DNA from: a virus
IMG/VR virus record: IMGVR_UViG_3300036820_000550
Span: 1 to 49,322 of that record
DNA length: 49,322 nt
Strand: one strand, 5' to 3'
Below the pieces are notes generated by a model. It ran no database searches. It was given only the letters and a program-made list of their open reading frames with translations, and was not told where the DNA came from. The position numbers and the translations under genes were made by a program. Shown in pieces: positions 1-49,322 of the stretch (positions within the stretch are counted from its first letter, which is position 1; each line of letters opens with the position of its first letter).

Positions 1-459
1 TGCGAAGTCAAAGCTTACAACCGCATAGCCTGGGCGATCCACGTCACAGTCACACACCGGATCAGCAGCGAGTCTCCGGAGTATAAGGTCATGGTCAACG
101 CGGCTTCAACTGAAGCTACTCAGCGACGCCAGGCTCTCGAGGCCGAGTCTAGCGGTAGCATACCTCCCGCTACTGCGATCAACGCCACGCCGTTGCCCAT
201 CGCAGTTGCTGCCACTAAAGGTCATGTCGATGATCCGGAGCTGGAGCCAGAGCCAGAGCCAGAGCCAGTGGGACTCATCGAGCAGGTAACTAGCCTGATC
301 CGGGAGCGAAATCAGCTTCTGGTCGATAACGCGGATCTCCGAGCCCGAGTAGCAGAGCTTGAAAGTGGTGGTGGCGATGATGGCAAGCTGGCCCAGGAAA
401 ACGAAAAGCTGAAGCACGAGATGAACCAGCTTCAGCAGCTCTTCAAGCAGCTAAGGTAA
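1..459 (+). CDS. Hypothetical coiled-coil protein, 5' partial
   Basis: The frame is open from the first base. The ATG at 91 has a weak CCGGAG upstream, but the 30 codons before it are open and read as ordinary protein, so I treat the gene as truncated by the window edge. An acidic Glu-Pro repeat lies near residues 80-90. The C-terminal half has leucine heptads (about residues 92-110 and 135-152), which indicate a coiled coil and self-association. No enzymatic motif is seen. It sits 4 nt before the BldC-like gene, probably in one operon. Function unknown. Confidence 0.75.
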   Translation, partial: CEVKAYNRIAWAIHVTVTHRISSESPEYKVMVNAASTEATQRRQALEAESSGSIPPATAINATPLPIAVAATKGHVDDPELEPEPEPEPVGLIEQVTSLIRERNQLLVDNADLRARVAELESGGGDDGKLAQENEKLKHEMNQLQQLFKQLR

Positions 460-463
460 CTCG

Positions 464-658
464 ATGACTCAGCCAGATGACTACGAGAAGCTGCTGACCC
501 CCGGCGAAGTGGCCCGGCTGTTCCGGGTCGACCCGAAGACCGTTACCCGGTGGGCCAAGGCCGGGAAACTAACATCGATCCGGACGCCGGGCGGTCACCG
601 GCGTTACCCTGAGAAAGACGTCAAAGCACTGCTGAAAAACAACGAGAAGCGACTGTGA
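464..658 (+). CDS. BldC-like MerR-family DNA-binding protein
   Basis: A 64-residue protein made almost entirely of a winged helix-turn-helix of the MerR/BldC type. The stretches FRVDPKTVTRWAKAGKLTSI and GGHRRY match, from memory, Streptomyces BldC nearly residue for residue. BldC is a small developmental regulator that binds DNA head-to-tail at direct repeats and restrains sporulation. The start ATG follows AAGG by 7 nt and lies 4 nt after the preceding stop, so the two genes are probably co-transcribed. A phage copy could bind host BldC sites or phage promoters. A phage excisionase is the main alternative, but identity to BldC is unusually high for that. Confidence 0.9.
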   Translation: MTQPDDYEKLLTPGEVARLFRVDPKTVTRWAKAGKLTSIRTPGGHRRYPEKDVKALLKNNEKRL

Positions 659-677
659 TCGTTTCCCTTCAAAAGTG

Positions 678-706
678 TTTACAAACGTGGCAAGTTGGTG
701 TATAAT
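678..706 (+). promoter_or_regulatory. Promoter TTTACA-N17-TATAAT
   Basis: The -35 TTTACA (678-683) and consensus -10 TATAAT (701-706) are separated by exactly 17 nt. This is the best match of a promoter family repeated through the window. The first gene downstream starts at 761. Confidence 0.88.
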
Positions 707-760
707 GGAGCTAGCAGCACGGGGAAGCGATGCTGAAGAGATAAGAAGGGAAGTGAAAGC

Positions 761-886
761 ATGACGCTCAAAATCAGCGAAGAGCAGCAGCAGAGGCACG
801 ACGAGCTAAGAGCTATCGACCCAGGTCACGATCAGATCAGCTGCGTGTGCTGCTGCACAGACTGCGGTGAGGGCTGGGATGGCTGA
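761..886 (+). CDS. Small Cys-rich protein (41 aa)
   Basis: First gene after the promoter at 678. AGAAGGGAAG lies about 10 nt before the ATG. The N-terminal half is charged and Gln-rich. The C-terminus has five cysteines in about eight residues (SCVCCCTDCGEG), a likely metal-binding knuckle. The stop overlaps the start of the next gene at 879, which suggests translational coupling. Too small for assignment to a family. Confidence 0.65.
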   Translation: MTLKISEEQQQRHDELRAIDPGHDQISCVCCCTDCGEGWDG

Positions 887-1199
887 CGTTGATGCTATCT
901 GGCATCCTGCTACGTGCGCTTTGGCAGAGGATCAGCCCTTTGGCTTCAAGCACGTGCACAGTGAAAGCTGTGGGGCCTCACCAGATCAGATCCGAAGCCA
1001 GTGGCAGGGCCGGAGCGTTCTCGGCAGCTGTGAAGCAGATGAGGTGCTGAGCCGGATCCCGCCGCCACTTCAGAAGCTGCTCTTCTTGAAGTGCCCCGAG
1101 TGCGGTCACCGGACTTGGAACTGCCACGGCGGCGAAAATGTCGGCTACGTGACTCATTACTTGAATCACCTGGTAAAGGACCTGGTGACGAGTGACTGA
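879..1199 (+). CDS. Zinc-ribbon-like hypothetical protein
   Basis: 106 residues from the ATG at 879, which overlaps the stop of the preceding Cys-rich gene; a GTG at 867 is an alternative start. A CPECGHRTWNCH segment near residues 72-83 plus C and H residues in the N-terminal half (HPATC, HVHSESC) suggest one or two zinc sites. Function unknown. It belongs to the small operon driven from 678. Confidence 0.7.
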   Translation: MADVDAIWHPATCALAEDQPFGFKHVHSESCGASPDQIRSQWQGRSVLGSCEADEVLSRIPPPLQKLLFLKCPECGHRTWNCHGGENVGYVTHYLNHLVKDLVTSD

Positions 1200-1256
1200 G
1201 TACCGTTACGGCCAGAGCAGCTGTAAGGAGGTGCTTCCCGAATGCGTGAAATGCTG

Positions 1257-1285
1257 TTTACAGACACTGTCTGAGGCAGTAAGAT
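1257..1285 (+). promoter_or_regulatory. Promoter TTTACA-N17-TAAGAT
   Basis: The -35 (1257-1262) and -10 (1280-1285) are 17 nt apart. The expected transcription start is near 1291, only about 15 nt before the pth2 ATG at 1306. The leader would be little more than the ribosome-binding site AGGAAGGGAAG. Confidence 0.75.
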
Positions 1286-1305
1286 AGAACAGGAAGGGAA
1301 GTAAT

Positions 1306-1728
1306 ATGGAAGAGAAGCAGAATGTCAAACAGGTCATCGTCATGCGAAAGGACCTAAAACTTCGCCGCGGTAAAGAATGCGCTCAAGCGGCTCATGCCAG
1401 CATCTCATGGCTAACGAAGAAGTGCACTCCGAAGGCTTACGCTGAGGGATACGGTGATGACTGGGGTGTGGGTTTCTCTGGGAGATTCACGCAGGCCGAG
1501 TGGCAGTGGGTCACAGGCAGTTCCCGCAAGATAACGCTGCAGGTCGATTCCGAGGAAGCGCTGATCCGGGTCTATGAAGAGGCTCAAGGCGCCGGTCTCG
1601 AAGTACACCTCATCACCGATGCCGGCCTGACCGAGTTCCACGGTGTGCCCACTAAGACGTGCCTGGCGATCGGGCCTGACTTCGACGAGCTTATCGACCC
1701 GGTTACCGAAACGCTCAAGCTCTACTGA
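1306..1728 (+). CDS. pth2: Peptidyl-tRNA hydrolase, Pth2 family
   Basis: 140 residues, close to the usual Pth2 length of about 115-180. Family features in order: a first beta strand KQVIVMRKDLKLRRGKECAQ with the conserved Lys/Arg-Gly-Lys and Gln, then AAHAS (about residues 26-30), then the C-terminal block ITDAGLTEFHGVPTKTCLAIGP with the conserved TDAG and threonines. Pth2 releases tRNA from peptidyl-tRNAs that drop off ribosomes. It is the archaeal/eukaryotic type and uncommon in bacteria and phages. Here it fits the large phage tRNA array, since it would recycle phage tRNAs during infection. It has its own promoter and a strong ribosome-binding site. Confidence 0.92.
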   Translation: MEEKQNVKQVIVMRKDLKLRRGKECAQAAHASISWLTKKCTPKAYAEGYGDDWGVGFSGRFTQAEWQWVTGSSRKITLQVDSEEALIRVYEEAQGAGLEVHLITDAGLTEFHGVPTKTCLAIGPDFDELIDPVTETLKLY

Positions 1729-1741
1729 AGGCGGCGGAACC

Positions 1742-2053
1742 GTGCAGTTCAACATCATCAGCGGCATTCCCATGAATACGGTTGAAAACCGCGAGCTGGT
1801 CCGTCAGCTGCTCAATACGGACCCCGATAAGCTGCCATGGCCGCAGCCGTATCTAGACTCGGCACGTGACGTCTGCCAAAACTGCGGCCTGGCTATCTGG
1901 ATCGGCCCCGAAGTGCACAGGATGATGCTGAACTTCATCGCGCGGGCGGTAGAATTCCGGATCCTCTGCCTGATCTGCTGTGCGATGCTGGCTCGAGACG
2001 AGAGCAGTCTAATAAAGATGACCATTCTCACCGACAAGAAGGAAGGCGAGTAG
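1742..2053 (+). CDS. Hypothetical protein with CxxC motifs
   Basis: About 103 residues from GTG 1742, preceded by AAGGCGG; an ATG at 1772 is possible. The track's earlier start overlaps pth2 and gives low-complexity sequence, so I reject it. CQNC (near residue 40) and CLICC (near residue 76) may form a zinc site. It lies 13 nt after pth2 and is probably co-transcribed. No family recognised. Confidence 0.65.
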   Translation: MQFNIISGIPMNTVENRELVRQLLNTDPDKLPWPQPYLDSARDVCQNCGLAIWIGPEVHRMMLNFIARAVEFRILCLICCAMLARDESSLIKMTILTDKKEGE

Positions 2054-2055
2054 AG

Positions 2056-2376
2056 TTGCTGAACAAAAACCTGGTCAGCCGGCTCGAGAACTGGAAATTC
2101 GACTCGGCAGAGACGGCTGCCGACGACGACTCGGTCCAGCTGGACGATGACCAGCAGTCGGTGATCAGTTCTCTGTCGACGGTATTCGGTAATGTCGGCC
2201 ACTTCCACGGCGACCTAGCCGAGATAATCCGAGCCGCGGTGAACTACGTCATCGGCGTTCAGCACGGCGAAAGCTACGAAGAGAAGATCGCGTTCTTGCT
2301 GACGACAGACCGCAGCCAGAGTGAGGACGACTACGGAGAAGCCAGGCTGGATCAGATGTCAAGGGATCTGCAATGA
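2056..2376 (+). CDS. Hypothetical acidic protein
   Basis: 106 residues starting at TTG 2056 behind GGAAGGCGAG. It is acidic with an Asp-rich patch (about residues 20-32) and a helical middle part. The end overlaps the next gene by 4 nt (ATGA at 2373). No recognised domain. It belongs to the run of small genes downstream of pth2. Confidence 0.65.
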   Translation: MLNKNLVSRLENWKFDSAETAADDDSVQLDDDQQSVISSLSTVFGNVGHFHGDLAEIIRAAVNYVIGVQHGESYEEKIAFLLTTDRSQSEDDYGEARLDQMSRDLQ

Positions 2377-2933
2377 CGCCACCGATCATCCCTCGCGAAG
2401 TAGTATCAGCGGAAGCTCGCCGTATCGCGGAAGACTACAACGACTGGGATACCGACCATGCGCTGATGAGCTACAGCTGGGACGGAAGCGAACTGAGTGT
2501 AGGACTGCTAGCCGTCATTGACTTGGCGATCGAGCCGAACGACTACCCGAAGATCCTGGCGAGCACGGTTCAAGCGTACCTCGGCGAGTGTCCCGACGAC
2601 TCACCGGCTGCGTACCTGCTCCAGTTCGAGGGGTTCGGCGCCTTCAAGCCAGCCGATGACGCATCGGAAGAGGAAAAGCGAGCGTTCGCGGAGGCGTGGG
2701 AAAATCGCACCCTTCATGAGCTCCCTAACTCCATCGAGTACCTCATCATCCTGGTAGCCGACGTCTACGGCCGAGTATGGACTCTCCAGAAGAACCGCGC
2801 TACCGGGGAGATTACCGAGAAGTTCCACCATCCCACCAGCATCGTCCACGGCATCCAGGCTAAGGGACTGCGCTCCATCGCGCTAGCCACGGGGATGGTC
2901 CGCTACGGGCTTATTCCGGGGAGCAGTAACTAA
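2373..2933 (+). CDS. Hypothetical protein
   Basis: 186 residues, ATGA overlap with the preceding gene. Soluble, mixed alpha/beta composition, rich in Asp, Glu and Trp. There is no signal peptide, membrane segment or catalytic motif that I can name. Codon use and tight spacing argue that it is a real gene. Confidence 0.7.
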   Translation: MTPPIIPREVVSAEARRIAEDYNDWDTDHALMSYSWDGSELSVGLLAVIDLAIEPNDYPKILASTVQAYLGECPDDSPAAYLLQFEGFGAFKPADDASEEEKRAFAEAWENRTLHELPNSIEYLIILVADVYGRVWTLQKNRATGEITEKFHHPTSIVHGIQAKGLRSIALATGMVRYGLIPGSSN

Positions 2934-2934
2934 C

Positions 2935-3273
2935 GTGATGACCTGGCTTCCTGGAGATACGAAGATTGCTCACCATTGCCACCAGTGCGTTATCTGCCTG
3001 AGGGCGGTAGACAAGGGAGACCAGGTTACCGCGGCGGCAAACGACCTGCTCGCTGCCGGTCACATGGTATGGTGTCACCCACTCTGTGCGCAGTGGCATA
3101 TTCTTATTAACCAAAGCTCCCCGCTGATGTCGGTAGGGTGGGAGCGGCTAGCGCGATCCCAGTTCTGTGGTAGCTGCAGGAAGCTAACAGAGCCAGGCGG
3201 TAAGACCTACCGAGTCGTTGAACCGGCGATGACGTGCTACCGTCGCGACTGTGAAAGCTGTGTGAACCAGTGA
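2935..3273 (+). CDS. Zinc-binding hypothetical protein
   Basis: 112 residues from GTG 2935 (ATG 2938 is equally good), one base after the previous stop. The pattern CHQCVIC, then CHPLC, then CGSC and CYRRDCESC gives four Cys/His clusters, which suggests a LIM- or treble-clef-like two-zinc fold. The family and partner are not recognisable. Probably an intracellular DNA-, RNA- or protein-binding factor. Confidence 0.7.
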   Translation: MMTWLPGDTKIAHHCHQCVICLRAVDKGDQVTAAANDLLAAGHMVWCHPLCAQWHILINQSSPLMSVGWERLARSQFCGSCRKLTEPGGKTYRVVEPAMTCYRRDCESCVNQ

Positions 3274-3297
3274 AGCTAAAAAAGGGGGACAAAGAAC

Positions 3298-3879
3298 GTG
3301 AAAAAGCATCTTGCCGTCATAGCAGCCGCGGTCACGGTAGCTATATCGTCGGCCGGCAGCGGTATCGCTAATGCGGGACCGGGGCCGAACATAAGCGGAT
3401 CCGGGGAGATGTCGGTGAAGACCGGCCGAGAGCAGCTCTGCCTGACCGCGCTGGGAAGCGATGTAGTAGTAGCGAAGCCATGTCTTACCAGCTTGGAGGA
3501 AAGGAACCGGAACGGCCAGACCTGGGAGATATCTCGGTATAGCGGCTTCGTGCAGATCGCTGTAGTCGACAGATCGGGTGAGTGCCTGGGAGACCGGTCC
3601 GATCAAGGCGACGCCAGGCTGGTAAACTGTGCTCAGTACAACGAGGACGGGTATCGTCTCCGCTACGTGGCGATGGGAACCAGCGCATGTCCAGGAATCG
3701 ACACCAAGACGTCGGGGTGCGCGGAGATCACGCTGAAGAACGGATATAAGCTCACCGCCTGGGTTGCTTCCATGGGACACGCCGAGTCGTACTCCGTAGT
3801 ACGGTGGGAGGATGATCCGGCCGGAATGCAGGTCCGGTTCAACTGGGCAGTACCCAGACTCACCCAAGACCACGGATGA
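3298..3879 (+). CDS. Secreted protein, ricin-type beta-trefoil-like
   Basis: 193 residues from GTG 3298 after AAAGGGGGAC. Residues 1-27 form a classic signal peptide (KK, a hydrophobic Ala/Val core, cleavage near ANAG). The mature part has six or more cysteines and repeats of the form CL...C...QxW (GQTWEI), as in ricin-B-type carbohydrate-binding trefoils. I infer export to the host envelope or medium. An exported phage lectin could mask receptors or alter the host surface. The end overlaps the next gene by 4 nt. Confidence 0.75.
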   Translation: MKKHLAVIAAAVTVAISSAGSGIANAGPGPNISGSGEMSVKTGREQLCLTALGSDVVVAKPCLTSLEERNRNGQTWEISRYSGFVQIAVVDRSGECLGDRSDQGDARLVNCAQYNEDGYRLRYVAMGTSACPGIDTKTSGCAEITLKNGYKLTAWVASMGHAESYSVVRWEDDPAGMQVRFNWAVPRLTQDHG

Positions 3880-4340
3880 GCTGCACCGAAGAGTCCGGTA
3901 CCTGCTATATCTGCCAAAGCGCTTGCAAGTACCGGGCGGGCTGGTTCAAACCGGGAGAAGCCGAGAAAGCCGCGGAGCTTCTCGGCTTGAACCTTGCCGA
4001 GTTCTTTTCGAAATATCTGGCTGTAGACTGGTGGGCCGGCACTAGCCCTACATTTGTACTAGCTCCAGCCACTGCCGGTCAGAGCACCGGCACCGAATAC
4101 CCGATCAATCCGGTAGGCCGCTGCATCTTCCTTCAGTTTGACGGCACTTGCCGGATCCACGCCGCCAAGCCGTTCGAGTGCCGTAAGTACTGGTGCGAAG
4201 CCGATGAGAACGAGAACTTCCACCGGCAGGCCGCCGAAGCGTGGGAGGATCATCAGGACCAGATCGCTGAGCTGCTGGGACGAGAGCCGAGAACCAGAAA
4301 ATATGAAGGCGGAGCTGAGCCAGTAGTCTACGACGTATGA
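3876..4340 (+). CDS. YkgJ-family cysteine-cluster protein
   Basis: 154 residues, ATGA overlap with the secreted-protein gene. The N-terminal CYICQSACKYR and the later CIFLQFDGTCRIHAAKPFECRKYWC match the YkgJ (UPF0153) cysteine cluster, in which conserved cysteines bind a metal ion, probably zinc or iron. The biochemical role of the family is unknown. Position and overlap suggest co-expression with its neighbours. Confidence 0.8.
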   Translation: MSCTEESGTCYICQSACKYRAGWFKPGEAEKAAELLGLNLAEFFSKYLAVDWWAGTSPTFVLAPATAGQSTGTEYPINPVGRCIFLQFDGTCRIHAAKPFECRKYWCEADENENFHRQAAEAWEDHQDQIAELLGREPRTRKYEGGAEPVVYDV

Positions 4341-4561
4341 CGCAGAAGTTCCGAGTCTGGTACGACCAGAGAACCGGGTCATGGCGATGGGAGTGCACGT
4401 TCTGCTGGCCGCCAGCACGAGGCGCTCGATTCGGTCCAGGTGCGTGGGAGAAGATCATCAGGATCAGCTTGAAGCATCACCTGAGAGTCCGCGATCAGCA
4501 TCATCGCTGGATCGCAAAGAACCGTGCTAGGTGTTTACATTCTCACCAAGCTGTGATATGA
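4337..4561 (+). CDS. Small basic hypothetical protein
   Basis: 74 residues, ATGA overlap with the YkgJ-like gene. Trp- and Arg-rich (WRWECTFCWPP near residues 17-27), strongly basic, possibly nucleic-acid binding. Its last codons run through the promoter at 4534-4562, so a promoter is embedded in its 3' end. No family recognised. Confidence 0.6.
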   Translation: MTQKFRVWYDQRTGSWRWECTFCWPPARGARFGPGAWEKIIRISLKHHLRVRDQHHRWIAKNRARCLHSHQAVI

Positions 4562-4562
4562 T
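4534..4562 (+). promoter_or_regulatory. Promoter TTTACA-N17-TATGAT
   Basis: The -35 (4534-4539) and -10 TATGAT (4557-4562) are 17 nt apart, with TGA directly before the -10. It drives the gene at 4608. Confidence 0.85.
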
Positions 4563-4607
4563 GGTACCATCAGCAAGAAACCGGGAAGAGAAGGAAGCAA
4601 CACCAAG

Positions 4608-5042
4608 ATGATGGTTACCATATACCACAACATCAGTCGAGATGCCAGTTTCGGGATAAACGAGGTCTTCGTAGACAGCGGCAAGCGCCAGGCAGTCATC
4701 ACCGACGAGCGCCACGTGCTGGTCAAAGTGTTCGAGTACAACGAGCCGGAGCCGGTAGGCGGCGACATCCTGAACGATGCGTTCAGCTGGTTTAACGAGA
4801 ACGGCAAAGGCGATGCGGTAGGGCGAGCTTACCGCGCACTCCGCCTCCGGTCACTGTCCGTCGGCGACGTGATCGCGATCGAAGACGGCGATGCGTTCTC
4901 GGTGGAACGCTTCGGCTTCCAGGTCAGACTCCCGGACGAGCTTCGGATCGAGACCGATCTCGCCGTAGCCGATACACTGATCCGCGAGCGATACGGTTTT
5001 GAAGTCGGCGAGCAGCTTACACACACGGTACCGCTCGTCTAG
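4608..5042 (+). CDS. Hypothetical protein
   Basis: 144 residues from ATG 4608 or 4611, behind AGAAGGAAG. It has its own promoter (4534) and terminator (5051), so it is a single-gene unit. The middle region (LSVGDVIAIEDGDAFSVERFGF) is a beta-strand pattern often seen in small phage proteins. No named family. Single-gene regulation suggests an independently timed, probably early, product. Confidence 0.75.
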   Translation: MMVTIYHNISRDASFGINEVFVDSGKRQAVITDERHVLVKVFEYNEPEPVGGDILNDAFSWFNENGKGDAVGRAYRALRLRSLSVGDVIAIEDGDAFSVERFGFQVRLPDELRIETDLAVADTLIRERYGFEVGEQLTHTVPLV

Positions 5043-5050
5043 CTAGCCGG

Positions 5051-5082
5051 AAAAGCTCAGCACTCCAAAGTGCTGGGCTTTT
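5051..5082 (+). terminator. Intrinsic terminator
   Basis: A 14-bp stem (5051-5064 with 5069-5082, one G-T pair), loop CCAA, followed by a T run. It lies between the gene at 4608 and polA. Confidence 0.9.
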
Positions 5083-5131
5083 TTCGTTGCCTCACCATCG
5101 CGAGATCCACCTCCGGTAGTAAGATTACTAG

Positions 5132-6898
5132 GTGGACTCCCCCCTGAGCAAGGTGAAACTGGGGCTTGTCGAGAGCATTTCCGATCTTGAAGAAATGAAG
5201 CGATGGGCTGGCGAGCGCCGAGAAACGCCGTTGGGCGTGGACTGCGAATCCGAAGGCCTGGATATTGGCAGGCATAAAATCCGTCTCCTCCAGCTTGGGG
5301 ATATGCATACCGGCTGGGCCGTACCATTCGACCTCTGGGGCGGCGGCGCACTGGAAATACTACGATCATATGAAGGCGAATTCGTAGGTCATAACATCCC
5401 ATTCGACAACCGGTTTATCAAGAAGTGTGGCGGCTTCGAGCTACCGTGGCATAAGATCCACGACACTCTTATCCTCGGTGCTCTAGATGATCCGAGCCGG
5501 GCTCGAGGCCTGAAGCCGCTATCCGACCGCCTCATCGATCCGTATGCTAGCTCGGGAGAACAGACGCTCCACGACGGCATGCGCGAAAACGGCTGGGACT
5601 GGGGAACCGTACCGGTAGATTACACGCCGTACTGGGCGTACGGCGCGCTGGACGCGGTGCTGACCTGCCATCTCTGGAAGCAGCTCCACCCGCGGGTGAT
5701 GGCCCAGTGCCCAGATGCATACGACCTGGAGCGGGGAACCGCCCGCGTAGTCTCGCGGATGATGGAAACCGGCCTGCTTACCGACCAAGCTTACGTGGCC
5801 ACGGCCATCGCGGAACTGACGCAGAAGAGCGAAGAAATCCGAGTCTGGCTCAATCTAGCATATGGCATCACCACGCCGAATTCCAGTCCCCAGGTAGCGA
5901 GAGCCTTCACCGCTCTCGGATATGAGATCGACTCATTTACCACTACCGGTCAGCCCCGGATCGATAAGGAGACACTAGAGTTCATCGGAAAGAGTACAGA
6001 CGGACCTATCCGTGAGCTAGCGCGATCCGTCTATGCGGTCCGCCATACTGAGCGGATGATCACCAATTACCTGTCCAACTTCCAGGAAATGGCCGATCCA
6101 GACGGAGTAATCCGATGCCAGATCTGGACTCTGACCGCGAAAACCGGGCGCATGTCGGTAACCGAACCGGCTCTCCAGACGCTGCATCGAGACGACAAAG
6201 TAATTCGCGGTTCGTTCATTCCCAGGCCCGGATACGTATTCGTGAGCTGTGACTTTTCCCAGGTGGAAATGCGCATCTGCGCCTCACTGAGCGGCGATGA
6301 AGGCCTTATCAAGGCGTTCAAGGATGCGGATAATGGCGGGCCGGACTTCTATTCGGGGGTAGCTTCCGAGCTATTCGGAGAACTGGTATCAAGAGACGAC
6401 AAGCGTCGCCAGGACGTTAAAACGATGAGCCTGGCTAAGATCTACGGAGCCGGCGTGGCGACCATGGCGCGGAGCGTTGGGATGCCATACGATAAAGTAA
6501 AAGTCATCCACGATAACTTCAACAGCCGTTATCCCGGCCTGGAGCGGCTGGCCAGGAAAACAGCATCGGAAGCGTGGGAGCAGAAGCGCAACGGAAACCA
6601 GAGTGCGGTATTGCTCGCATCAGGACGCCGGCTGCCGGTCGATAAGGAGCATGCCAGTGTCAACTACCTCTGCCAGGGAACCGCGGCCGAGGTAATCAAA
6701 CGCGCCGGTCTGAACGTGGAAGCCGCCGGCCTCGGCAGCACGATGAGGTTGTTCATCCACGACGAGCTCCTCTGCGAAGTTCCAGCCGATCAAGCCGAAG
6801 AATACCGGAAAGCGATCGAGGAGACGATGACGGACCATTCCTTTGCCGTGCCATTGACATGCTCCGCGAAAATCCTCGAGAACCGGTGGGCTAAATGA
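5132..6898 (+). CDS. polA: DNA polymerase I (family A) with 3'-5' exonuclease
   Basis: 588 residues, GTG start. The exonuclease motifs are present: D37/E39 in GVDCESEG, GHNIPFDNRF and a C-terminal YGALDAV. The polymerase palm is intact: motif A CDFSQVEMR (D374), motif B RRQDVKTMSLAKIYGAG (K430) and motif C HDE (543-545). There is no 5' nuclease domain, as is usual in phage enzymes. The site equivalent to E. coli F762 is Leu434. Genomic DNA synthesis is the expected role. It is the first gene of an operon whose members overlap by 4 nt or more. Confidence 0.97.
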   Translation: MDSPLSKVKLGLVESISDLEEMKRWAGERRETPLGVDCESEGLDIGRHKIRLLQLGDMHTGWAVPFDLWGGGALEILRSYEGEFVGHNIPFDNRFIKKCGGFELPWHKIHDTLILGALDDPSRARGLKPLSDRLIDPYASSGEQTLHDGMRENGWDWGTVPVDYTPYWAYGALDAVLTCHLWKQLHPRVMAQCPDAYDLERGTARVVSRMMETGLLTDQAYVATAIAELTQKSEEIRVWLNLAYGITTPNSSPQVARAFTALGYEIDSFTTTGQPRIDKETLEFIGKSTDGPIRELARSVYAVRHTERMITNYLSNFQEMADPDGVIRCQIWTLTAKTGRMSVTEPALQTLHRDDKVIRGSFIPRPGYVFVSCDFSQVEMRICASLSGDEGLIKAFKDADNGGPDFYSGVASELFGELVSRDDKRRQDVKTMSLAKIYGAGVATMARSVGMPYDKVKVIHDNFNSRYPGLERLARKTASEAWEQKRNGNQSAVLLASGRRLPVDKEHASVNYLCQGTAAEVIKRAGLNVEAAGLGSTMRLFIHDELLCEVPADQAEEYRKAIEETMTDHSFAVPLTCSAKILENRWAK

Positions 6899-7476
6899 CG
6901 CGGATCACGGTCTGGCTCGATCCCGGCAAAACGACCGGAATGGCAAGCTGGGATAGCCGGAATGACGCTTTTACCAGCTTGGAGGCTAGTGATCTAGAGA
7001 GCGTCGGCGGGTGGATCGAGATGCTTCTGGCGGTAAATAGCGACGAGCCAGATCTCCATATCGAGATTGGCTGGGAGAGATACGTCATTACTCCAGCTGG
7101 TATCCGTGGCGGTACGCCATACTGGTCACTAGAAGTAATCGGGGTAGCTCGCTACTTCGCCTTGAAGCACAACCTCACCATTCTGAATCCCCAGATGTCC
7201 AGTATGATGGCCATCGCTACCGACGAACGACTTAAGCTGATAAACTGGTATAAACCTGGTAAAAGACATGCCAATGATGCGGCCAGGCATCTGTTCCATC
7301 ATATGATTACGACAAACCGGATGCCGGTGGGACTGTACCAGAAGATATTTTCTTCACCGCGGAATGACGACGAAGCGCGACTCGCCGCCGAACTGGAAGC
7401 CTGGGGAGGCGAGCTGCCACCGCCGGGCTATACGTATTCGGACTGGGTAGCAGAAGGACTGAGGGAAGAGATGTGA
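6895..7476 (+). CDS. RuvC-like / RNase H-fold nuclease
   Basis: 193 residues, ATGA overlap with polA. LDPGKTTGMA at residues 8-17 carries the first acidic residue plus the glycine turn of RuvC-type resolvases. EIGWERY (about 58-64) gives a Glu. HANDAARHLFHH (about 123-134) gives the C-terminal Asp. These fit the D-E-D arrangement of RNase H-fold Holliday-junction resolvases. The likely role is to resolve recombination intermediates or branches before packaging. Assigned by motif only. Confidence 0.7.
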   Translation: MTRITVWLDPGKTTGMASWDSRNDAFTSLEASDLESVGGWIEMLLAVNSDEPDLHIEIGWERYVITPAGIRGGTPYWSLEVIGVARYFALKHNLTILNPQMSSMMAIATDERLKLINWYKPGKRHANDAARHLFHHMITTNRMPVGLYQKIFSSPRNDDEARLAAELEAWGGELPPPGYTYSDWVAEGLREEM

Positions 7477-9440
7477 TCAGGGCTGACCTCGGCGAATCCG
7501 GCATGATCCGTGTTACGGCCGGGTATACCGATACGGACCGCATGACGCAGATTCCGGGAGCGACGCATGACCGCCGAACTGAGACGTGGAAGATACCGCT
7601 TTCGTGGGCCAGCTGCTGCGTGCTAAGGGGTGTATTCGGGAAAGATCTTGAGGTCGGAGAAAAACTGAAGGACTGGTCGTGGAACATATGGACGCTCAGA
7701 ATAGAACCCGCGCTTAAGCTCAGAGAACTGGTAAAGCTGCCCGAACATTACCGAGACTCATGGCCCATCGCCGAGATAGAGAAAAATTCGGACCTTAAGC
7801 TGAAGCCATACCAGTGGGCCGATGTTGCGTTCATGGCTACAGCTGGTACGGCGCTGCTGGCTAACGAACCCGGACTTGGCAAAACCGCGTCCATGATCCG
7901 GACGCTTCAGGTACTGGCGGGTGCTGGCGATCCGAGCCCCCTTCCGGCTCTGGTCGTCTGCCCGAACAGCCTCAAGATAACGGTCTGGAAGCGCGAGCTG
8001 GAGAAATGGTCGCCGGAGCTGAGCGTAGTAGTGATCGATGGCGGCGTCGGAGCGAGACGTAAGCAGCTCACAGCTCCAGCCGACGTATACGTCATAAACT
8101 GGGACCTGCTGCGATACCATTCCAGGCTAGCTCCATACGGGCAAGAGACGCTGACCGAGGCGCAGAAGACGCCGAAAGAGCTCAACGCACTAGAATATCA
8201 CACCATCATCCTGGACGAAGCTCATAAGCTGCTGAATCCGAAAAGCCAGGTAACCCGAGCTGCCTGGTCCGTAATGAAAGATGCGCATTTCCGATTCGCG
8301 TTGACCGGCACGCCGATCGGAGACCATGTCGGCGATCTGTGGGGACTCCTCCACGGCATCGACCCAGCTGGATTCCCGGGCAAGACGCGGTATATGGAGC
8401 GCTACGCCCAGACCAGCTGGGGACTATGGGGCGGTCTCGAAGTACTGGGATTGAGATCCGATACCGCGGAAGAATTCCGCAAAGTGACCGAACCGGTCAT
8501 GAGGCGAATGCTCAAAGCCGTGGTGCTACCCCAGCTGCCGCCGAAACTCCCGGTCGCATACCGCCATACACCCATGACGCCCAAGCAAGCCAAAGCATAC
8601 CAGCAGATGAGCGACGATATGACGGCCGAGCTCAACGAGCTGCTGATCGCCACGGACCCGCTGGTAAAGCTAATCCGGCTCACGCAATTCGCGGCCGCAT
8701 CCGCGGAAACCGAAACCACGTCATGTTCCAGTTGCTACGGGAAAGGGGAACGCGACGGGGCGGAATGCAGGAAATGCGCGGGCAGCGGATCTCGGCAGAC
8801 CGTTAAGCTGAGCGCACCATCTAGTAAGGTGGACGACCTGGTAGAATTCCTAGAAGAGCTGGGCGAAGAACAGCTCGTGGTATGCGCGGTATCCAAGCAG
8901 CTGATCAAACTAGCCGCGGCCAGGCTAGAGAAGGAAAAAATCAGCCACGGGCTCGTTACCGGCGATCAAGATACGCTGGAGCGCGACATGGCCATTTCCA
9001 GATTCCAGTCCGGGAAGATCCGCGTCATCCTCTTCACACTGGGCACCGGCGCGGAAGGCATCACGCTTACCGCGGCTTCCAAAATCCTCTTCATGCAGGA
9101 GAGCTGGAGGACGCTGGAGAATACCCAAGCTGAAGACCGGATCCACCGTATCGGAGCGGAAAAGCACGATAGCATCCAAGTCATCAAGCAGATCACTCCC
9201 GGTACCGTGGAAGAAGCCAAAATCAGTATCTTGGCTGGCAAACTGGATAGAATTGAGGAAGTGCTCCGTGATCGTGAGCTGATGGAGCGACTTCTCGGGA
9301 CGGAGCAGACGGGAAAACGCAGGAAGGTGAGGAAACCAGATGGAAGCAGCGACGACGATCGATCTCGGCCCGATCCGGGTAGTGAACTGCCAGAAGATAA
9401 CCATGTCGGGGAACTCGGCGGTCTACCGGCTCACCCTTGA
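7473..9440 (+). CDS. SNF2/SF2-type DNA helicase with zinc insertion
   Basis: 655 residues, GTGA overlap with the RuvC-like gene. Motif I NEPGLGKT (residues 131-138), motif II DEAH (248-251), motif III LTGTP and motifs V/VI (GAEGITLT ... EDRIHRIG) are all present, so it is an ATP-driven SNF2-family DNA translocase. Between the two RecA-like lobes (about residues 417-440) are CSSCYGKG and CRKCAGSG, which resemble the CxxCxGxG zinc repeats of DnaJ. The C-terminus is basic/acidic low complexity and overlaps the next gene by 101 nt. It probably works with the polymerase and nuclease in replication or recombination. Confidence 0.92.
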   Translation: MIRADLGESGMIRVTAGYTDTDRMTQIPGATHDRRTETWKIPLSWASCCVLRGVFGKDLEVGEKLKDWSWNIWTLRIEPALKLRELVKLPEHYRDSWPIAEIEKNSDLKLKPYQWADVAFMATAGTALLANEPGLGKTASMIRTLQVLAGAGDPSPLPALVVCPNSLKITVWKRELEKWSPELSVVVIDGGVGARRKQLTAPADVYVINWDLLRYHSRLAPYGQETLTEAQKTPKELNALEYHTIILDEAHKLLNPKSQVTRAAWSVMKDAHFRFALTGTPIGDHVGDLWGLLHGIDPAGFPGKTRYMERYAQTSWGLWGGLEVLGLRSDTAEEFRKVTEPVMRRMLKAVVLPQLPPKLPVAYRHTPMTPKQAKAYQQMSDDMTAELNELLIATDPLVKLIRLTQFAAASAETETTSCSSCYGKGERDGAECRKCAGSGSRQTVKLSAPSSKVDDLVEFLEELGEEQLVVCAVSKQLIKLAAARLEKEKISHGLVTGDQDTLERDMAISRFQSGKIRVILFTLGTGAEGITLTAASKILFMQESWRTLENTQAEDRIHRIGAEKHDSIQVIKQITPGTVEEAKISILAGKLDRIEEVLRDRELMERLLGTEQTGKRRKVRKPDGSSDDDRSRPDPGSELPEDNHVGELGGLPAHP

Positions 9441-9546
9441 AGCCGGACCACACCAGGTAGTAATAGAAACATCTCAGCTTGGCAACAGCATCAGGCTGAT
9501 ACTGGACGATCAAATACTCGGCAGCACGACCATGAGTGCTTGGTGA
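9340..9546 (+). CDS. Small hypothetical protein overlapping the helicase gene
   Basis: 68 residues. ATG 9340 follows AAGGTGAGG by about 7 nt although it lies inside the helicase gene, giving a 101-nt out-of-frame overlap. An internal ATG at 9403 would shorten the overlap. The sequence is beta-rich (YRLTLEAGPHQVVIETSQLG) and looks like a small single-domain protein. It ends with GTGA overlapping the nuclease start. Function unknown. Confidence 0.6.
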   Translation: MEAATTIDLGPIRVVNCQKITMSGNSAVYRLTLEAGPHQVVIETSQLGNSIRLILDDQILGSTTMSAW

Positions 9547-10508
9547 ACCAGCTCACGCTGAGTAACAGCCAGCTCAGGTCCTGGCAGAAGTGCAAGAGGA
9601 ACTGGATGCTGGCATGGGAATACGGCTACTCACCGGATCCCAGCAAAGAATCGCCAGCCGGGGTCATGCACCTCGGCTCGGCGGTCCATCTTGCGCTGGA
9701 AGCGTGGTATGGCTATAGTATCGATCCGATCCAGGCACTGATCTGGAGCTACGGGCAGGACATAGCGGACCATCCGGGAGAAACGGATCGCACTAAGCTG
9801 GAGAAAGAGCTCGAACTGGCCATCGTCATGACCGAAGGATACTTGGCATGGGCGGCCGCCGAAGGAGTAGATGCCGGTATCACCATCCTGGGCTGCGAAA
9901 TAACGGTCCAGCATAATATAACGCTCCCCGATGGCACTCCGATTACGCTGAGTGCACGACTGGACCAGCTCTGCCAGCGGGAAAGCGATGGAGCCCTGCT
10001 TGCCCGCGACTTGAAGACGGTAGGGTCGCTCGGCCAGGCTCAGAAGCTGAGATTCTCTAGCCAGCTCGTATTCTATGCCATGATCCAAGCGCTGAAAGCG
10101 AAAGCCGAAGGCGGTATGAACCGGATAGCCGGCGGCGAGTATCTACTCATCAGCAGATCGAAGCGGACCAGCCGCGCTACGCCACCATTTTACCAGCGTG
10201 TTGAAGTTCCAGTCAGCCGCAGCACGCTTAATGCTACGTACATGCAGACCATCGCGATCGCTACCGAGATAGTAGAAACGAGGAAAAAGCTAGCCGCCGG
10301 AGAAGATCATCACGTGGTGGCTTACCCGCACTTCTCGGACCATTGCTCGTGGTCGTGCCCGTTTATCCAGGTATGCCCTCTGTTCGACGATGGCAGCCGC
10401 GCATGGGACATGATGGATGCTACGTTCGCAAAAGGCGATCCGTACGCGTACTACTCGGATGGTAAGATCAGCCGGCTGGTGGCTGCTATGAGCGCTGTTG
10501 TGGTATAA
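9543..10508 (+). CDS. Cas4/RecB-like PD-(D/E)XK nuclease
   Basis: 321 residues from GTG 9543 (GTGA with the previous gene). The N-terminal LSNSQLRSWQKCKRNWMLAW and LGSAVHLALEAWYG match the Cas4/RecB nuclease family entry helix. ARDLKTVGS supplies the D...K of motif III. The C-terminal HCSWSCPFIQVCP, together with the N-terminal cysteine, could ligate the iron-sulfur cluster found in this family. A role in DNA end processing or recombination is expected beside the SNF2 helicase. It is the last gene of the operon and ends just before an AGCNN repeat array. Confidence 0.88.
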   Translation: MNQLTLSNSQLRSWQKCKRNWMLAWEYGYSPDPSKESPAGVMHLGSAVHLALEAWYGYSIDPIQALIWSYGQDIADHPGETDRTKLEKELELAIVMTEGYLAWAAAEGVDAGITILGCEITVQHNITLPDGTPITLSARLDQLCQRESDGALLARDLKTVGSLGQAQKLRFSSQLVFYAMIQALKAKAEGGMNRIAGGEYLLISRSKRTSRATPPFYQRVEVPVSRSTLNATYMQTIAIATEIVETRKKLAAGEDHHVVAYPHFSDHCSWSCPFIQVCPLFDDGSRAWDMMDATFAKGDPYAYYSDGKISRLVAAMSAVVV

Positions 10509-10515
10509 TTGGTAA

Positions 10516-10622
10516 TAGCACAGCTCAGCAGAGCGCAGCTCAGTCTAGCTTAGCTATGCTCCGCTCCGCTCCGCTTTGCTCAGCAAAGCACAGCATAGCT
10601 GAGCCTAGCCCAGCGAAGCGAA
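10516..10622. repeat. AGCNN pentamer array (locus 1)
   Basis: About 20 consecutive 5-nt units of the form AGCNN, interrupted in the middle by five units in the opposite sense (YGCTY). This makes a fold-back GCTTTGCT/AGCAAAGC. It lies between two convergent operons. The 5-nt period rules out coding. Similar arrays occur at 27442 and 34394. Confidence 0.85.
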
Positions 10623-10686
10623 GAAAGAACAAGGCGCAGCATATAAAACCCGACCACCCGACCATCCGGGAACTGATCTGGCCGGA

Positions 10687-11205
10687 CTAAGAAGCTGGTG
10701 CTGAAGGCGGTGCGATGGCTTTTCGCGACCCCTGGAGTCTGGCGTTCTCTAGTTCGGCTTCCATCGCACGGATTTCCTGATCCACCTGGTCCAGTGTGAT
10801 GGAGTGCCTGGTAGGAGCATCCAGCCCGAGTAGCTTAGCTCTCCGTTCGCTGATCTTAAGCAAACCCATTACCGCTCTGGTAACCGGATCGTCATCCACC
10901 AGCGGCTCGCCGGTATAGGGATGACGGACCACGGTTCCGCCAGGAGAAGTCTGGTAATGGACGGTCATAGCGATCTTCAGCAGCGTCTTCATCATGTTAT
11001 CAAGTCGCGCTGACTCGATCTGGCGAATCTCGTCGACGGCTTCGATGACCGTATCCGCCAGTGACCTCTGGACGGCCTGACGAGCGCCGGATGCGTTACT
11101 CCAGCCCATTTCACGGGCAATACTCAGATACGAAAGGCCTTGCTGCCTAAGCAGCAAGGCCCGCGAATCTTTCTCGCGGTTTGCAAGTGTACGACGCCTA
11201 CCCAC
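10687..11205 (-). CDS. HTH protein, small-terminase-like
   Basis: 172 residues from GTG 11205. The longer ORF would read through the neighbouring gene, so I shortened it. A helix-turn-helix, LSYLSIAREMGWSNASGARQ, lies near residues 23-42. It is followed by a helical dimerisation-type region ending in RRAKLLGLDAP, a pattern common in actinophage HTH proteins annotated as small terminase subunits. DNA recognition is likely. Terminase function is inferred because no large terminase is in view. It sits downstream of the glycosyltransferase gene with an 11-bp inverted repeat between them. Confidence 0.65.
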   Translation of the reverse strand: MGRRRTLANREKDSRALLLRQQGLSYLSIAREMGWSNASGARQAVQRSLADTVIEAVDEIRQIESARLDNMMKTLLKIAMTVHYQTSPGGTVVRHPYTGEPLVDDDPVTRAVMGLLKISERRAKLLGLDAPTRHSITLDQVDQEIRAMEAELENARLQGSRKAIAPPSAPAS

Positions 11206-11216
11206 AAACTGCAATA

Positions 11217-11251
11217 TACCACGCTGTAAGTGGAATATATACAGCGTGGTA
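11217..11251. promoter_or_regulatory. 11-bp perfect inverted repeat before the HTH gene
   Basis: Arms 11217-11227 and 11241-11251 are perfectly complementary around an AT-rich 13-nt loop. It lies directly upstream of the GTG of the HTH gene and at the stop of the glycosyltransferase gene. It could be an operator for the HTH protein or an RNA hairpin controlling its translation. Confidence 0.6.
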
Positions 11252-12424
11252 TTAAAGTGATTTTGACCAAGTCTGGTTCGGCATCCAGGTAGGCGTCTTC
11301 CAGTAGTCAGCTTTTTCCGTGGCCGGCTCCGGACTTGAATCCGGTTCCGGCCTGAAAACCGCGGCCGGAGCAGCATCCTGACTAACGATCAAGTCGGGCT
11401 CACCGGCCATCCCCAGCGATACTCGAGCTTTCCGCGCTTTATCCTCGGCTCGGATCTGCACGGCTTTGCGATAGTCCCTGGAGAAACGTTTCGCCAGCTC
11501 AGACAGATAAGACCCCACGCTAGCGTAAAGTTCACGGTCCGTAACGATCATCGGCGTGCGGATCGCGCCCGGTATCATCTTGTGGAACACCCGAGAGCCG
11601 CCGCGACCGTTGGCCTTACCATTGTAGATGCCTATCTTGGCGGTTTCCGGGAATATCCGCTGGAGAGACACGGATCGCGCGGAATTGTAGTTCTTCCGCA
11701 TTCCGGTCGCGGATGCATGCTCTTTCATGTAACCGAGCATCGGCACCAGCAGAGCGGTAGAATTGTCCGTATTATTGCCGTACTGGTACGCGTGGGTAAT
11801 ATCGTCCTCATATGGGCCGTACCATTCCTCGCGTCCAGCCCCAATGCGCTCCAGGAATAGCGAGTATGGGAAACCGGTCCGGCTTATCACTAGCTTCTCA
11901 TTGGATGGAGGGACCGCGGTCAAGAACGCTCCGGTCATCCACCCGTTGGTGGACAGCGTGATAGCGGCGAGCACATCAGCATACATGCCGAGCCCACCTT
12001 CATCCTCAGCTATCCTCGAGCACGCCGTATAGTGGCGGCGGAACAGCGACAGGTCAATGAGGTTGTCATCGAGCTGGAGCACGGCCCAGCAGCCACGTTC
12101 CTCGGCCAGGCGGCATGCCCACTCCCGGCCCGCGAAGGCGCCGAGGAAAGCATCACTGCCTTTTACTAGCAGCTCCATGCCCATCCAGTGCTCCGCAGCA
12201 TAGTCTTCGGCCCAGTCACGGCCGTAAACCGATATCTCATGGCCATCACTCTCGTAGCCCGGCGCATCGACACTGCTGACTACCCATACCGGCGGAGCCG
12301 TGATACCATTCAGCGCATGGAGCATCAGCGAGGTAGGACGAGATCCGAGCTTCGGCCGGCCGCCGGTGATGATGACGGGGAGGATGCCTTTGAGCAAGTC
12401 CCGCGAAATAAGCCGTGATGCCAT
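11252..12424 (-). CDS. Putative glycosyltransferase (possible DNA-base TAGT-like)
   Basis: 390 residues. The N-terminus PVIITGGRP...SL, a WVVS strand, QLDDN near residues 121-125 (an Asp-Asp metal/nucleotide-sugar motif) and GPYEDD near 221-226 form a GT-A-like glycosyltransferase pattern. It resembles the TET/JBP-associated glycosyltransferases (TAGT) predicted to decorate hydroxymethylated bases in actinophage DNA. ParB-like, HU and uracil-DNA-glycosylase-fold genes lie in the same strand block, which fits a DNA-modification role, but no TET/JBP oxygenase or hydroxymethylase is in the window. The C-terminal 60 residues are charged and low complexity. An unrelated glycosyltransferase acting on protein or envelope remains possible. 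Confidence 0.55.
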   Translation of the reverse strand: MASRLISRDLLKGILPVIITGGRPKLGSRPTSLMLHALNGITAPPVWVVSSVDAPGYESDGHEISVYGRDWAEDYAAEHWMGMELLVKGSDAFLGAFAGREWACRLAEERGCWAVLQLDDNLIDLSLFRRHYTACSRIAEDEGGLGMYADVLAAITLSTNGWMTGAFLTAVPPSNEKLVISRTGFPYSLFLERIGAGREEWYGPYEDDITHAYQYGNNTDNSTALLVPMLGYMKEHASATGMRKNYNSARSVSLQRIFPETAKIGIYNGKANGRGGSRVFHKMIPGAIRTPMIVTDRELYASVGSYLSELAKRFSRDYRKAVQIRAEDKARKARVSLGMAGEPDLIVSQDAAPAAVFRPEPDSSPEPATEKADYWKTPTWMPNQTWSKSL

Positions 12425-12426
12425 TT

Positions 12427-13098
12427 TTACGCTACCGCCTTCGGGCGACGCCTGCCGGGACCACGGTCCTTGTAGCTCCTGAGAACCTCGGCCGTGAAGA
12501 GCTGCTCTCTCGGCACGCCGAGCAGCATCTCGGCTCGGGCGATGAGAGATTCGGTGGGCAGGCAGTTACCATAGCTCCAAGCTCCGAAGTTCCCTTCATT
12601 GAAACTGCCGATTCCGGGCAGATCCAACGCGTTGGCGGAGTGGGTGAGATCTTTGGCGGTGAAGCCTTTCTGGCGCATGACTTCGCGGATGGGCTGCCAG
12701 CCCCAGCGGGTAATCTTACGTTTTTCGCCGCCAGCTGAATAGTAGCCTTTCTGGCGGATCTGCTTGAGGATCTCGATAACGTAGTCGGTCAGCTGCTCGG
12801 CTCGCGGCTTATCGCTGCGAAAGATGATTCGCCATAGCCCATATTCGTTGATGATGATCATATCTTGGGGGCCCCCAGGGGTATCCATTGAATGGACCCC
12901 CTTATGTCTGCTTTGTACCCTAGGTGCCGAACTGATATCTCTGATTCCAAGGTAGTCGCAAACATCCTTCATGATCCACCACGGCTCGTCTTCCTTTATG
13001 ATCATCCGTAGAGGAACACTCTGGACAGGAATAGCAAAGCTGTAGACACCGCGTTTATCCGGTTCGGCGAGTTCGAGGAAGTTAAAGATACTATCCAT
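12427..13098 (-). CDS. BRO-N domain protein (phage antirepressor type)
   Basis: 223 residues from ATG 13098; in-frame ATGs at 13137/13140 are alternatives. A BRO-N domain covers about residues 20-115 (IIKEDEPWWIMKDVCDYLGI ... SMDTPGGPQDMIIINEYGLWRIIF). The C-terminal half is a different, basic DNA-binding-like region. BRO-N proteins bind DNA and often act as phage antirepressors or regulators. TATACT lies 7 nt before ATG 13098, so the transcript may be nearly leaderless. A decayed second copy of the BRO-N domain lies immediately upstream. Confidence 0.8.
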   Translation of the reverse strand: MDSIFNFLELAEPDKRGVYSFAIPVQSVPLRMIIKEDEPWWIMKDVCDYLGIRDISSAPRVQSRHKGVHSMDTPGGPQDMIIINEYGLWRIIFRSDKPRAEQLTDYVIEILKQIRQKGYYSAGGEKRKITRWGWQPIREVMRQKGFTAKDLTHSANALDLPGIGSFNEGNFGAWSYGNCLPTESLIARAEMLLGVPREQLFTAEVLRSYKDRGPGRRRPKAVA

Positions 13099-13136
13099 GG
13101 TTGTTAGTATAGTACCTGAAATAGAACTAGGTGACA

Positions 13137-13280
13137 TCATCCCGGATCGGCGATGATGACCATATCTTGAGGGCCTTTCAGGGTATCTACTGGATATATA
13201 CCCTTGTCGTCATCATCGAGCTTCCTGCAGCTGTCCCGATATTATTGGAGAGCCCGAGATGCGAACTTCAGGATGTCCAT
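13137..13280 (-). pseudogene. BRO-N domain remnant with in-frame stop
   Basis: Read on the minus strand from ATG 13280, this gives MDILKFASRALQ, a stop, then LDDDDKGIYPVDTLKGPQDM and VIIADPG. The second part is clearly BRO-N and similar to the intact copy (KGVHSMDTPGGPQDMIIINEYG). At DNA level the two share CATATCTTG, GGGCC and GGGTATC blocks. The intact gene begins where the remnant ends. Probably a tandem duplication, or a recombined domain, that has decayed. Confidence 0.75.
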
Positions 13281-13322
13281 GATGGTCATCATAGCAGTAT
13301 TTCAGTACTTTTATCCAGCCTT

Positions 13323-13574
13323 TTATAGCTCAGCAGGATAATCAGCCGGATGGTCATGATGAGAGATCGGGCCGGGTTCATTACTTTCCCGGATCGGCTC
13401 CCGGACCGCGGGCCCCTGAATCTCCAGCGTGATATCCCCTATATCCAGCCTCAGCGCTTTGTGGTAGTAGCCGTCCACGGTAGTATGCGAGGTCTCGATG
13501 TTCTGCCAGTTTCTCAGCTGCTGCTCGAGGTGCTTGTACTCACGATACGCGAGGCGGAGATAAATATCGGTCAT
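13323..13574 (-). CDS. Small hypothetical protein
   Basis: 83 residues from ATG 13574, which follows GGGGGAGAG; the upstream ATG of the longer frame lacks such a site. Tyr- and His-rich, with a helical N-terminus (LAYREYKHLEQQLRNW) and a beta-strand centre. No recognised family. It lies 19 nt downstream of the ParB-like gene and is probably co-transcribed. Confidence 0.65.
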   Translation of the reverse strand: MTDIYLRLAYREYKHLEQQLRNWQNIETSHTTVDGYYHKALRLDIGDITLEIQGPAVREPIRESNEPGPISHHDHPADYPAEL

Positions 13575-13593
13575 GACAGCTCTCTCCCCCCGG

Positions 13594-14196
13594 CTACTTC
13601 TGGTTCCCATAGCGGATATTCACCGCGCCAGGAAGCTCGAGGATAAGAGGCGCGGCGAGCTCTGCGTTCTCCTTGGTATCAAAGGTGCACGTGAGTTTAT
13701 GCGTATCGGTAATAAGCTGCTCGGTCTCGTCATCTAGATCTAGCAGTGCCTGCTGCTGGGATTCCTCGAATTCGGTGACGAGCCCCATCCAGTCTGCCAG
13801 GTCCAGTGTCTCGGCATAGCCATCCAAGTCGCTGAGTTCAGTGAGTAGCAGAGGGTAATCCCACGTGCTATAATCTCTACTTCTGTTGTCAGCAATACGA
13901 AGAGCCCGGATCTGCTCGGGGGTTAGCCGAGTTTCGACTACTACCGGTACTTCGGAAAGTCCCAGTTTAATTGCAGCTTGGCGTCGAGTATGGCCGATTA
14001 TGATCGTCATCTCACCATCAACGACGATATTCTGCTGCCATCCGAATTCTTTGATGCTAGCTGCTACCTGCTCAACAGCTTTAGCAGAAATCTTTCGAGG
14101 ATTCCGTGAATAAGGATGGATACTGGTAACTGGAACGAACCGGACATCACCCATCGGGTGGGCCAGAATATCCGCGACGCTGCTGGTATCCGTCAT
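13594..14196 (-). CDS. ParB/Srx-like domain protein
   Basis: 200 residues. The N-terminal half is a ParB N-terminal (ParBc/sulfiredoxin-fold) domain: VTSIHPYSRNPRKIS, VDGEMTIIIGHTRRQAAIKLG and VPVVVETRLTPEQ with IADNRS. The GHTRRQAA motif is the phosphate/nucleotide-binding box; CTPase or nuclease activity is known in some relatives. There is no ParA partner here, so plasmid-style partitioning is unlikely. Phage ParB-like domains are often found beside DNA methyltransferases or base-modification genes. Here it lies between a putative glycosyltransferase and a UDG-fold protein. Confidence 0.85.
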   Translation of the reverse strand: MTDTSSVADILAHPMGDVRFVPVTSIHPYSRNPRKISAKAVEQVAASIKEFGWQQNIVVDGEMTIIIGHTRRQAAIKLGLSEVPVVVETRLTPEQIRALRIADNRSRDYSTWDYPLLLTELSDLDGYAETLDLADWMGLVTEFEESQQQALLDLDDETEQLITDTHKLTCTFDTKENAELAAPLILELPGAVNIRYGNQK

Positions 14197-14238
14197 GACT
14201 TCACACTACTCCGCTAGACGATGCGCCGTCAACTGGCG

Positions 14239-14529
14239 TCACTCGCCGTTCCCACCATTTACCGTGGAGCGAAGATCGGCTCCGGCGCGGAATACCACCG
14301 CGGTCTTAGCCGGTACGTGGATCTTCTCACCATTGAGGGGGTTACGCGCTTCGCGCTCATTCCTCGCCACCGGCATGAAAGTACCGAAGCCGGTAATGGT
14401 GACGCGATCGCCACCGGCTACCGCAGCGGTAATGGCTTTGGTCACCGCATTGAGCGACTTTTTCGCGTGAGCTATATCTTCGCCTAGATCGTCCGCTATG
14501 AGCTGGACGAGATCGCTCTTGGTCGTCAT
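14239..14529 (-). CDS. HU/IHF-family DNA-bending protein
   Basis: 96 residues from ATG 14529 (MTTKSDLVQL). The typical HU order is present: the helical N-terminus, GGDRVTITGFGTF, and the DNA-contact arm EREARNPLNGEKIHVPAKTAVVFRAG. HU bends DNA and organises nucleoids. A phage copy could compact phage DNA or help replication initiation near the iteron region 1.5 kb away. Length and motifs match the family exactly. Confidence 0.95.
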   Translation of the reverse strand: MTTKSDLVQLIADDLGEDIAHAKKSLNAVTKAITAAVAGGDRVTITGFGTFMPVARNEREARNPLNGEKIHVPAKTAVVFRAGADLRSTVNGGNGE

Positions 14530-14534
14530 GTCGG

Positions 14535-15365
14535 TCACGCCTCCGGTGATGCGCACTCAGCTTGGTGGATACTCCAAGAAAATCTTACCACGGCTGTGAC
14601 CATTAAGTACATGCTATCGCTGGGCGAATCTAGCTTTATTTTTTCCGCGGAGCGTGCCAGCGCTATAAGGATCTCCCTCGCCTTAGCCGGCTCGCCTCGC
14701 CCACATGGGAAGTAGCTAGGAACGATCGTAGAACCATCTCCATCCGTACTCCTGTAGTTACACCCAGGATGATGGTACGTCAGCTCCAGCGGCGTTCTGG
14801 TCGCACCGAGGTGCTGGTAGACATCAGCCATCCGGACCGGCTTACTCAGCATGAGTGAAGTAACCAGCCCGCCCATCGTAGCGATGTACCGCGGCCTTAC
14901 CATGGCCAGCTCATCGCGGAGCAGCTTCAGCCATCCGCGAGCGTACGTCATGGTAGGCATAGCCGACGTCGTGCGGCACGCTTTGACCAGATTGGTTATA
15001 TACAGCCCCGCATCGGCCGCAGCTCGGTAAACTCGCTCCGCATCGGATGGCTTCCAGCTCCCATCCTCCGGTAGCGTCAGCAGCTCGGCTCCATCGCCTA
15101 TCAGCTCGCAACTGACCAGGAACTTCCACATCCGGCTGGCTCCGATATGAGGCGCTCGTAGTTCATCCGGCCATCCATCCCTGGCGGCCTGATTCCGGTA
15201 GGTGGGATTGACGAACACCAGCGCCAGCCATGGCCGGTCGGTCTGGCCTCCAGACCACACCGGTGCGATGGTGCTCCAGCTTGAGTCGCCGGATGGCGCC
15301 CCCGCACTCCGGAACAGAGCTTCGAGCTCCCCGGCTACCCGGCCATGGCGGACGGCTCCACTCAT
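14535..15365 (-). CDS. Uracil-DNA-glycosylase-fold protein
   Basis: 276 residues. The motif order resembles the UDG superfamily (family 4/5-like): VFVNPTYRNQAA in place of the water-activating loop, YITNLVKACRTT like the NVVKCRP strand, RYIATMGGLVTSLML, and TYHHPGCNYR as the DNA-insertion HP loop. This predicts excision or recognition of a modified base. In its setting (glycosyltransferase, ParB, HU) it might act on hypermodified bases or host uracil. The C-terminal 25 residues look unstructured. It overlaps the preceding gene by 4 nt. Confidence 0.7.
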   Translation of the reverse strand: MSGAVRHGRVAGELEALFRSAGAPSGDSSWSTIAPVWSGGQTDRPWLALVFVNPTYRNQAARDGWPDELRAPHIGASRMWKFLVSCELIGDGAELLTLPEDGSWKPSDAERVYRAAADAGLYITNLVKACRTTSAMPTMTYARGWLKLLRDELAMVRPRYIATMGGLVTSLMLSKPVRMADVYQHLGATRTPLELTYHHPGCNYRSTDGDGSTIVPSYFPCGRGEPAKAREILIALARSAEKIKLDSPSDSMYLMVTAVVRFSWSIHQAECASPEA

Positions 15366-15754
15366 CCTTTCCAGTATCCTCTCCCCGACTCCGAGTCCAC
15401 CCAGGCCAGCTGCTCGCCGACGCTGACCTGATCGCTACTCGGGAAGTTCATGACGAACCATGCTCGGTGCTGAGCCGGCCAGATGCGGTATCTGGCGATG
15501 TGGACCGCATCCGGCGGGTAGATATAGACGAATCCGTCATAGGACAAGCTCTCCAGCGCCTGATCCGCGACCGGATATCCATCCCCGATCCCGGCCTCCT
15601 CGATGGCTGCTTCTCCGGCCTTGACGCACTCCGCCATGCTAGCTCCGGCGTGATTTTCCAGGTAAGCGACGATGGCTGCCCTCACCAGCTTTACCACTTC
15701 ACCACTGTTCATGATTTTGACTATAGCCAAGACGGCTCCGGGGGCCCTGGACAT
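15362..15754 (-). CDS. Hypothetical protein
   Basis: 130 residues from ATG 15754; an in-frame ATG at 15712 lies 7 nt after TATAGT and could be a leaderless start. The region VVKLVRAAIVAYLENHAGASMAECVKAG is helical and winged-helix-like, followed by LSYDGFVYIYPPDAVHIARYR. Possibly a small DNA-binding protein. Its stop overlaps the UDG-like gene start. Confidence 0.65.
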   Translation of the reverse strand: MSRAPGAVLAIVKIMNSGEVVKLVRAAIVAYLENHAGASMAECVKAGEAAIEEAGIGDGYPVADQALESLSYDGFVYIYPPDAVHIARYRIWPAQHRAWFVMNFPSSDQVSVGEQLAWVDSESGRGYWKG

Positions 15755-15902
15755 TTACTCTGAGAAACTCTTTCCCTCTGCTCTCAAGATGATCTTCATC
15801 TCCCTTTTGCAGGGAGAGTGTTTTCACTCGCTTATCTGTCCATCAGTCCATTGATGCTTAAATACCCTACCCTCACTTACTTTTTGTGCCAAAAACCTAC
15901 CC

Positions 15903-15949
15903 TACCAACTATCCATGAACTGTCCTTCTTCTGTCCAGAAGGATAGTTG
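15903..15949. repeat. 10-bp inverted repeat with TGTCC motifs in the loop
   Basis: CCAACTATCC and GGATAGTTGG form a perfect inverted repeat. The loop contains two CTGTCC copies. It is part of the 400-nt gene-free stretch upstream of the minus-strand gene at 15754. Confidence 0.65.
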
Positions 15950-15984
15950 GTTAGCTTTTAAAGCAATTAGAGAAGCAGGTGAAG

Positions 15985-15999
15985 TGTAAACAGTTTACA
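15985..15999. promoter_or_regulatory. Palindrome containing two opposed TTTACA boxes
   Basis: TGTAAACAGTTTACA has perfect 7-nt arms around a central A. Each arm contains the window's -35 hexamer, one per strand, but no convincing -10 lies 17 nt away in either direction. It may be an operator that the phage promoter -35 sequence resembles. Confidence 0.5.
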
Positions 16000-16060
16000 A
16001 TATCCTACCCCTGGACACTTCCGAATCCCGATTTCCCGGACACTTCAGCCCCATTTCATC

Positions 16061-16145
16061 CAGCAGATTTGTCCTAGATTGTCCGGTCAAAAAGCCTGGA
16101 CATGGGTCATCCCGATATCACAGCAGATTGTCCCAGATTGTCCGG
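16061..16145. repeat. Direct repeats (iteron-like) in gene-free region
   Basis: Two near-identical copies of CAGCAGATT(T)GTCC(T/C)AGATTGTCCGG lie at 16061-16086 and 16121-16145. More TGTCC/GGACA motifs are scattered across 15838-16110. They are next to the primase-helicase gene, so this is a candidate replication origin or regulator-binding region. Confidence 0.6.
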
Positions 16146-16166
16146 ATTTTAGAGCACTGGCAGAGA

Positions 16167-18689
16167 TCAGCTCGATATGACAAGACCCTGGAACCGGGAG
16201 CCGTTACTTCTCACGACCGGGAAAAGCCGTCCGACCCGCTGGCTGAACGTCTTCTTGCCGGCGACCCGGATACCCTCACTGGCACACCACAGGATATAGC
16301 TGCCGTAAACCTCTCCGGTACTAGCAAACTGGACCGCTGGCACACTGTCATCCTTGATGAGCAGTCCCTCTTCCAGCTTCTCACTCAGGTAACGAAGCAC
16401 ATCATCGACGTGGATGGCCATGGCTTCCCGGAGTACGACCATCGACTCCGGCATCTGGGCGCCGAATCCCATCACCGCACCATCGATCAGCCATCTCAGG
16501 ATGCCAGCCTGCTCGCTTCTGAGTTTGGCATCGAGATCCGGATCCACATCATGACGGTCGCTGAACGCGATCGGCATGATCCGGTTCAGCATGGCGGTGT
16601 CACTGGTCTCGAACCTCTGAGGCTGGTTCGACGCAACGATGATCAAGCAGCATGGCTTCCACTCCACGAACCGGCCGTACGGTTCTCGGGTCCGCTGACC
16701 ATCCCGGCCGGTTACCGCCTTGATGATTTCGGTATCCAGCCGCCGGTTAGCAGCTGGCTCGGCCGCGAACGCGAACCGGATGCCTCTCAGCTCATGGAGA
16801 CGGAACTCGGCACTGCCGGCTCCTTCCAGGAACGTCTCCACACTGACGCTTTTCGCGTAACTGCCCAGGACGTTCTGAAGCGCCCGCATCAGCGTACTCT
16901 TCCCGGAATTGGTCTTGCCGATGAGGTTGATGAACCCCTTGCCCGGGCGTCCCGCCAGAGCCATTCCCAGCTGAGACTGGAGATACCGGCGCATTTCCGG
17001 GTCGGGTACCGACGTCTCGATGAACTGGGTGAAGCTGGGTGCCATCGCCTGATCCTCCCAGCTCACCCCCCGGCTGAGCCGCTTGGTGATCAGCCGGTCC
17101 GGATCATGGGGAAGTAGCACCGCACCATGACCGGTCACCGATACGACTCCGTTCCCGGCCACGATGATGCTATCGGTGACGTCGAATTTCTCCTCGCTTA
17201 CCGACAGATGGCGTTCCAGCTGCTGGAGCATCCGAGTCTGACCCGGTGAGTTCCACAGCCCATCGCGGTACTGGCGGTGCTTCCGCCATATCGCCTCGTA
17301 CTGATCTCGAGCCTGAGCCTCGGTCAGCGGCTCATCTCCCAGCATGAGCTGCCCCACGGCTCGGGCCTGGATCAGCCGCAGTGCCTTCCGGTAAGCTCGA
17401 GCCACCTGCTGGACGATGTACTCTACGTTCCCGTCTTCGGCTTTGACATGGACCGTGCCATCCCACAGCCGCCACAGCCGGGAAGCCGTACTGAACGTGA
17501 AGATGCGAGGGTACTGGGAGATGATGAAATCGGCTACCGACATGTCGCTACGCGGGAGATACTCATGAGTATCTCCGAGCCGGATGGCCCCACCATCATC
17601 GCGGATCAGCAGCGCCTCGGTGAGCCGGTCCAGCTCACCGGCTCCGGCTGGCTGGATCTCTCCGGCTCCAGTTCCAGTTCCGTCTGCCATCTCGGCCGGT
17701 CGCTGCTGCAGCAAGACTACCGGAGTCACCGCTTCCGTCACCGCTCCCGCCAGGCGGCCCGCTGCCCAGGCCCGCTGCCCAGGCTGGATCGCGGTCGCAC
17801 CCAGCTTGCGTTTCGCGGGCCAGTAATGGCGGTAGAAATCTTCTCTCGTGAAGGGCTGATCCGGCCGCGTCTGCTGGGTGTTATTCACGATCTCGATCCA
17901 GATCCGAGCCGTCTCATCTTCGGTGGCGCCAAGGCGGATCAGATCGAACACTACCTGGGACAGCGTGACGTCCTGGTTCCGTCCCAGAGGGATGCCATCG
18001 CGACGGAGAATCCGGATATCTGGCCGCAGGTACGCTTCACTGACGGACCATGACGTGGAGTCGTTCTCATCCGTGCCGGTGGTGCCATGTCCCAGCATGG
18101 GCAGCCATGACTCGGGCAGCTCGGGAAGTTCGGCGGCGACCGGCACGCGGCCATCGGAGATGCGACCGTCCAGATCCACCCACCGGTACAGTGACCCACT
18201 GGGATGGCTCGACGGCCACACACGGGCGAACCGGTAGCCATGATGGATCACGTCCACATCGGGCCCGAGCTGGGCGGGCACGACCATCAGCCCGACCGGG
18301 ATCCGGTAGAACCGGATGCCGCTGAGTATGTCGTCACGGGCGGTGGATACCCATGTCACCGGTGGCTCACCGAACTGGTGGCACAGCGTCATCCAGGTCG
18401 CTCCGCCGTGCTTGTGGTCGTAAGCATCAACGTCGATGCCGACGGTATTCACTGGCTCGTCCGGCAGCCTCAGCCCGATGGCGCGACCGGCTTCGGTTTC
18501 GGTCCAGCTCGCCACGTCCGCGGCGGTGGCCATCTTCCCGTCTCTACCGGTGAACCCCCGTGGAGGGATGCCTTTAGCCTGACCCGTACCCGGGAACAAA
18601 GGCAGTGGGCTCCATCCGGCCGCGAGATAGAGCTCAGCTGCGTGGCGGTAAGGAAGAGTATGACCGAATTCGATTTCTCTTCCTGGCAC
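16167..18689 (-). CDS. Prim-pol / SF3 (D5-like) primase-helicase
   Basis: 840 residues, GTG start. The N-terminal 250 residues are an archaeo-eukaryotic-type prim-pol domain: LYLAAGWSPLPLFPG, then the catalytic GIDVDAYDHK (DxD). The C-terminal 350 residues are a D5/SF3 helicase: Walker A GKTNSGKST, then FAFAAEPA, and IIVASNQPQRFETSD as the sensor/motif C strand. The enzyme should make primers and unwind DNA at the fork, working with polA. It is transcribed away from polA, in the minus-strand block, with an iteron-like region at its 3' side. Confidence 0.93.
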   Translation of the reverse strand: MPGREIEFGHTLPYRHAAELYLAAGWSPLPLFPGTGQAKGIPPRGFTGRDGKMATAADVASWTETEAGRAIGLRLPDEPVNTVGIDVDAYDHKHGGATWMTLCHQFGEPPVTWVSTARDDILSGIRFYRIPVGLMVVPAQLGPDVDVIHHGYRFARVWPSSHPSGSLYRWVDLDGRISDGRVPVAAELPELPESWLPMLGHGTTGTDENDSTSWSVSEAYLRPDIRILRRDGIPLGRNQDVTLSQVVFDLIRLGATEDETARIWIEIVNNTQQTRPDQPFTREDFYRHYWPAKRKLGATAIQPGQRAWAAGRLAGAVTEAVTPVVLLQQRPAEMADGTGTGAGEIQPAGAGELDRLTEALLIRDDGGAIRLGDTHEYLPRSDMSVADFIISQYPRIFTFSTASRLWRLWDGTVHVKAEDGNVEYIVQQVARAYRKALRLIQARAVGQLMLGDEPLTEAQARDQYEAIWRKHRQYRDGLWNSPGQTRMLQQLERHLSVSEEKFDVTDSIIVAGNGVVSVTGHGAVLLPHDPDRLITKRLSRGVSWEDQAMAPSFTQFIETSVPDPEMRRYLQSQLGMALAGRPGKGFINLIGKTNSGKSTLMRALQNVLGSYAKSVSVETFLEGAGSAEFRLHELRGIRFAFAAEPAANRRLDTEIIKAVTGRDGQRTREPYGRFVEWKPCCLIIVASNQPQRFETSDTAMLNRIMPIAFSDRHDVDPDLDAKLRSEQAGILRWLIDGAVMGFGAQMPESMVVLREAMAIHVDDVLRYLSEKLEEGLLIKDDSVPAVQFASTGEVYGSYILWCASEGIRVAGKKTFSQRVGRLFPVVRSNGSRFQGLVISS

Positions 18690-18853
18690 CTGCTCACGCC
18701 CTTCTCAGTTTTTCCGCAGGACACCCAAGATCAGCTCAGAGCTTCCGGGAGCGCTTCGCATTTCTCACCCAGGAAAAAAGAGAGCAGGCAGAGGCTAGGA
18801 ACATCGTACACCAGCTCGGATAAGCTTGGCCATACCTCTATCTGGCCCCGGTA

Positions 18854-19741
18854 CTATACCCCGGCTCGTCTTCTCAGGTCCATGATCTCACCCCAGGCCG
18901 CACCCGGGTCCATCAGCAACCGCACCAGCTTCTCCAGTACCTCTTCTCGGCTCTCTCCCCGGCTCTCGGCTACTACTTCCTTACTCACTGGTTCAGCCAT
19001 CACCTTTATCTCCTCTCGCTCTTCCGGCTCCTCTCGCTCTTCCGGCTCCTCTCGCTCCCCCTCTTTCACTCTCGCTCCTTTTCTCTCCGGATCCGCGATC
19101 AGCCTGACGACTTCGCGGCAGAATGAAGTCACGTTCATGCCACCATCATCGCGAAGCGAATCCACGATGATTTTCTCTACCGCGCTTGGCCCGATCGCTC
19201 CCTCCCTCTCCAGCTTGGAGAGCTTCCGGTATGACACCCAGAACGTCTCGAACGTCCCTTTCGACGCCGTGGACAGGAATTCCCGCCATGCTTCACGGTC
19301 CAGTCCCGGGAACCGCTCCGGCTCTCTCACCTCACCGCTTTTTCCCTCGTTCTTTCCCCCGCTCTCGCTCACGCTCTCGCTCTCACCATCATCCACCACT
19401 TTCACGTATACTCCATCTCGGAATTCCCTCACCACATGAGGCCTCCCTTCCTCGCGGAACAGCTCCGGGTGCTCTTCGCGAGCTTTCATGAGCAGCGCGA
19501 TGCCTGATTTCTCGAACTCAGCGACGTTGATGCGGCCATCGCGCCACCGCGATTTCTCTATGCAGGCATGTACTTCCGCGGCGGTCAGCCCGTTCTGCTT
19601 CTGGGTGGCCACCAGCCGCCGGTATGTGACCCAGAGCGTGGTGAAATTGCGGTCCGACAGGTATGACAGCCGTGTCCGCATCTCCTGGCGGACCGGGTCG
19701 GGTTTGACAGCCAATGGAGCTGCTCTCCTCTCTTTGCTCAC
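18854..19741 (-). CDS. Hypothetical protein with internal duplication
   Basis: 295 residues. Two copies of a roughly 50-residue unit are visible: FTTLWVTYRRL...SRWRDGRINVAEFEKS near residues 33-80, and FETFWVSYRKL...SLRDDGGMNVTSFCRE near 164-210. They are separated by an acidic Ser/Glu-rich linker, and a second charged linker repeats REEPEE. The last 45 residues form a helix. It looks like an adapter or DNA-associated helical protein. No family recognised. It lies upstream of the primase gene and is probably co-transcribed. Confidence 0.65.
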   Translation of the reverse strand: MSKERRAAPLAVKPDPVRQEMRTRLSYLSDRNFTTLWVTYRRLVATQKQNGLTAAEVHACIEKSRWRDGRINVAEFEKSGIALLMKAREEHPELFREEGRPHVVREFRDGVYVKVVDDGESESVSESGGKNEGKSGEVREPERFPGLDREAWREFLSTASKGTFETFWVSYRKLSKLEREGAIGPSAVEKIIVDSLRDDGGMNVTSFCREVVRLIADPERKGARVKEGEREEPEEREEPEEREEIKVMAEPVSKEVVAESRGESREEVLEKLVRLLMDPGAAWGEIMDLRRRAGV

Positions 19742-19907
19742 CGGCTTTAACCATAACAGGGAGCACCGCCCCGGGAAAGAATCTGCTTCACCTCAATCAG
19801 CCTCTCCCCGTCGGTATGCAGATAACTGCCCGGTCATGCTCCACCGGCTCAAGAGACCATTCAGACCGGTCTCCACCTTTCCTGCCTAATTTTCCACCAC
19901 GAAACCC

Positions 19908-19936
19908 TGCCACACCATCACGGTGCTGGCTATAAT
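19908..19936 (+). promoter_or_regulatory. Probable promoter, TATAAT at 19931
   Basis: Consensus TATAAT (19931-19936) with TGGC just before it. The -35 position 17 nt upstream is only GCCACA. It lies in the divergent gap between 19741 (-) and 20013 (+) and would start the Sak4-like operon. Confidence 0.5.
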
Positions 19937-20012
19937 AGAGCTTCTAGACCCAACTCGGCCATCCGGCCAGCTATCCATTTCCCGAATCTCCCCTGGCGTG
20001 AGGACATCAAGC

Positions 20013-20795
20013 ATGAGTGAGCCCAGCTATGGCATCACCTTTCTCGTCCACGGCGCGAGTAAGGCAGGGAAATCATGGCTGGGAGATACCGCTCCCGGCC
20101 CCCGGCTGGTTATCGACGCCGAATCCGGCAGCCGTTTCACCCCGTCCCGGAAGATCATGTGGGACCCGGTGGCTGGCCCGCCTCCGGCCGCCGATGGGAC
20201 CTGGGACACCGCCATCGTACCGGCCATCCAGTACCGTACCGTGAATAAAGCCTGGGAATGGGTCAACAGCTCGGCACACCCATTCCGGTCCGTCATCATC
20301 GACTCATACTCCGAGGTCCACCAGAGAATTATGGATGACCTGGTCGGGGTCAACCCGCTCAAGCCTCAGGATTACGGCCAGCTGCTGAGGATCGGCTCGG
20401 ACTGCATCCGGCGGTTCCGTGACTTGATCACCCATCCTACCCGCCCCCTTGACGCGGTCGTGCTCATCGCCATGACCAAGCTGGGGCCTGATAACGTATG
20501 GCGTCCCCACATCTCCGGTCAGCTCGCCACCACGGCGCCATATCTGGTCGATGTGGAAGCATATATGGCCAAGGTGCCGAATGAGGATGGCACCGTCACG
20601 TACCGCCTGTTCACCGGTACCATCGCGGGTTTTGAGACCGGCGAGCGCGTCGGTGGCCGCCTTGGCTCCTACACCGACGACCCGAACATCTCCAAGCTGG
20701 TGGAAAAGGTCCGTGGCGGCAATCTCGCGGCTTCCGGCGAGGGCGGCCAGGATTCGCTTTTTACCAGCAGCAGACTCCAAGGAGCAGATGAATGA
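20013..20795 (+). CDS. Sak4-like RecA-fold ATPase
   Basis: 260 residues from ATG 20013, with GTGAGGAC upstream; the longer frame has no site. Walker A is GASKAGKS (about residues 12-19), followed by LVIDAESGSR and a Walker-B-like strand VIIDSYSE. This is the AAA_24/Sak4 architecture of single-domain RecA-like ATPases that help single-strand annealing recombination in phages. The next gene encodes a DUF669 single-strand-binding-like protein, the usual partner. The two overlap by 4 nt. Confidence 0.85.
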   Translation: MSEPSYGITFLVHGASKAGKSWLGDTAPGPRLVIDAESGSRFTPSRKIMWDPVAGPPPAADGTWDTAIVPAIQYRTVNKAWEWVNSSAHPFRSVIIDSYSEVHQRIMDDLVGVNPLKPQDYGQLLRIGSDCIRRFRDLITHPTRPLDAVVLIAMTKLGPDNVWRPHISGQLATTAPYLVDVEAYMAKVPNEDGTVTYRLFTGTIAGFETGERVGGRLGSYTDDPNISKLVEKVRGGNLAASGEGGQDSLFTSSRLQGADE

Positions 20796-21361
20796 TCCTG
20801 AACTGGACTGACTTGCGTAAGACATCCGGCGATGGCGGTTTCACCGTCCTCTCTCCCGGCGAGTACGACGTTTACGTCCATTCCGCCTCGGGTGGTACCA
20901 CCAGCACCGGCAAGGACCGCATCCGCGTTACGTTCAAAGTAGAGGATGGACCGCAGGCCGGTCAGGTAGTGGTGAACGATTTCGTCATCACTCCGGACAG
21001 CACCACGGCCATGGGGATCTTCTTCCGTCACATGACCGTGCTTGGCGCCGGTGACGCGTATTTCACGGCCAATCCGACCGCATCCGTGGAGACCATCGCG
21101 GCGCATCTCCAGGCCCACCGCGCCCGCTGCCGGCTGCGGACTTCCACCCGGGAGTGGCAAGGCCAGACCCGGACCAACGTCGATGCCATCCTGCCTCCCC
21201 ACGCCGGCACCGCTACCCAGGCTCCACCATCGCCATCATCCTCCACCCCGCCATCTCACACCCCGCCATCCCACCCATCTCCATCCCACAACCAGCCCCA
21301 CAACCCGCCGGTTCCTCAGGTGCCATCCATGCCCGAACTCCCCGATGACTTGCCGTTCTGA
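20792..21361 (+). CDS. DUF669-like single-strand-binding protein
   Basis: 189 residues, ATGA overlap with the Sak4-like gene. The first 125 residues match the DUF669 pattern: LSPGEYDVYVHSA, RIRVTFKVEDGPQAGQVVVNDF and a second OB-like half. The remaining 60 residues are a Pro/Ser/His-rich disordered tail ending in the acidic LPDDLPF, which resembles the acidic tip of SSB proteins used to recruit partners. The likely role is to coat single-stranded DNA for Sak4-dependent recombination. Confidence 0.75.
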   Translation: MILNWTDLRKTSGDGGFTVLSPGEYDVYVHSASGGTTSTGKDRIRVTFKVEDGPQAGQVVVNDFVITPDSTTAMGIFFRHMTVLGAGDAYFTANPTASVETIAAHLQAHRARCRLRTSTREWQGQTRTNVDAILPPHAGTATQAPPSPSSSTPPSHTPPSHPSPSHNQPHNPPVPQVPSMPELPDDLPF

Positions 21362-21861
21362 TGGCTGCTACCGACGAGGTCGGAACCGGAGCCGGAGACC
21401 AGCAGCAGCCAGCTGGAATCATCCCCCACGACATAGCGGGCCGGTACCACTGCCAGGAGTGCGGCCAGCCGCTGATGAACCGGCTGCTATTCGATACCCT
21501 CGGCGCCTGCGAAGCTTGCAATGCGGCCATTACCCGTCATCGCTGCACCGAGATCCCTCCCCGCGATTCTCTCCTGGTCGGAGAGGGCTGGGAGTGCCCG
21601 GACTGCGGCAGCACCTGGATAGCCATCGAGGAAGACGACACCTGCAACGAATGCGGCCGCGACGGCCTGACCCGCGAGACCTGGAAGTACCAGCCTGGAG
21701 ATCGCCTCGATGAAGCGCCCAAGCGCGAGCCTCAAGGCCACTATGCCCCATTCCGTGACGTGCTCAAGCATGCCGGGAGCAAGTGCCATGCCACCGCGAG
21801 CGGCATGATGGTCCATATCAAGCCGGGCTGCCAGTGCCGGACGATCCGGCCAATCCGGTGA
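21361..21861 (+). CDS. Zinc-ribbon protein
   Basis: 166 residues, start overlapping the preceding stop. Three Cys pairs form ribbons: CQECGQ, CEACNA, then CPDCGS paired with CNECGR (about residues 79-100). CQCR near the end may complete another site. Such proteins bind nucleic acids or other proteins; the role here is unknown. Its final GTGA overlaps the UDP-galactopyranose mutase start. Confidence 0.75.
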   Translation: MAATDEVGTGAGDQQQPAGIIPHDIAGRYHCQECGQPLMNRLLFDTLGACEACNAAITRHRCTEIPPRDSLLVGEGWECPDCGSTWIAIEEDDTCNECGRDGLTRETWKYQPGDRLDEAPKREPQGHYAPFRDVLKHAGSKCHATASGMMVHIKPGCQCRTIRPIR

Positions 21862-22964
21862 GAAGACGCACCTGCGTCGTGGTTGGAGCCGGGCTCACCG
21901 GCGCCACCGCGGCCTGGAGCCTGGCCACCCAGCACCAGGGCTGGGACGTCACCATCTGTGAAGCTCAGTCCCACGTCGGCGGGCAGCTCCACGCCGAGTT
22001 CGTGGGCAGCATTCCCTATGAACCTCATGGCCCTCATATTTTCCATACCGATAGCGAAGAAGCCTACGCCCTGGTTCGCGATCACTGCGAACTTAATGGT
22101 TACCGGCATCGAGTCGTGACCGCGGCGCGGCCAGGGCAAAAGCTTCTCACCTGGCCACTCCAGCTCTCCGAGCTGGAGCAGCTGGAAGAATGGCCCACCA
22201 TCAGGGACGAGCTTGACTCCCGCCCCTCGCGGCCGAGCCGAGTCAGCTTCGAAGCCTATGCCACGGATCTGATGGGGAAAACCCTCTACGAGTGGTGCGT
22301 CTACGGCTACACGGTCAAGCAGTGGGGGATGGAACCCTCTCTGCTTAGCTCCAGCTTCGCCCCCCGGCGGCTGGACCTGCGGACCGACGGCTGCCAGCTC
22401 ATGTTCCGCGATCCGTACCAGGGCTGGTGCGAAGGCGGCTGGCACACCCTCGTGGAGAACCTGATCTGGGAACCGCGTCTTTCCTTCCAGCTCGGCCTCC
22501 GGCTCACACTGGATTCGCTGCCACCGGCCGACGCATACGTGATCACCGCGCCGCTGGACGAATTCCTGGATGCCTCCGAGCCTCTGCCATGGCGGGGAGT
22601 AACGACCGTCTTCGCCGGCCACGATTCTTCCGGTCCGGTCCTCCCGGTCGCCGTAGTGAATTATCCCGGGCTGGATGTGCCGTACACACGGCGGGTGGAG
22701 ACCCGTCAGATGAGCGGCATCGACTGCGGCCCCGGCACCATCACCGGCTACGAATACCCCGGTGCGCCGGTTAAGCACTACCCGGTAGATGACGCTGCTG
22801 GCGAGAACCGGATTCGGCATCGTGAGCTGGCTCAGCAACTTCACCGTGACGTTCCTTCAGCCGTCCTCGCCGGCCGGCTCGCCACCTATTCCTACATCGA
22901 CATGGACCAGGCCATCCTCCAGGGACTCAACGCGGCCCGGAAGATAGCAAGGCGAGACGGGTAG
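21858..22964 (+). CDS. glf: UDP-galactopyranose mutase
   Basis: 368 residues from GTG 21858, overlapping the previous stop. The FAD-binding CVVVGAGLTGATAAWSLA (residues 6-23), HVGGQLH, the active-site PHGPHIFHT, YTVKQWG and the C-terminal ATYSYIDMDQAI all match Glf. The enzyme interconverts UDP-galactopyranose and UDP-galactofuranose using reduced FAD. A phage copy would feed a galactofuranosyl transferase. The window has two glycosyltransferase candidates (11252 and 41093). Galactofuranose is common in actinobacterial cell walls, so the product could alter host wall or decorate phage DNA or virions. Confidence 0.93.
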   Translation: MRRRTCVVVGAGLTGATAAWSLATQHQGWDVTICEAQSHVGGQLHAEFVGSIPYEPHGPHIFHTDSEEAYALVRDHCELNGYRHRVVTAARPGQKLLTWPLQLSELEQLEEWPTIRDELDSRPSRPSRVSFEAYATDLMGKTLYEWCVYGYTVKQWGMEPSLLSSSFAPRRLDLRTDGCQLMFRDPYQGWCEGGWHTLVENLIWEPRLSFQLGLRLTLDSLPPADAYVITAPLDEFLDASEPLPWRGVTTVFAGHDSSGPVLPVAVVNYPGLDVPYTRRVETRQMSGIDCGPGTITGYEYPGAPVKHYPVDDAAGENRIRHRELAQQLHRDVPSAVLAGRLATYSYIDMDQAILQGLNAARKIARRDG

Positions 22965-23068
22965 CCCCCAGACTCACCTGTAAAAAATCCTCATACCGTA
23001 TCGCCTGGCAGGACGTTGTTTTCCGGCTGCTTGATGATCACGGCCGCGAAGGATTCCGGAAAACCCTG

Positions 23069-23097
23069 TTTACACCATGCCGCCTCGGTGATATAGT
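23069..23097 (+). promoter_or_regulatory. Promoter TTTACA-N17-TATAGT
   Basis: The -35 (23069-23074) and -10 (23092-23097) are 17 nt apart with TGA before the -10. No protein gene follows for about 500 nt, so it must drive RNA genes. Confidence 0.85.
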
Positions 23098-23150
23098 TCT
23101 ATCATCGGCCAGCACGGAAAACCGGGATAGAAAATATTCCGGAAATCGGC

Positions 23151-23179
23151 TGGACAGTCACCGGGAACGGTGATAAGGT
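23151..23179 (+). promoter_or_regulatory. Promoter TGGACA-N17-TAAGGT
   Basis: A second promoter 80 nt downstream of the first, -35 at 23151-23156 and -10 at 23174-23179, again with TGA before the -10. The expected start is near 23186, at the head of the folded non-coding RNA. Confidence 0.6.
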
Positions 23180-23185
23180 GTAAAC

Positions 23186-23577
23186 AGATTCACCCGGAGC
23201 CTAGCTCCCTCCGCCCGCACGTGGTGGCAGTAGCTGATTGATAACTACATCCCCGAGGCGCCATCCTCGGGGTAGATGCTGATCATGCGGGCGGCGGTGC
23301 CGTCAGCGCCTATGACTCCAGCTAGACGAGCCGGGCGGGATAAGTCCCGTCGTCACCTGCCCCTAAGAAGGGTAAAGGTCTCGTGAGATAAGGTTCCTGT
23401 TGTCATTTAGGTCAGAGGGAGCACCGCCGTCCGAGTAAGACGGTCCAGCTAGCAGGACCCATGTTGCTAGCGAAGAAAATGCGGTTAGACTCCGTGGCTT
23501 GGCACGCTTGCTCGCCCTCTTACGAGGCATCGAGTGAGCAACCTGAAAAGCCTCGGAGTCATACTCCGAGGCTTTTC
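23186..23577 (+). ncRNA. Folded non-coding RNA, about 390 nt, unknown class
   Basis: No credible ORF, yet the stretch is bounded by a promoter and a perfect terminator and is dense in stems. There is a 9-bp perfect helix (23211-23219 with 23286-23294) enclosing an 8-bp hairpin (23251-23258 with 23265-23272), then GACG/CGTC, CCGTC/GACGG, GGTCC/GGACC and TTGCTC/GAGCAA pairs. It has no T-arm or tag ORF (against tmRNA) and lacks the conserved P4 core of RNase P RNA. Large ornate RNAs such as GOLLD and ROOL also occur beside phage tRNA arrays, but I see no specific match. Confidence 0.65.
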
Positions 23578-23585
23578 TTATTTTT
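23545..23585 (+). terminator. Intrinsic terminator of the non-coding RNA
   Basis: A perfect 15-bp stem (23545-23559 with 23563-23577), 3-nt loop, then TTATTTTT. The first tRNA begins 2 nt later at 23587, so the array needs read-through or another start. Confidence 0.95.
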
Positions 23586-23586
23586 C

Positions 23587-23660
23587 GGGCGGCTAGCTCA
23601 GCCTGGTAGAGCACTACGTTCGCAACGTAGGGGTCAGCGGTTCAAATCCGCTGCTGTCCA
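23587..23660 (+). tRNA. tRNA-Ala(CGC)
   Basis: Acceptor GGGCGGC/GCTGTCC (G-T pairs), anticodon loop TTCGCAA, T-arm TTCAAAT. Starts 2 nt after the terminator T run. Confidence 0.95.
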
Positions 23661-23776
23661 CGGAGCAATCGGTTTACACCGGATAACTCTGACGTATGGG
23701 TGCTAGTTTTCCGCGGCAAGATTAGCGTACCGCAACGGAGGAAAACCCCGTAAGGGGGCTGCTCACCAGTGAAGTG

Positions 23777-23856
23777 TGAAAGTTAGTGAATCTGGTAGGG
23801 TAACGGAAACAGCCGCCACCATGCGGACGAGGCCGGTTCGATTCCGGCATTTTCAT
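23777..23856 (+). tRNA. Non-canonical tRNA-like element, anticodon unreadable
   Basis: Acceptor TGAAAGT/ATTTTCA, a D-arm-like GTGA...TAAC and a perfect T-arm (GCCGG TTCGATT CCGGC) are present. The central part is about 6 nt too long, with CCGC/GCGG closing a 6-nt loop lacking U33. The ends extend into a pairing of 11 bp (23771-23781 with 23852-23862). The base after the discriminator is A, unlike all canonical tRNAs here. Either a decayed tRNA or a tRNA mimic. Confidence 0.35.
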
Positions 23857-23867
23857 ACTTCTTTTCT

Positions 23868-23940
23868 GGGGTTATAGCTCAGCTGGCAGAGCGCCTGCTT
23901 TGCAAGCAGGTGGTCCGGGGTTCGAATCCCCGTAACTCCA
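23868..23940 (+). tRNA. tRNA-Ala(TGC)
   Basis: Acceptor GGGGTTA/TAACTCC, loop TTTGCAA, T-loop TTCGAAT. All four arms pair normally. Confidence 0.97.
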
Positions 23941-24071
23941 CAGGTACCGCGTCCCGTGTAAAGCGGTAGCTACGGGTGCCGGGCAGTGGCTGTGCGGTTA
24001 ACCACCGCGCGGAGGTCGCCTGGCTTAGCCACGAGATCCCGGCTGGTTACCGGGTCTCGTGGTGAAATCAA

Positions 24072-24144
24072 GGCCCTGTCGTCTAGTCAGGCAGGATACC
24101 GCCCTCTCAAGGCGGCGACGCCGGTTCAAATCCGGTCGGGGCTA
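24072..24144 (+). tRNA. tRNA-Glu(CTC)
   Basis: Acceptor GGCCCTG/CGGGGCT (first pair G-T), D-stem GTCT/GGAT, loop CTCTCAA, T-loop TTCAAAT. Confidence 0.95.
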
Positions 24145-24154
24145 CTCCGCACAC

Positions 24155-24227
24155 CGGAACGTAGCGCAGTAGGCCGCGCGCCTGGTTTGGGACCAGGAGG
24201 ACGCCAGTTCGAGCCTGGCCGTTCCGA
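24155..24227 (+). tRNA. tRNA-Pro(TGG)
   Basis: Acceptor CGGAACG/CGTTCCG, loop TTTGGGA, T-loop TTCGAGC. One of three tRNA-Pro genes close together. Confidence 0.96.
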
Positions 24228-24310
24228 CGAGGGGTGAGATCCAGGAAGTGGCCAACCTGGCGGGACTGAGGTCCCGTGGTGTAAGCGGTAAGAGCACGCA
24301 CCCCATAAAG
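24228..24310 (+). other. Candidate permuted tRNA-like element (3' half before 5' half)
   Basis: In order: GGGTG (24232-24236), a 4-nt variable loop, a CCAGG/CCTGG stem (T-arm position), CGGGACT (24261-24267), 2 nt, GGTCCCG (24270-24276), TG, D-arm GTGT...GCAC, G, CACCC (24299-24303), then CATAAAG. Read as a circle, the acceptor (7 bp), D-stem (4 bp) and anticodon stem CACCC/GGGTG all pair. Weak points: the T-loop is 10 nt without TTCRA, and position 33 would be A. The anticodon could be TAA (Leu), one of the few missing from the array. Confidence 0.3.
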
Positions 24311-24406
24311 TTGTACCTCATCCGAGTGACACACCGTGAATGAGCTTATACGGGAGACAGGAGTGCCGGCTTGGCCAGCCGGTGATCTTTATCCGCGGTA
24401 TAGAGA

Positions 24407-24480
24407 CGGGTTGTGGCGCAGCTTGGCAGCGCGCCGCGTTCGGGACGCGGAGGCCCCCGGTTCAAATCCGGGCAGCCCGA
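24407..24480 (+). tRNA. tRNA-Pro(CGG)
   Basis: Acceptor CGGGTTG/CAGCCCG, loop TTCGGGA, T-loop TTCAAAT. Confidence 0.97.
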
Positions 24481-24563
24481 CTCTGAGGAGCTGCAAACTG
24501 GGATGAGATAAGCCCTGGCTATGTGCAGCGGTGAAAGTCCGTGCCAGTTCCTTAGTTTTTAAA

Positions 24564-24637
24564 CGGAGTGTGGCGCAGTCTGGCAGCGCGCGTGTCTGGG
24601 GGACACGAGGTCGCCGGTTCAACTCCGGCCATTCCGA
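24564..24637 (+). tRNA. tRNA-Pro(GGG)
   Basis: Acceptor CGGAGTG/CATTCCG, loop CTGGGGG, T-loop TTCAACT. The 80-nt spacer before it contains a possible pseudoknot (GCTGCA/TGCAGC with AACTGG/CCAGTT). Confidence 0.96.
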
Positions 24638-24639
24638 CA

Positions 24640-24778
24640 GGGTGCTGGGTGTGAAGGGGTAGGCTTGCAGCCTGTTAAGGACCGTCGCCCGGTTGACTGC
24701 ACACGCAGGGCCTATGGACTGAGGTGACTCCTGAGGGATCTCTGCGAAGAAGCCGTTCGATTCGGCTAGCACCCGCCA
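24640..24778 (+). tRNA. tRNA-Asn(GTT)-like gene with an apparent 62-nt insertion
   Basis: Perfect acceptor GGGTGCT/AGCACCC, perfect T-arm (AGCCG TTCGATT CGGCT), discriminator G and an encoded CCA (24776-24778). An anticodon loop CTGTTAA lies at 24672-24678. Removing 24680-24741 joins GCAGC...G to CTGC and makes a perfect 5-bp anticodon stem and a 5-nt variable loop. The D-arm does not pair well and a competing AGGCT/AGCCT hairpin exists. Far too short for a usual group I intron. A canonical tRNA-Asn(GTT) is present at 30470. Confidence 0.45.
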
Positions 24779-24791
24779 ACGTGGAGGGGAA

Positions 24792-25043
24792 ATGCTAGAC
24801 TGGCCCGACGACTGCCGTTGCCCTCCGATCAACGTCGGACATGAAGTATGGTGGAACCAGCGAGCATGGAGCGCTGGTTGCCAGCTTCACGGCGTGGGTA
24901 CGGAATACTTTCAGAAGCTCGAGAAGCTGCCATTCGGCTACGCTGATGAGCGGAATACTACCCGTGAGGAATATTTCGCTATCCTTGAAGAGCTCAAAGA
25001 GCTCGATCTCTCCGAAGAGCGAGAAGAAGACGATGATGACTGA
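24792..25043 (+). CDS. Hypothetical acidic protein inside the tRNA array
   Basis: 83 residues from ATG 24792 after GGAGGGG. The N-terminal half has CRCPP and several Trp residues; the C-terminal half is helical and very acidic, ending DLSEEREEDDDD. The stop codon directly abuts the first base of tRNA-Ala(GGC) at 25044. No family recognised. Confidence 0.7.
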   Translation: MLDWPDDCRCPPINVGHEVWWNQRAWSAGCQLHGVGTEYFQKLEKLPFGYADERNTTREEYFAILEELKELDLSEEREEDDDD

Positions 25044-25117
25044 GGGGCCATAGCTCAGCTCGGTAGAGCATCTGCATGGCATGCAGAGGGTCGCCGGTTC
25101 AAATCCGGCTGGTTCCA
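25044..25117 (+). tRNA. tRNA-Ala(GGC)
   Basis: Acceptor GGGGCCA/TGGTTCC, loop ATGGCAT, T-loop TTCAAAT. It begins immediately after the stop codon of the upstream gene. Confidence 0.95.
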
Positions 25118-25203
25118 CGGCGCCCGAGGGTGACTAAGCTGCAGTTCCGTAGTCTGGTACTGGTCGCTATGGCATAGGTCTGCAGGCCTCGGGCACTGAT
25201 CTT

Positions 25204-25277
25204 AGGAGTGTAGCTCAACTGGCTAGAGTCCCGGTCTCCAAAACCGGTGGTTGGGGGTTCGAATCCCTTCACTCCTG
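25204..25277 (+). tRNA. tRNA-Trp(CCA)
   Basis: Acceptor AGGAGTG/CACTCCT, loop CTCCAAA, discriminator G as expected for Trp. The candidate permuted tRNA starts at the next base. Confidence 0.97.
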
Positions 25278-25421
25278 CGGCGGTGGATGCGCGTTCAACT
25301 CGCGTCTGTCATTTGGGAGACCAGTACTGAAGCGGCTACGAGAGCTAGTACGCTTCGCGGAAAGCCGTAGAGCGCCAGTACCGGTCATGACGGTAGCTCA
25401 ATGGTAGAGCACCGCATAATC
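25278..25421 (+). tRNA. Candidate circularly permuted tRNA gene
   Basis: The 3' half comes first: GCGGT (25280-25284), GGAT, T-arm GCGCG TTCAACT CGCGT (25289-25305), CTGTCAT (25306-25312). A 74-nt folded linker follows, then the 5' half: ATGACGG (25387-25393), TA, D-arm GCTC...GAGC, ACCGC (25411-25415), ATAATC. As a circle, acceptor 7/7, D 4/4, T 5/5 and anticodon stem ACCGC/GCGGT 5/5 all pair (one or two wobbles). The anticodon depends on the unknown junction; AAT is the simplest reading. The following 95 nt fold into an 11-bp stem (25421-25431 with 25506-25516). Confidence 0.5.
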
Positions 25422-25519
25422 TTGGCTAGCCGAGGGTTAGGTTTCAGCCTTAGGTGAGGGTCGCAGGCATACCGGCACGTGGCGCTGCGGAGCCGGTAGC
25501 GAGTAGGCTAGCCAGGTAT

Positions 25520-25593
25520 GGTTCCATAGCTCAGGTGGAAGAGCGTCCGGTTGAAGCCCGGAAGGTTCGCTGGTTCGATCCCAGCTGGGACCA
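25520..25593 (+). tRNA. tRNA-Phe(GAA)
   Basis: Acceptor GGTTCCA/TGGGACC, loop TTGAAGC, T-loop TTCGATC. Confidence 0.96.
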
Positions 25594-25687
25594 CGACGCA
25601 AGCTGGGTAAGCGTACTAAAAAGACCAGTGCCCCAGAAGGGTGCCTGCCGGTAGGGTGAGCAGGCTAAAATAATACGCTCTACGCCC

Positions 25688-25738
25688 GGATCCTCCTTTA
25701 GCCGGAAAGGATTTCCCGTTCGATCCGGGAAGGATCCA
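25688..25738 (+). other. Acceptor/T-arm minihelix without anticodon arm (51 nt)
   Basis: Acceptor GGATCCT/AGGATCC, a single small hairpin CCTTT/AAAGG, a perfect T-arm TCCCG TTCGATC CGGGA, discriminator A followed by C. There is no room for an anticodon arm. It keeps every recognition feature of RNase P, RNase Z and the CCA-adding enzyme. Either a deletion remnant of a tRNA or a tRNA mimic. Both flanks are folded spacers. Confidence 0.45.
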
Positions 25739-25746
25739 CCCGTGGG

Positions 25747-25835
25747 CTGCCATCGTTTTCCTGTGCAGGCAGCATCTGGCCCGGCATGCCGCGGAGATGG
25801 CTTCGGCCGGGGAATAACCGCTCCTCCAGGAATAG
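25747..25835. other. Folded spacer with interlocking stems
   Basis: GCTGCC pairs with GGCAGC about 22 nt later, CCATC with a later GATGG across that stem, and CCCGGC with GCCGGG. The crossing pairs suggest a pseudoknotted RNA between the minihelix and tRNA-Gly(TCC). No ORF. Confidence 0.4.
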
Positions 25836-25855
25836 CACCGCTTCATCATTTCAAC

Positions 25856-25929
25856 GCCTCACTAGCTCAATGGTAGAGCTTCTGCTTTCCAAGCAGGTCA
25901 TGCCGGTTCGATTCCGGCGTGGGGCTCCA
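25856..25929 (+). tRNA. tRNA-Gly(TCC)
   Basis: Acceptor GCCTCAC/GTGGGGC, loop TTTCCAA, discriminator T at 25926 and encoded CCA 25927-25929. Confidence 0.97.
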
Positions 25930-25930
25930 T

Positions 25931-26004
25931 GCGCCGCTAGCTCAAGTGGTTAGAGCGCCAGACTCTTAATCTGGATGTTCGGGGTTCAAGTCCCTGGCGG
26001 CGCA
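25931..26004 (+). tRNA. tRNA-Lys(CTT)
   Basis: Acceptor GCGCCGC/GCGGCGC, loop CTCTTAA, T-loop TTCAAGT. A GTG codon follows one base after the discriminator. Confidence 0.97.
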
Positions 26005-26040
26005 CGTGATTGCTGAATGACAAGAAGGGAAGGAAATACC

Positions 26041-26247
26041 ATGGCGGAGGAGATCCGTCTGAAGTACAAATACCGTTGCACCAAGACCGGCAAGTCGAAC
26101 GCATCGCGTAATAACAACAATGGGCCGGCTAGGCACCGCGGCGAGACCGATAAGGTGAAGCTTGCGGCCGCTCAGTCCGCAACGAGGCAGAATCAGATGA
26201 TGCTTTATATGCTCGCCTCGGGTAGATTCAAGTGGGAGCGAGTTTAG
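26041..26247 (+). CDS. Small basic protein inside the tRNA array
   Basis: 68 residues from ATG 26041, preceded by AGAAGGGAAGG; an in-frame ATG at 26017 is possible. Lys/Arg/Asn-rich (TGKSNASRNNNNGPARHRGE), with a helical C-terminus. Possibly nucleic-acid binding. It ends 12 nt before tRNA-Leu(CAA). Confidence 0.7.
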   Translation: MAEEIRLKYKYRCTKTGKSNASRNNNNGPARHRGETDKVKLAAAQSATRQNQMMLYMLASGRFKWERV

Positions 26248-26259
26248 GCTCGATCCCGG

Positions 26260-26335
26260 ACCGGAGTGATAGGGAACTGGCATACCTCGCTACCTCAAAA
26301 GTAGTGGTTTACGGGTTCGACTCCCGTCTCCGGTA
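26260..26335 (+). tRNA. tRNA-Leu(CAA), short variable loop
   Basis: Acceptor ACCGGAG/CTCCGGT, anticodon stem GCTAC/GTAGT, loop CTCAAAA, T-arm ACGGG TTCGACT CCCGT. The variable region is only GGTTT, whereas bacterial tRNA-Leu normally has a long arm. The D-loop is enlarged. Confidence 0.85.
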
Positions 26336-26379
26336 CGGCTAAGTCGAGGGCTGCTTGATCCTCGGCTTAGCTATCTCGA

Positions 26380-26454
26380 TGCCCACTAGGAAAATCTGGC
26401 AACCCCGCCGGGCTCTGACCCCGGAGCTTCCTGGTTCGAGTCCAGGGTGGGCAG
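26380..26454 (+). tRNA. tRNA-Gln(CTG)
   Basis: Acceptor TGCCCAC/GTGGGCA, loop CTCTGAC, T-arm CCTGG TTCGAGT CCAGG, discriminator G. Confidence 0.95.
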
Positions 26455-26455
26455 C

Positions 26456-26590
26456 GAAGTGGTGGTAAGGAGAAGAATGCCGCCCTATCGACCGGTGAAT
26501 AAGCCGCACCGGCCGGTAAGAACGAGGCTCCTCTAAGGGACTCGGATCCGGTCTTGCTCGCAAGATAAGCCTATGAGCCGCCATCACTTC
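26456..26590. other. Folded spacer closed by a 10-bp stem
   Basis: GAAGTGGTGG (26456-26465) pairs with CCATCACTTC (26581-26590), one G-T pair. The 115 nt inside contain further short stems and no ORF. It fills the whole gap between two tRNAs. Confidence 0.5.
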
Positions 26591-26598
26591 TTCTTTCC

Positions 26599-26673
26599 GC
26601 CTCTGTAGCTCAGCTCGGATAGAGCACCGTCCTCGTAAGACGGGGGTCCGCGGTTCAAATCCGCGCGGAGGCT
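26599..26673 (+). tRNA. tRNA-Thr(CGT)
   Basis: Acceptor GCCTCTG/CGGAGGC, loop CTCGTAA, T-arm CGCGG TTCAAAT CCGCG. Confidence 0.97.
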
Positions 26674-26833
26674 CTGGGTTAGTATGTTACCCTAAAAAGG
26701 TAGAGCACCCTGTAATGGTGGGTAACGGACGACAACGCGAAGCCGTGAGTGGTGCTGATAAGTTGCTCACAACCTAAAAAGACGTACCGCATTCTAAGCC
26801 CCAGCTCTAGTGCTCTCAGGTGCTGGGACTTAT

Positions 26834-26918
26834 GCGCCCGTGGCGGAATGGCAGACGCGCAGCGTTGAGGTCGCTGTGCTCCGCGAGGGGCGTCCCGGTT
26901 CAAGTCCGGGCGGGCGCA
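26834..26918 (+). tRNA. tRNA-Leu(GAG)
   Basis: Acceptor GCGCCCG/CGGGCGC, loop TTGAGGT, a normal long variable arm, T-arm CCCGG TTCAAGT CCGGG. Confidence 0.97.
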
Positions 26919-26987
26919 CGCCGTGTCTGGCTGGTCACGGTGAGGGGATAAGTAGGGTCCGTGGCGAGTGCCAGCTCGCTACGGTAT

Positions 26988-27061
26988 GCCGCCTTAGCTC
27001 AGTTTGGCAGAGCAACCGCTTTGTAAGCGGTAGGTCACCCGTTCGAGGCGGGTAGGCGGCT
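26988..27061 (+). tRNA. tRNA-Thr(TGT)
   Basis: Acceptor GCCGCCT/AGGCGGC, loop TTTGTAA, T-arm ACCCG TTCGAGG CGGGT. Confidence 0.97.
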
Positions 27062-27076
27062 CGGCAGGTTTTTTGA

Positions 27077-27148
27077 TCCTCGCTGAGGTAATCGGCAACC
27101 GACTGGGTTTTGGTCCCGGTGTTCCAGGTTCGAATCCTGGGCGAGGAA
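27077..27148 (+). tRNA. tRNA-Gln(TTG)
   Basis: Acceptor TCCTCGC/GCGAGGA, loop TTTTGGT, T-arm CCAGG TTCGAAT CCTGG. Confidence 0.96.
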
Positions 27149-27199
27149 CGGTGCTTTTGTCCATGCTGCGTCATGCCCGGCCGGGAAATCCGCGGCTCA

Positions 27200-27305
27200 T
27201 CCTGGCGATTTTTGACCAGGCTCCATTGCGGCAGCGCCGAGCACCGCGAGGCGATCAGCAAGGCGCTCCTCGTCCTGGCGATCTTCGCCAGGCTCCATTG
27301 CGGCT
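27200..27305. repeat. Two direct copies of a hairpin-forming 33-mer
   Basis: Copies at 27200-27232 and 27273-27305 share TCCTGGCGAT and CCAGGCTCCATTGCGGC. The second forms a perfect 8-bp hairpin CCTGGCGA/TCGCCAGG, the first a weaker version. They lie in the 210-nt gap between tRNA-Gln(TTG) and tRNA-Thr(GGT), where a weak ORF is not convincing. Confidence 0.65.
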
Positions 27306-27360
27306 GCTGGACCGGGTAGCATTACCTGCTGCTCACCGAGCAGAAGGCACTAACACCTAA

Positions 27361-27435
27361 GCCTGGCTAGCTCTTAATTGGCAGAGCATCTCCATGGTAA
27401 GGAGAAGGTTATCGGTTCGAATCCGATGCCAGGCT
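27361..27435 (+). tRNA. tRNA-Thr(GGT)
   Basis: Acceptor GCCTGGC/GCCAGGC, loop ATGGTAA, T-arm ATCGG TTCGAAT CCGAT. The AGCNN array begins a few bases later. Confidence 0.96.
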
Positions 27436-27441
27436 CACTAA

Positions 27442-27718
27442 GCAAAAGCTCGAGCAAAGCCGAGCGCAGCTAAGCTAAGCCCAGCTGAGCATAGCATAGC
27501 AGAGCGCAGCTAAGTAAAGCACAGCACAGCAAAGCTCAGCTGAGCTAAGTAAAAGCACAGCAGAGCTGAGCATAGCAGAGCTGAGCATAGCTAAGCCCAG
27601 CTAAGCCCAGCGAAGCGAAGCGCAGCTCAGCACAGCACAGCTTAGCACAAGTACAGCCAAGCCTAGCCGAGCCGAGCCCAGCAGAGCTCAGCTGAGCGAA
27701 GCACAGCGAAGTCTGCCA
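27442..27718. repeat. AGCNN pentamer array (locus 2, longest)
   Basis: About 50 units of AGC followed by two variable bases keep 5-nt phase over long runs, with a few 1-nt slips and some AGTNN units. No coding potential, because the period is 5. It interrupts the tRNA array. The 125 nt after it (to 27846) hold nothing I recognise. Confidence 0.9.
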
Positions 27719-27846
27719 AAGAAGCTGATATAAACCGGGACCGGTCTGGCACCGTGGCCTGTCTCTGCTCGTCTCTACGAAGAAAGCTGACTTCCGCAGG
27801 AGACGGCAATAGCTGGCGTATTCAGCTGCGCTAGTACGGTGCGCAC

Positions 27847-27920
27847 GCGGACGTGGCGCAATTGGTAGCGCATCAGCTTCCCAAGCTGAGGGTTTGCGGG
27901 TTCGATCCCCGTCGTCCGCT
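27847..27920 (+). tRNA. tRNA-Gly(CCC)
   Basis: Acceptor GCGGACG/CGTCCGC, loop TTCCCAA, discriminator T as usual for Gly. Confidence 0.96.
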
Positions 27921-27984
27921 CAACCGGTGAATTGTGGTACCGTGATTCACCGGGGAAAGTCACTAGGGCAAATATGATACTCAT

Positions 27985-28058
27985 GCGGTTGTAGCTCAGT
28001 TGGTAGAGCGCTACCTTGCCAAGGTAGAGGTTCGCCGGTTCAAGTCCGGTCAGCCGCT
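27985..28058 (+). tRNA. tRNA-Gly(GCC)
   Basis: Acceptor GCGGTTG/CAGCCGC, loop TTGCCAA, discriminator T. Confidence 0.97.
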
Positions 28059-28147
28059 CGGTTCCTCGTACGTCCATACTACCGAACGCCTCCAGGGCCG
28101 AAAGGCAGCACAGGTAAGGTATAATTCGATATGCGGGGAACGCTTAA

Positions 28148-28229
28148 GGGCGAGTGGCGTAACTGGTAGCCGCGCTGGCCTCAGGAGCCAGTGTCTCACG
28201 ACGTAGGGGTTCGACTCCCCTCTTGCCCA
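28148..28229 (+). tRNA. tRNA-Leu(CAG)
   Basis: Acceptor GGGCGAG/CTTGCCC, loop CTCAGGA, long variable arm, T-arm AGGGG TTCGACT CCCCT. Confidence 0.95.
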
Positions 28230-28345
28230 CCCAGCAGGAAGCGCTTAAGCTAATACTCGACGTGGAAACAAATCCGGGTCCCGTGCTAGCGGACTCCCAT
28301 CTGCCAACAGGGTTGCTTTCTGCTGTTATAGTTGGATTAGATCCA

Positions 28346-28430
28346 GGGGCGGTCGCCTAGTCAGGCCCATGGCGCCACACTGCTAATGTGGTTGGGGCAA
28401 CCCTCGGGAGTTCAAATCTCCCCCGCTCCG
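28346..28430 (+). tRNA. tRNA-Ser(GCT)
   Basis: Acceptor GGGGCGG/CCGCTCC, loop CTGCTAA, long variable arm, discriminator G. A GTG start codon follows one base later. Confidence 0.96.
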
Positions 28431-28431
28431 C

Positions 28432-28473
28432 GTGACTACCAAAGAGAGGGAGCGTGGCTCCCGTACCGCCTGA
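28432..28473 (+). CDS. Possible 13-aa leader peptide after tRNA-Ser(GCT)
   Basis: GTG lies one base after the tRNA discriminator and opens 13 codons (VTTKERERGSRTA). These end in TGA, which overlaps the next ATG as TGATG. There is no ribosome-binding site, so it would be a near-leaderless start created by tRNA 3' processing. Speculative. Confidence 0.35.
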   Translation: MTTKERERGSRTA

Positions 28474-28625
28474 TGTGGCGGATCTGCTCCTGCTATAGGC
28501 CTCGGTGCCTATGCCGGAGAGCTTTCAACGATCCATACCTGGACTGTTTCGACTGCTGGGACGGGTACCACGTCTACGACAAACCGAACAACAAGATCAA
28601 GTGCCCGAAGTGTGACAAGAAGTAG
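28473..28625 (+). CDS. Small zinc-finger-like protein
   Basis: 50 residues from ATG 28473, which overlaps the stop of the 13-codon leader as TGATG. The longer frame reads through tRNA-Ser and is rejected. CSCYRPRCLC, then CFDC and CPKC, gives four Cys pairs for one or two zinc ions. The spacer 28626-28818 that follows has no gene but contains a perfect 16-nt palindrome at 28681-28696. Confidence 0.6.
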   Translation: MWRICSCYRPRCLCRRAFNDPYLDCFDCWDGYHVYDKPNNKIKCPKCDKK

Positions 28626-28818
28626 CTGGAACCAGTACGGGGAAGGTAGGCTTAGAAGCAGCCATCCTCTAAGGAGTGGGCCACGCGGCCGCGTGGTTGT
28701 ACCGAACAGGCCGAAGTACGTCAGAATATGATGCGCATTTCGTACGAGACGGAATCTTGTACGTCTGGTGGTTGCCTGCCGGTCCCTTTAGCGTAGTAGC
28801 ACACCCCGTATATTCAAA

Positions 28819-28903
28819 GGATCCTTCGCATAGTCTGGCCTAGTGCGCCGTCTTGGAAAGGCGGTAGGGGAAACCCTCGTGCGTTCGAATCGCACAGGAT
28901 CCG
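28819..28903 (+). tRNA. tRNA-Ser(GGA)
   Basis: Acceptor GGATCCT/AGGATCC, the same as the minihelix at 25688; loop TTGGAAA, long variable arm, discriminator G. Confidence 0.96.
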
Positions 28904-28953
28904 CTTTCACGAAGGTAGCCCGCTTCGGCTAGCCACCCCTCGTTTTTTACCAC

Positions 28954-29036
28954 GGTGGACTCGCATAGTGGCCTAGTGCACCTGTCTCGAAAACAGGAGA
29001 GGGAAACCTCCGCAGGTTCAAATCCTGCGTCCACCG
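28954..29036 (+). tRNA. tRNA-Ser(CGA)
   Basis: Acceptor GGTGGAC/GTCCACC, loop CTCGAAA, long variable arm, discriminator G. Confidence 0.97.
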
Positions 29037-29166
29037 CGGACTCTGGACACTTCGACCGTCAGAATCGGTCTTAGCCGCTAGAGTTGCTGATGGGAACCTA
29101 GCTCACTAACGGACGGGGAGCGAGCTAGCCTGCAGGTGAGGGTTTAAGCAGGCGTGATTTTACTTT

Positions 29167-29249
29167 GGCGGGGTCGCATAGCGGCCGAGTGCAGCTGCTT
29201 TGAAAGCAGCCGAGGGTGACCTCCGTGGGTTCAAATCCCACCCCCGCTG
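29167..29249 (+). tRNA. tRNA-Ser(TGA)
   Basis: Acceptor GGCGGGG/CCCCGCT, loop TTTGAAA, long variable arm, discriminator G. Confidence 0.96.
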
Positions 29250-29276
29250 CGTGATGGGAAGAAAAAAAGAGAGCAT

Positions 29277-29352
29277 AGGTCTGTAGCTCAGTCTGGTGAG
29301 AGCGCTTCCCTGATAAGGAAGAGGTTCGGTGGTTCAAGTCCACTCAGGCCTA
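29277..29352 (+). tRNA. tRNA-Ile(GAT)
   Basis: Acceptor AGGTCTG/CAGGCCT, loop CTGATAA, T-arm GGTGG TTCAAGT CCACT. Confidence 0.96.
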
Positions 29353-29411
29353 CATGGCGATGGCAGGACGCCAGGAGGTTGCAACTTCCCCCGTTGTTGC
29401 AAGACCTCTAA

Positions 29412-29445
29412 GGCCATACCGTCCGGCGGCCGCATCGGTATGGCC
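29412..29445. other. Perfect 10-bp hairpin in tRNA spacer
   Basis: GGCCATACCG (29412-29421) and CGGTATGGCC (29436-29445) pair perfectly around a 14-nt loop. No T run follows, so it is not a typical terminator. It lies 12 nt before tRNA-Met. Confidence 0.7.
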
Positions 29446-29456
29446 CCCTGCTACTT

Positions 29457-29530
29457 GGCGAGGTAGCTCAGCCTGGTAGAGCGCCACACTCATAATGTGG
29501 AGCGCACGGGTTCAAATCCCGTCCCCGCTA
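29457..29530 (+). tRNA. tRNA-Met(CAT), elongator type
   Basis: Acceptor GGCGAGG/CCCCGCT with one A-C mismatch, loop CTCATAA. It lacks the initiator-type first-pair mismatch. An Ile2 identity (lysidine) cannot be excluded, but a tRNA-Ile(TAT) is present at 29710. Confidence 0.93.
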
Positions 29531-29543
29531 CAGATCTGTACAT

Positions 29544-29699
29544 GCGGTCCCGGGCTAGGGATAACTCATGTGGTGTCATAGGCTGCCGGTAACACTCCCG
29601 CGGAGGCGCCAGCGGTGAAGAACGGCTAAGCCACATGAGAACGGATATGCTGAGCTGGACACGGCTCACGTCACGCGGGTTCGACTCCCGCCTACCGCT
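29544..29699 (+). other. tRNA 3'-half-like element with inserted folded RNA
   Basis: A perfect T-arm GCGGG TTCGACT CCCGC (29675-29691), then CTACCGC and T followed by C, forms a normal tRNA 3' end. A matching 5' acceptor is only partial (GCGGT at 29544 or GCGGTGA at 29612). A 9-bp perfect stem CTCATGTGG/CCACATGAG (29565-29573 with 29631-29639) encloses a 57-nt folded insert. Possibly a disrupted or intron-bearing tRNA. Confidence 0.35.
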
Positions 29700-29709
29700 C
29701 TACACTCAC

Positions 29710-29786
29710 AGGCCGGTAACTCACGTGGTAAGAGTACCTGCCTTATAAGCAGGAAGTAGTGGGATCAAGACCCACCCGGCCTACCA
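29710..29786 (+). tRNA. tRNA-Ile(TAT)
   Basis: Acceptor AGGCCGG/CCGGCCT, loop CTTATAA, discriminator A at 29783 and encoded CCA. The T-loop is ATCAAGA instead of TTCRANN. It reads AUA directly, without lysidine modification of a CAT anticodon. Confidence 0.9.
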
Positions 29787-29796
29787 GGGAGAAAAC

Positions 29797-29841
29797 ATGC
29801 GAAAACAGATCTTCACCACCGCGATAATGAAGGGCCACTAG
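29797..29841 (+). CDS. Possible 14-aa peptide ending inside tRNA-Lys
   Basis: ATG after CAGGGAGA encodes MRKQIFTTAIMKGH. The stop TAG is formed by the conserved T8-A9-G10 of tRNA-Lys(TTT). Good ribosome-binding site but very short. Confidence 0.3.
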   Translation: MRKQIFTTAIMKGH

Positions 29842-29902
29842 CTCAACGCAGAGCATCGGACTTTTAATCCGCTGGTTCCGGGTTCAAATCCCGGGTGGCC
29901 CA
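29832..29902 (+). tRNA. tRNA-Lys(TTT)
   Basis: Acceptor GGGCCAC/GTGGCCC, short D-loop, loop CTTTTAA, T-arm CCGGG TTCAAAT CCCGG. Confidence 0.97.
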
Positions 29903-29903
29903 C

Positions 29904-30128
29904 GTGAGGACTCACGGCAAGTGGAGCACGTACAACGCCGGCTGCCACTGCACCGAGTGCAGAACGGTCAGTGCGGAAAGAGCCAGGACTAGAAGGGACA
30001 GCGGTAGACCGCCGGTCCATGGTCTGTCCGGCTACATGAACTACCACTGCAAGTGCGAGATCTGCCGAGCTGCTGGTTCGGTCTGGAACGCCGCGAACTA
30101 CCGGGCTCGGAAAAGTAGACTGATTTAG
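29904..30128 (+). CDS. Small Cys-pair protein (HGxxxxYxxGCxCxxC type)
   Basis: 74 residues from GTG 29904, one base after the tRNA-Lys discriminator; a GTG at 29895 lies inside the tRNA. THGKWSTYNAGCHCTECR and HGLSGYMNYHCKCEICRAA are two copies of a short zinc-binding repeat seen in many actinophage small proteins. It is possibly a nucleic-acid-binding adapter. No ribosome-binding site is visible, so its mRNA may be leaderless after tRNA processing. Confidence 0.75.
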   Translation: MRTHGKWSTYNAGCHCTECRTVSAERARTRRDSGRPPVHGLSGYMNYHCKCEICRAAGSVWNAANYRARKSRLI

Positions 30129-30129
30129 A

Positions 30130-30203
30130 GCGCCGTTAGCTCAAGCGGATAGAGCGACTGCCTTCTAAGCAGCAGGTTCTGGGTTCGAGTCCCGGGCGGC
30201 GTA
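30130..30203 (+). tRNA. tRNA-Arg(TCT)
   Basis: Acceptor GCGCCGT/GCGGCGT, loop CTTCTAA, T-arm CTGGG TTCGAGT CCCGG. Confidence 0.95.
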
Positions 30204-30235
30204 CAGACGTGGTATAGTTCTAGTGTTAGATGTTA

Positions 30236-30308
30236 GGCCCCATGGTAGATGATGGTAGTACACCACCCTTTCAAGGTGGGGAACCGGGTTCCAGTCCCGG
30301 TGGGGCCA
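30236..30308 (+). tRNA. tRNA-Glu(TTC)
   Basis: Acceptor GGCCCCA/TGGGGCC, loop CTTTCAA, T-loop TTCCAGT. Confidence 0.96.
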
Positions 30309-30382
30309 CGCGGGGTAGTGGAGTTAGGTACCATTCTGGGCTCATAATCCAGAGGTCGTCGGTTCAAATCCGGCCCCCGCTA
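30309..30382 (+). tRNA. tRNA-Met(CAT), initiator-like
   Basis: It starts CGCGGGG and ends CCCCGCTA, so the first pair is a C-T mismatch, as in initiator tRNAs (C-A mismatch in E. coli). Anticodon stem CTGGG/TCCAG, loop CTCATAA. It starts directly after the discriminator of tRNA-Glu, so the usual C after that discriminator is its own first base. Confidence 0.85.
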
Positions 30383-30469
30383 CTAGAGGTGGCTCGGCTT
30401 TTCGATAGAGCCGAGTGCGTAGGGCTGCGCGTGGGTTGCTGCTTACCACGGCCTCAGAAGCAGCTTTAA

Positions 30470-30542
30470 TCCGGTGTAGCTCAATTGGCAGAGCGTCCGC
30501 CTGTTAAGCGGAAGCGTGACAGTTCAAGTCTGTCCGCCGGAG
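30470..30542 (+). tRNA. tRNA-Asn(GTT)
   Basis: Acceptor TCCGGTG/CGCCGGA, loop CTGTTAA, T-arm GACAG TTCAAGT CTGTC, discriminator G. Confidence 0.97.
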
Positions 30543-30585
30543 CGGGGAAGGATGGTTCTGGCGAGTCATCCTTTCACCATCTAGA

Positions 30586-30661
30586 GGGGTCGTAGCTCAG
30601 CTCGGCCTAGAGCGCTGCCCTGTCAAGGCAGAGGTCACGGGTTCAAATCCCGCCGATCCCG
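30586..30661 (+). tRNA. tRNA-Asp(GTC)
   Basis: Acceptor GGGGTCG/CGATCCC, loop CTGTCAA, discriminator G. Confidence 0.96.
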
Positions 30662-30728
30662 CTAGTATGATGAGTAGTCTAGCCAGACCACTCCAGGAGA
30701 CACGGCTGTACCTGGCATCATACTGCCT

Positions 30729-30802
30729 GGCCGGTTAGCTCAGCCTGGGAGAGCACTTCCCTGACACGGAGGGGGCCGGGGGTTCAAACCCCTCACTGGC
30801 CA
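30729..30802 (+). tRNA. tRNA-Val(GAC)
   Basis: Acceptor GGCCGGT/ACTGGCC, loop CTGACAC, T-loop TTCAAAC. Confidence 0.95.
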
Positions 30803-30804
30803 CG

Positions 30805-30900
30805 ATGAAAGACTACATCATCACCATCGTTATCGGTAGCATCGTTGTAATTGCTTTGTTTGCTCTGCTAGCTCTCGTCATGTACGAACTGCTAGCCTAG
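30805..30900 (+). CDS. 31-aa single-pass membrane peptide
   Basis: ATG lies 2 nt after the tRNA-Val discriminator. The product is MKDYI followed by a hydrophobic helix of about 20 residues (IVIGSIVVIALFALLALVMY) and a short tail. The stop shares its last base with the first base of tRNA-Arg(ACG). No ribosome-binding site is visible. A membrane micro-protein is plausible. Confidence 0.6.
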   Translation: MKDYIITIVIGSIVVIALFALLALVMYELLA

Positions 30901-30972
30901 CGCCCGTAGCTCAACGGATAGAGTGCCTGACTACGGATCAGGAGGCTGGGGGTTCGAGTCCCTCCGGGTGCG
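30900..30972 (+). tRNA. tRNA-Arg(ACG)
   Basis: Acceptor GCGCCCG/CGGGTGC, loop CTACGGA, discriminator G. A34 presumably needs host TadA editing to inosine. Confidence 0.96.
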
Positions 30973-30973
30973 C

Positions 30974-31291
30974 GTGAAGGATGAAAAGGAAGAGAAAAAC
31001 CAGCCGGTCATGTACAGCGTGGAAGCTCACGAGAACACGGGCATCAACATCTACGATCACGGCCGTATCGAGGGGGTGAAATTCATCCTCAATAAGCCGA
31101 TCCCGCTCCCCGGAGGCGGCGTAGCCGAGATCATTGATTTCAGTGGCGTGATGACCGCCATCGAAGGTGAAGATGGCCTTCTTACTCTCGAAGCAGCGAT
31201 CGCCGCATTCCTGGCTCCAGGACTCGATGAACGATCCAAGCCGGTCAGCCTGGAAGAAGAAAAACGAGTCCGAGGTCAGCAGTACAACTAG
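30974..31291 (+). CDS. Hypothetical protein inside the tRNA array
   Basis: 105 residues from GTG 30974, one base after the tRNA-Arg discriminator; ATG 31010 is an alternative. The sequence (INIYDHGRIEGVKFILNKPIPLPGGGVAEIIDFSG) is beta-rich, followed by an acidic helix. No family recognised. It ends 6 nt before tRNA-Val(CAC). Confidence 0.7.
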   Translation: MKDEKEEKNQPVMYSVEAHENTGINIYDHGRIEGVKFILNKPIPLPGGGVAEIIDFSGVMTAIEGEDGLLTLEAAIAAFLAPGLDERSKPVSLEEEKRVRGQQYN

Positions 31292-31297
31292 ATAAGA

Positions 31298-31369
31298 GGG
31301 TGATTGGCTCAGCGGAAGAGCGCCTCGTCCACACCGAGGAAGTCACTGGTTCGATCCCAGTATCGCCCA
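31298..31369 (+). tRNA. tRNA-Val(CAC)
   Basis: Acceptor GGGTGAT/ATCGCCC, stem CCTCG/CGAGG, loop TCCACAC. Position 33 is C instead of the near-universal T. Confidence 0.93.
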
Positions 31370-31370
31370 C

Positions 31371-31853
31371 ATGATGGAAAAGGAAGAGAAGGACGATACA
31401 TTCACTCAACTCGGTGAAATATGCTCCTGTGGCCACCTATTCGACGGCCACATCGTGATGGCATATGACGACCCGCTTGATGGCGGGCTCATGCTATGCC
31501 AGGAGCTGGAGACCTGCGAATGCGTCAAAACCTGGTCTCTACAGGGCCGGGAAACCACCGTTAACACGGTGATGCCTCCGGGCCACGTGATTGCCGAGTA
31601 CCGGCAGCAGCTGATCGTACAGCGGCAGGCGGAAGAGGTGATAGATGGAACGGCGACATGGACTGGTAGCTCAGTAGGGAGAGCACCGGCTTTACAAGCC
31701 GGGGGTCGTGGGTTCGAGCCCCTCCCGGTCCACGGTGGATGTAGCTCAGTCAGGTCAGAGCGCCGGGTCGTGGCCCCGGAGGCCGCGGGTTCAAATCTCG
31801 TCATTCACCCCAAGGGCAGTTGGAGCAGTCTGGCCGACCTCACCTGTCTGTAA
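31371..31853 (+). CDS. Hypothetical protein whose frame runs into tRNA genes
   Basis: ATG lies one base after the tRNA-Val(CAC) discriminator. About 95 residues are protein-like: ICSCGHLFDGH, CQELETCECVKTW, then a Gln-rich helix. The frame then continues without a stop through tRNA-Val(TAC) and tRNA-His and ends at the TAA in the anticodon loop of tRNA-Tyr. Processing of those tRNAs would leave a non-stop message near codon 96. The functional C-terminus is therefore unclear. Confidence 0.55.
   Translation: MMEKEEKDDTFTQLGEICSCGHLFDGHIVMAYDDPLDGGLMLCQELETCECVKTWSLQGRETTVNTVMPPGHVIAEYRQQLIVQRQAEEVIDGTATWTGSSVGRAPALQAGGRGFEPLPVHGGCSSVRSERRVVAPEAAGSNLVIHPKGSWSSLADLTCL
31660..31732 (+). tRNA. tRNA-Val(TAC)
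   Basis: Acceptor GGACTGG/CCGGTCC, loop TTTACAA, T-stem with one T-T mismatch, T-loop TTCGAGC. Confidence 0.93.
31734..31812 (+). tRNA. tRNA-His(GTG)
   Basis: Extra 5' G (31734) opposite C73, the His hallmark. Acceptor GTGGATG/CATTCAC, loop TCGTGGC with C at position 33, encoded CCA 31810-31812. Confidence 0.93.
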
Positions 31854-31894
31854 AACAGGCATCCCACACGGTGGTTCAAATCCACCACTGCCCA
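31814..31894 (+). tRNA. tRNA-Tyr(GTA)
   Basis: Acceptor GGGCAGT/ACTGCCC, loop CTGTAAA, long variable region, T-arm GGTGG TTCAAAT CCACC. Confidence 0.95.
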
Positions 31895-31895
31895 C

Positions 31896-32024
31896 GTGCA
31901 AAACGATGAGAATGTCCTAGAGACTTTCGCGGAACGGGTGAAAGAGAATCTGCGCTGGCTCAAGGAAAACAGCGAGCGCTACGGGAAGCGTCACGCCTTC
32001 CATGATGCTGCTGACCGGGCTTAG
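31896..32024 (+). CDS. 42-aa helical protein
   Basis: GTG lies one base after the tRNA-Tyr discriminator. The product VQNDENVLETFAERVKENLR and onward is a single amphipathic, charged helix with good codon character. No ribosome-binding site is visible. A second overlapping frame, ATG 32002 to TAA 32085 (27 aa), bridges to the next gene and may couple translation. Confidence 0.55.
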   Translation: MQNDENVLETFAERVKENLRWLKENSERYGKRHAFHDAADRA

Positions 32025-32077
32025 CTATCAGCAAATCGAAGATCTTGGCGGTATCGCGGAGGAATTAGAGGGGAACG

Positions 32078-32425
32078 ATGATTAAGAACTGGAAGAGAAG
32101 GATTATCTTCATCGCTCCGCAGTGGCGAGCCAGTGACTTCAAGAATAACTGGTGGCGAGTCTGGTATAAGCACGCTTGCGATGAGTATGGGAACTGCTCA
32201 CAGCAGCTCATCTTTGCGCTACTCGGTGGCGTCGAGGTCTTCCCGTTTCCGCACTTCCAGGAAGATATCAAACTCCCGGAACCCGGCGAGAATGACTGGG
32301 TAGACCGGGTGTACTGGAAAGAAATCATCGGTGGCGGAGTACTTACCAATGAGGAACGCGCTCGTATCGACCAGCGAAAAGTATCGATGCCCGGTAGCTC
32401 AGTGGATAGAGCACCTGCCTCCTAA
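32078..32425 (+). CDS. Hypothetical protein ending inside tRNA-Arg(CCT)
   Basis: ATG 32078 after GAGGGGAACG. About 103 residues are protein-like, with many aromatic residues (WRVWYKHACDEYGNC, FPFPHF, WVDRVYWKE). The last 12 codons and the TAA lie inside tRNA-Arg(CCT), the stop being in its anticodon loop CTCCTAA. No stop occurs before the tRNA, so the message is cut without a stop if the tRNA is processed. No family recognised. Confidence 0.65.
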   Translation: MIKNWKRRIIFIAPQWRASDFKNNWWRVWYKHACDEYGNCSQQLIFALLGGVEVFPFPHFQEDIKLPEPGENDWVDRVYWKEIIGGGVLTNEERARIDQRKVSMPGSSVDRAPAS

Positions 32426-32460
32426 GCAGGGGGTCCCGCGTTCAAGTCGCGGTCGGGCAG
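32388..32460 (+). tRNA. tRNA-Arg(CCT)
   Basis: Acceptor TGCCCGG/TCGGGCA, loop CTCCTAA, T-arm CCGCG TTCAAGT CGCGG, discriminator G. Confidence 0.96.
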
Positions 32461-32463
32461 CTT

Positions 32464-32561
32464 GCAGTTCACCTTTCTTCAAAGCCCTCCCCAGGCAGTT
32501 CCAGTAACGATACCGGGCTGCCTCTCCCAAAGCAACACGCCGAGAAGTAAAGGTGAACTGC
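32464..32561. repeat. 13-bp perfect inverted repeat enclosing 72 nt
   Basis: GCAGTTCACCTTT (32464-32476) and AAAGGTGAACTGC (32549-32561) pair perfectly. The inside contains AGGCAG/CTGCCT. It fills the gap between two tRNA-Arg genes. A folded RNA or a small mobile-element remnant. Confidence 0.75.
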
Positions 32562-32566
32562 TTAAA

Positions 32567-32639
32567 GCCTTCGTGGCGCAGCGGATAGCGCACCGGGTTC
32601 CGAACCCGGGGGTCAGGGGTTCGAGCCCCCTCGAAGGCG
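32567..32639 (+). tRNA. tRNA-Arg(CCG)
   Basis: Acceptor GCCTTCG/CGAAGGC, loop TTCCGAA, discriminator G. Confidence 0.97.
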
Positions 32640-32727
32640 CGGAAGAGAGTTCGCTGCCAGTTGGCACAGGATTCTTACTGCAAAGAGGTGCAACGCCCTC
32701 GACTCCAGATCAGCGAGCTTTTTTCAC

Positions 32728-32798
32728 GGCAGTATGGCCGAGTAGCTAGGCACGCGCCTGCAAAGCGCGGTACACCGGTTCAATTCCGGTTACTGCCT
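32728..32798 (+). tRNA. tRNA-Cys(GCA)
   Basis: Acceptor GGCAGTA/TACTGCC, loop CTGCAAA, discriminator T as expected for Cys. Last tRNA of the array. Confidence 0.96.
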
Positions 32799-32816
32799 CT
32801 TTTGAGCTAAGACCTG

Positions 32817-32846
32817 TTTACACAGCCAGCAGCTGACTGGTATGGT
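32817..32846 (+). promoter_or_regulatory. Promoter TTTACA-N18-TATGGT
   Basis: The -35 (32817-32822) and -10 (32841-32846) are 18 nt apart, one more than in the other family members. It drives the AAA+ ATPase gene. Confidence 0.7.
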
Positions 32847-32901
32847 TCTACAGTCTCAGCCAAAAACAGGGGAAATAGACCAGAATGTGAAGGGAAGGCG
32901 A

Positions 32902-34398
32902 ATGGCAGCGAATCTTGAGCAGATTCTTGGCACACTGCTGGCACAATCTCAGCAGGGAAAGAGTTCGGACCAACTGGCTCGCGAGGAAGTTCTCTCGCGG
33001 CTAGACCAGCTTGGTGCTCGCGTGACCAGCGATGAGTCAGTTGTCTACGAAGGGACGCGGATCGTCCTTCCGACGGTTATGGAGGGAAACCTTTCCGAGG
33101 CGATCAAGTATCTGACCGCCGTCAAGAAAAACGAAGAAGAGGCTCACCAGTTCTCACGTGAGTTCCCGTACCGGCCGTGGGACGGCGCCGCCGCGTTCAG
33201 CCGTGCGATGCAGCGCGTTTTCGGCACTAGCGGCACCGGTAAGGCCACATTCAGCTTCTTCGGCAAGCAGCCGCCACAGCTGATCAGCATCCCGGTCGGG
33301 CTGAACCAGCAGATTCAGGTTCCCTGGGGAGAGGTAAGCTTCTCCCAGCTCGATGCAACGTTCGAACTATGCGTCAGCATGTCGGACGAGCACGGCCTTA
33401 TCTTCATGCTCTCGGTCGTCGCACCACGAAAGCACCGCCGGCGCATCGAGGGCTTCATGGATGTCGTTGCCGACGAGCTCTTGCAGCGGAGCATCTACCG
33501 CGGCCAGATGGTCAACGCGGCCGAGCACCCAGGATTCATCAACCCGTACTCGGTCCGTGAAGACCAGGTAGTCTACAGCGAAGAGGTGATGACCCAGCTC
33601 CGAGCCAACCTCTGGACCGTGATCGAGCACGCCGAGTGGTACCGCGACATCGGCAAGTCACTGAAGCGAGCTGTTCTCCTCGAAGGCCCGTACGGCTCCG
33701 GGAAGAGCCTCGCCGGTGTGCTCACTGCCCAGCGGGCGGTGCAGAACGGGTGGACGTTCATCCTAGTCCGTGCCGGTGAGGATCCGTACGCCGCGCTGAA
33801 GACGGCCCGGCTGTACGCTCCCGCGGTGGTCTGGGTGGAAGACATCGACGTGCTGGTCGCGAACAAGCCTCGCGAAGAAGTGACCAGGCTCCTCGACGCG
33901 CTGGACTCGGTGTCGAACAAGGGAGCCGAGGTCGTGGCTGGGTACACGACTAACTTCCCCGGGGTCATCGACCGAGCCGTGCTCCGGCCCGGCCGGCTGG
34001 ATGCGGTCATCCACATCGGCAAGCTAGACAAAGCTGGCATCGAGCGGCTCATCCGTGCCAGCATCCCGGTTCAGCTTCTTGGAGACATTGACTACGCTCA
34101 GACCGGCGAAGCTTTTGACGGTTTCCTGCCGGCCTTCGTGGTCGAAGCCGCTGAACGGGCGATCCGTTACGCGGTAGCACGGACCGACGGCCACCCGGAC
34201 GTCATCCTGACCGACGACCTGGTACATGCTGCCGAGGGCTTGCGGCCTCAGCTGGACATGTCGTCTGCAGCCGGCGAGGCCACCCACGGTACCTCGACCA
34301 TCGAGACTCGGATCGAGGGCGCGTTCGTCAGCGTTCTTGAGCGAGCCAAGTTCGCAGGCTACTCGATCGAAGTTGAGGGTGGCAATGGGAAGCACTAG
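32902..34398 (+). CDS. AAA+ ATPase
   Basis: 498 residues from ATG 32902, behind AAGGGAAGGCGA; the longer frame has no site. The AAA+ core lies in the C-terminal half: Walker A GPYGSGKS, Walker B VVWVEDID, sensor 1 TTNFPG, and an arginine-finger segment RAVLRPGRLD typical of the classic AAA (FtsH/proteasomal ATPase) clade. The N-terminal 200 residues are a separate domain. It probably remodels or unfolds a protein target. It is a single-gene unit, followed by an AGCNN array and a strong terminator. Confidence 0.88.
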   Translation: MAANLEQILGTLLAQSQQGKSSDQLAREEVLSRLDQLGARVTSDESVVYEGTRIVLPTVMEGNLSEAIKYLTAVKKNEEEAHQFSREFPYRPWDGAAAFSRAMQRVFGTSGTGKATFSFFGKQPPQLISIPVGLNQQIQVPWGEVSFSQLDATFELCVSMSDEHGLIFMLSVVAPRKHRRRIEGFMDVVADELLQRSIYRGQMVNAAEHPGFINPYSVREDQVVYSEEVMTQLRANLWTVIEHAEWYRDIGKSLKRAVLLEGPYGSGKSLAGVLTAQRAVQNGWTFILVRAGEDPYAALKTARLYAPAVVWVEDIDVLVANKPREEVTRLLDALDSVSNKGAEVVAGYTTNFPGVIDRAVLRPGRLDAVIHIGKLDKAGIERLIRASIPVQLLGDIDYAQTGEAFDGFLPAFVVEAAERAIRYAVARTDGHPDVILTDDLVHAAEGLRPQLDMSSAAGEATHGTSTIETRIEGAFVSVLERAKFAGYSIEVEGGNGKH

Positions 34399-34516
34399 CA
34401 TAGCAAAGTCCAGCGTAGTTCAGCAGAGTACAGCGCAGTGAAGCAGAGTGAAGCCCAGCGAAGCATAGTACAGTATAGCTAAACGTAGCTTAGTAGAGCA
34501 CAGCCAAGCACAGCAC
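34394..34516. repeat. AGCNN/AGTNN pentamer array (locus 3)
   Basis: About 24 in-phase 5-nt units of AGC or AGT plus two variable bases. It begins at the stop codon of the AAA+ gene and runs up to the terminator hairpin. Confidence 0.85.
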
Positions 34517-34557
34517 CTACGCGGAGTAGACTTCGGTCTGCTCCGCGTAGTTATTTT
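34517..34557 (+). terminator. Intrinsic terminator with TTCG tetraloop
   Basis: A 15-bp stem (34517-34531 with 34536-34550, one G-T), loop TTCG, followed by TTATTTT. Confidence 0.95.
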
Positions 34558-34577
34558 CAGGTCATGCTGAGAAGGTG

Positions 34578-34606
34578 TTTACAACAGCGACTCACCGTGA
34601 TAGAGT
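34578..34606 (+). promoter_or_regulatory. Promoter TTTACA-N17-TAGAGT
   Basis: The -35 (34578-34583) and -10 (34601-34606) are 17 nt apart, with TGA before the -10. It drives the gene at 34659. Confidence 0.8.
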
Positions 34607-34658
34607 AGCAAACGTAAGCCCGGGAAGGGAAGAGAAAAAAGTAAGGAGATCCACCACC

Positions 34659-35639
34659 ATGACTGCTACGATCGAAGAGCTGATCACCGATCCCACGGCC
34701 ACCGAGACGACCGAGACCGGTCTCCTGGTACCATCCCAGCGGCAGCTGCCCTGGGCCGGTCTCGCAACCGGTACCGCCGACGATGGTGAGAGTCTCAGCA
34801 GCCAGCAGCTGCTGGTCAAAGCCGGTCTCGACTGGGACACTGAGATCCGCCAGATGACTCGCCGGCTGAACGACGGCACCATCGTCGAGCACCCGTGGGC
34901 CCGAGAGACCTACCGCAGCACGGACGAGTATCCACTGGGCGTGGTCCGGGGTCACTACGAGCCGTTCAGCAACCGGGACGCATTTGCCTTCGGCGACAGC
35001 ATCGCCGAGAATGGTCAGGGACGCTGGATCCACGCTGGCGACTACGACAAAGGCGTCCGTATCTTCATGACCATGGAACTGGCCGACTTCACCGTCCTCG
35101 GCGAAGACCCGTACCGGATGTTCCTGTTCCTGCGGACCAGCCACGACGGCGGCACCGGCCTCAACGCATGGATCGTACCGTTCGCGGTCCGCTGCCTGAA
35201 CCAGATGCAGCTGGTCAACGCTCAGCACCAGGGGTCCTTCACCATCCAGCACACCAAGAACATGGCCGTGCGAGCCGAAGAGGCAGCGGAAACGCTCCGC
35301 CAGGTGGTGGAGTACTCAGCCGAGTTCAAGCAGCTCGCTGAGAAGCTGGCAGCCACAACGGTCTCGGATCAGAAGGTCCGCTCGGTGCTGAACCGACTGG
35401 TGCCGGAGGGTCGTGCCCGCCGGGACGACATCATCGCCGACCTCAAGCACAACTATCTGAGTTCCACCACCGTGGAGCCGTATCGCGGCACCGCATACGG
35501 GCTGCTCCAGGCAGTCACCGAGTACTACGACCACGTGAAGCGGTCGTACAGCGACAACGCGAGGTTCCGTTCCATCATGCTCGGTGAAGGCGCTAAGGCC
35601 CGCCAGATGGTCCTCCGCGACCTGGCTCACCTTAACTAA
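34659..35639 (+). CDS. DUF932/TIGR03299-like phage protein
   Basis: 326 residues from ATG 34659 after TAAGGAGAT. Segments such as GVVRGHYEPFSNRDAFAFGD, YDKGVRIFMTMELAD, LLFLRTSHDGG (seen as LFLRTSHDGGTGLNAWIVPF) and VRCLNQMQ match the phage/plasmid-like TIGR03299 / DUF932 family. Its molecular role is unknown; it is often highly expressed in phages and plasmids. It has its own promoter and terminator. Confidence 0.85.
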   Translation: MTATIEELITDPTATETTETGLLVPSQRQLPWAGLATGTADDGESLSSQQLLVKAGLDWDTEIRQMTRRLNDGTIVEHPWARETYRSTDEYPLGVVRGHYEPFSNRDAFAFGDSIAENGQGRWIHAGDYDKGVRIFMTMELADFTVLGEDPYRMFLFLRTSHDGGTGLNAWIVPFAVRCLNQMQLVNAQHQGSFTIQHTKNMAVRAEEAAETLRQVVEYSAEFKQLAEKLAATTVSDQKVRSVLNRLVPEGRARRDDIIADLKHNYLSSTTVEPYRGTAYGLLQAVTEYYDHVKRSYSDNARFRSIMLGEGAKARQMVLRDLAHLN

Positions 35640-35655
35640 GGTGAGTTATCTAAGG

Positions 35656-35706
35656 GGCGAGCAAGCAGCTAGCCGGTTCAGCCGGCCAGGTGCTTGCTCG
35701 CCTTTT
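35656..35706 (+). terminator. Intrinsic terminator
   Basis: GGCGAGCAAGCA (35656-35667) pairs perfectly with TGCTTGCTCGCC (35691-35702), with an inner CCGG/CCGG loop, then TTTT. Confidence 0.9.
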
Positions 35707-35731
35707 CCATATTATCCATAGGAGGTCACCC

Positions 35732-36016
35732 TTGGCGGAAAAAAGATACGGCGGTTTTACCGCGGTAGCACAGGAGCTTACCGCATCGCGGGGACTACTG
35801 GTAACTCGTCAAGGAGTATACGCCTGGTGGCGACGCCGGGACAAGAACAACTTCCCCGACCGGAAGCCAGTTCCCGGCAAGAAACGCGAGCAGTTCGACA
35901 TCGACGAAGTCGTACGCTGGTACAGAAAATATATGTCTATACCACGTCAGGGCCGGAAACGCCCTGAGACGGCTTCGAAGACACCTAAGCAGAAGGAAGG
36001 AGGAATCAGGAAATGA
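35732..36016 (+). CDS. HTH DNA-binding protein
   Basis: 94 residues from TTG 35732, which has the canonical site AGGAGG 6 nt upstream; the longer frame starts inside the terminator. FTAVAQELTASRGLLVTRQG and VYAWWRRRDKNNFPDRK followed by FDIDEVVRWY form a MerR/excisionase-like winged helix. The tail is basic. Probably a transcription regulator. Overlaps the next gene by 4 nt. Confidence 0.75.
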   Translation: MAEKRYGGFTAVAQELTASRGLLVTRQGVYAWWRRRDKNNFPDRKPVPGKKREQFDIDEVVRWYRKYMSIPRQGRKRPETASKTPKQKEGGIRK

Positions 36017-36711
36017 AGAACGAAGAGCTGACCGAGAAATCCGTATCGCCTCAATGCGCGGCCGGGATGCATCCCGCCTGCATCGACTGGGACGGCTGCG
36101 GCTGCCTGGAGTGCCATAAGATCTGCGAGAACCCGCAGTGCCGGCGCCAGTGCCGGAGCCTGTATCTTCAAGAGGATGGAACCGGCGTCTGTGCTACTTG
36201 CTCGCGAGAGCACTCGGATCCGATCACAAAAACCAGCCCGTGTGAGAGCTGCGGCCACCACCGGGCATACCGTCATCCGGGAACCGGCGACGACCGGTTC
36301 CTATGCCCGTCCTGCCATGAAGAAGCCGGGCACCTCCGCCATCAGGTTCCTCATGGAGCCGTTGAGGATGAGCGCCGGTGTTCGTGGTGCCTGAAGGGTC
36401 ACTGCGGGAAATGCCAGGAGATGACTAAGCTGGCCGGAGGCAGCGCATGCCGGTGCCTTCACGGGCAGGAGCCTGCCCGTTCCCCGGCTGAAATCGAGGA
36501 AGCCACCCGCGATGCGCCATGCCCCCAGTGCTGGGCGTATCCTCACGGAGAATGCGGAGTAGCTGCGGGTGGCCAGAAGCAGTCACTCCACTACAAGCGC
36601 TACGAGCGCGCTGCCCGGAAGGGGGTTATCACGGACGCAGAGCTGGCACAGGCTAAAAAGCACGTGCGTGATAGCTATGTAGTGTGGGAAGAGGAAGGAA
36701 CAGCAACATGA
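36013..36711 (+). CDS. Multi-zinc-finger hypothetical protein
   Basis: 232 residues, ATGA overlap with the HTH gene. At least eight Cys pairs (CGCLECHKIC, CRRQC, CATC, CESCGHH, CPSCHEE, CSWCLKGHCGKC, CRCLHG, CPQCWAYPHGEC) suggest four or more zinc sites. The C-terminal 50 residues are helical and charged. DNA-, RNA- or protein-binding role unknown. It overlaps the phosphoesterase start by 4 nt. Confidence 0.75.
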   Translation: MKNEELTEKSVSPQCAAGMHPACIDWDGCGCLECHKICENPQCRRQCRSLYLQEDGTGVCATCSREHSDPITKTSPCESCGHHRAYRHPGTGDDRFLCPSCHEEAGHLRHQVPHGAVEDERRCSWCLKGHCGKCQEMTKLAGGSACRCLHGQEPARSPAEIEEATRDAPCPQCWAYPHGECGVAAGGQKQSLHYKRYERAARKGVITDAELAQAKKHVRDSYVVWEEEGTAT

Positions 36712-37310
36712 AAACCGGGACTACTTTCTTCACGTCGGACACTCACCTCGGTCACCGGCTAGTAGCCGAGGAAGTACGCGGCTTCTCGTCCATTGAGGAG
36801 CACGACGCGGCGATCATCGAGAACTGGAACTCGATCGTAAAGCCATACGATATAGTCTGGCATCTTGGTGACGTAGGGATGGGAGGACTGGCTCGGTTCC
36901 TGCCTCAGCTTAAGCAGCTCAACGGCCGGAAGCACCTCATCACCGGCAACCATGACGCATGCTGGCCCGGCCACCGAGACAGCTTCCGCGTCCAGCGAGA
37001 CTGGATGAACGTGTTCGAGTCGGTCCAGCCTTTTGCTCGCCGCCGGGTAAATGACGCCGTAGTACTGCTCAGCCACTTTCCCTACGACGGTGATCACACC
37101 ACCAATGACCGGTGCGTCCAGTACCGGCTCCGCGATGAAGGAGAATGGCTACTTCACGGTCACACTCACTTTAAGGATCAGCAGCTCCATGGCACTCAGC
37201 TCCACGTAGGGATGGATGCCTGGGGGCTGAAGCCGGTTCCGGTCGATATCGTCCAGCGACTCATCGGCCAGAGCAATTATCAAGAAGAAAAGGAAGGAGA
37301 AGGAAGTTGA
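36708..37310 (+). CDS. Calcineurin-like metallophosphoesterase
   Basis: 200 residues from ATG 36708 after GAGGAAGGAA. The complete two-metal signature is visible: SDTHLGH (residues 7-13), GDVGMGG, GNHDACW, SHFPYDG and HGHTHFKD. The family hydrolyses phosphomonoesters, phosphodiesters or nucleotides; the substrate cannot be told from sequence. It is a common phage gene, possibly for nucleotide recycling, RNA ends or signal-nucleotide removal. Confidence 0.93.
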   Translation: MKTGTTFFTSDTHLGHRLVAEEVRGFSSIEEHDAAIIENWNSIVKPYDIVWHLGDVGMGGLARFLPQLKQLNGRKHLITGNHDACWPGHRDSFRVQRDWMNVFESVQPFARRRVNDAVVLLSHFPYDGDHTTNDRCVQYRLRDEGEWLLHGHTHFKDQQLHGTQLHVGMDAWGLKPVPVDIVQRLIGQSNYQEEKEGEGS

Positions 37311-37810
37311 ACAATCGTCTAGCGCCAGCAGGACAGCACCAGCTTGTGCCCGGTCAGCTGATAGCTGACACGAATGAAATCGGTATCAGTACCGGTCTCC
37401 GCGTCGGTACCGCCGACCGGGAGAAGTGCATCAGCCAGCTCAGCCAGGCTTATGCCGACGGATTCTTCCCCGACGAGGAGTACGACCGCCGGATAACGGC
37501 AGCTCATGGAACATATTCACGTAGCGCGCTGAGCAAGCTGCTGGTCGACCTGCCCAGCACCGCGCCGTCTAAGCGAAATGATCTTATCTCCCGGACCCGG
37601 AAGTTCTTCAAGACCGACTGGGGAATAGCTACCCTCTTCGGAGCCGGCGTGATAGCGTCTATCATCATGGCAGTAGCGGTTCCGGTCACGCTGCTTCACG
37701 GCAATCTTCATCCGAACGCGCCTACTATCATCGTGGCGGTGCTAGCTCCTGTCTTTGGCTTCATCAGCGCTACCGTGAATATAGTCGGCGTCGTTACTAC
37801 ACTCGACTAA
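37307..37810 (+). CDS. DUF1707 membrane protein
   Basis: 167 residues, TTG 37307 after AAGGAGAAGGAAG, overlapping the previous stop. Residues about 25-75 (LRVGTADREKCISQLSQAYADGFFPDEEYDRRITAA) are the DUF1707 (SHOCT-related) domain, widespread in Streptomyces and other actinobacteria. Two transmembrane helices follow (about residues 103-125 and 135-163). Function unknown. It supports an actinobacterial host range. Confidence 0.85.
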   Translation: MNNRLAPAGQHQLVPGQLIADTNEIGISTGLRVGTADREKCISQLSQAYADGFFPDEEYDRRITAAHGTYSRSALSKLLVDLPSTAPSKRNDLISRTRKFFKTDWGIATLFGAGVIASIIMAVAVPVTLLHGNLHPNAPTIIVAVLAPVFGFISATVNIVGVVTTLD

Positions 37811-38017
37811 AACCCCAAGAAATGTGAACACTTACTCGTCAAGGGTGGTAGGGTAAATCAAGTACCGGGGGATTCAGGGAAGAGAAACCGGAGGGTAACC
37901 GAAGGAATCTGCAGGGAAGGAAGCTCGGTGAGTATAGTGAAGGCCGGAAAGGTCTCCCTCGCCGAAGCATAATCAAAAAAGCTTTAAATCAACCACAGAT
38001 AGGAAAGCGTTTACAAC
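37811..38017 (+). promoter_or_regulatory. Leader region with weak promoter and possible peptide
   Basis: TGAACA (37825-37830), 18 nt, TAGGGT (37849-37854) is a weak promoter match. Several GGGAAG/GGAAGG runs follow. GTG 37928 to TAA 37972 could encode a 14-residue peptide behind GGGAAGGAAG. Otherwise nothing recognised. Confidence 0.35.
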
Positions 38018-38629
38018 ATGAAGATCACCAAGTTCATCGCTGCGCCGTTCATCATAGCAGCGGTTGCCGCCACCATCATGCTGCCGGCAGCGGCTAACGC
38101 CAGCACTCTTCACCACAGCCCGCCAACCTGTCAGGGGCAGGTCGGCCCGGATTGCGGCAACGGCAACGGCAACGGCAACTGCAAGCAGAACCAGGACAAG
38201 TGCTCGCCGCCGAAGCCGGTTTGCACCACCAAGTACGAGTGGGTCAAGCAGACCGTGGTCACCTGGAAACACGGCCGGCCGACCGACAAGACCGTCTGGG
38301 TTCTGAAGCAGGTCAAGGTCTGCACCACCCCCGGCCAAGGCGGCTGGAACAACGGCGGAGGTAACGGCGGAGGTAACGGCGGAGGTAACGGCGGAGGTAA
38401 CGGTAACCACAACGGCTGCACGCCGGGAACCGTTACGTTCGATCTTCCTGCCCACAGCAACGCGGGAACCGTATTGTCCGGTCCGCACCTGGTCGTCGGT
38501 GAGATTGCTCAGTACGACGGTACTGACTACATCATCGAGACCGTTTCTGGCACGCACTTCACCATCAACGCAGCCAACGGAAGCACTGCTATCACGGACG
38601 GTACTGCAACCGTCCTTTGCACGAGCTAA
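38018..38629 (+). CDS. Secreted protein with Gly-Asn repeat linker
   Basis: 203 residues. ATG 38018 follows AGGAAAGCG. A signal peptide covers residues 1-28 (MKITKF, hydrophobic core, cleavage near AAANAS). The mature part has four cysteines in the first 75 residues, then a linker NNGGGNGGGNGGG-type at about 110-130, then a small beta-rich domain with a Cys near each end. Exported, perhaps wall-associated. Target unknown. Confidence 0.8.
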   Translation: MKITKFIAAPFIIAAVAATIMLPAAANASTLHHSPPTCQGQVGPDCGNGNGNGNCKQNQDKCSPPKPVCTTKYEWVKQTVVTWKHGRPTDKTVWVLKQVKVCTTPGQGGWNNGGGNGGGNGGGNGGGNGNHNGCTPGTVTFDLPAHSNAGTVLSGPHLVVGEIAQYDGTDYIIETVSGTHFTINAANGSTAITDGTATVLCTS

Positions 38630-38648
38630 ACTCCGTTAACCGGTGGTG

Positions 38649-38678
38649 CCGGGTGGCAGCTTAATTGCTGTCACCCGG
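38649..38678 (+). terminator. Hairpin after the secreted-protein gene
   Basis: A 12-bp stem (38649-38660 with 38667-38678, one G-T), loop TTAATT. No T run follows, so it may be a stabilising hairpin rather than a strong terminator. Confidence 0.6.
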
Positions 38679-38740
38679 TACTTGTCAGGTCCCTTCGTGG
38701 TAAAGTAAATTTGCAGTTAACCTAACAGGAAGGACCAGGA

Positions 38741-39622
38741 GTGCGACAGCACCTTCTCAAAGCAGCGCTGATCGGGGTCAGCGTTCTCGGTATCGGTGGG
38801 GCGGCGCTCCTAACCACGGGAACCGGCGCCAGCGCAACGACTCTGGACTGTACTAACACTCAGTCGGCCGTCACCTCTCCGGACGGCTGTGGTGGTCTCC
38901 AGGTAGCTCAGCCGTATAGCGGCGGGCTACTCGATATGAGTACCAACGGAAGCGTCTACGACAGCGCTCCGGTCACCGTCGAGCCCGACTCGATCAACAA
39001 CGCCAGCGAGGACTTTACCGTCTTCGCCGTCGGCGCCAGCACGACCGACGGTCCAGGCGGCCTCGGCGAGTATGTAGCCATGATCACGCCAGATGGCAGG
39101 ATCTCCAGATTCACGGTCACCACGGACGGACCGGCGGCTGATATCGGCGGCTGCGTAGGCGGGCTAGGGACTACAGTTGGCACCGTGTTCTCTAACGCCG
39201 TTCCCTGCGGTGGCGTCAAATTCACCGCGGGTCCCAGCGATTACTGCTTGTCGGTAGCCCAGTTCGTGGGGCCGAACGGCAAGGACCGCTGGTGGGCGTT
39301 GGACAAGCTATGCTCGACCAACGGCACCTTCACCTACGGTACCAATACCACCACCGGTTCAGTATCGCCTAGCTTCGCTAACCGCTGGCAGGTCTGGGCT
39401 CCGGTCGCCGGCAGCCACGGTCTTCAGATGGTGAACGTCTCGCTCCGCAACAAGAACAACAGCAACTACGACCTGAACATCACCGGCAGCGGCGGTCCTG
39501 GTGCTCAGCTCCAAGCTTACCCGGATAACTCGGGCGGTTCCAGTAACGACTCCTGGGACTACATCGCCTGCACGCCTCCGGGGACGCTCCTCAGCGTCTT
39601 CGGTACGTACGGCGCCTGCTAA
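38741..39622 (+). CDS. Secreted protein, possible beta-trefoil
   Basis: 293 residues from GTG 38741 after GGACCAGGAG. A signal peptide covers residues 1-32 (MRQHLLKAALIGVSVLGIGG ... ASA). The mature protein has cysteine pairs and, in the C-terminal half, YCLSVAQFVG...WWALDKLC and NRWQVW, like the carbohydrate-binding repeats of ricin-type trefoils. One of three exported phage proteins in the window. It may act on the host surface. It is followed by a strong terminator. Confidence 0.8.
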   Translation: MRQHLLKAALIGVSVLGIGGAALLTTGTGASATTLDCTNTQSAVTSPDGCGGLQVAQPYSGGLLDMSTNGSVYDSAPVTVEPDSINNASEDFTVFAVGASTTDGPGGLGEYVAMITPDGRISRFTVTTDGPAADIGGCVGGLGTTVGTVFSNAVPCGGVKFTAGPSDYCLSVAQFVGPNGKDRWWALDKLCSTNGTFTYGTNTTTGSVSPSFANRWQVWAPVAGSHGLQMVNVSLRNKNNSNYDLNITGSGGPGAQLQAYPDNSGGSSNDSWDYIACTPPGTLLSVFGTYGAC

Positions 39623-39633
39623 CTAGAACAGCA

Positions 39634-39671
39634 AAAGACCCCGGTCAGCGAGAAGCTGACCGGGGTTTTTG
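39634..39671 (+). terminator. Intrinsic terminator
   Basis: CCCCGGTCAGC (39639-39649) pairs perfectly with GCTGACCGGGG (39655-39665), 5-nt loop, then TTTTT. Confidence 0.96.
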
Positions 39672-39682
39672 TCTGCAAGCTG

Positions 39683-39711
39683 TTTACATTTCGCCAAGCT
39701 GGTGATATAGT
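39683..39711 (+). promoter_or_regulatory. Promoter TTTACA-N17-TATAGT
   Basis: The -35 (39683-39688) and -10 (39706-39711) are 17 nt apart, with TGA before the -10. It drives the single gene at 39746. Confidence 0.86.
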
Positions 39712-39745
39712 TGGTTTTACCAGGGAAGAGAAGGAGATAGGGAAA

Positions 39746-40006
39746 ATGGTTAAGCACCGCGCAAGCCTCACCGTTCACGACACTAGGCTCAATGGCAACC
39801 GGCTCGACCTCAATGTCGCGATTAACGTTATAACCGAAGATTTTGGTAACGACCGCGCCAACGAAATCGCTGCGTATAACCTCGCGGTCAGCGAGTTCAA
39901 GCGGATGGGATTTACTCAAGCGGGCGTCATCGATCTCCTCACCGATCCGGACATGTGGATCAGCTGGGACATCGTCCTGATAGATTCCAACGTTATCACA
40001 GCGTAA
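39746..40006 (+). CDS. Hypothetical protein
   Basis: 86 residues from ATG 39746 after GAAGGAGAT. It is a compact single-gene unit between promoter and terminator. Sequence alternates beta (HRASLTVHDTRLNGNRLDLN) and helix (RANEIAAYNLAVSEFKRMG). No family recognised. Confidence 0.75.
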   Translation: MVKHRASLTVHDTRLNGNRLDLNVAINVITEDFGNDRANEIAAYNLAVSEFKRMGFTQAGVIDLLTDPDMWISWDIVLIDSNVITA

Positions 40007-40012
40007 CCAAAA

Positions 40013-40045
40013 AGCCCCCCGGCTACTAGGCCGGGGGGCTCTTTT
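40013..40045. terminator. Bidirectional terminator
   Basis: AGCCCCCCGGC (40013-40023) pairs with GCCGGGGGGCT (40030-40040), flanked by A and T runs on the two sides. It serves the convergent genes at 39746 (+) and 40026 (-). The minus-gene stop codon lies in its loop. Confidence 0.93.
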
Positions 40046-40280
40046 TGCTTGCAGGCAGAGCAAGTAACTTCAGTATATCAAACGTAAGGTGAAGAAACAG
40101 CCAGAAGCTCATCACCGCTACGACATACCGCAGAAATGTCCAGCCGGTGCTCACCTCTTCAAGCCGCCACACGTAGTCGCTCAACGTCAAGTCGCTATGA
40201 CTGCTGAAAAGCGCCGTCAGCTCCAGCGCAAAGAACATTCCCGCCCAGCAGAGCCACAAGATGCTGTAAGCTAGTTTCAC
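40026..40280 (-). CDS. Small membrane protein
   Basis: 84 residues. Transmembrane helices at about 5-25 (ILWLCWAGMFFALELTALF) and 52-74 (VVAVMSFWLFLHLTFDILKLL) are joined by a polar loop. Stop inside the terminator hairpin. It lies 16 nt downstream of the HNH gene on the same strand. Function unknown. Confidence 0.7.
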   Translation of the reverse strand: MKLAYSILWLCWAGMFFALELTALFSSHSDLTLSDYVWRLEEVSTGWTFLRYVVAVMSFWLFLHLTFDILKLLALPASKKSPPA

Positions 40281-40296
40281 CTTGTTACCTTACTCT

Positions 40297-41046
40297 TTAG
40301 CTATTATGCCGTTTCCGGTGGCATCGTGCGCAGAGCGAGATTAGATTGGCCGGGTCGTCATTCAGTTTGTTGCCATCTATATGATGAACATGAAGATAGT
40401 TCCCCCAGTAATCCCGAATTTCACCACAATCGCAGCACGACCAGTTGTCTCGTTGTTTAGTAGCTCGAGATAGAGATTTCCAGTTAGCAGAATATGGAGA
40501 CTGAGAAATTCCACCTTTCCAGGAACCGTTCTTTGCTCCATGACTGCCTTGCTTGGCATAGTTTACTGGTTGGATTTCTATACCAAATTTGACGATAAAT
40601 TTATTAATGGTCGATCTTCCGACACCACATTGACGAGCAATTTCATTTCTAGACCAGCCGCTAACTATATATTTACTGATTAGCCACGTTTTATCTTTAT
40701 AGAGAGCCGGCTTCCGGTAGTGCCCAGAAGAATAGGCGTACCATCTATTATGACTCTGTCTCCATGAAGTTAGTTTCCCGCATCCACATTTGCATTGCGG
40801 GGGATCACCGGCCGGAAGTCTAGTAATTGGCTTAGAGCGCTTACCATTGCTGTGTGCTTCGCTTGAATTTCGTCTTCTAACATTATTTTTAGCTAGAACG
40901 TAAGCAATCACACCGACACTGACATGAAAATCTTTTGCCAGGCTGGTGGTTCCCTCCCAGGTTCCATCTGGTAGAGTAGTCACATAGCGATGGACAATAG
41001 CTTCAACTTGCTCAGGCGTGAGTTTTGCAGAGTCGCCTCTTGGCAC
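40297..41046 (-). CDS. HNH homing-type endonuclease
   Basis: 249 residues, GTG start. The C-terminal CCDCGEIRDYWGNYLHVHHIDGNKLNDDPANLISLCARCHRKRH contains the HNH metal finger, with two CxxC pairs and the HHID-N-H core. Upstream lie two HTH-type segments (SRNEIARQCGVGRSTINKFI and a similar N-terminal one) and a CKCGCG cluster. The gene is visibly richer in A and T than its neighbours and lies on the opposite strand, both typical of a free-standing homing endonuclease acquired horizontally. Confidence 0.9.
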   Translation of the reverse strand: MPRGDSAKLTPEQVEAIVHRYVTTLPDGTWEGTTSLAKDFHVSVGVIAYVLAKNNVRRRNSSEAHSNGKRSKPITRLPAGDPPQCKCGCGKLTSWRQSHNRWYAYSSGHYRKPALYKDKTWLISKYIVSGWSRNEIARQCGVGRSTINKFIVKFGIEIQPVNYAKQGSHGAKNGSWKGGISQSPYSANWKSLSRATKQRDNWSCCDCGEIRDYWGNYLHVHHIDGNKLNDDPANLISLCARCHRKRHNS

Positions 41047-41092
41047 TTTAGCAGTCTATCACACCTTGGGTACCAAGGGTAGGTGATGAAAA

Positions 41093-42274
41093 TTGAGGAT
41101 CCTATTGCATACTAATGCACCATGGGCTCCTACTTTAACCGGTTACGGTCAGCAAGCTGCCATCCTGGCTCCGCGGCTGAGAAGCCTCGGTCACGAGGTA
41201 GTCATCAGCACGTTCTATGGGCTGCATGGCCGTCCCACGGGCTGGGAAGGGTTTACTATCCTGCCTGGCGGCCTAGACGGGTACGGCAACGACATCGTGT
41301 GGAACCACGCCCGCCACGTCAAAGCGGACCTGATCCTCATCCTCGTCGACGCCTGGGTAATCCAGGTGCCAGCTGATCTAGGCATCCACGTCGCTAACAT
41401 CACGCCGGTGGACTGCCTGCCGTTCAGTGTCATGGATGAGGAAAAGCTCCGCGCTTCGAACGCCACACCACTGGCGATCAGCCGCTTCGGAGAGAAGATG
41501 ATGACCGAAGCCGGCCTGAAGCCGCTGTATGTGCCTCACGGCATCGAGACCGACATCATGTCGCCGGCTAAGAACCGCGCCGCCATCCGCGATGAGCTTT
41601 CTGTATCATCGGACACGTTCACGATCGGGATCAATGCCGCCAACAAAGACGCGGTACGGAAGGGTTTCCCAGAGCAGATCCTCGCCTTCGCGGAATTCCA
41701 TGAGCGGCATCCGGATAGCCTCTTGATGCTCCACTCGATGATCTTCGCTCCGGCCGCTTTGAATTTGCAGGACATCATAGCCAGATCCGGGTACAAGGAT
41801 CTCGGTGACGCGATCAGGTTCACGGACCAGTACTCGCTTCTGAGCGGGCTGGTCCAGCCACGGAATCTGGCTGCCTGGTACTCGTGTCTCGACGTGCTAT
41901 CGAACTGCAGTTACGGCGAAGGATTCGGTCTCCCCATCGTGGAGGCTCAAGCCTGCGGCACACCGGTAGTAGTCACGGACTGGACCGCCATGACCGAGCT
42001 CTGCGGCTCAGGCTGGAAAGTTCCCGGTGAGAAGTTCTGGAACGGAGCTCACAAGAGCTGGTGGCTTAAACCGCGAATATCCTCTATCGTAGCTGCTTAT
42101 GAGAAAGCATATCAGGAGCGCGGTACTCCCGCCGCGGAGACTCGCCAGTCCCGAGCTCGTCGCTTCGCGCTGAAATACGCCGCCGACCTGGTGACCAAAA
42201 AGTACTGGATGCCGGTACTCGGCCAACTTGAAGAGCAGATAGCCAGCAGTGCTATCAAGGTGTTTACAAACTAG
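41093..42274 (+). CDS. Glycosyltransferase, GT4 family (GT-B fold)
   Basis: 393 residues from TTG 41093 (GGTAGGTGATG upstream). The N-terminus RILLHTNAPWAPTLTGYGQQA is the acceptor-side GT-B strand and glycine turn. GINAANKDAVRKGF and the donor-site EGFGLPIVEAQACGTPVVVTD (the E-x7-E motif, near residues 280-300) define GT4. The substrate is unknown. With the UDP-galactofuranose-forming mutase at 21858 it could attach galactofuranose or another sugar to host envelope, virion or DNA. Its last bases overlap the promoter of the next gene. Confidence 0.88.
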   Translation: MRILLHTNAPWAPTLTGYGQQAAILAPRLRSLGHEVVISTFYGLHGRPTGWEGFTILPGGLDGYGNDIVWNHARHVKADLILILVDAWVIQVPADLGIHVANITPVDCLPFSVMDEEKLRASNATPLAISRFGEKMMTEAGLKPLYVPHGIETDIMSPAKNRAAIRDELSVSSDTFTIGINAANKDAVRKGFPEQILAFAEFHERHPDSLLMLHSMIFAPAALNLQDIIARSGYKDLGDAIRFTDQYSLLSGLVQPRNLAAWYSCLDVLSNCSYGEGFGLPIVEAQACGTPVVVTDWTAMTELCGSGWKVPGEKFWNGAHKSWWLKPRISSIVAAYEKAYQERGTPAAETRQSRARRFALKYAADLVTKKYWMPVLGQLEEQIASSAIKVFTN

Positions 42275-42291
42275 CGGTCGTGTGATACTGT
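42263..42291 (+). promoter_or_regulatory. Promoter TTTACA-N17-TACTGT
   Basis: The -35 (42263-42268) and -10 (42286-42291) are 17 nt apart, with TGA before the -10. It overlaps the end of the GT4 gene. Confidence 0.75.
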
Positions 42292-42336
42292 GGCTCTCAG
42301 TAGGGAAGGGAAAACACCACAGGAAGGCTAGCCGAA

Positions 42337-42534
42337 ATGAGCCACAGCCGTCAGCAGCCCAGCGTCCGCGACCGGGGCCAGCGTGCCCGTCGTAACCGTG
42401 ACCGCGCTTCAAACCGGTACTACACCACTTTCGAACAGTACATGTCCGGTACCGCCAGCCAGCGCGACGTGGCCGCCGCGTCCGCCGAGTTCAATTCCGC
42501 GGCGCTGAATCTAATACTCACTACCGCTCGGTAA
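42337..42534 (+). CDS. Small Arg-rich protein
   Basis: 65 residues from ATG 42337. The N-terminal 27 residues are very basic (RDRGQRARRNRDRASNR), the rest helical and Ala/Ser-rich. A single-gene unit with promoter and terminator. Nucleic-acid binding is plausible. No family recognised. Confidence 0.65.
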   Translation: MSHSRQQPSVRDRGQRARRNRDRASNRYYTTFEQYMSGTASQRDVAAASAEFNSAALNLILTTAR

Positions 42535-42543
42535 GAGCTCGGT

Positions 42544-42582
42544 AAGCAGCGGGCCGGCTTTTTACCGGTCCGCTGCTTTTTA
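42544..42582 (+). terminator. Intrinsic terminator between convergent genes
   Basis: A 14-bp stem (42544-42557 with 42565-42578, one G-T), loop with T run, followed by TTTT. It ends the + unit; the endolysin gene ends at 42580 on the other strand. Confidence 0.92.
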
Positions 42583-43329
42583 ACTCCCAGTGACCAGTAC
42601 TGACCAGGTCTGCTGCCCTACCACTCCGTCGATAGCGATCTTGGCATTCCCCTGGACCATCTTCACAGCCGCTTCGGTGCTGGGACCAAAACTCCCGTCT
42701 ACCTTCAAGCTGCTACCGGTCAAGCACGCCAGGCAGAGGCCCTGCACTCGGCGAACGAATGTCGTATTCGTGCTTCCACTTTGCACGGTAGGCAGCGTGC
42801 CGACCATCTTCGCCTCCCACGTCTCTGTCCCGGTGACCTGCTGGAAGAAACCATCGCTCAGCAGCGACTGGTCCAAACTCCGGCCAAGAGCCGAGTCCGT
42901 CCACTGTGTGCCATCGACCGCTACTGCCAGCTGCTTACAGCTGGCGGGCCCGCAGATGTGAGCTCCTTCACCATAGTGAGCCGACCACAACCTCAGTGTG
43001 CTAATGCTTATGCCCGCGGCTTCCAGACCGGCTATCACGCTTCCCATCGTGGAGACGCTAGCATACAAGCATGGCCGCCACGCCTTCCTCGCCAGCTGAC
43101 GGAGTACCCAGGAAGCCGCCTGCTCTGGAGTGGCATCTCCCGTCTCTATGTCGAGACAGTCCGCATCGGAACCGGCCGAAACCGCGATGCTAAGCACCCG
43201 CGACCCTAGGAATTTTCCTACGATAGCTGAGTACGTCCGCCATTGGCCGTTCACATATCCAGCATAAGCATAGCCGCTACCAGCAGGAAGCTCCGCTACG
43301 TTGATCGAGTCAAACATGGTGATCGTCAT
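42580..43329 (-). CDS. Endolysin: DUF1906-type glycoside hydrolase plus peptidoglycan-binding domain
   Basis: 249 residues. The N-terminal 160 residues (YAYAGYVNGQWRTYSAIVGKF, DCLDIETGDATPEQA, PCLYASVSTM, LRLWSAHYGEG) match the GH25-like DUF1906/Rv2525c family, with DIE as the catalytic-type strand. The C-terminal 60 residues (VRRVQGLCLACLTGSSLKVDGSFGPSTEAAVKMVQ) form a PG_binding_1 domain. Place and domains point to the lysin of the lysis cassette. Next to it are three small membrane proteins. Confidence 0.85.
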   Translation of the reverse strand: MTITMFDSINVAELPAGSGYAYAGYVNGQWRTYSAIVGKFLGSRVLSIAVSAGSDADCLDIETGDATPEQAASWVLRQLARKAWRPCLYASVSTMGSVIAGLEAAGISISTLRLWSAHYGEGAHICGPASCKQLAVAVDGTQWTDSALGRSLDQSLLSDGFFQQVTGTETWEAKMVGTLPTVQSGSTNTTFVRRVQGLCLACLTGSSLKVDGSFGPSTEAAVKMVQGNAKIAIDGVVGQQTWSVLVTGS

Positions 43330-43529
43330 TGCTGCTGCTCCTTTACCGCCTTAAGAGTTGCATCGTGGTGCTCTTGCTGCTGCGACATCGACTCGCGATG
43401 ATGAAGGATCATCCGAGTGCGTAGCCGCCACCAGACGATGATGGAGCAGATTAGTGATGCGAGCAAGTTCGACCAGATTGCACCGGTAGGCCAGCCGAAG
43501 TAGAAGAGAAAGATCGTGCTGGCGGTCAC
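43326..43529 (-). CDS. Small membrane protein, holin candidate
   Basis: 67 residues with a hydrophobic stretch at about 3-35 broken by a short polar turn, and a basic, then Gln/His-rich C-terminus (QQQEHHDATLKAVKEQQQ). Size, charge and place directly upstream of the endolysin suggest a holin or antiholin. ATGA overlap with the endolysin gene. Confidence 0.65.
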   Translation of the reverse strand: MTASTIFLFYFGWPTGAIWSNLLASLICSIIVWWRLRTRMILHHRESMSQQQEHHDATLKAVKEQQQ

Positions 43530-43903
43530 TACGGGCTTCCTGGTCCGTGACCCGATCCCGGGCCGTTCCCCGTCTTCCTGCTAGTCCGTTCGAGCCATGT
43601 AACCCGCTGACCAAGCCCGTTCATTTCGGACCGAGCGCTTGACATGAAGTCGTCCATCTTGTGTGTTAGCTCGCCGAGAGCAGTCGTATTTTCGTCCAGC
43701 TTCCGGTTGTTATCCCTGATCGCCGAAGCTTGCTTGGCTCTGGATTCTCCCTCGTCGGTCCACCGCTGCTTTTGACGTACGTAGAGCCGGTACCCACCGC
43801 CGATGATGCCAAGAATAGTAGCAATGCAGATCAGAACGTAGTAGAGAGGAATAAGATCGTTAGCACCACCACTGCTTGAACTGCTTACCAGAGCTATCCA
43901 CAC
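43529..43903 (-). CDS. Membrane protein with coiled coil, holin-like
   Basis: 124 residues. One transmembrane helix at about 20-42 (YYVLICIATILGIIGGGYRLYV), then a charged helical region with heptads (about 55-105) and a Gly/Pro-rich tail. This organisation is common for actinophage lysis-cassette proteins. It overlaps the next gene by one base. Confidence 0.65.
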   Translation of the reverse strand: MWIALVSSSSSGGANDLIPLYYVLICIATILGIIGGGYRLYVRQKQRWTDEGESRAKQASAIRDNNRKLDENTTALGELTHKMDDFMSSARSEMNGLGQRVTWLERTSRKTGNGPGSGHGPGSP

Positions 43904-44169
43904 CCGAGCCTTCCCTTCAGCGTAACAAAGTCCTGGTACAGCCTGTAGTCCGCCACCCTGGATGGGTTAGAAGCCGGATTCGTAGGTGACGGCACCGGGT
44001 CCGACGTGAGCAGGCTGATCGTGTCGCACCACTTATGCTGGCTGCTGGATACCTGCCAGAACACGAAGCTGACCGTCAGCGCTGCGAGGACGACAAAGCA
44101 GACCGCGACCAGCCCGGTAGCAGCTATAATCGACCGGTGAAACTGGCGATCCTCATCGTTTTCAGTCAT
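43894..44169 (-). CDS. Single-pass membrane protein in the lysis cassette
   Basis: 91 residues, with a transmembrane helix at about 14-40 (ATGLVAVCFVVLAALTVSFVFW), a periplasm-type tail with two cysteines (HKWCDTIS ... RLGCG) and a Pro/Ser-rich stretch. Possibly a spanin-like or accessory lysis protein. It overlaps the holin-like gene by 10 nt. Confidence 0.6.
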   Translation of the reverse strand: MTENDEDRQFHRSIIAATGLVAVCFVVLAALTVSFVFWQVSSSQHKWCDTISLLTSDPVPSPTNPASNPSRVADYRLYQDFVTLKGRLGCG

Positions 44170-44173
44170 ACCC

Positions 44174-46036
44174 CTACTCGCTTAGCCAGCAGAGCTCGAA
44201 GTGACTTCCCTGCCCCGTCATGTTGGTCCCGGTAGCCCAAGTGCTTCCGGTTTGCTGCTGAGCCATCGGCCGTAGCGTGTCGCCGGCTCTCAAGTAGTAG
44301 ATACCGACGCCTTCTGCGCCGGGGCTGAGGTTAGTCGATCTTGATGCGATGTGCTGATAGTAGTCAACCGAGGCCGTGCCAGCTGGTGTCTGAGCCAGGC
44401 CAGCGATGAAAGATGCCGGAGTCGCTACCGGGTTCGCGAATACGTACCCGCACGTAGCAAGATACCAGCCGCTAACCGGTGCTACGTAGCAACTCGACCC
44501 GGCGTTCCAGCCACCGTAGTTATCGCCTGGGCTGTTGTGTACTATGCCCCCTACGCTGCCCATCGTGATGGCGCTAAAGCTACCGGAGGTAAGCCCGGTC
44601 TGAGCTGTGGTCTGAGAGCTCATCAAGTACGGTCGCTGCATGAGGAATGACAGGTCGTTGGTCAAGTGCGAGTTGAAGAGTGCGGGAAGAGCACTCCCCG
44701 ACGTGCCCGCCTGCCAGCGAAATGAGGTATTCGGCGGCGTCCACGTCAGCGGGCTGCCGCCACTGCCTAGGCTAGTTAGCCATACTAGGACGAGCCGGTT
44801 CCAGTCCAGGATAGACGCTACCTGAACCGTAGCACCTTGATTCTGGTAGCCAACCAGCTCAACGGTATCGCCGGCCTCCAGATCCAGGATCTGCGTGAAC
44901 GAGCTGTTCGTCGTGCTGTTCGTGGCTTGCTGGTAGGCGGGACCGAAGAAGTTGGTGCTGTTGATCTTCAGTCCGGTCAGCCGCTGGCTGCTCGTGGACG
45001 ACGCGGCCCAGGATATAAGGCCGTGGCAAAGGTACACGCCGCTGACCGGCACCGTATAGATGCTGGTTGCCGTGCTGAACCCGCTGTATGTATCGAGGTT
45101 GAACCCGGTTTCCGGGTTGACGCTGAGCGGTATCTGAGTAACGGTGACGTTGGGGACCGAAGTAGTGCCGGCTGCTGCCTGCCTAAGCGCCGGCGGGTAG
45201 TTCAGGAAGTTAAGGACTCCCTGAATCCCGGTCGTGCCGTTGAGGAAGCTCGATGTGATAGTAGACGCCGAGCTGTAGCCTGACTGCGGTACTGGCAGTG
45301 AGCTGACGGTGCTGCCGTTGGCGTTGACCGATACCCAGGACACATACATCCGCACGCCTTCACCGCTGTAGTCCTCGGCGCTAGCTGCGAAAGCAAAAGG
45401 AATGGTCGGAGAGCCTGTAGTAGACGTGGCAAAGACGGCGAGTTCCATGCCGATGTTATCGATCGAAATTGCGGTGGAGCCGACACCAGGAGCTATGTCG
45501 AGAACGTATGAAGCGTTGTTCACGGCCGTGTCGACTGCCTGCTTCCCGCCACCTACTACGTTAAACGCCCCGCTAGGCTGCTGAGCAAAGTAGCTGGCCC
45601 CTATCGCGCCGACGCTGCCCGTCGCCTTGGTAGGAATAACGCCCGTTATCAGATACCAGCCGTTATTGGCGGTAAATCCGGCTGTGCCAAAAGTGCTGAT
45701 CGGGGTGCCGCCAGCGGCGCTGACCATGGCTAGGAACATGCCGAGCGACGATTGAGCCGGGTAGTCACAGCCGATACCGAAAAGTGCGGAGTTGTCGAGA
45801 TAGCTGTACCAGAAGTTGATGTTATCGGAAACCATCCCCTGAGTGATACCGCCCGTACTTGACGGCGCTCCCGATCCTGCGTTAAACAAGTTGGTGAGGT
45901 ACGTAGGGCGGTTGGAGTGAAAGAGGATGCCGTTAGGTGTATGATTGTTACCGGGAGTGAACGTATACAAGTCGGTATTCAGCTGCTTCGCAGTAACTGG
46001 CGCGGATCCTGCCCACGTAGAAGGCGGTACCGGCAT
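44174..46036 (-). CDS. Tail/fibre protein with C1q-like modules
   Basis: 620 residues, ATG 46036 after GGAAGGAAGT. Ser/Thr/Gly-rich, with two C1q/TNF-like jelly-roll patterns: SIYTVPVSGVYLCHGLISWA ... LEAGDTVELVGYQNQGA (about residues 320-420), and SCYVAPVSGWYLATCGYVFA ... LRAGDTLRPMAQQQTG (about 540-610). Such modules form trimeric tips of phage tail fibres that bind host surface polymers. It lies downstream of the large tail protein and just before the lysis genes. Confidence 0.8.
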   Translation of the reverse strand: MPVPPSTWAGSAPVTAKQLNTDLYTFTPGNNHTPNGILFHSNRPTYLTNLFNAGSGAPSSTGGITQGMVSDNINFWYSYLDNSALFGIGCDYPAQSSLGMFLAMVSAAGGTPISTFGTAGFTANNGWYLITGVIPTKATGSVGAIGASYFAQQPSGAFNVVGGGKQAVDTAVNNASYVLDIAPGVGSTAISIDNIGMELAVFATSTTGSPTIPFAFAASAEDYSGEGVRMYVSWVSVNANGSTVSSLPVPQSGYSSASTITSSFLNGTTGIQGVLNFLNYPPALRQAAAGTTSVPNVTVTQIPLSVNPETGFNLDTYSGFSTATSIYTVPVSGVYLCHGLISWAASSTSSQRLTGLKINSTNFFGPAYQQATNSTTNSSFTQILDLEAGDTVELVGYQNQGATVQVASILDWNRLVLVWLTSLGSGGSPLTWTPPNTSFRWQAGTSGSALPALFNSHLTNDLSFLMQRPYLMSSQTTAQTGLTSGSFSAITMGSVGGIVHNSPGDNYGGWNAGSSCYVAPVSGWYLATCGYVFANPVATPASFIAGLAQTPAGTASVDYYQHIASRSTNLSPGAEGVGIYYLRAGDTLRPMAQQQTGSTWATGTNMTGQGSHFELCWLSE

Positions 46037-46064
46037 GGCTACGTCACTTCCTTCCCCCGTAGTG

Positions 46065-49000
46065 CTACCATGGCAGCGTATTACTGCCGAGTACGTCGTT
46101 GCTCGTATCAGCGGTTAGCACCGCATCCTCTGGTACGTATGGAGACATCTGATAGGTCATCTGCCATACCCCGGGACCGATGCTATGCTCGACCTTTTCG
46201 ACGATGACCGGCAGCGAGTAACTGGCCCCTCCGATGGGACTCCGGTTAACAGTAGCGATCGTCGAGATGTCGGTCTTCAGCAGCGCCGTGAAGAATGACG
46301 GGTTAGCAGCCGGGTTAGCGGTCAGCTGCTGGACTCTCATCGACGGCTGAGCGTACTTGCTCAGCGACCAGTATGCTCGGTCGTACGCATCCTGAGCGCT
46401 GGCGGCCGATACTTGCTGGCTAAGGGGGCCACGCTGGAAGTACTCCGTGATGGAGGCCTGGTTCTTCTCAATCGGCGAGATAAGCGTGTTCGGGCCTTGT
46501 ACCAGTGTAGCTTGTACCACATTACTGACGTAGCTATTATCATAATCAAACCCCAGGTCGGGGAGGTACGGGATGCCGCCGCTGCCGATCCCGCTGATGC
46601 TGTCGGTAAAAGTAATCGTGGAAGGCAGGTTGTAGAGAACCGGCCGCGGTAGCATAATCAGGTTCCCGGCTGCGTTCCCGTACCACTTGCCGTTGTCGCT
46701 GAGGACGTCAGCGTTGAGAGCATCGGACAGTGCGGACCCGCTGGTGCTGTAAGCCGGTCCTAGCTCGAGCGCATCTTCGTAGCTGCTACTGGGGGTAATA
46801 CCTTTCAAGGTGACGGTAACCGCTGCCCACACTCCGGATACGCTCTGAATACCAGCATAGACAGGAGTGCCGACTCCCGAGACGATCCGGTAACCGGCTC
46901 CAGCGTTGGTGCTGCTGTATCTCAGGTTAGTCCACGGAAATACCGGTGGTGTAGCGGTTGAGATCTGGGAGTTAGCACCGATCCAGATCTCATTCGGCAC
47001 GGTGGTCTCGCCGATAATGCCGGATGTTCCCCAGCCGGTGCCATTTCCGGTAGCGGGGGCAGCCTGGTCTACGACCGATACCGATACCAGCCCAGAGACT
47101 TCCATGAGAATGATCCCGTAGTTGGCATTCACGGATAGCCCACCGGCGCCGGTTACCACGACGTTGGCGGAGCCACCAGCGGAGTCCGGGTCGACCCAGA
47201 TACCAGCGAAGTACTCATCTCCGCTCAGGCTGGAAGTAGCGGATACGGCCTGCTCGAAGTTGCCGGCCGAGCCGCCTAGAGTCACGCCACTTACCGATGG
47301 TGTGCCTGTAGAAAACCCGTTGATGACGACGACTACACAGTTCCCCGGAGTAACGCTCGATGAGAACGACCCGCTGAGCGCGTTGGGAATTACCACGGAC
47401 TGGACTACCTGAGGAGGCACCGGGCTCGGCGGCCCAGATGGCCCTGCCGGGTTGAGTCCCAAGCTGGCCCACGACAGATACCGGCCAAACCGCTGGATGA
47501 TCGAGTCGCCACCGAAACCGGTAATTCCGGAATCGTAGTGGGTGGCTATCCTCTGCGGAGTCAGCGCATAACTGTATATCGTACCGTACGCTACCGCCTG
47601 GTTGTAGTTGGCATTACCGGTAGCTGTGCTGGTTTCGAACGCATAACTGTAACCCGCTTGGCTGAACGCAAGTGCTTGAAGGCTTGCGAAAGTTGTTACC
47701 CCGGAAGTATATACGCTGACTCCGTTGACGAACCACTCGAGTATGCCTCCCGTATAGGAGAGGACGAAGTGACACGGCTGATCGGGAGTGATAAGACCGG
47801 ATCCGGCGAAAGAGCTGTCGAAAAATATCTCCGCCGCCGCTAGAGCGCTGTTAGGCAGGACATCCCACTCTAGGATCAAGAATATCCCAGGCTGGAAATC
47901 CAGGTCGAGTCCCGACTTATTGGCGATGTTCGGGGTGCCGAGGACCTGCAAAAGCTGCATAGTGAGGCCGTTGGTACCAGCCGTAAAGCTTGGTACATTG
48001 GCCCATAGCTCGATGGTAGCGTCCGCTCCGGTCGCAGCGATGACTGGCAGTTCCGTGTCGGGGCCGTAAATGGCTCCCGGCCCCCGTGATCCGGAGTTGT
48101 CGACCGCCTGGTACCCCGACGCTCCCATCCCCGTTCCGGAGTCTCCGAGGAAGCCCATCGACAAGCCGGTAGAAACCGGAGACAGGTTACCGTCGGTATA
48201 TGTCGCGGTACTCTGGTTGGTTCGGCTTGTGTTGATGGCGATCAGGCCGTCGCTGTCCGCGGACGTTTTCTGGAGACCGTTGATCGTCGTTGTGCTGGTG
48301 CTGTACTGCTCGGAAAAGGGGAAGCAGATATAGGGACTATCGACCAGGATCTCACCCTGCACGGCGCTAGGCAACTGAGTGGATGAGGCTACTCCTACCG
48401 CGTCGGTAGCTACCATGTCCGACATCCCCCACTGAGGCATGTCGGGCCAGTTCTGTGGCCAGCGTTCTACGTAGCCGAACCCGACCGGGTATCGCCGGCC
48501 CTCCCAGAACGCAGTTACCCGTACCGGAGTTCCCACCATCACGTTCGGGTAGTATGGGCTGGACGCATTCAGCGGATCGAAAGCTCCATCCGCGTTATTC
48601 ATTCGGATCGTCATCGTGCCGGCTTCGGGCTGGCTTAGCTCGTACTGCTGACCGCGGGTGACAGTGATGCCGGCTACCCCGACGGTGGTAATAGACCTAG
48701 TCGTCAGGTCGGTCCAGGCGCTCTCGGTGATTGCCTTACTTGGGTCACCTGGTGATGTGCCGAATGCCGCCTCTACTTTTACGACCGGGAAATTGGAATT
48801 CACTTGAGCTGGCGGGCTGCTAGCCTGGGTAATCCCGACCAGGCATGCCGCTACCGGCCCGCCGGGGCTATATGACCAGGTAGCCGGCACGGAACCGGCG
48901 CTGAATGTGCCGTAGCATACGTTGGAAATAATCCCATTCGAGTTAGACCCGAATACCGGATCGGTATATCCAGTGCTGCCCGTAGCCACCGATGTCAGTC

Positions 49001-49322
49001 CCGCCGGTGGGGTAATCGTCACAGATGATGCTACTGCTCCTATACCCGCGATGCCGAAGACATAGTCGGAGACCGTCGCGGTTCCCGATACGTTCAGGCT
49101 GGTAGCATTTGAATTATTTCCTGGTTCGATGAAGTCGATGCTCGGGTAGTAGCCGGACGGAAGACCAGAAAACTCCATGACGATGTACTGGAAGCTCGGC
49201 ACATAGCCTTGGATAGCAAACGACAGCCACTGATGAATCGCTAGTGCGTTGGGACAGAGCCAGATAGCGGTCCGGCATCCTGATATGGAGCTTCCCGAGT
49301 CAGCGGCCAGCCGCCAGAAGTT
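46065..49322 (-). CDS. Large minor tail protein, 5' partial
   Basis: At least 1,085 residues. The frame stays open upstream of the GTG at 49202 to the window edge (FWRLAADSGSSISGCRTAIW and on), so the start lies outside. The segment MVGTPVRVTAFWEGRRYPV-like with GYVERWPQNWPDM is typical of actinophage minor tail proteins. A LamG/concanavalin-like domain lies in the middle (ATIELWANVPSF ... GSGLITPDQPCHFVLSYTGG), and the C-terminal 200 residues resemble a tail-hub domain (TITFTDSISGIG ... VQATLVQG). The role is host recognition or baseplate structure. Ends 29 nt before the C1q-like gene. Confidence 0.85.
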   Translation of the reverse strand, partial: NFWRLAADSGSSISGCRTAIWLCPNALAIHQWLSFAIQGYVPSFQYIVMEFSGLPSGYYPSIDFIEPGNNSNATSLNVSGTATVSDYVFGIAGIGAVASSVTITPPAGLTSVATGSTGYTDPVFGSNSNGIISNVCYGTFSAGSVPATWSYSPGGPVAACLVGITQASSPPAQVNSNFPVVKVEAAFGTSPGDPSKAITESAWTDLTTRSITTVGVAGITVTRGQQYELSQPEAGTMTIRMNNADGAFDPLNASSPYYPNVMVGTPVRVTAFWEGRRYPVGFGYVERWPQNWPDMPQWGMSDMVATDAVGVASSTQLPSAVQGEILVDSPYICFPFSEQYSTSTTTINGLQKTSADSDGLIAINTSRTNQSTATYTDGNLSPVSTGLSMGFLGDSGTGMGASGYQAVDNSGSRGPGAIYGPDTELPVIAATGADATIELWANVPSFTAGTNGLTMQLLQVLGTPNIANKSGLDLDFQPGIFLILEWDVLPNSALAAAEIFFDSSFAGSGLITPDQPCHFVLSYTGGILEWFVNGVSVYTSGVTTFASLQALAFSQAGYSYAFETSTATGNANYNQAVAYGTIYSYALTPQRIATHYDSGITGFGGDSIIQRFGRYLSWASLGLNPAGPSGPPSPVPPQVVQSVVIPNALSGSFSSSVTPGNCVVVVINGFSTGTPSVSGVTLGGSAGNFEQAVSATSSLSGDEYFAGIWVDPDSAGGSANVVVTGAGGLSVNANYGIILMEVSGLVSVSVVDQAAPATGNGTGWGTSGIIGETTVPNEIWIGANSQISTATPPVFPWTNLRYSSTNAGAGYRIVSGVGTPVYAGIQSVSGVWAAVTVTLKGITPSSSYEDALELGPAYSTSGSALSDALNADVLSDNGKWYGNAAGNLIMLPRPVLYNLPSTITFTDSISGIGSGGIPYLPDLGFDYDNSYVSNVVQATLVQGPNTLISPIEKNQASITEYFQRGPLSQQVSAASAQDAYDRAYWSLSKYAQPSMRVQQLTANPAANPSFFTALLKTDISTIATVNRSPIGGASYSLPVIVEKVEHSIGPGVWQMTYQMSPYVPEDAVLTADTSNDVLGSNTLPW

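Follow-up and report, generated by a model that had tools for sequence, protein, structure and literature searches.

Within the tRNA gene array of a phage fragment, the 3' half of a tRNA precedes its own 5' half, which raises the question of whether this arrangement represents a tRNA gene whose transcript has to be cut and joined or a tRNA-like RNA of a different kind. The window analysed here, i.e., the whole stretch of DNA under study, comprises the entire 49,322-base record IMGVR_UViG_3300036820_000550, a linear phage fragment. Overall, 43 tRNA genes covering all 20 amino acids were identified with ARAGORN at 23587-32799, and the permuted element locates in the spacer between the genes for tRNA-Trp and tRNA-Phe (Table 1). 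The reading preferred here, with a probability of about 0.64, is that the element is a tRNA mimic with the permuted topology of the YrlA tRNA-like module, residing inside a phage tRNA array.

Anatomy of the permuted element

At 25279-25416, a tRNA 3' half (anticodon-stem strand, T-arm and acceptor strand) lies upstream of its own 5' half. Upon swapping the order, the acceptor strands pair in 7 of 7 positions (ATGACGG/CTGTCAT), the T-stem in 5 of 5, the D-stem in 4 of 4 and the anticodon stem in four. The circularly permuted tRNA topology is real, and all parts named by the earlier note were found in place: the two halves in reversed order, the nested linker hairpin of about 74 nt and, behind the 5' half, a folded segment of about 95 nt with its 11-bp closure. 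Its statement that all four stems pair on swapping held for the acceptor, T- and D-stems; the register given there for the anticodon stem (ACCGC/GCGGT) gives way to a better one, in which positions 27-30/40-43 (CCGC/GCGG; standard numbering) are paired and followed by an A31.G39 mismatch, with A26 and a 5-nt V-loop. This register also yields the Levitt pair A15-U48, and the A31.G39 mismatch is common to the window copy and the relative L063. All rejoined versions (8/8) were accepted as tRNA by ARAGORN, the anticodons differing between versions. The linker hairpin is closed by GACC (25319-25322) and GGTC (25383-25386), plus GTACTG/CAGTAC. In the minimum free energy (MFE) structure it abuts the acceptor stem, capping the acceptor end, and the linker occupies the position of the GNRA loop in other phage elements.

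Table 1 Features of the permuted element, its neighbours and related loci
Feature	Position or locus	Strand	Basis or remark
tRNA-Trp(CCA)	25204-25278	+	directly 5' of the element; ARAGORN and Rfam
Anticodon-like stem, 3' strand GGCGG (positions 39-43)	25279-25283	+	pairs 4/5 with 25412-25416
V-loop TGGAT, 5 nt	25284-25288	+	sequence; U48 can form Levitt pair with A15
T-arm GCGCG-TTCAACT-CGCGT	25289-25305	+	5/5 pairs; T-loop motif
Acceptor-like stem, 3' strand CTGTCAT	25306-25312	+	7/7 with 25387-25393
Linker, 74 nt: TTGGGA, then hairpin	25313-25386	+	MFE structure
Acceptor-like stem, 5' strand ATGACGG	25387-25393	+	7/7 pairing
T8 A9, D-arm GCTC-AATGGTA-GAGC, A26	25394-25411	+	4/4 D-stem, GG motif; D-arm 25396-25410
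Anticodon-like stem, 5' strand CCGCA (27-31)	25412-25416	+	pairs with 25279-25283
Separate folded module, closed by 11-bp helix 25421-25431/25506-25516	25421-25516	+	folding; ends 3 nt before tRNA-Phe
tRNA-Phe(GAA)	25520-25594	+	directly 3' of the spacer; ARAGORN and Rfam
Conserved tRNA-Pro/tRNA-Pro spacer module GGATGAGAYAAGCC...GGTGAAAGTCCGTG	24482-24556; L010 8095-8151; L124 175-249		three phages
Second-class permuted mimics	L040, L012, L134, L154, L161, L163, L179, L180, L194, L209		CAGCAA...CTGTT signature

A scan of both window strands that demanded a 7/7 acceptor stem and a 5/5 anticodon stem returned this site only. As a null for the pairing, 5,423 D-arms from other phage loci were used, among which full complementarity to CTGTCAT (7/7) occurs in 0.11 % and to GCGG (4/4) in 3.5 %. 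Given the 49 T/D pairs in range that the window contains, about 0.002 such matches are expected by chance. The folding energy is unremarkable (z of -1.6 for the 241-nt spacer, -1.9 for 25279-25416 and -2.6 with the linker swapped for a tetraloop), and the case therefore rests on pairing and recurrence.

Recurrence of the topology in other phages

Comparison of the locus with phages by blastn matched the tRNAs only and left the element itself unmatched, and AAA-ATPase and helicase scans of viral contigs yielded no relatives by protein. The route to relatives was an 18-mer of a 23S rRNA-like piece in another spacer of the array, by which 119 viral contigs were found. On these loci a permuted-tRNA finder gave matches at L010 and at the L065/L073/L083 group, 0.13 matches being expected from random pairing. 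For a covariance model, 32 normal tRNAs were rearranged into permuted order; this model scored L010, L063, L065/L073/L083, L040/L080 and L012/L066 at 53-63 bits, as compared to at most about 48 bits for tandem normal tRNAs; the window copy was not recovered by it as one full-length match. The custom covariance model R1 is good for short linkers and poor for the 74-nt linker of the window.

The tRNA arrays at L010 (record G001, 166 kb) and L063 (record G007, 158 kb) are ordered similarly to that of the window, and both contain the same permuted topology in a different sequence, with acceptor strands CCGGCCA/TGGCTGG and CGCATCC/GGGTGCG, respectively. At L063, tRNA-Ala and tRNA-Pro are separated by 76 nt that the element fills completely, most gaps in this array measuring 0-5 nt, and folding of this element to its MFE gives the permuted cloverleaf. 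Upstream of the L010 element lies an additional degenerate 5' half that pairs badly. In the alignment of the window copy, L063 and L010, 96.8 % of the cells are paired and 9 of the 21 pairs are changed on both sides, compensatory differences of the kind for which the earlier note had proposed to search related phages; since L063 and L010 were found by searches demanding the fold, their pairing is partly selected and this count is weakened. The same level was attained in none of 500 shuffles, and slid versions reached 37-52 %. This array-embedded type comprises these three members only, which would be homologous judging from their similar array neighbourhood only. Locus L044, with a weak A/T anticodon stem, was not counted as a permuted tRNA. 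A spacer module between two tRNA-Pro genes is common to the window, L010 and a third record (G002, 130 kb); a strict scan of the latter detected no permuted element.

The topology extends to further phages. A pattern composed of a T-arm, ten free bases, GNRA, seven free bases and TAGCTCA, in which no complementarity was asked for, produced 101 matches in viral contigs, and in 74 of these the 7-nt strands around the GNRA tetraloop are fully complementary. Over all loci, orphan T- and D-arms amount to 112 cases of 7/7 pairing versus 0.4 expected, a count in which related contigs enter separately and many loci had been fetched via the GNRA pattern. The acceptor stem is closed by GCAA in L040, CUUG in L012 and UUCG in L041, and a permuted module sealed in this way is known from the tRNA-like part of bacterial Y RNA. 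In L065, L073, L115, L150 and L224, NCCA follows the acceptor strand and a few bases precede the 5' strand. The best non-tRNA match in Rfam at L012, L040, L175, L010, L063 and L065 is YrlA, with 31-39 bits (L010, 32.7; L063, 31.6), below the cut-off. An Rsr/TROVE protein is encoded in all tested phages (7/7) of a class with the basal stem GTTACTTC or close variants. A second class of permuted mimics displays CAGCAA or a variant before the basal stem and mostly CTGTT after it (Table 1), and TROVE was detected in none of 12 records of these phages. Likewise, no TROVE gene was found in the 49-kb window fragment, G001, G002 and G007, records that may themselves be fragments. In the phage carrying L063, a second YrlA-like element (L227, 8662-8769; 38.2 bits, with capped CGGCTCC/GGAGCCG) lies a short way downstream of the array.

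Nature, possible action and origin of the element

The proposal of the earlier note that the transcript must be cut and joined to yield a tRNA was not supported: a usable anticodon loop is missing, there is no room for a bulge-helix-bulge (BHB) motif, and a hairpin caps the acceptor stem. A Y32-U33-R37 anticodon loop is given by no junction or register in the window copy, L063 or L010 (3/3 members). No BHB motif was found at the junction, where the downstream strand pairs within its own module, and because the 3' half starts right at the end of tRNA-Trp, the upstream strand for a BHB-like processing helix is missing. No splicing endonuclease or ligase was found in the 49-kb fragment, and RtcB was found neither in this fragment nor in G007; a search with PF09511 was uninformative, as the control genomes gave no signal either. 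A genuine permuted tRNA gene, the transcript of which is joined at the anticodon loop by RtcB or Rnl and becomes a decoding tRNA once RNase P and 3' processing have removed the linker, is accordingly an unlikely reading. The cloverleaf completed on swapping, the NCCA behind the acceptor strand in the five loci mentioned above and an RtcB homologue in the relative G001, which keeps a ligation route thinkable, speak for it; in addition to the points already given, it is opposed by an array that already serves all 20 amino acids and by the 4-nt loops that often close the acceptor end of such elements in other phages. The RtcB homologue of G001 (G001:C1:132758-134827) forms one 760-aa frame in which about 900 bases separate the first 50 profile positions from the remainder, pointing to an intein or an inserted domain.

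Less probable still is a self-splicing (permuted group I) or ribozyme-processed tRNA, with the flanking modules acting as intron halves or HDV-like theta ribozymes. The halves are indeed flanked by folded modules, and theta ribozymes are known beside phage tRNAs (PMC10879173); against this, neither group I nor HDV-like nor any other ribozyme families were matched in Rfam searches with E up to 10, and the 3' half abuts tRNA-Trp, leaving no preceding 3' intron half. For the self-splicing route of joining considered in the earlier note, no intron family was matched at this threshold, and neither was an HDV-like theta ribozyme family matched at the tRNA 3' end with E up to 10, by models that could miss short variants. 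Two-piece (permuted) tmRNA resembles the window element in having the acceptor-strand piece before the 5' piece and in requiring no ligation, but the window differs by its canonical D-arm, by G3-C70 instead of G3-U70 and by having neither a tag reading frame nor a pseudoknot chain; ARAGORN calls no tmRNA, and this identity was rejected. A match to the THF-II riboswitch that spans the T-arm and the linker (18.2 bits versus a cut-off of 41, E of 0.26) was judged to be due to chance, because the T-loop supplies half of it and the relatives lack it.

The red algal and archaeal permuted tRNA genes share with the window the leading 3' half, the intervening linker and the cloverleaf formed on swapping (PMC3978253). 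Unlike these, the window element has no BHB motif, no canonical anticodon loop and a hairpin-capped acceptor end, and belongs to a phage of a bacterium. Closest in architecture is the bacterial Y RNA YrlA (RF02553), described by Chen et al. 2014 and Wang et al. 2018 according to the passages on it in PMC7790460 and PMC11472068. A circular permutation brings its crystal structure (6CU1) into superposition with tRNA (PMC11472068). Rsr and PNPase bind YrlA, DusA and TruB modify it (PMC8394870), and its tRNA-like domain has been proposed as an inhibitor of, or competitor for, anticodon nuclease (PMC7790460). Order and pairing of the permuted module in the Rfam consensus (anticodon-like strand, T-arm, closed acceptor-like stem, D-arm, anticodon-like strand) are those of the window element, and phages carry both. 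The window copy differs from YrlA by the 74-nt hairpin in place of a short cap, by its position between tRNA genes and by the missing basal stem with the Rsr-binding site, for tRNA-Trp lies upstream and the downstream 95 nt are self-closed; moreover, no TROVE gene was seen in the window or in the phages with similar arrays. With this and a score of only 18.4 bits in a wrong register against Rfam YrlA (gathering cut-off, 69), the element is termed a Y-type tRNA mimic rather than a member of YrlA. Sharing the permuted topology of both families but having neither the BHB motif and anticodon loop of permuted tRNA genes nor the basal stem and Rfam score of YrlA, it is placed in neither of them. Phage Y RNA/Rsr systems (PMC7824862; candidate Y RNAs of a Listeria phage, PMC12282133) also combine a phage-encoded tRNA mimic with nearby tRNA genes; they encode a Ro-like protein, which the window group, as far as seen, does not.

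As a Y-type mimic, the element would have its 5' end freed by 3' processing of tRNA-Trp, and the spacer RNA would be released at its 3' end by RNase P acting at the 5' end of tRNA-Phe. T- and D-arms are predicted to build a tRNA elbow that engages tRNA-binding proteins; with the acceptor end capped and the chain ends lying in the anticodon stem, the RNA would be neither charged nor decoded. The least certain step is the action on tRNA-binding proteins, either as a scaffold, by analogy to other systems where YrlA connects Rsr with PNPase, or as a decoy that draws off tRNA-directed nucleases or tRNA-end sensors of the host. A phage whose tRNA genes number more than 40 stands to lose much to anticodon nucleases. 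A possible, still tentative variant unites the array-embedded and the GNRA-capped basal-stem mimics into a class independent of Ro/Rsr that resembles broken tRNA. The window copy, L063 and L010 would then sit flush in arrays and be released by processing of the neighbouring tRNAs, the other members having an acceptor stem capped by GNRA and the CAGCAA...CTGTT signature in their basal stem. Their likeness to a tRNA broken in the anticodon loop may serve to titrate anticodon nucleases, toxins or sensors of tRNA fragments of the host.

The mimic probably originated when a tRNA was duplicated in tandem and the outer halves were lost. The NCCA and extra bases in L065, L073, L115, L150 and L224 resemble a place where two tandem tRNA genes meet, and such a duplication explains both these NCCA remnants and the extra 5' half of L010; a review offers this model for other permuted RNAs as well (PMC3978253). 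The duplication alone, with one copy's 3' half and the following copy's 5' half as functionless chance survivors, provides order and 7/7 pairing for free, and the degenerate 5' half in L010 as well as other degenerate tRNA-like pieces in the window array fit such dead remains. That the element is nothing else appears rather improbable: the 7/7 acceptor pairing is kept in three phages of differing sequence, L063 keeps its pairing as the sole content of a 76-nt gap in a compact array, and dozens of phages show the same topology.

Under the preferred reading as a Y-type tRNA mimic, a permuted tRNA in a phage without splicing endonuclease is accounted for, as a mimic needs no splicing. Y RNAs would thereby extend to phage tRNA arrays and to phages without a detected Ro-like protein, with tandem tRNA genes suggested as a source of such mimics. 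Tools searching for permuted tRNAs will often meet these elements in phage genomes, and the idea of the Y RNA tRNA-like domain as a tRNA-nuclease decoy becomes testable in phage infection.

Further RNA-like modules in the tRNA array

Spacers of the array are often single folded modules with their own 5' and 3' ends pairing (up to 13 bp at 32462-32566), and the real end pairs of the non-coding spacers (23662-32727) outperform swapped ends (permutation p < 5e-5). The few candidates for H-type pseudoknots in array spacers (24490-24549, 25461-25498 and the linker) are overall not above shuffles, and therefore no pseudoknot is claimed. By eye, further tRNA-like pieces with matching acceptor strands and a T-arm were noticed at 25689-25738, 24641-24775, 29617-29702 and 23779-23857; all four are devoid of a normal D- or anticodon arm, and the 50-nt one has a single extra hairpin. 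Imperfect pentamer repeats of the form AGCNN extend over about 300 bases of an array spacer at 27437-27740. Outside the array, the phage encodes a peptidyl-tRNA hydrolase (PTH2) at 1306-1728.

The 23S rRNA-like spacer piece (28642-28686) is, according to Rfam, a copy of helix 43 of the GTPase-associated centre and contains GGCTTAGAAGCAGCCATC, as in E. coli 1062-1079. Its 18-mer occurs in at least 119 viral contigs (L005-L123), 86 of the 119 having tRNA genes within 3 kb, and the likeness of these loci to 23S rRNA is mostly limited to about 30-50 nt with varying stem bases. The piece is also present, unannotated, in pf16 and other isolate phages. It appears to be an rRNA mimic that is widespread among phages, with L11 or translation factors as possible binding partners; a literature search found no paper on a phage mimic of the 23S GTPase centre. 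In L065, a ROOL RNA (5801-6394; 324 bits) lies beside the permuted element and the rRNA mimic. Finally, the window array harbours a look-alike of the small SRP RNA (4.5S) at 28055-28152 (RF00169, 37.8 bits versus a cut-off of 40), which is full length and has the conserved tetraloop region.
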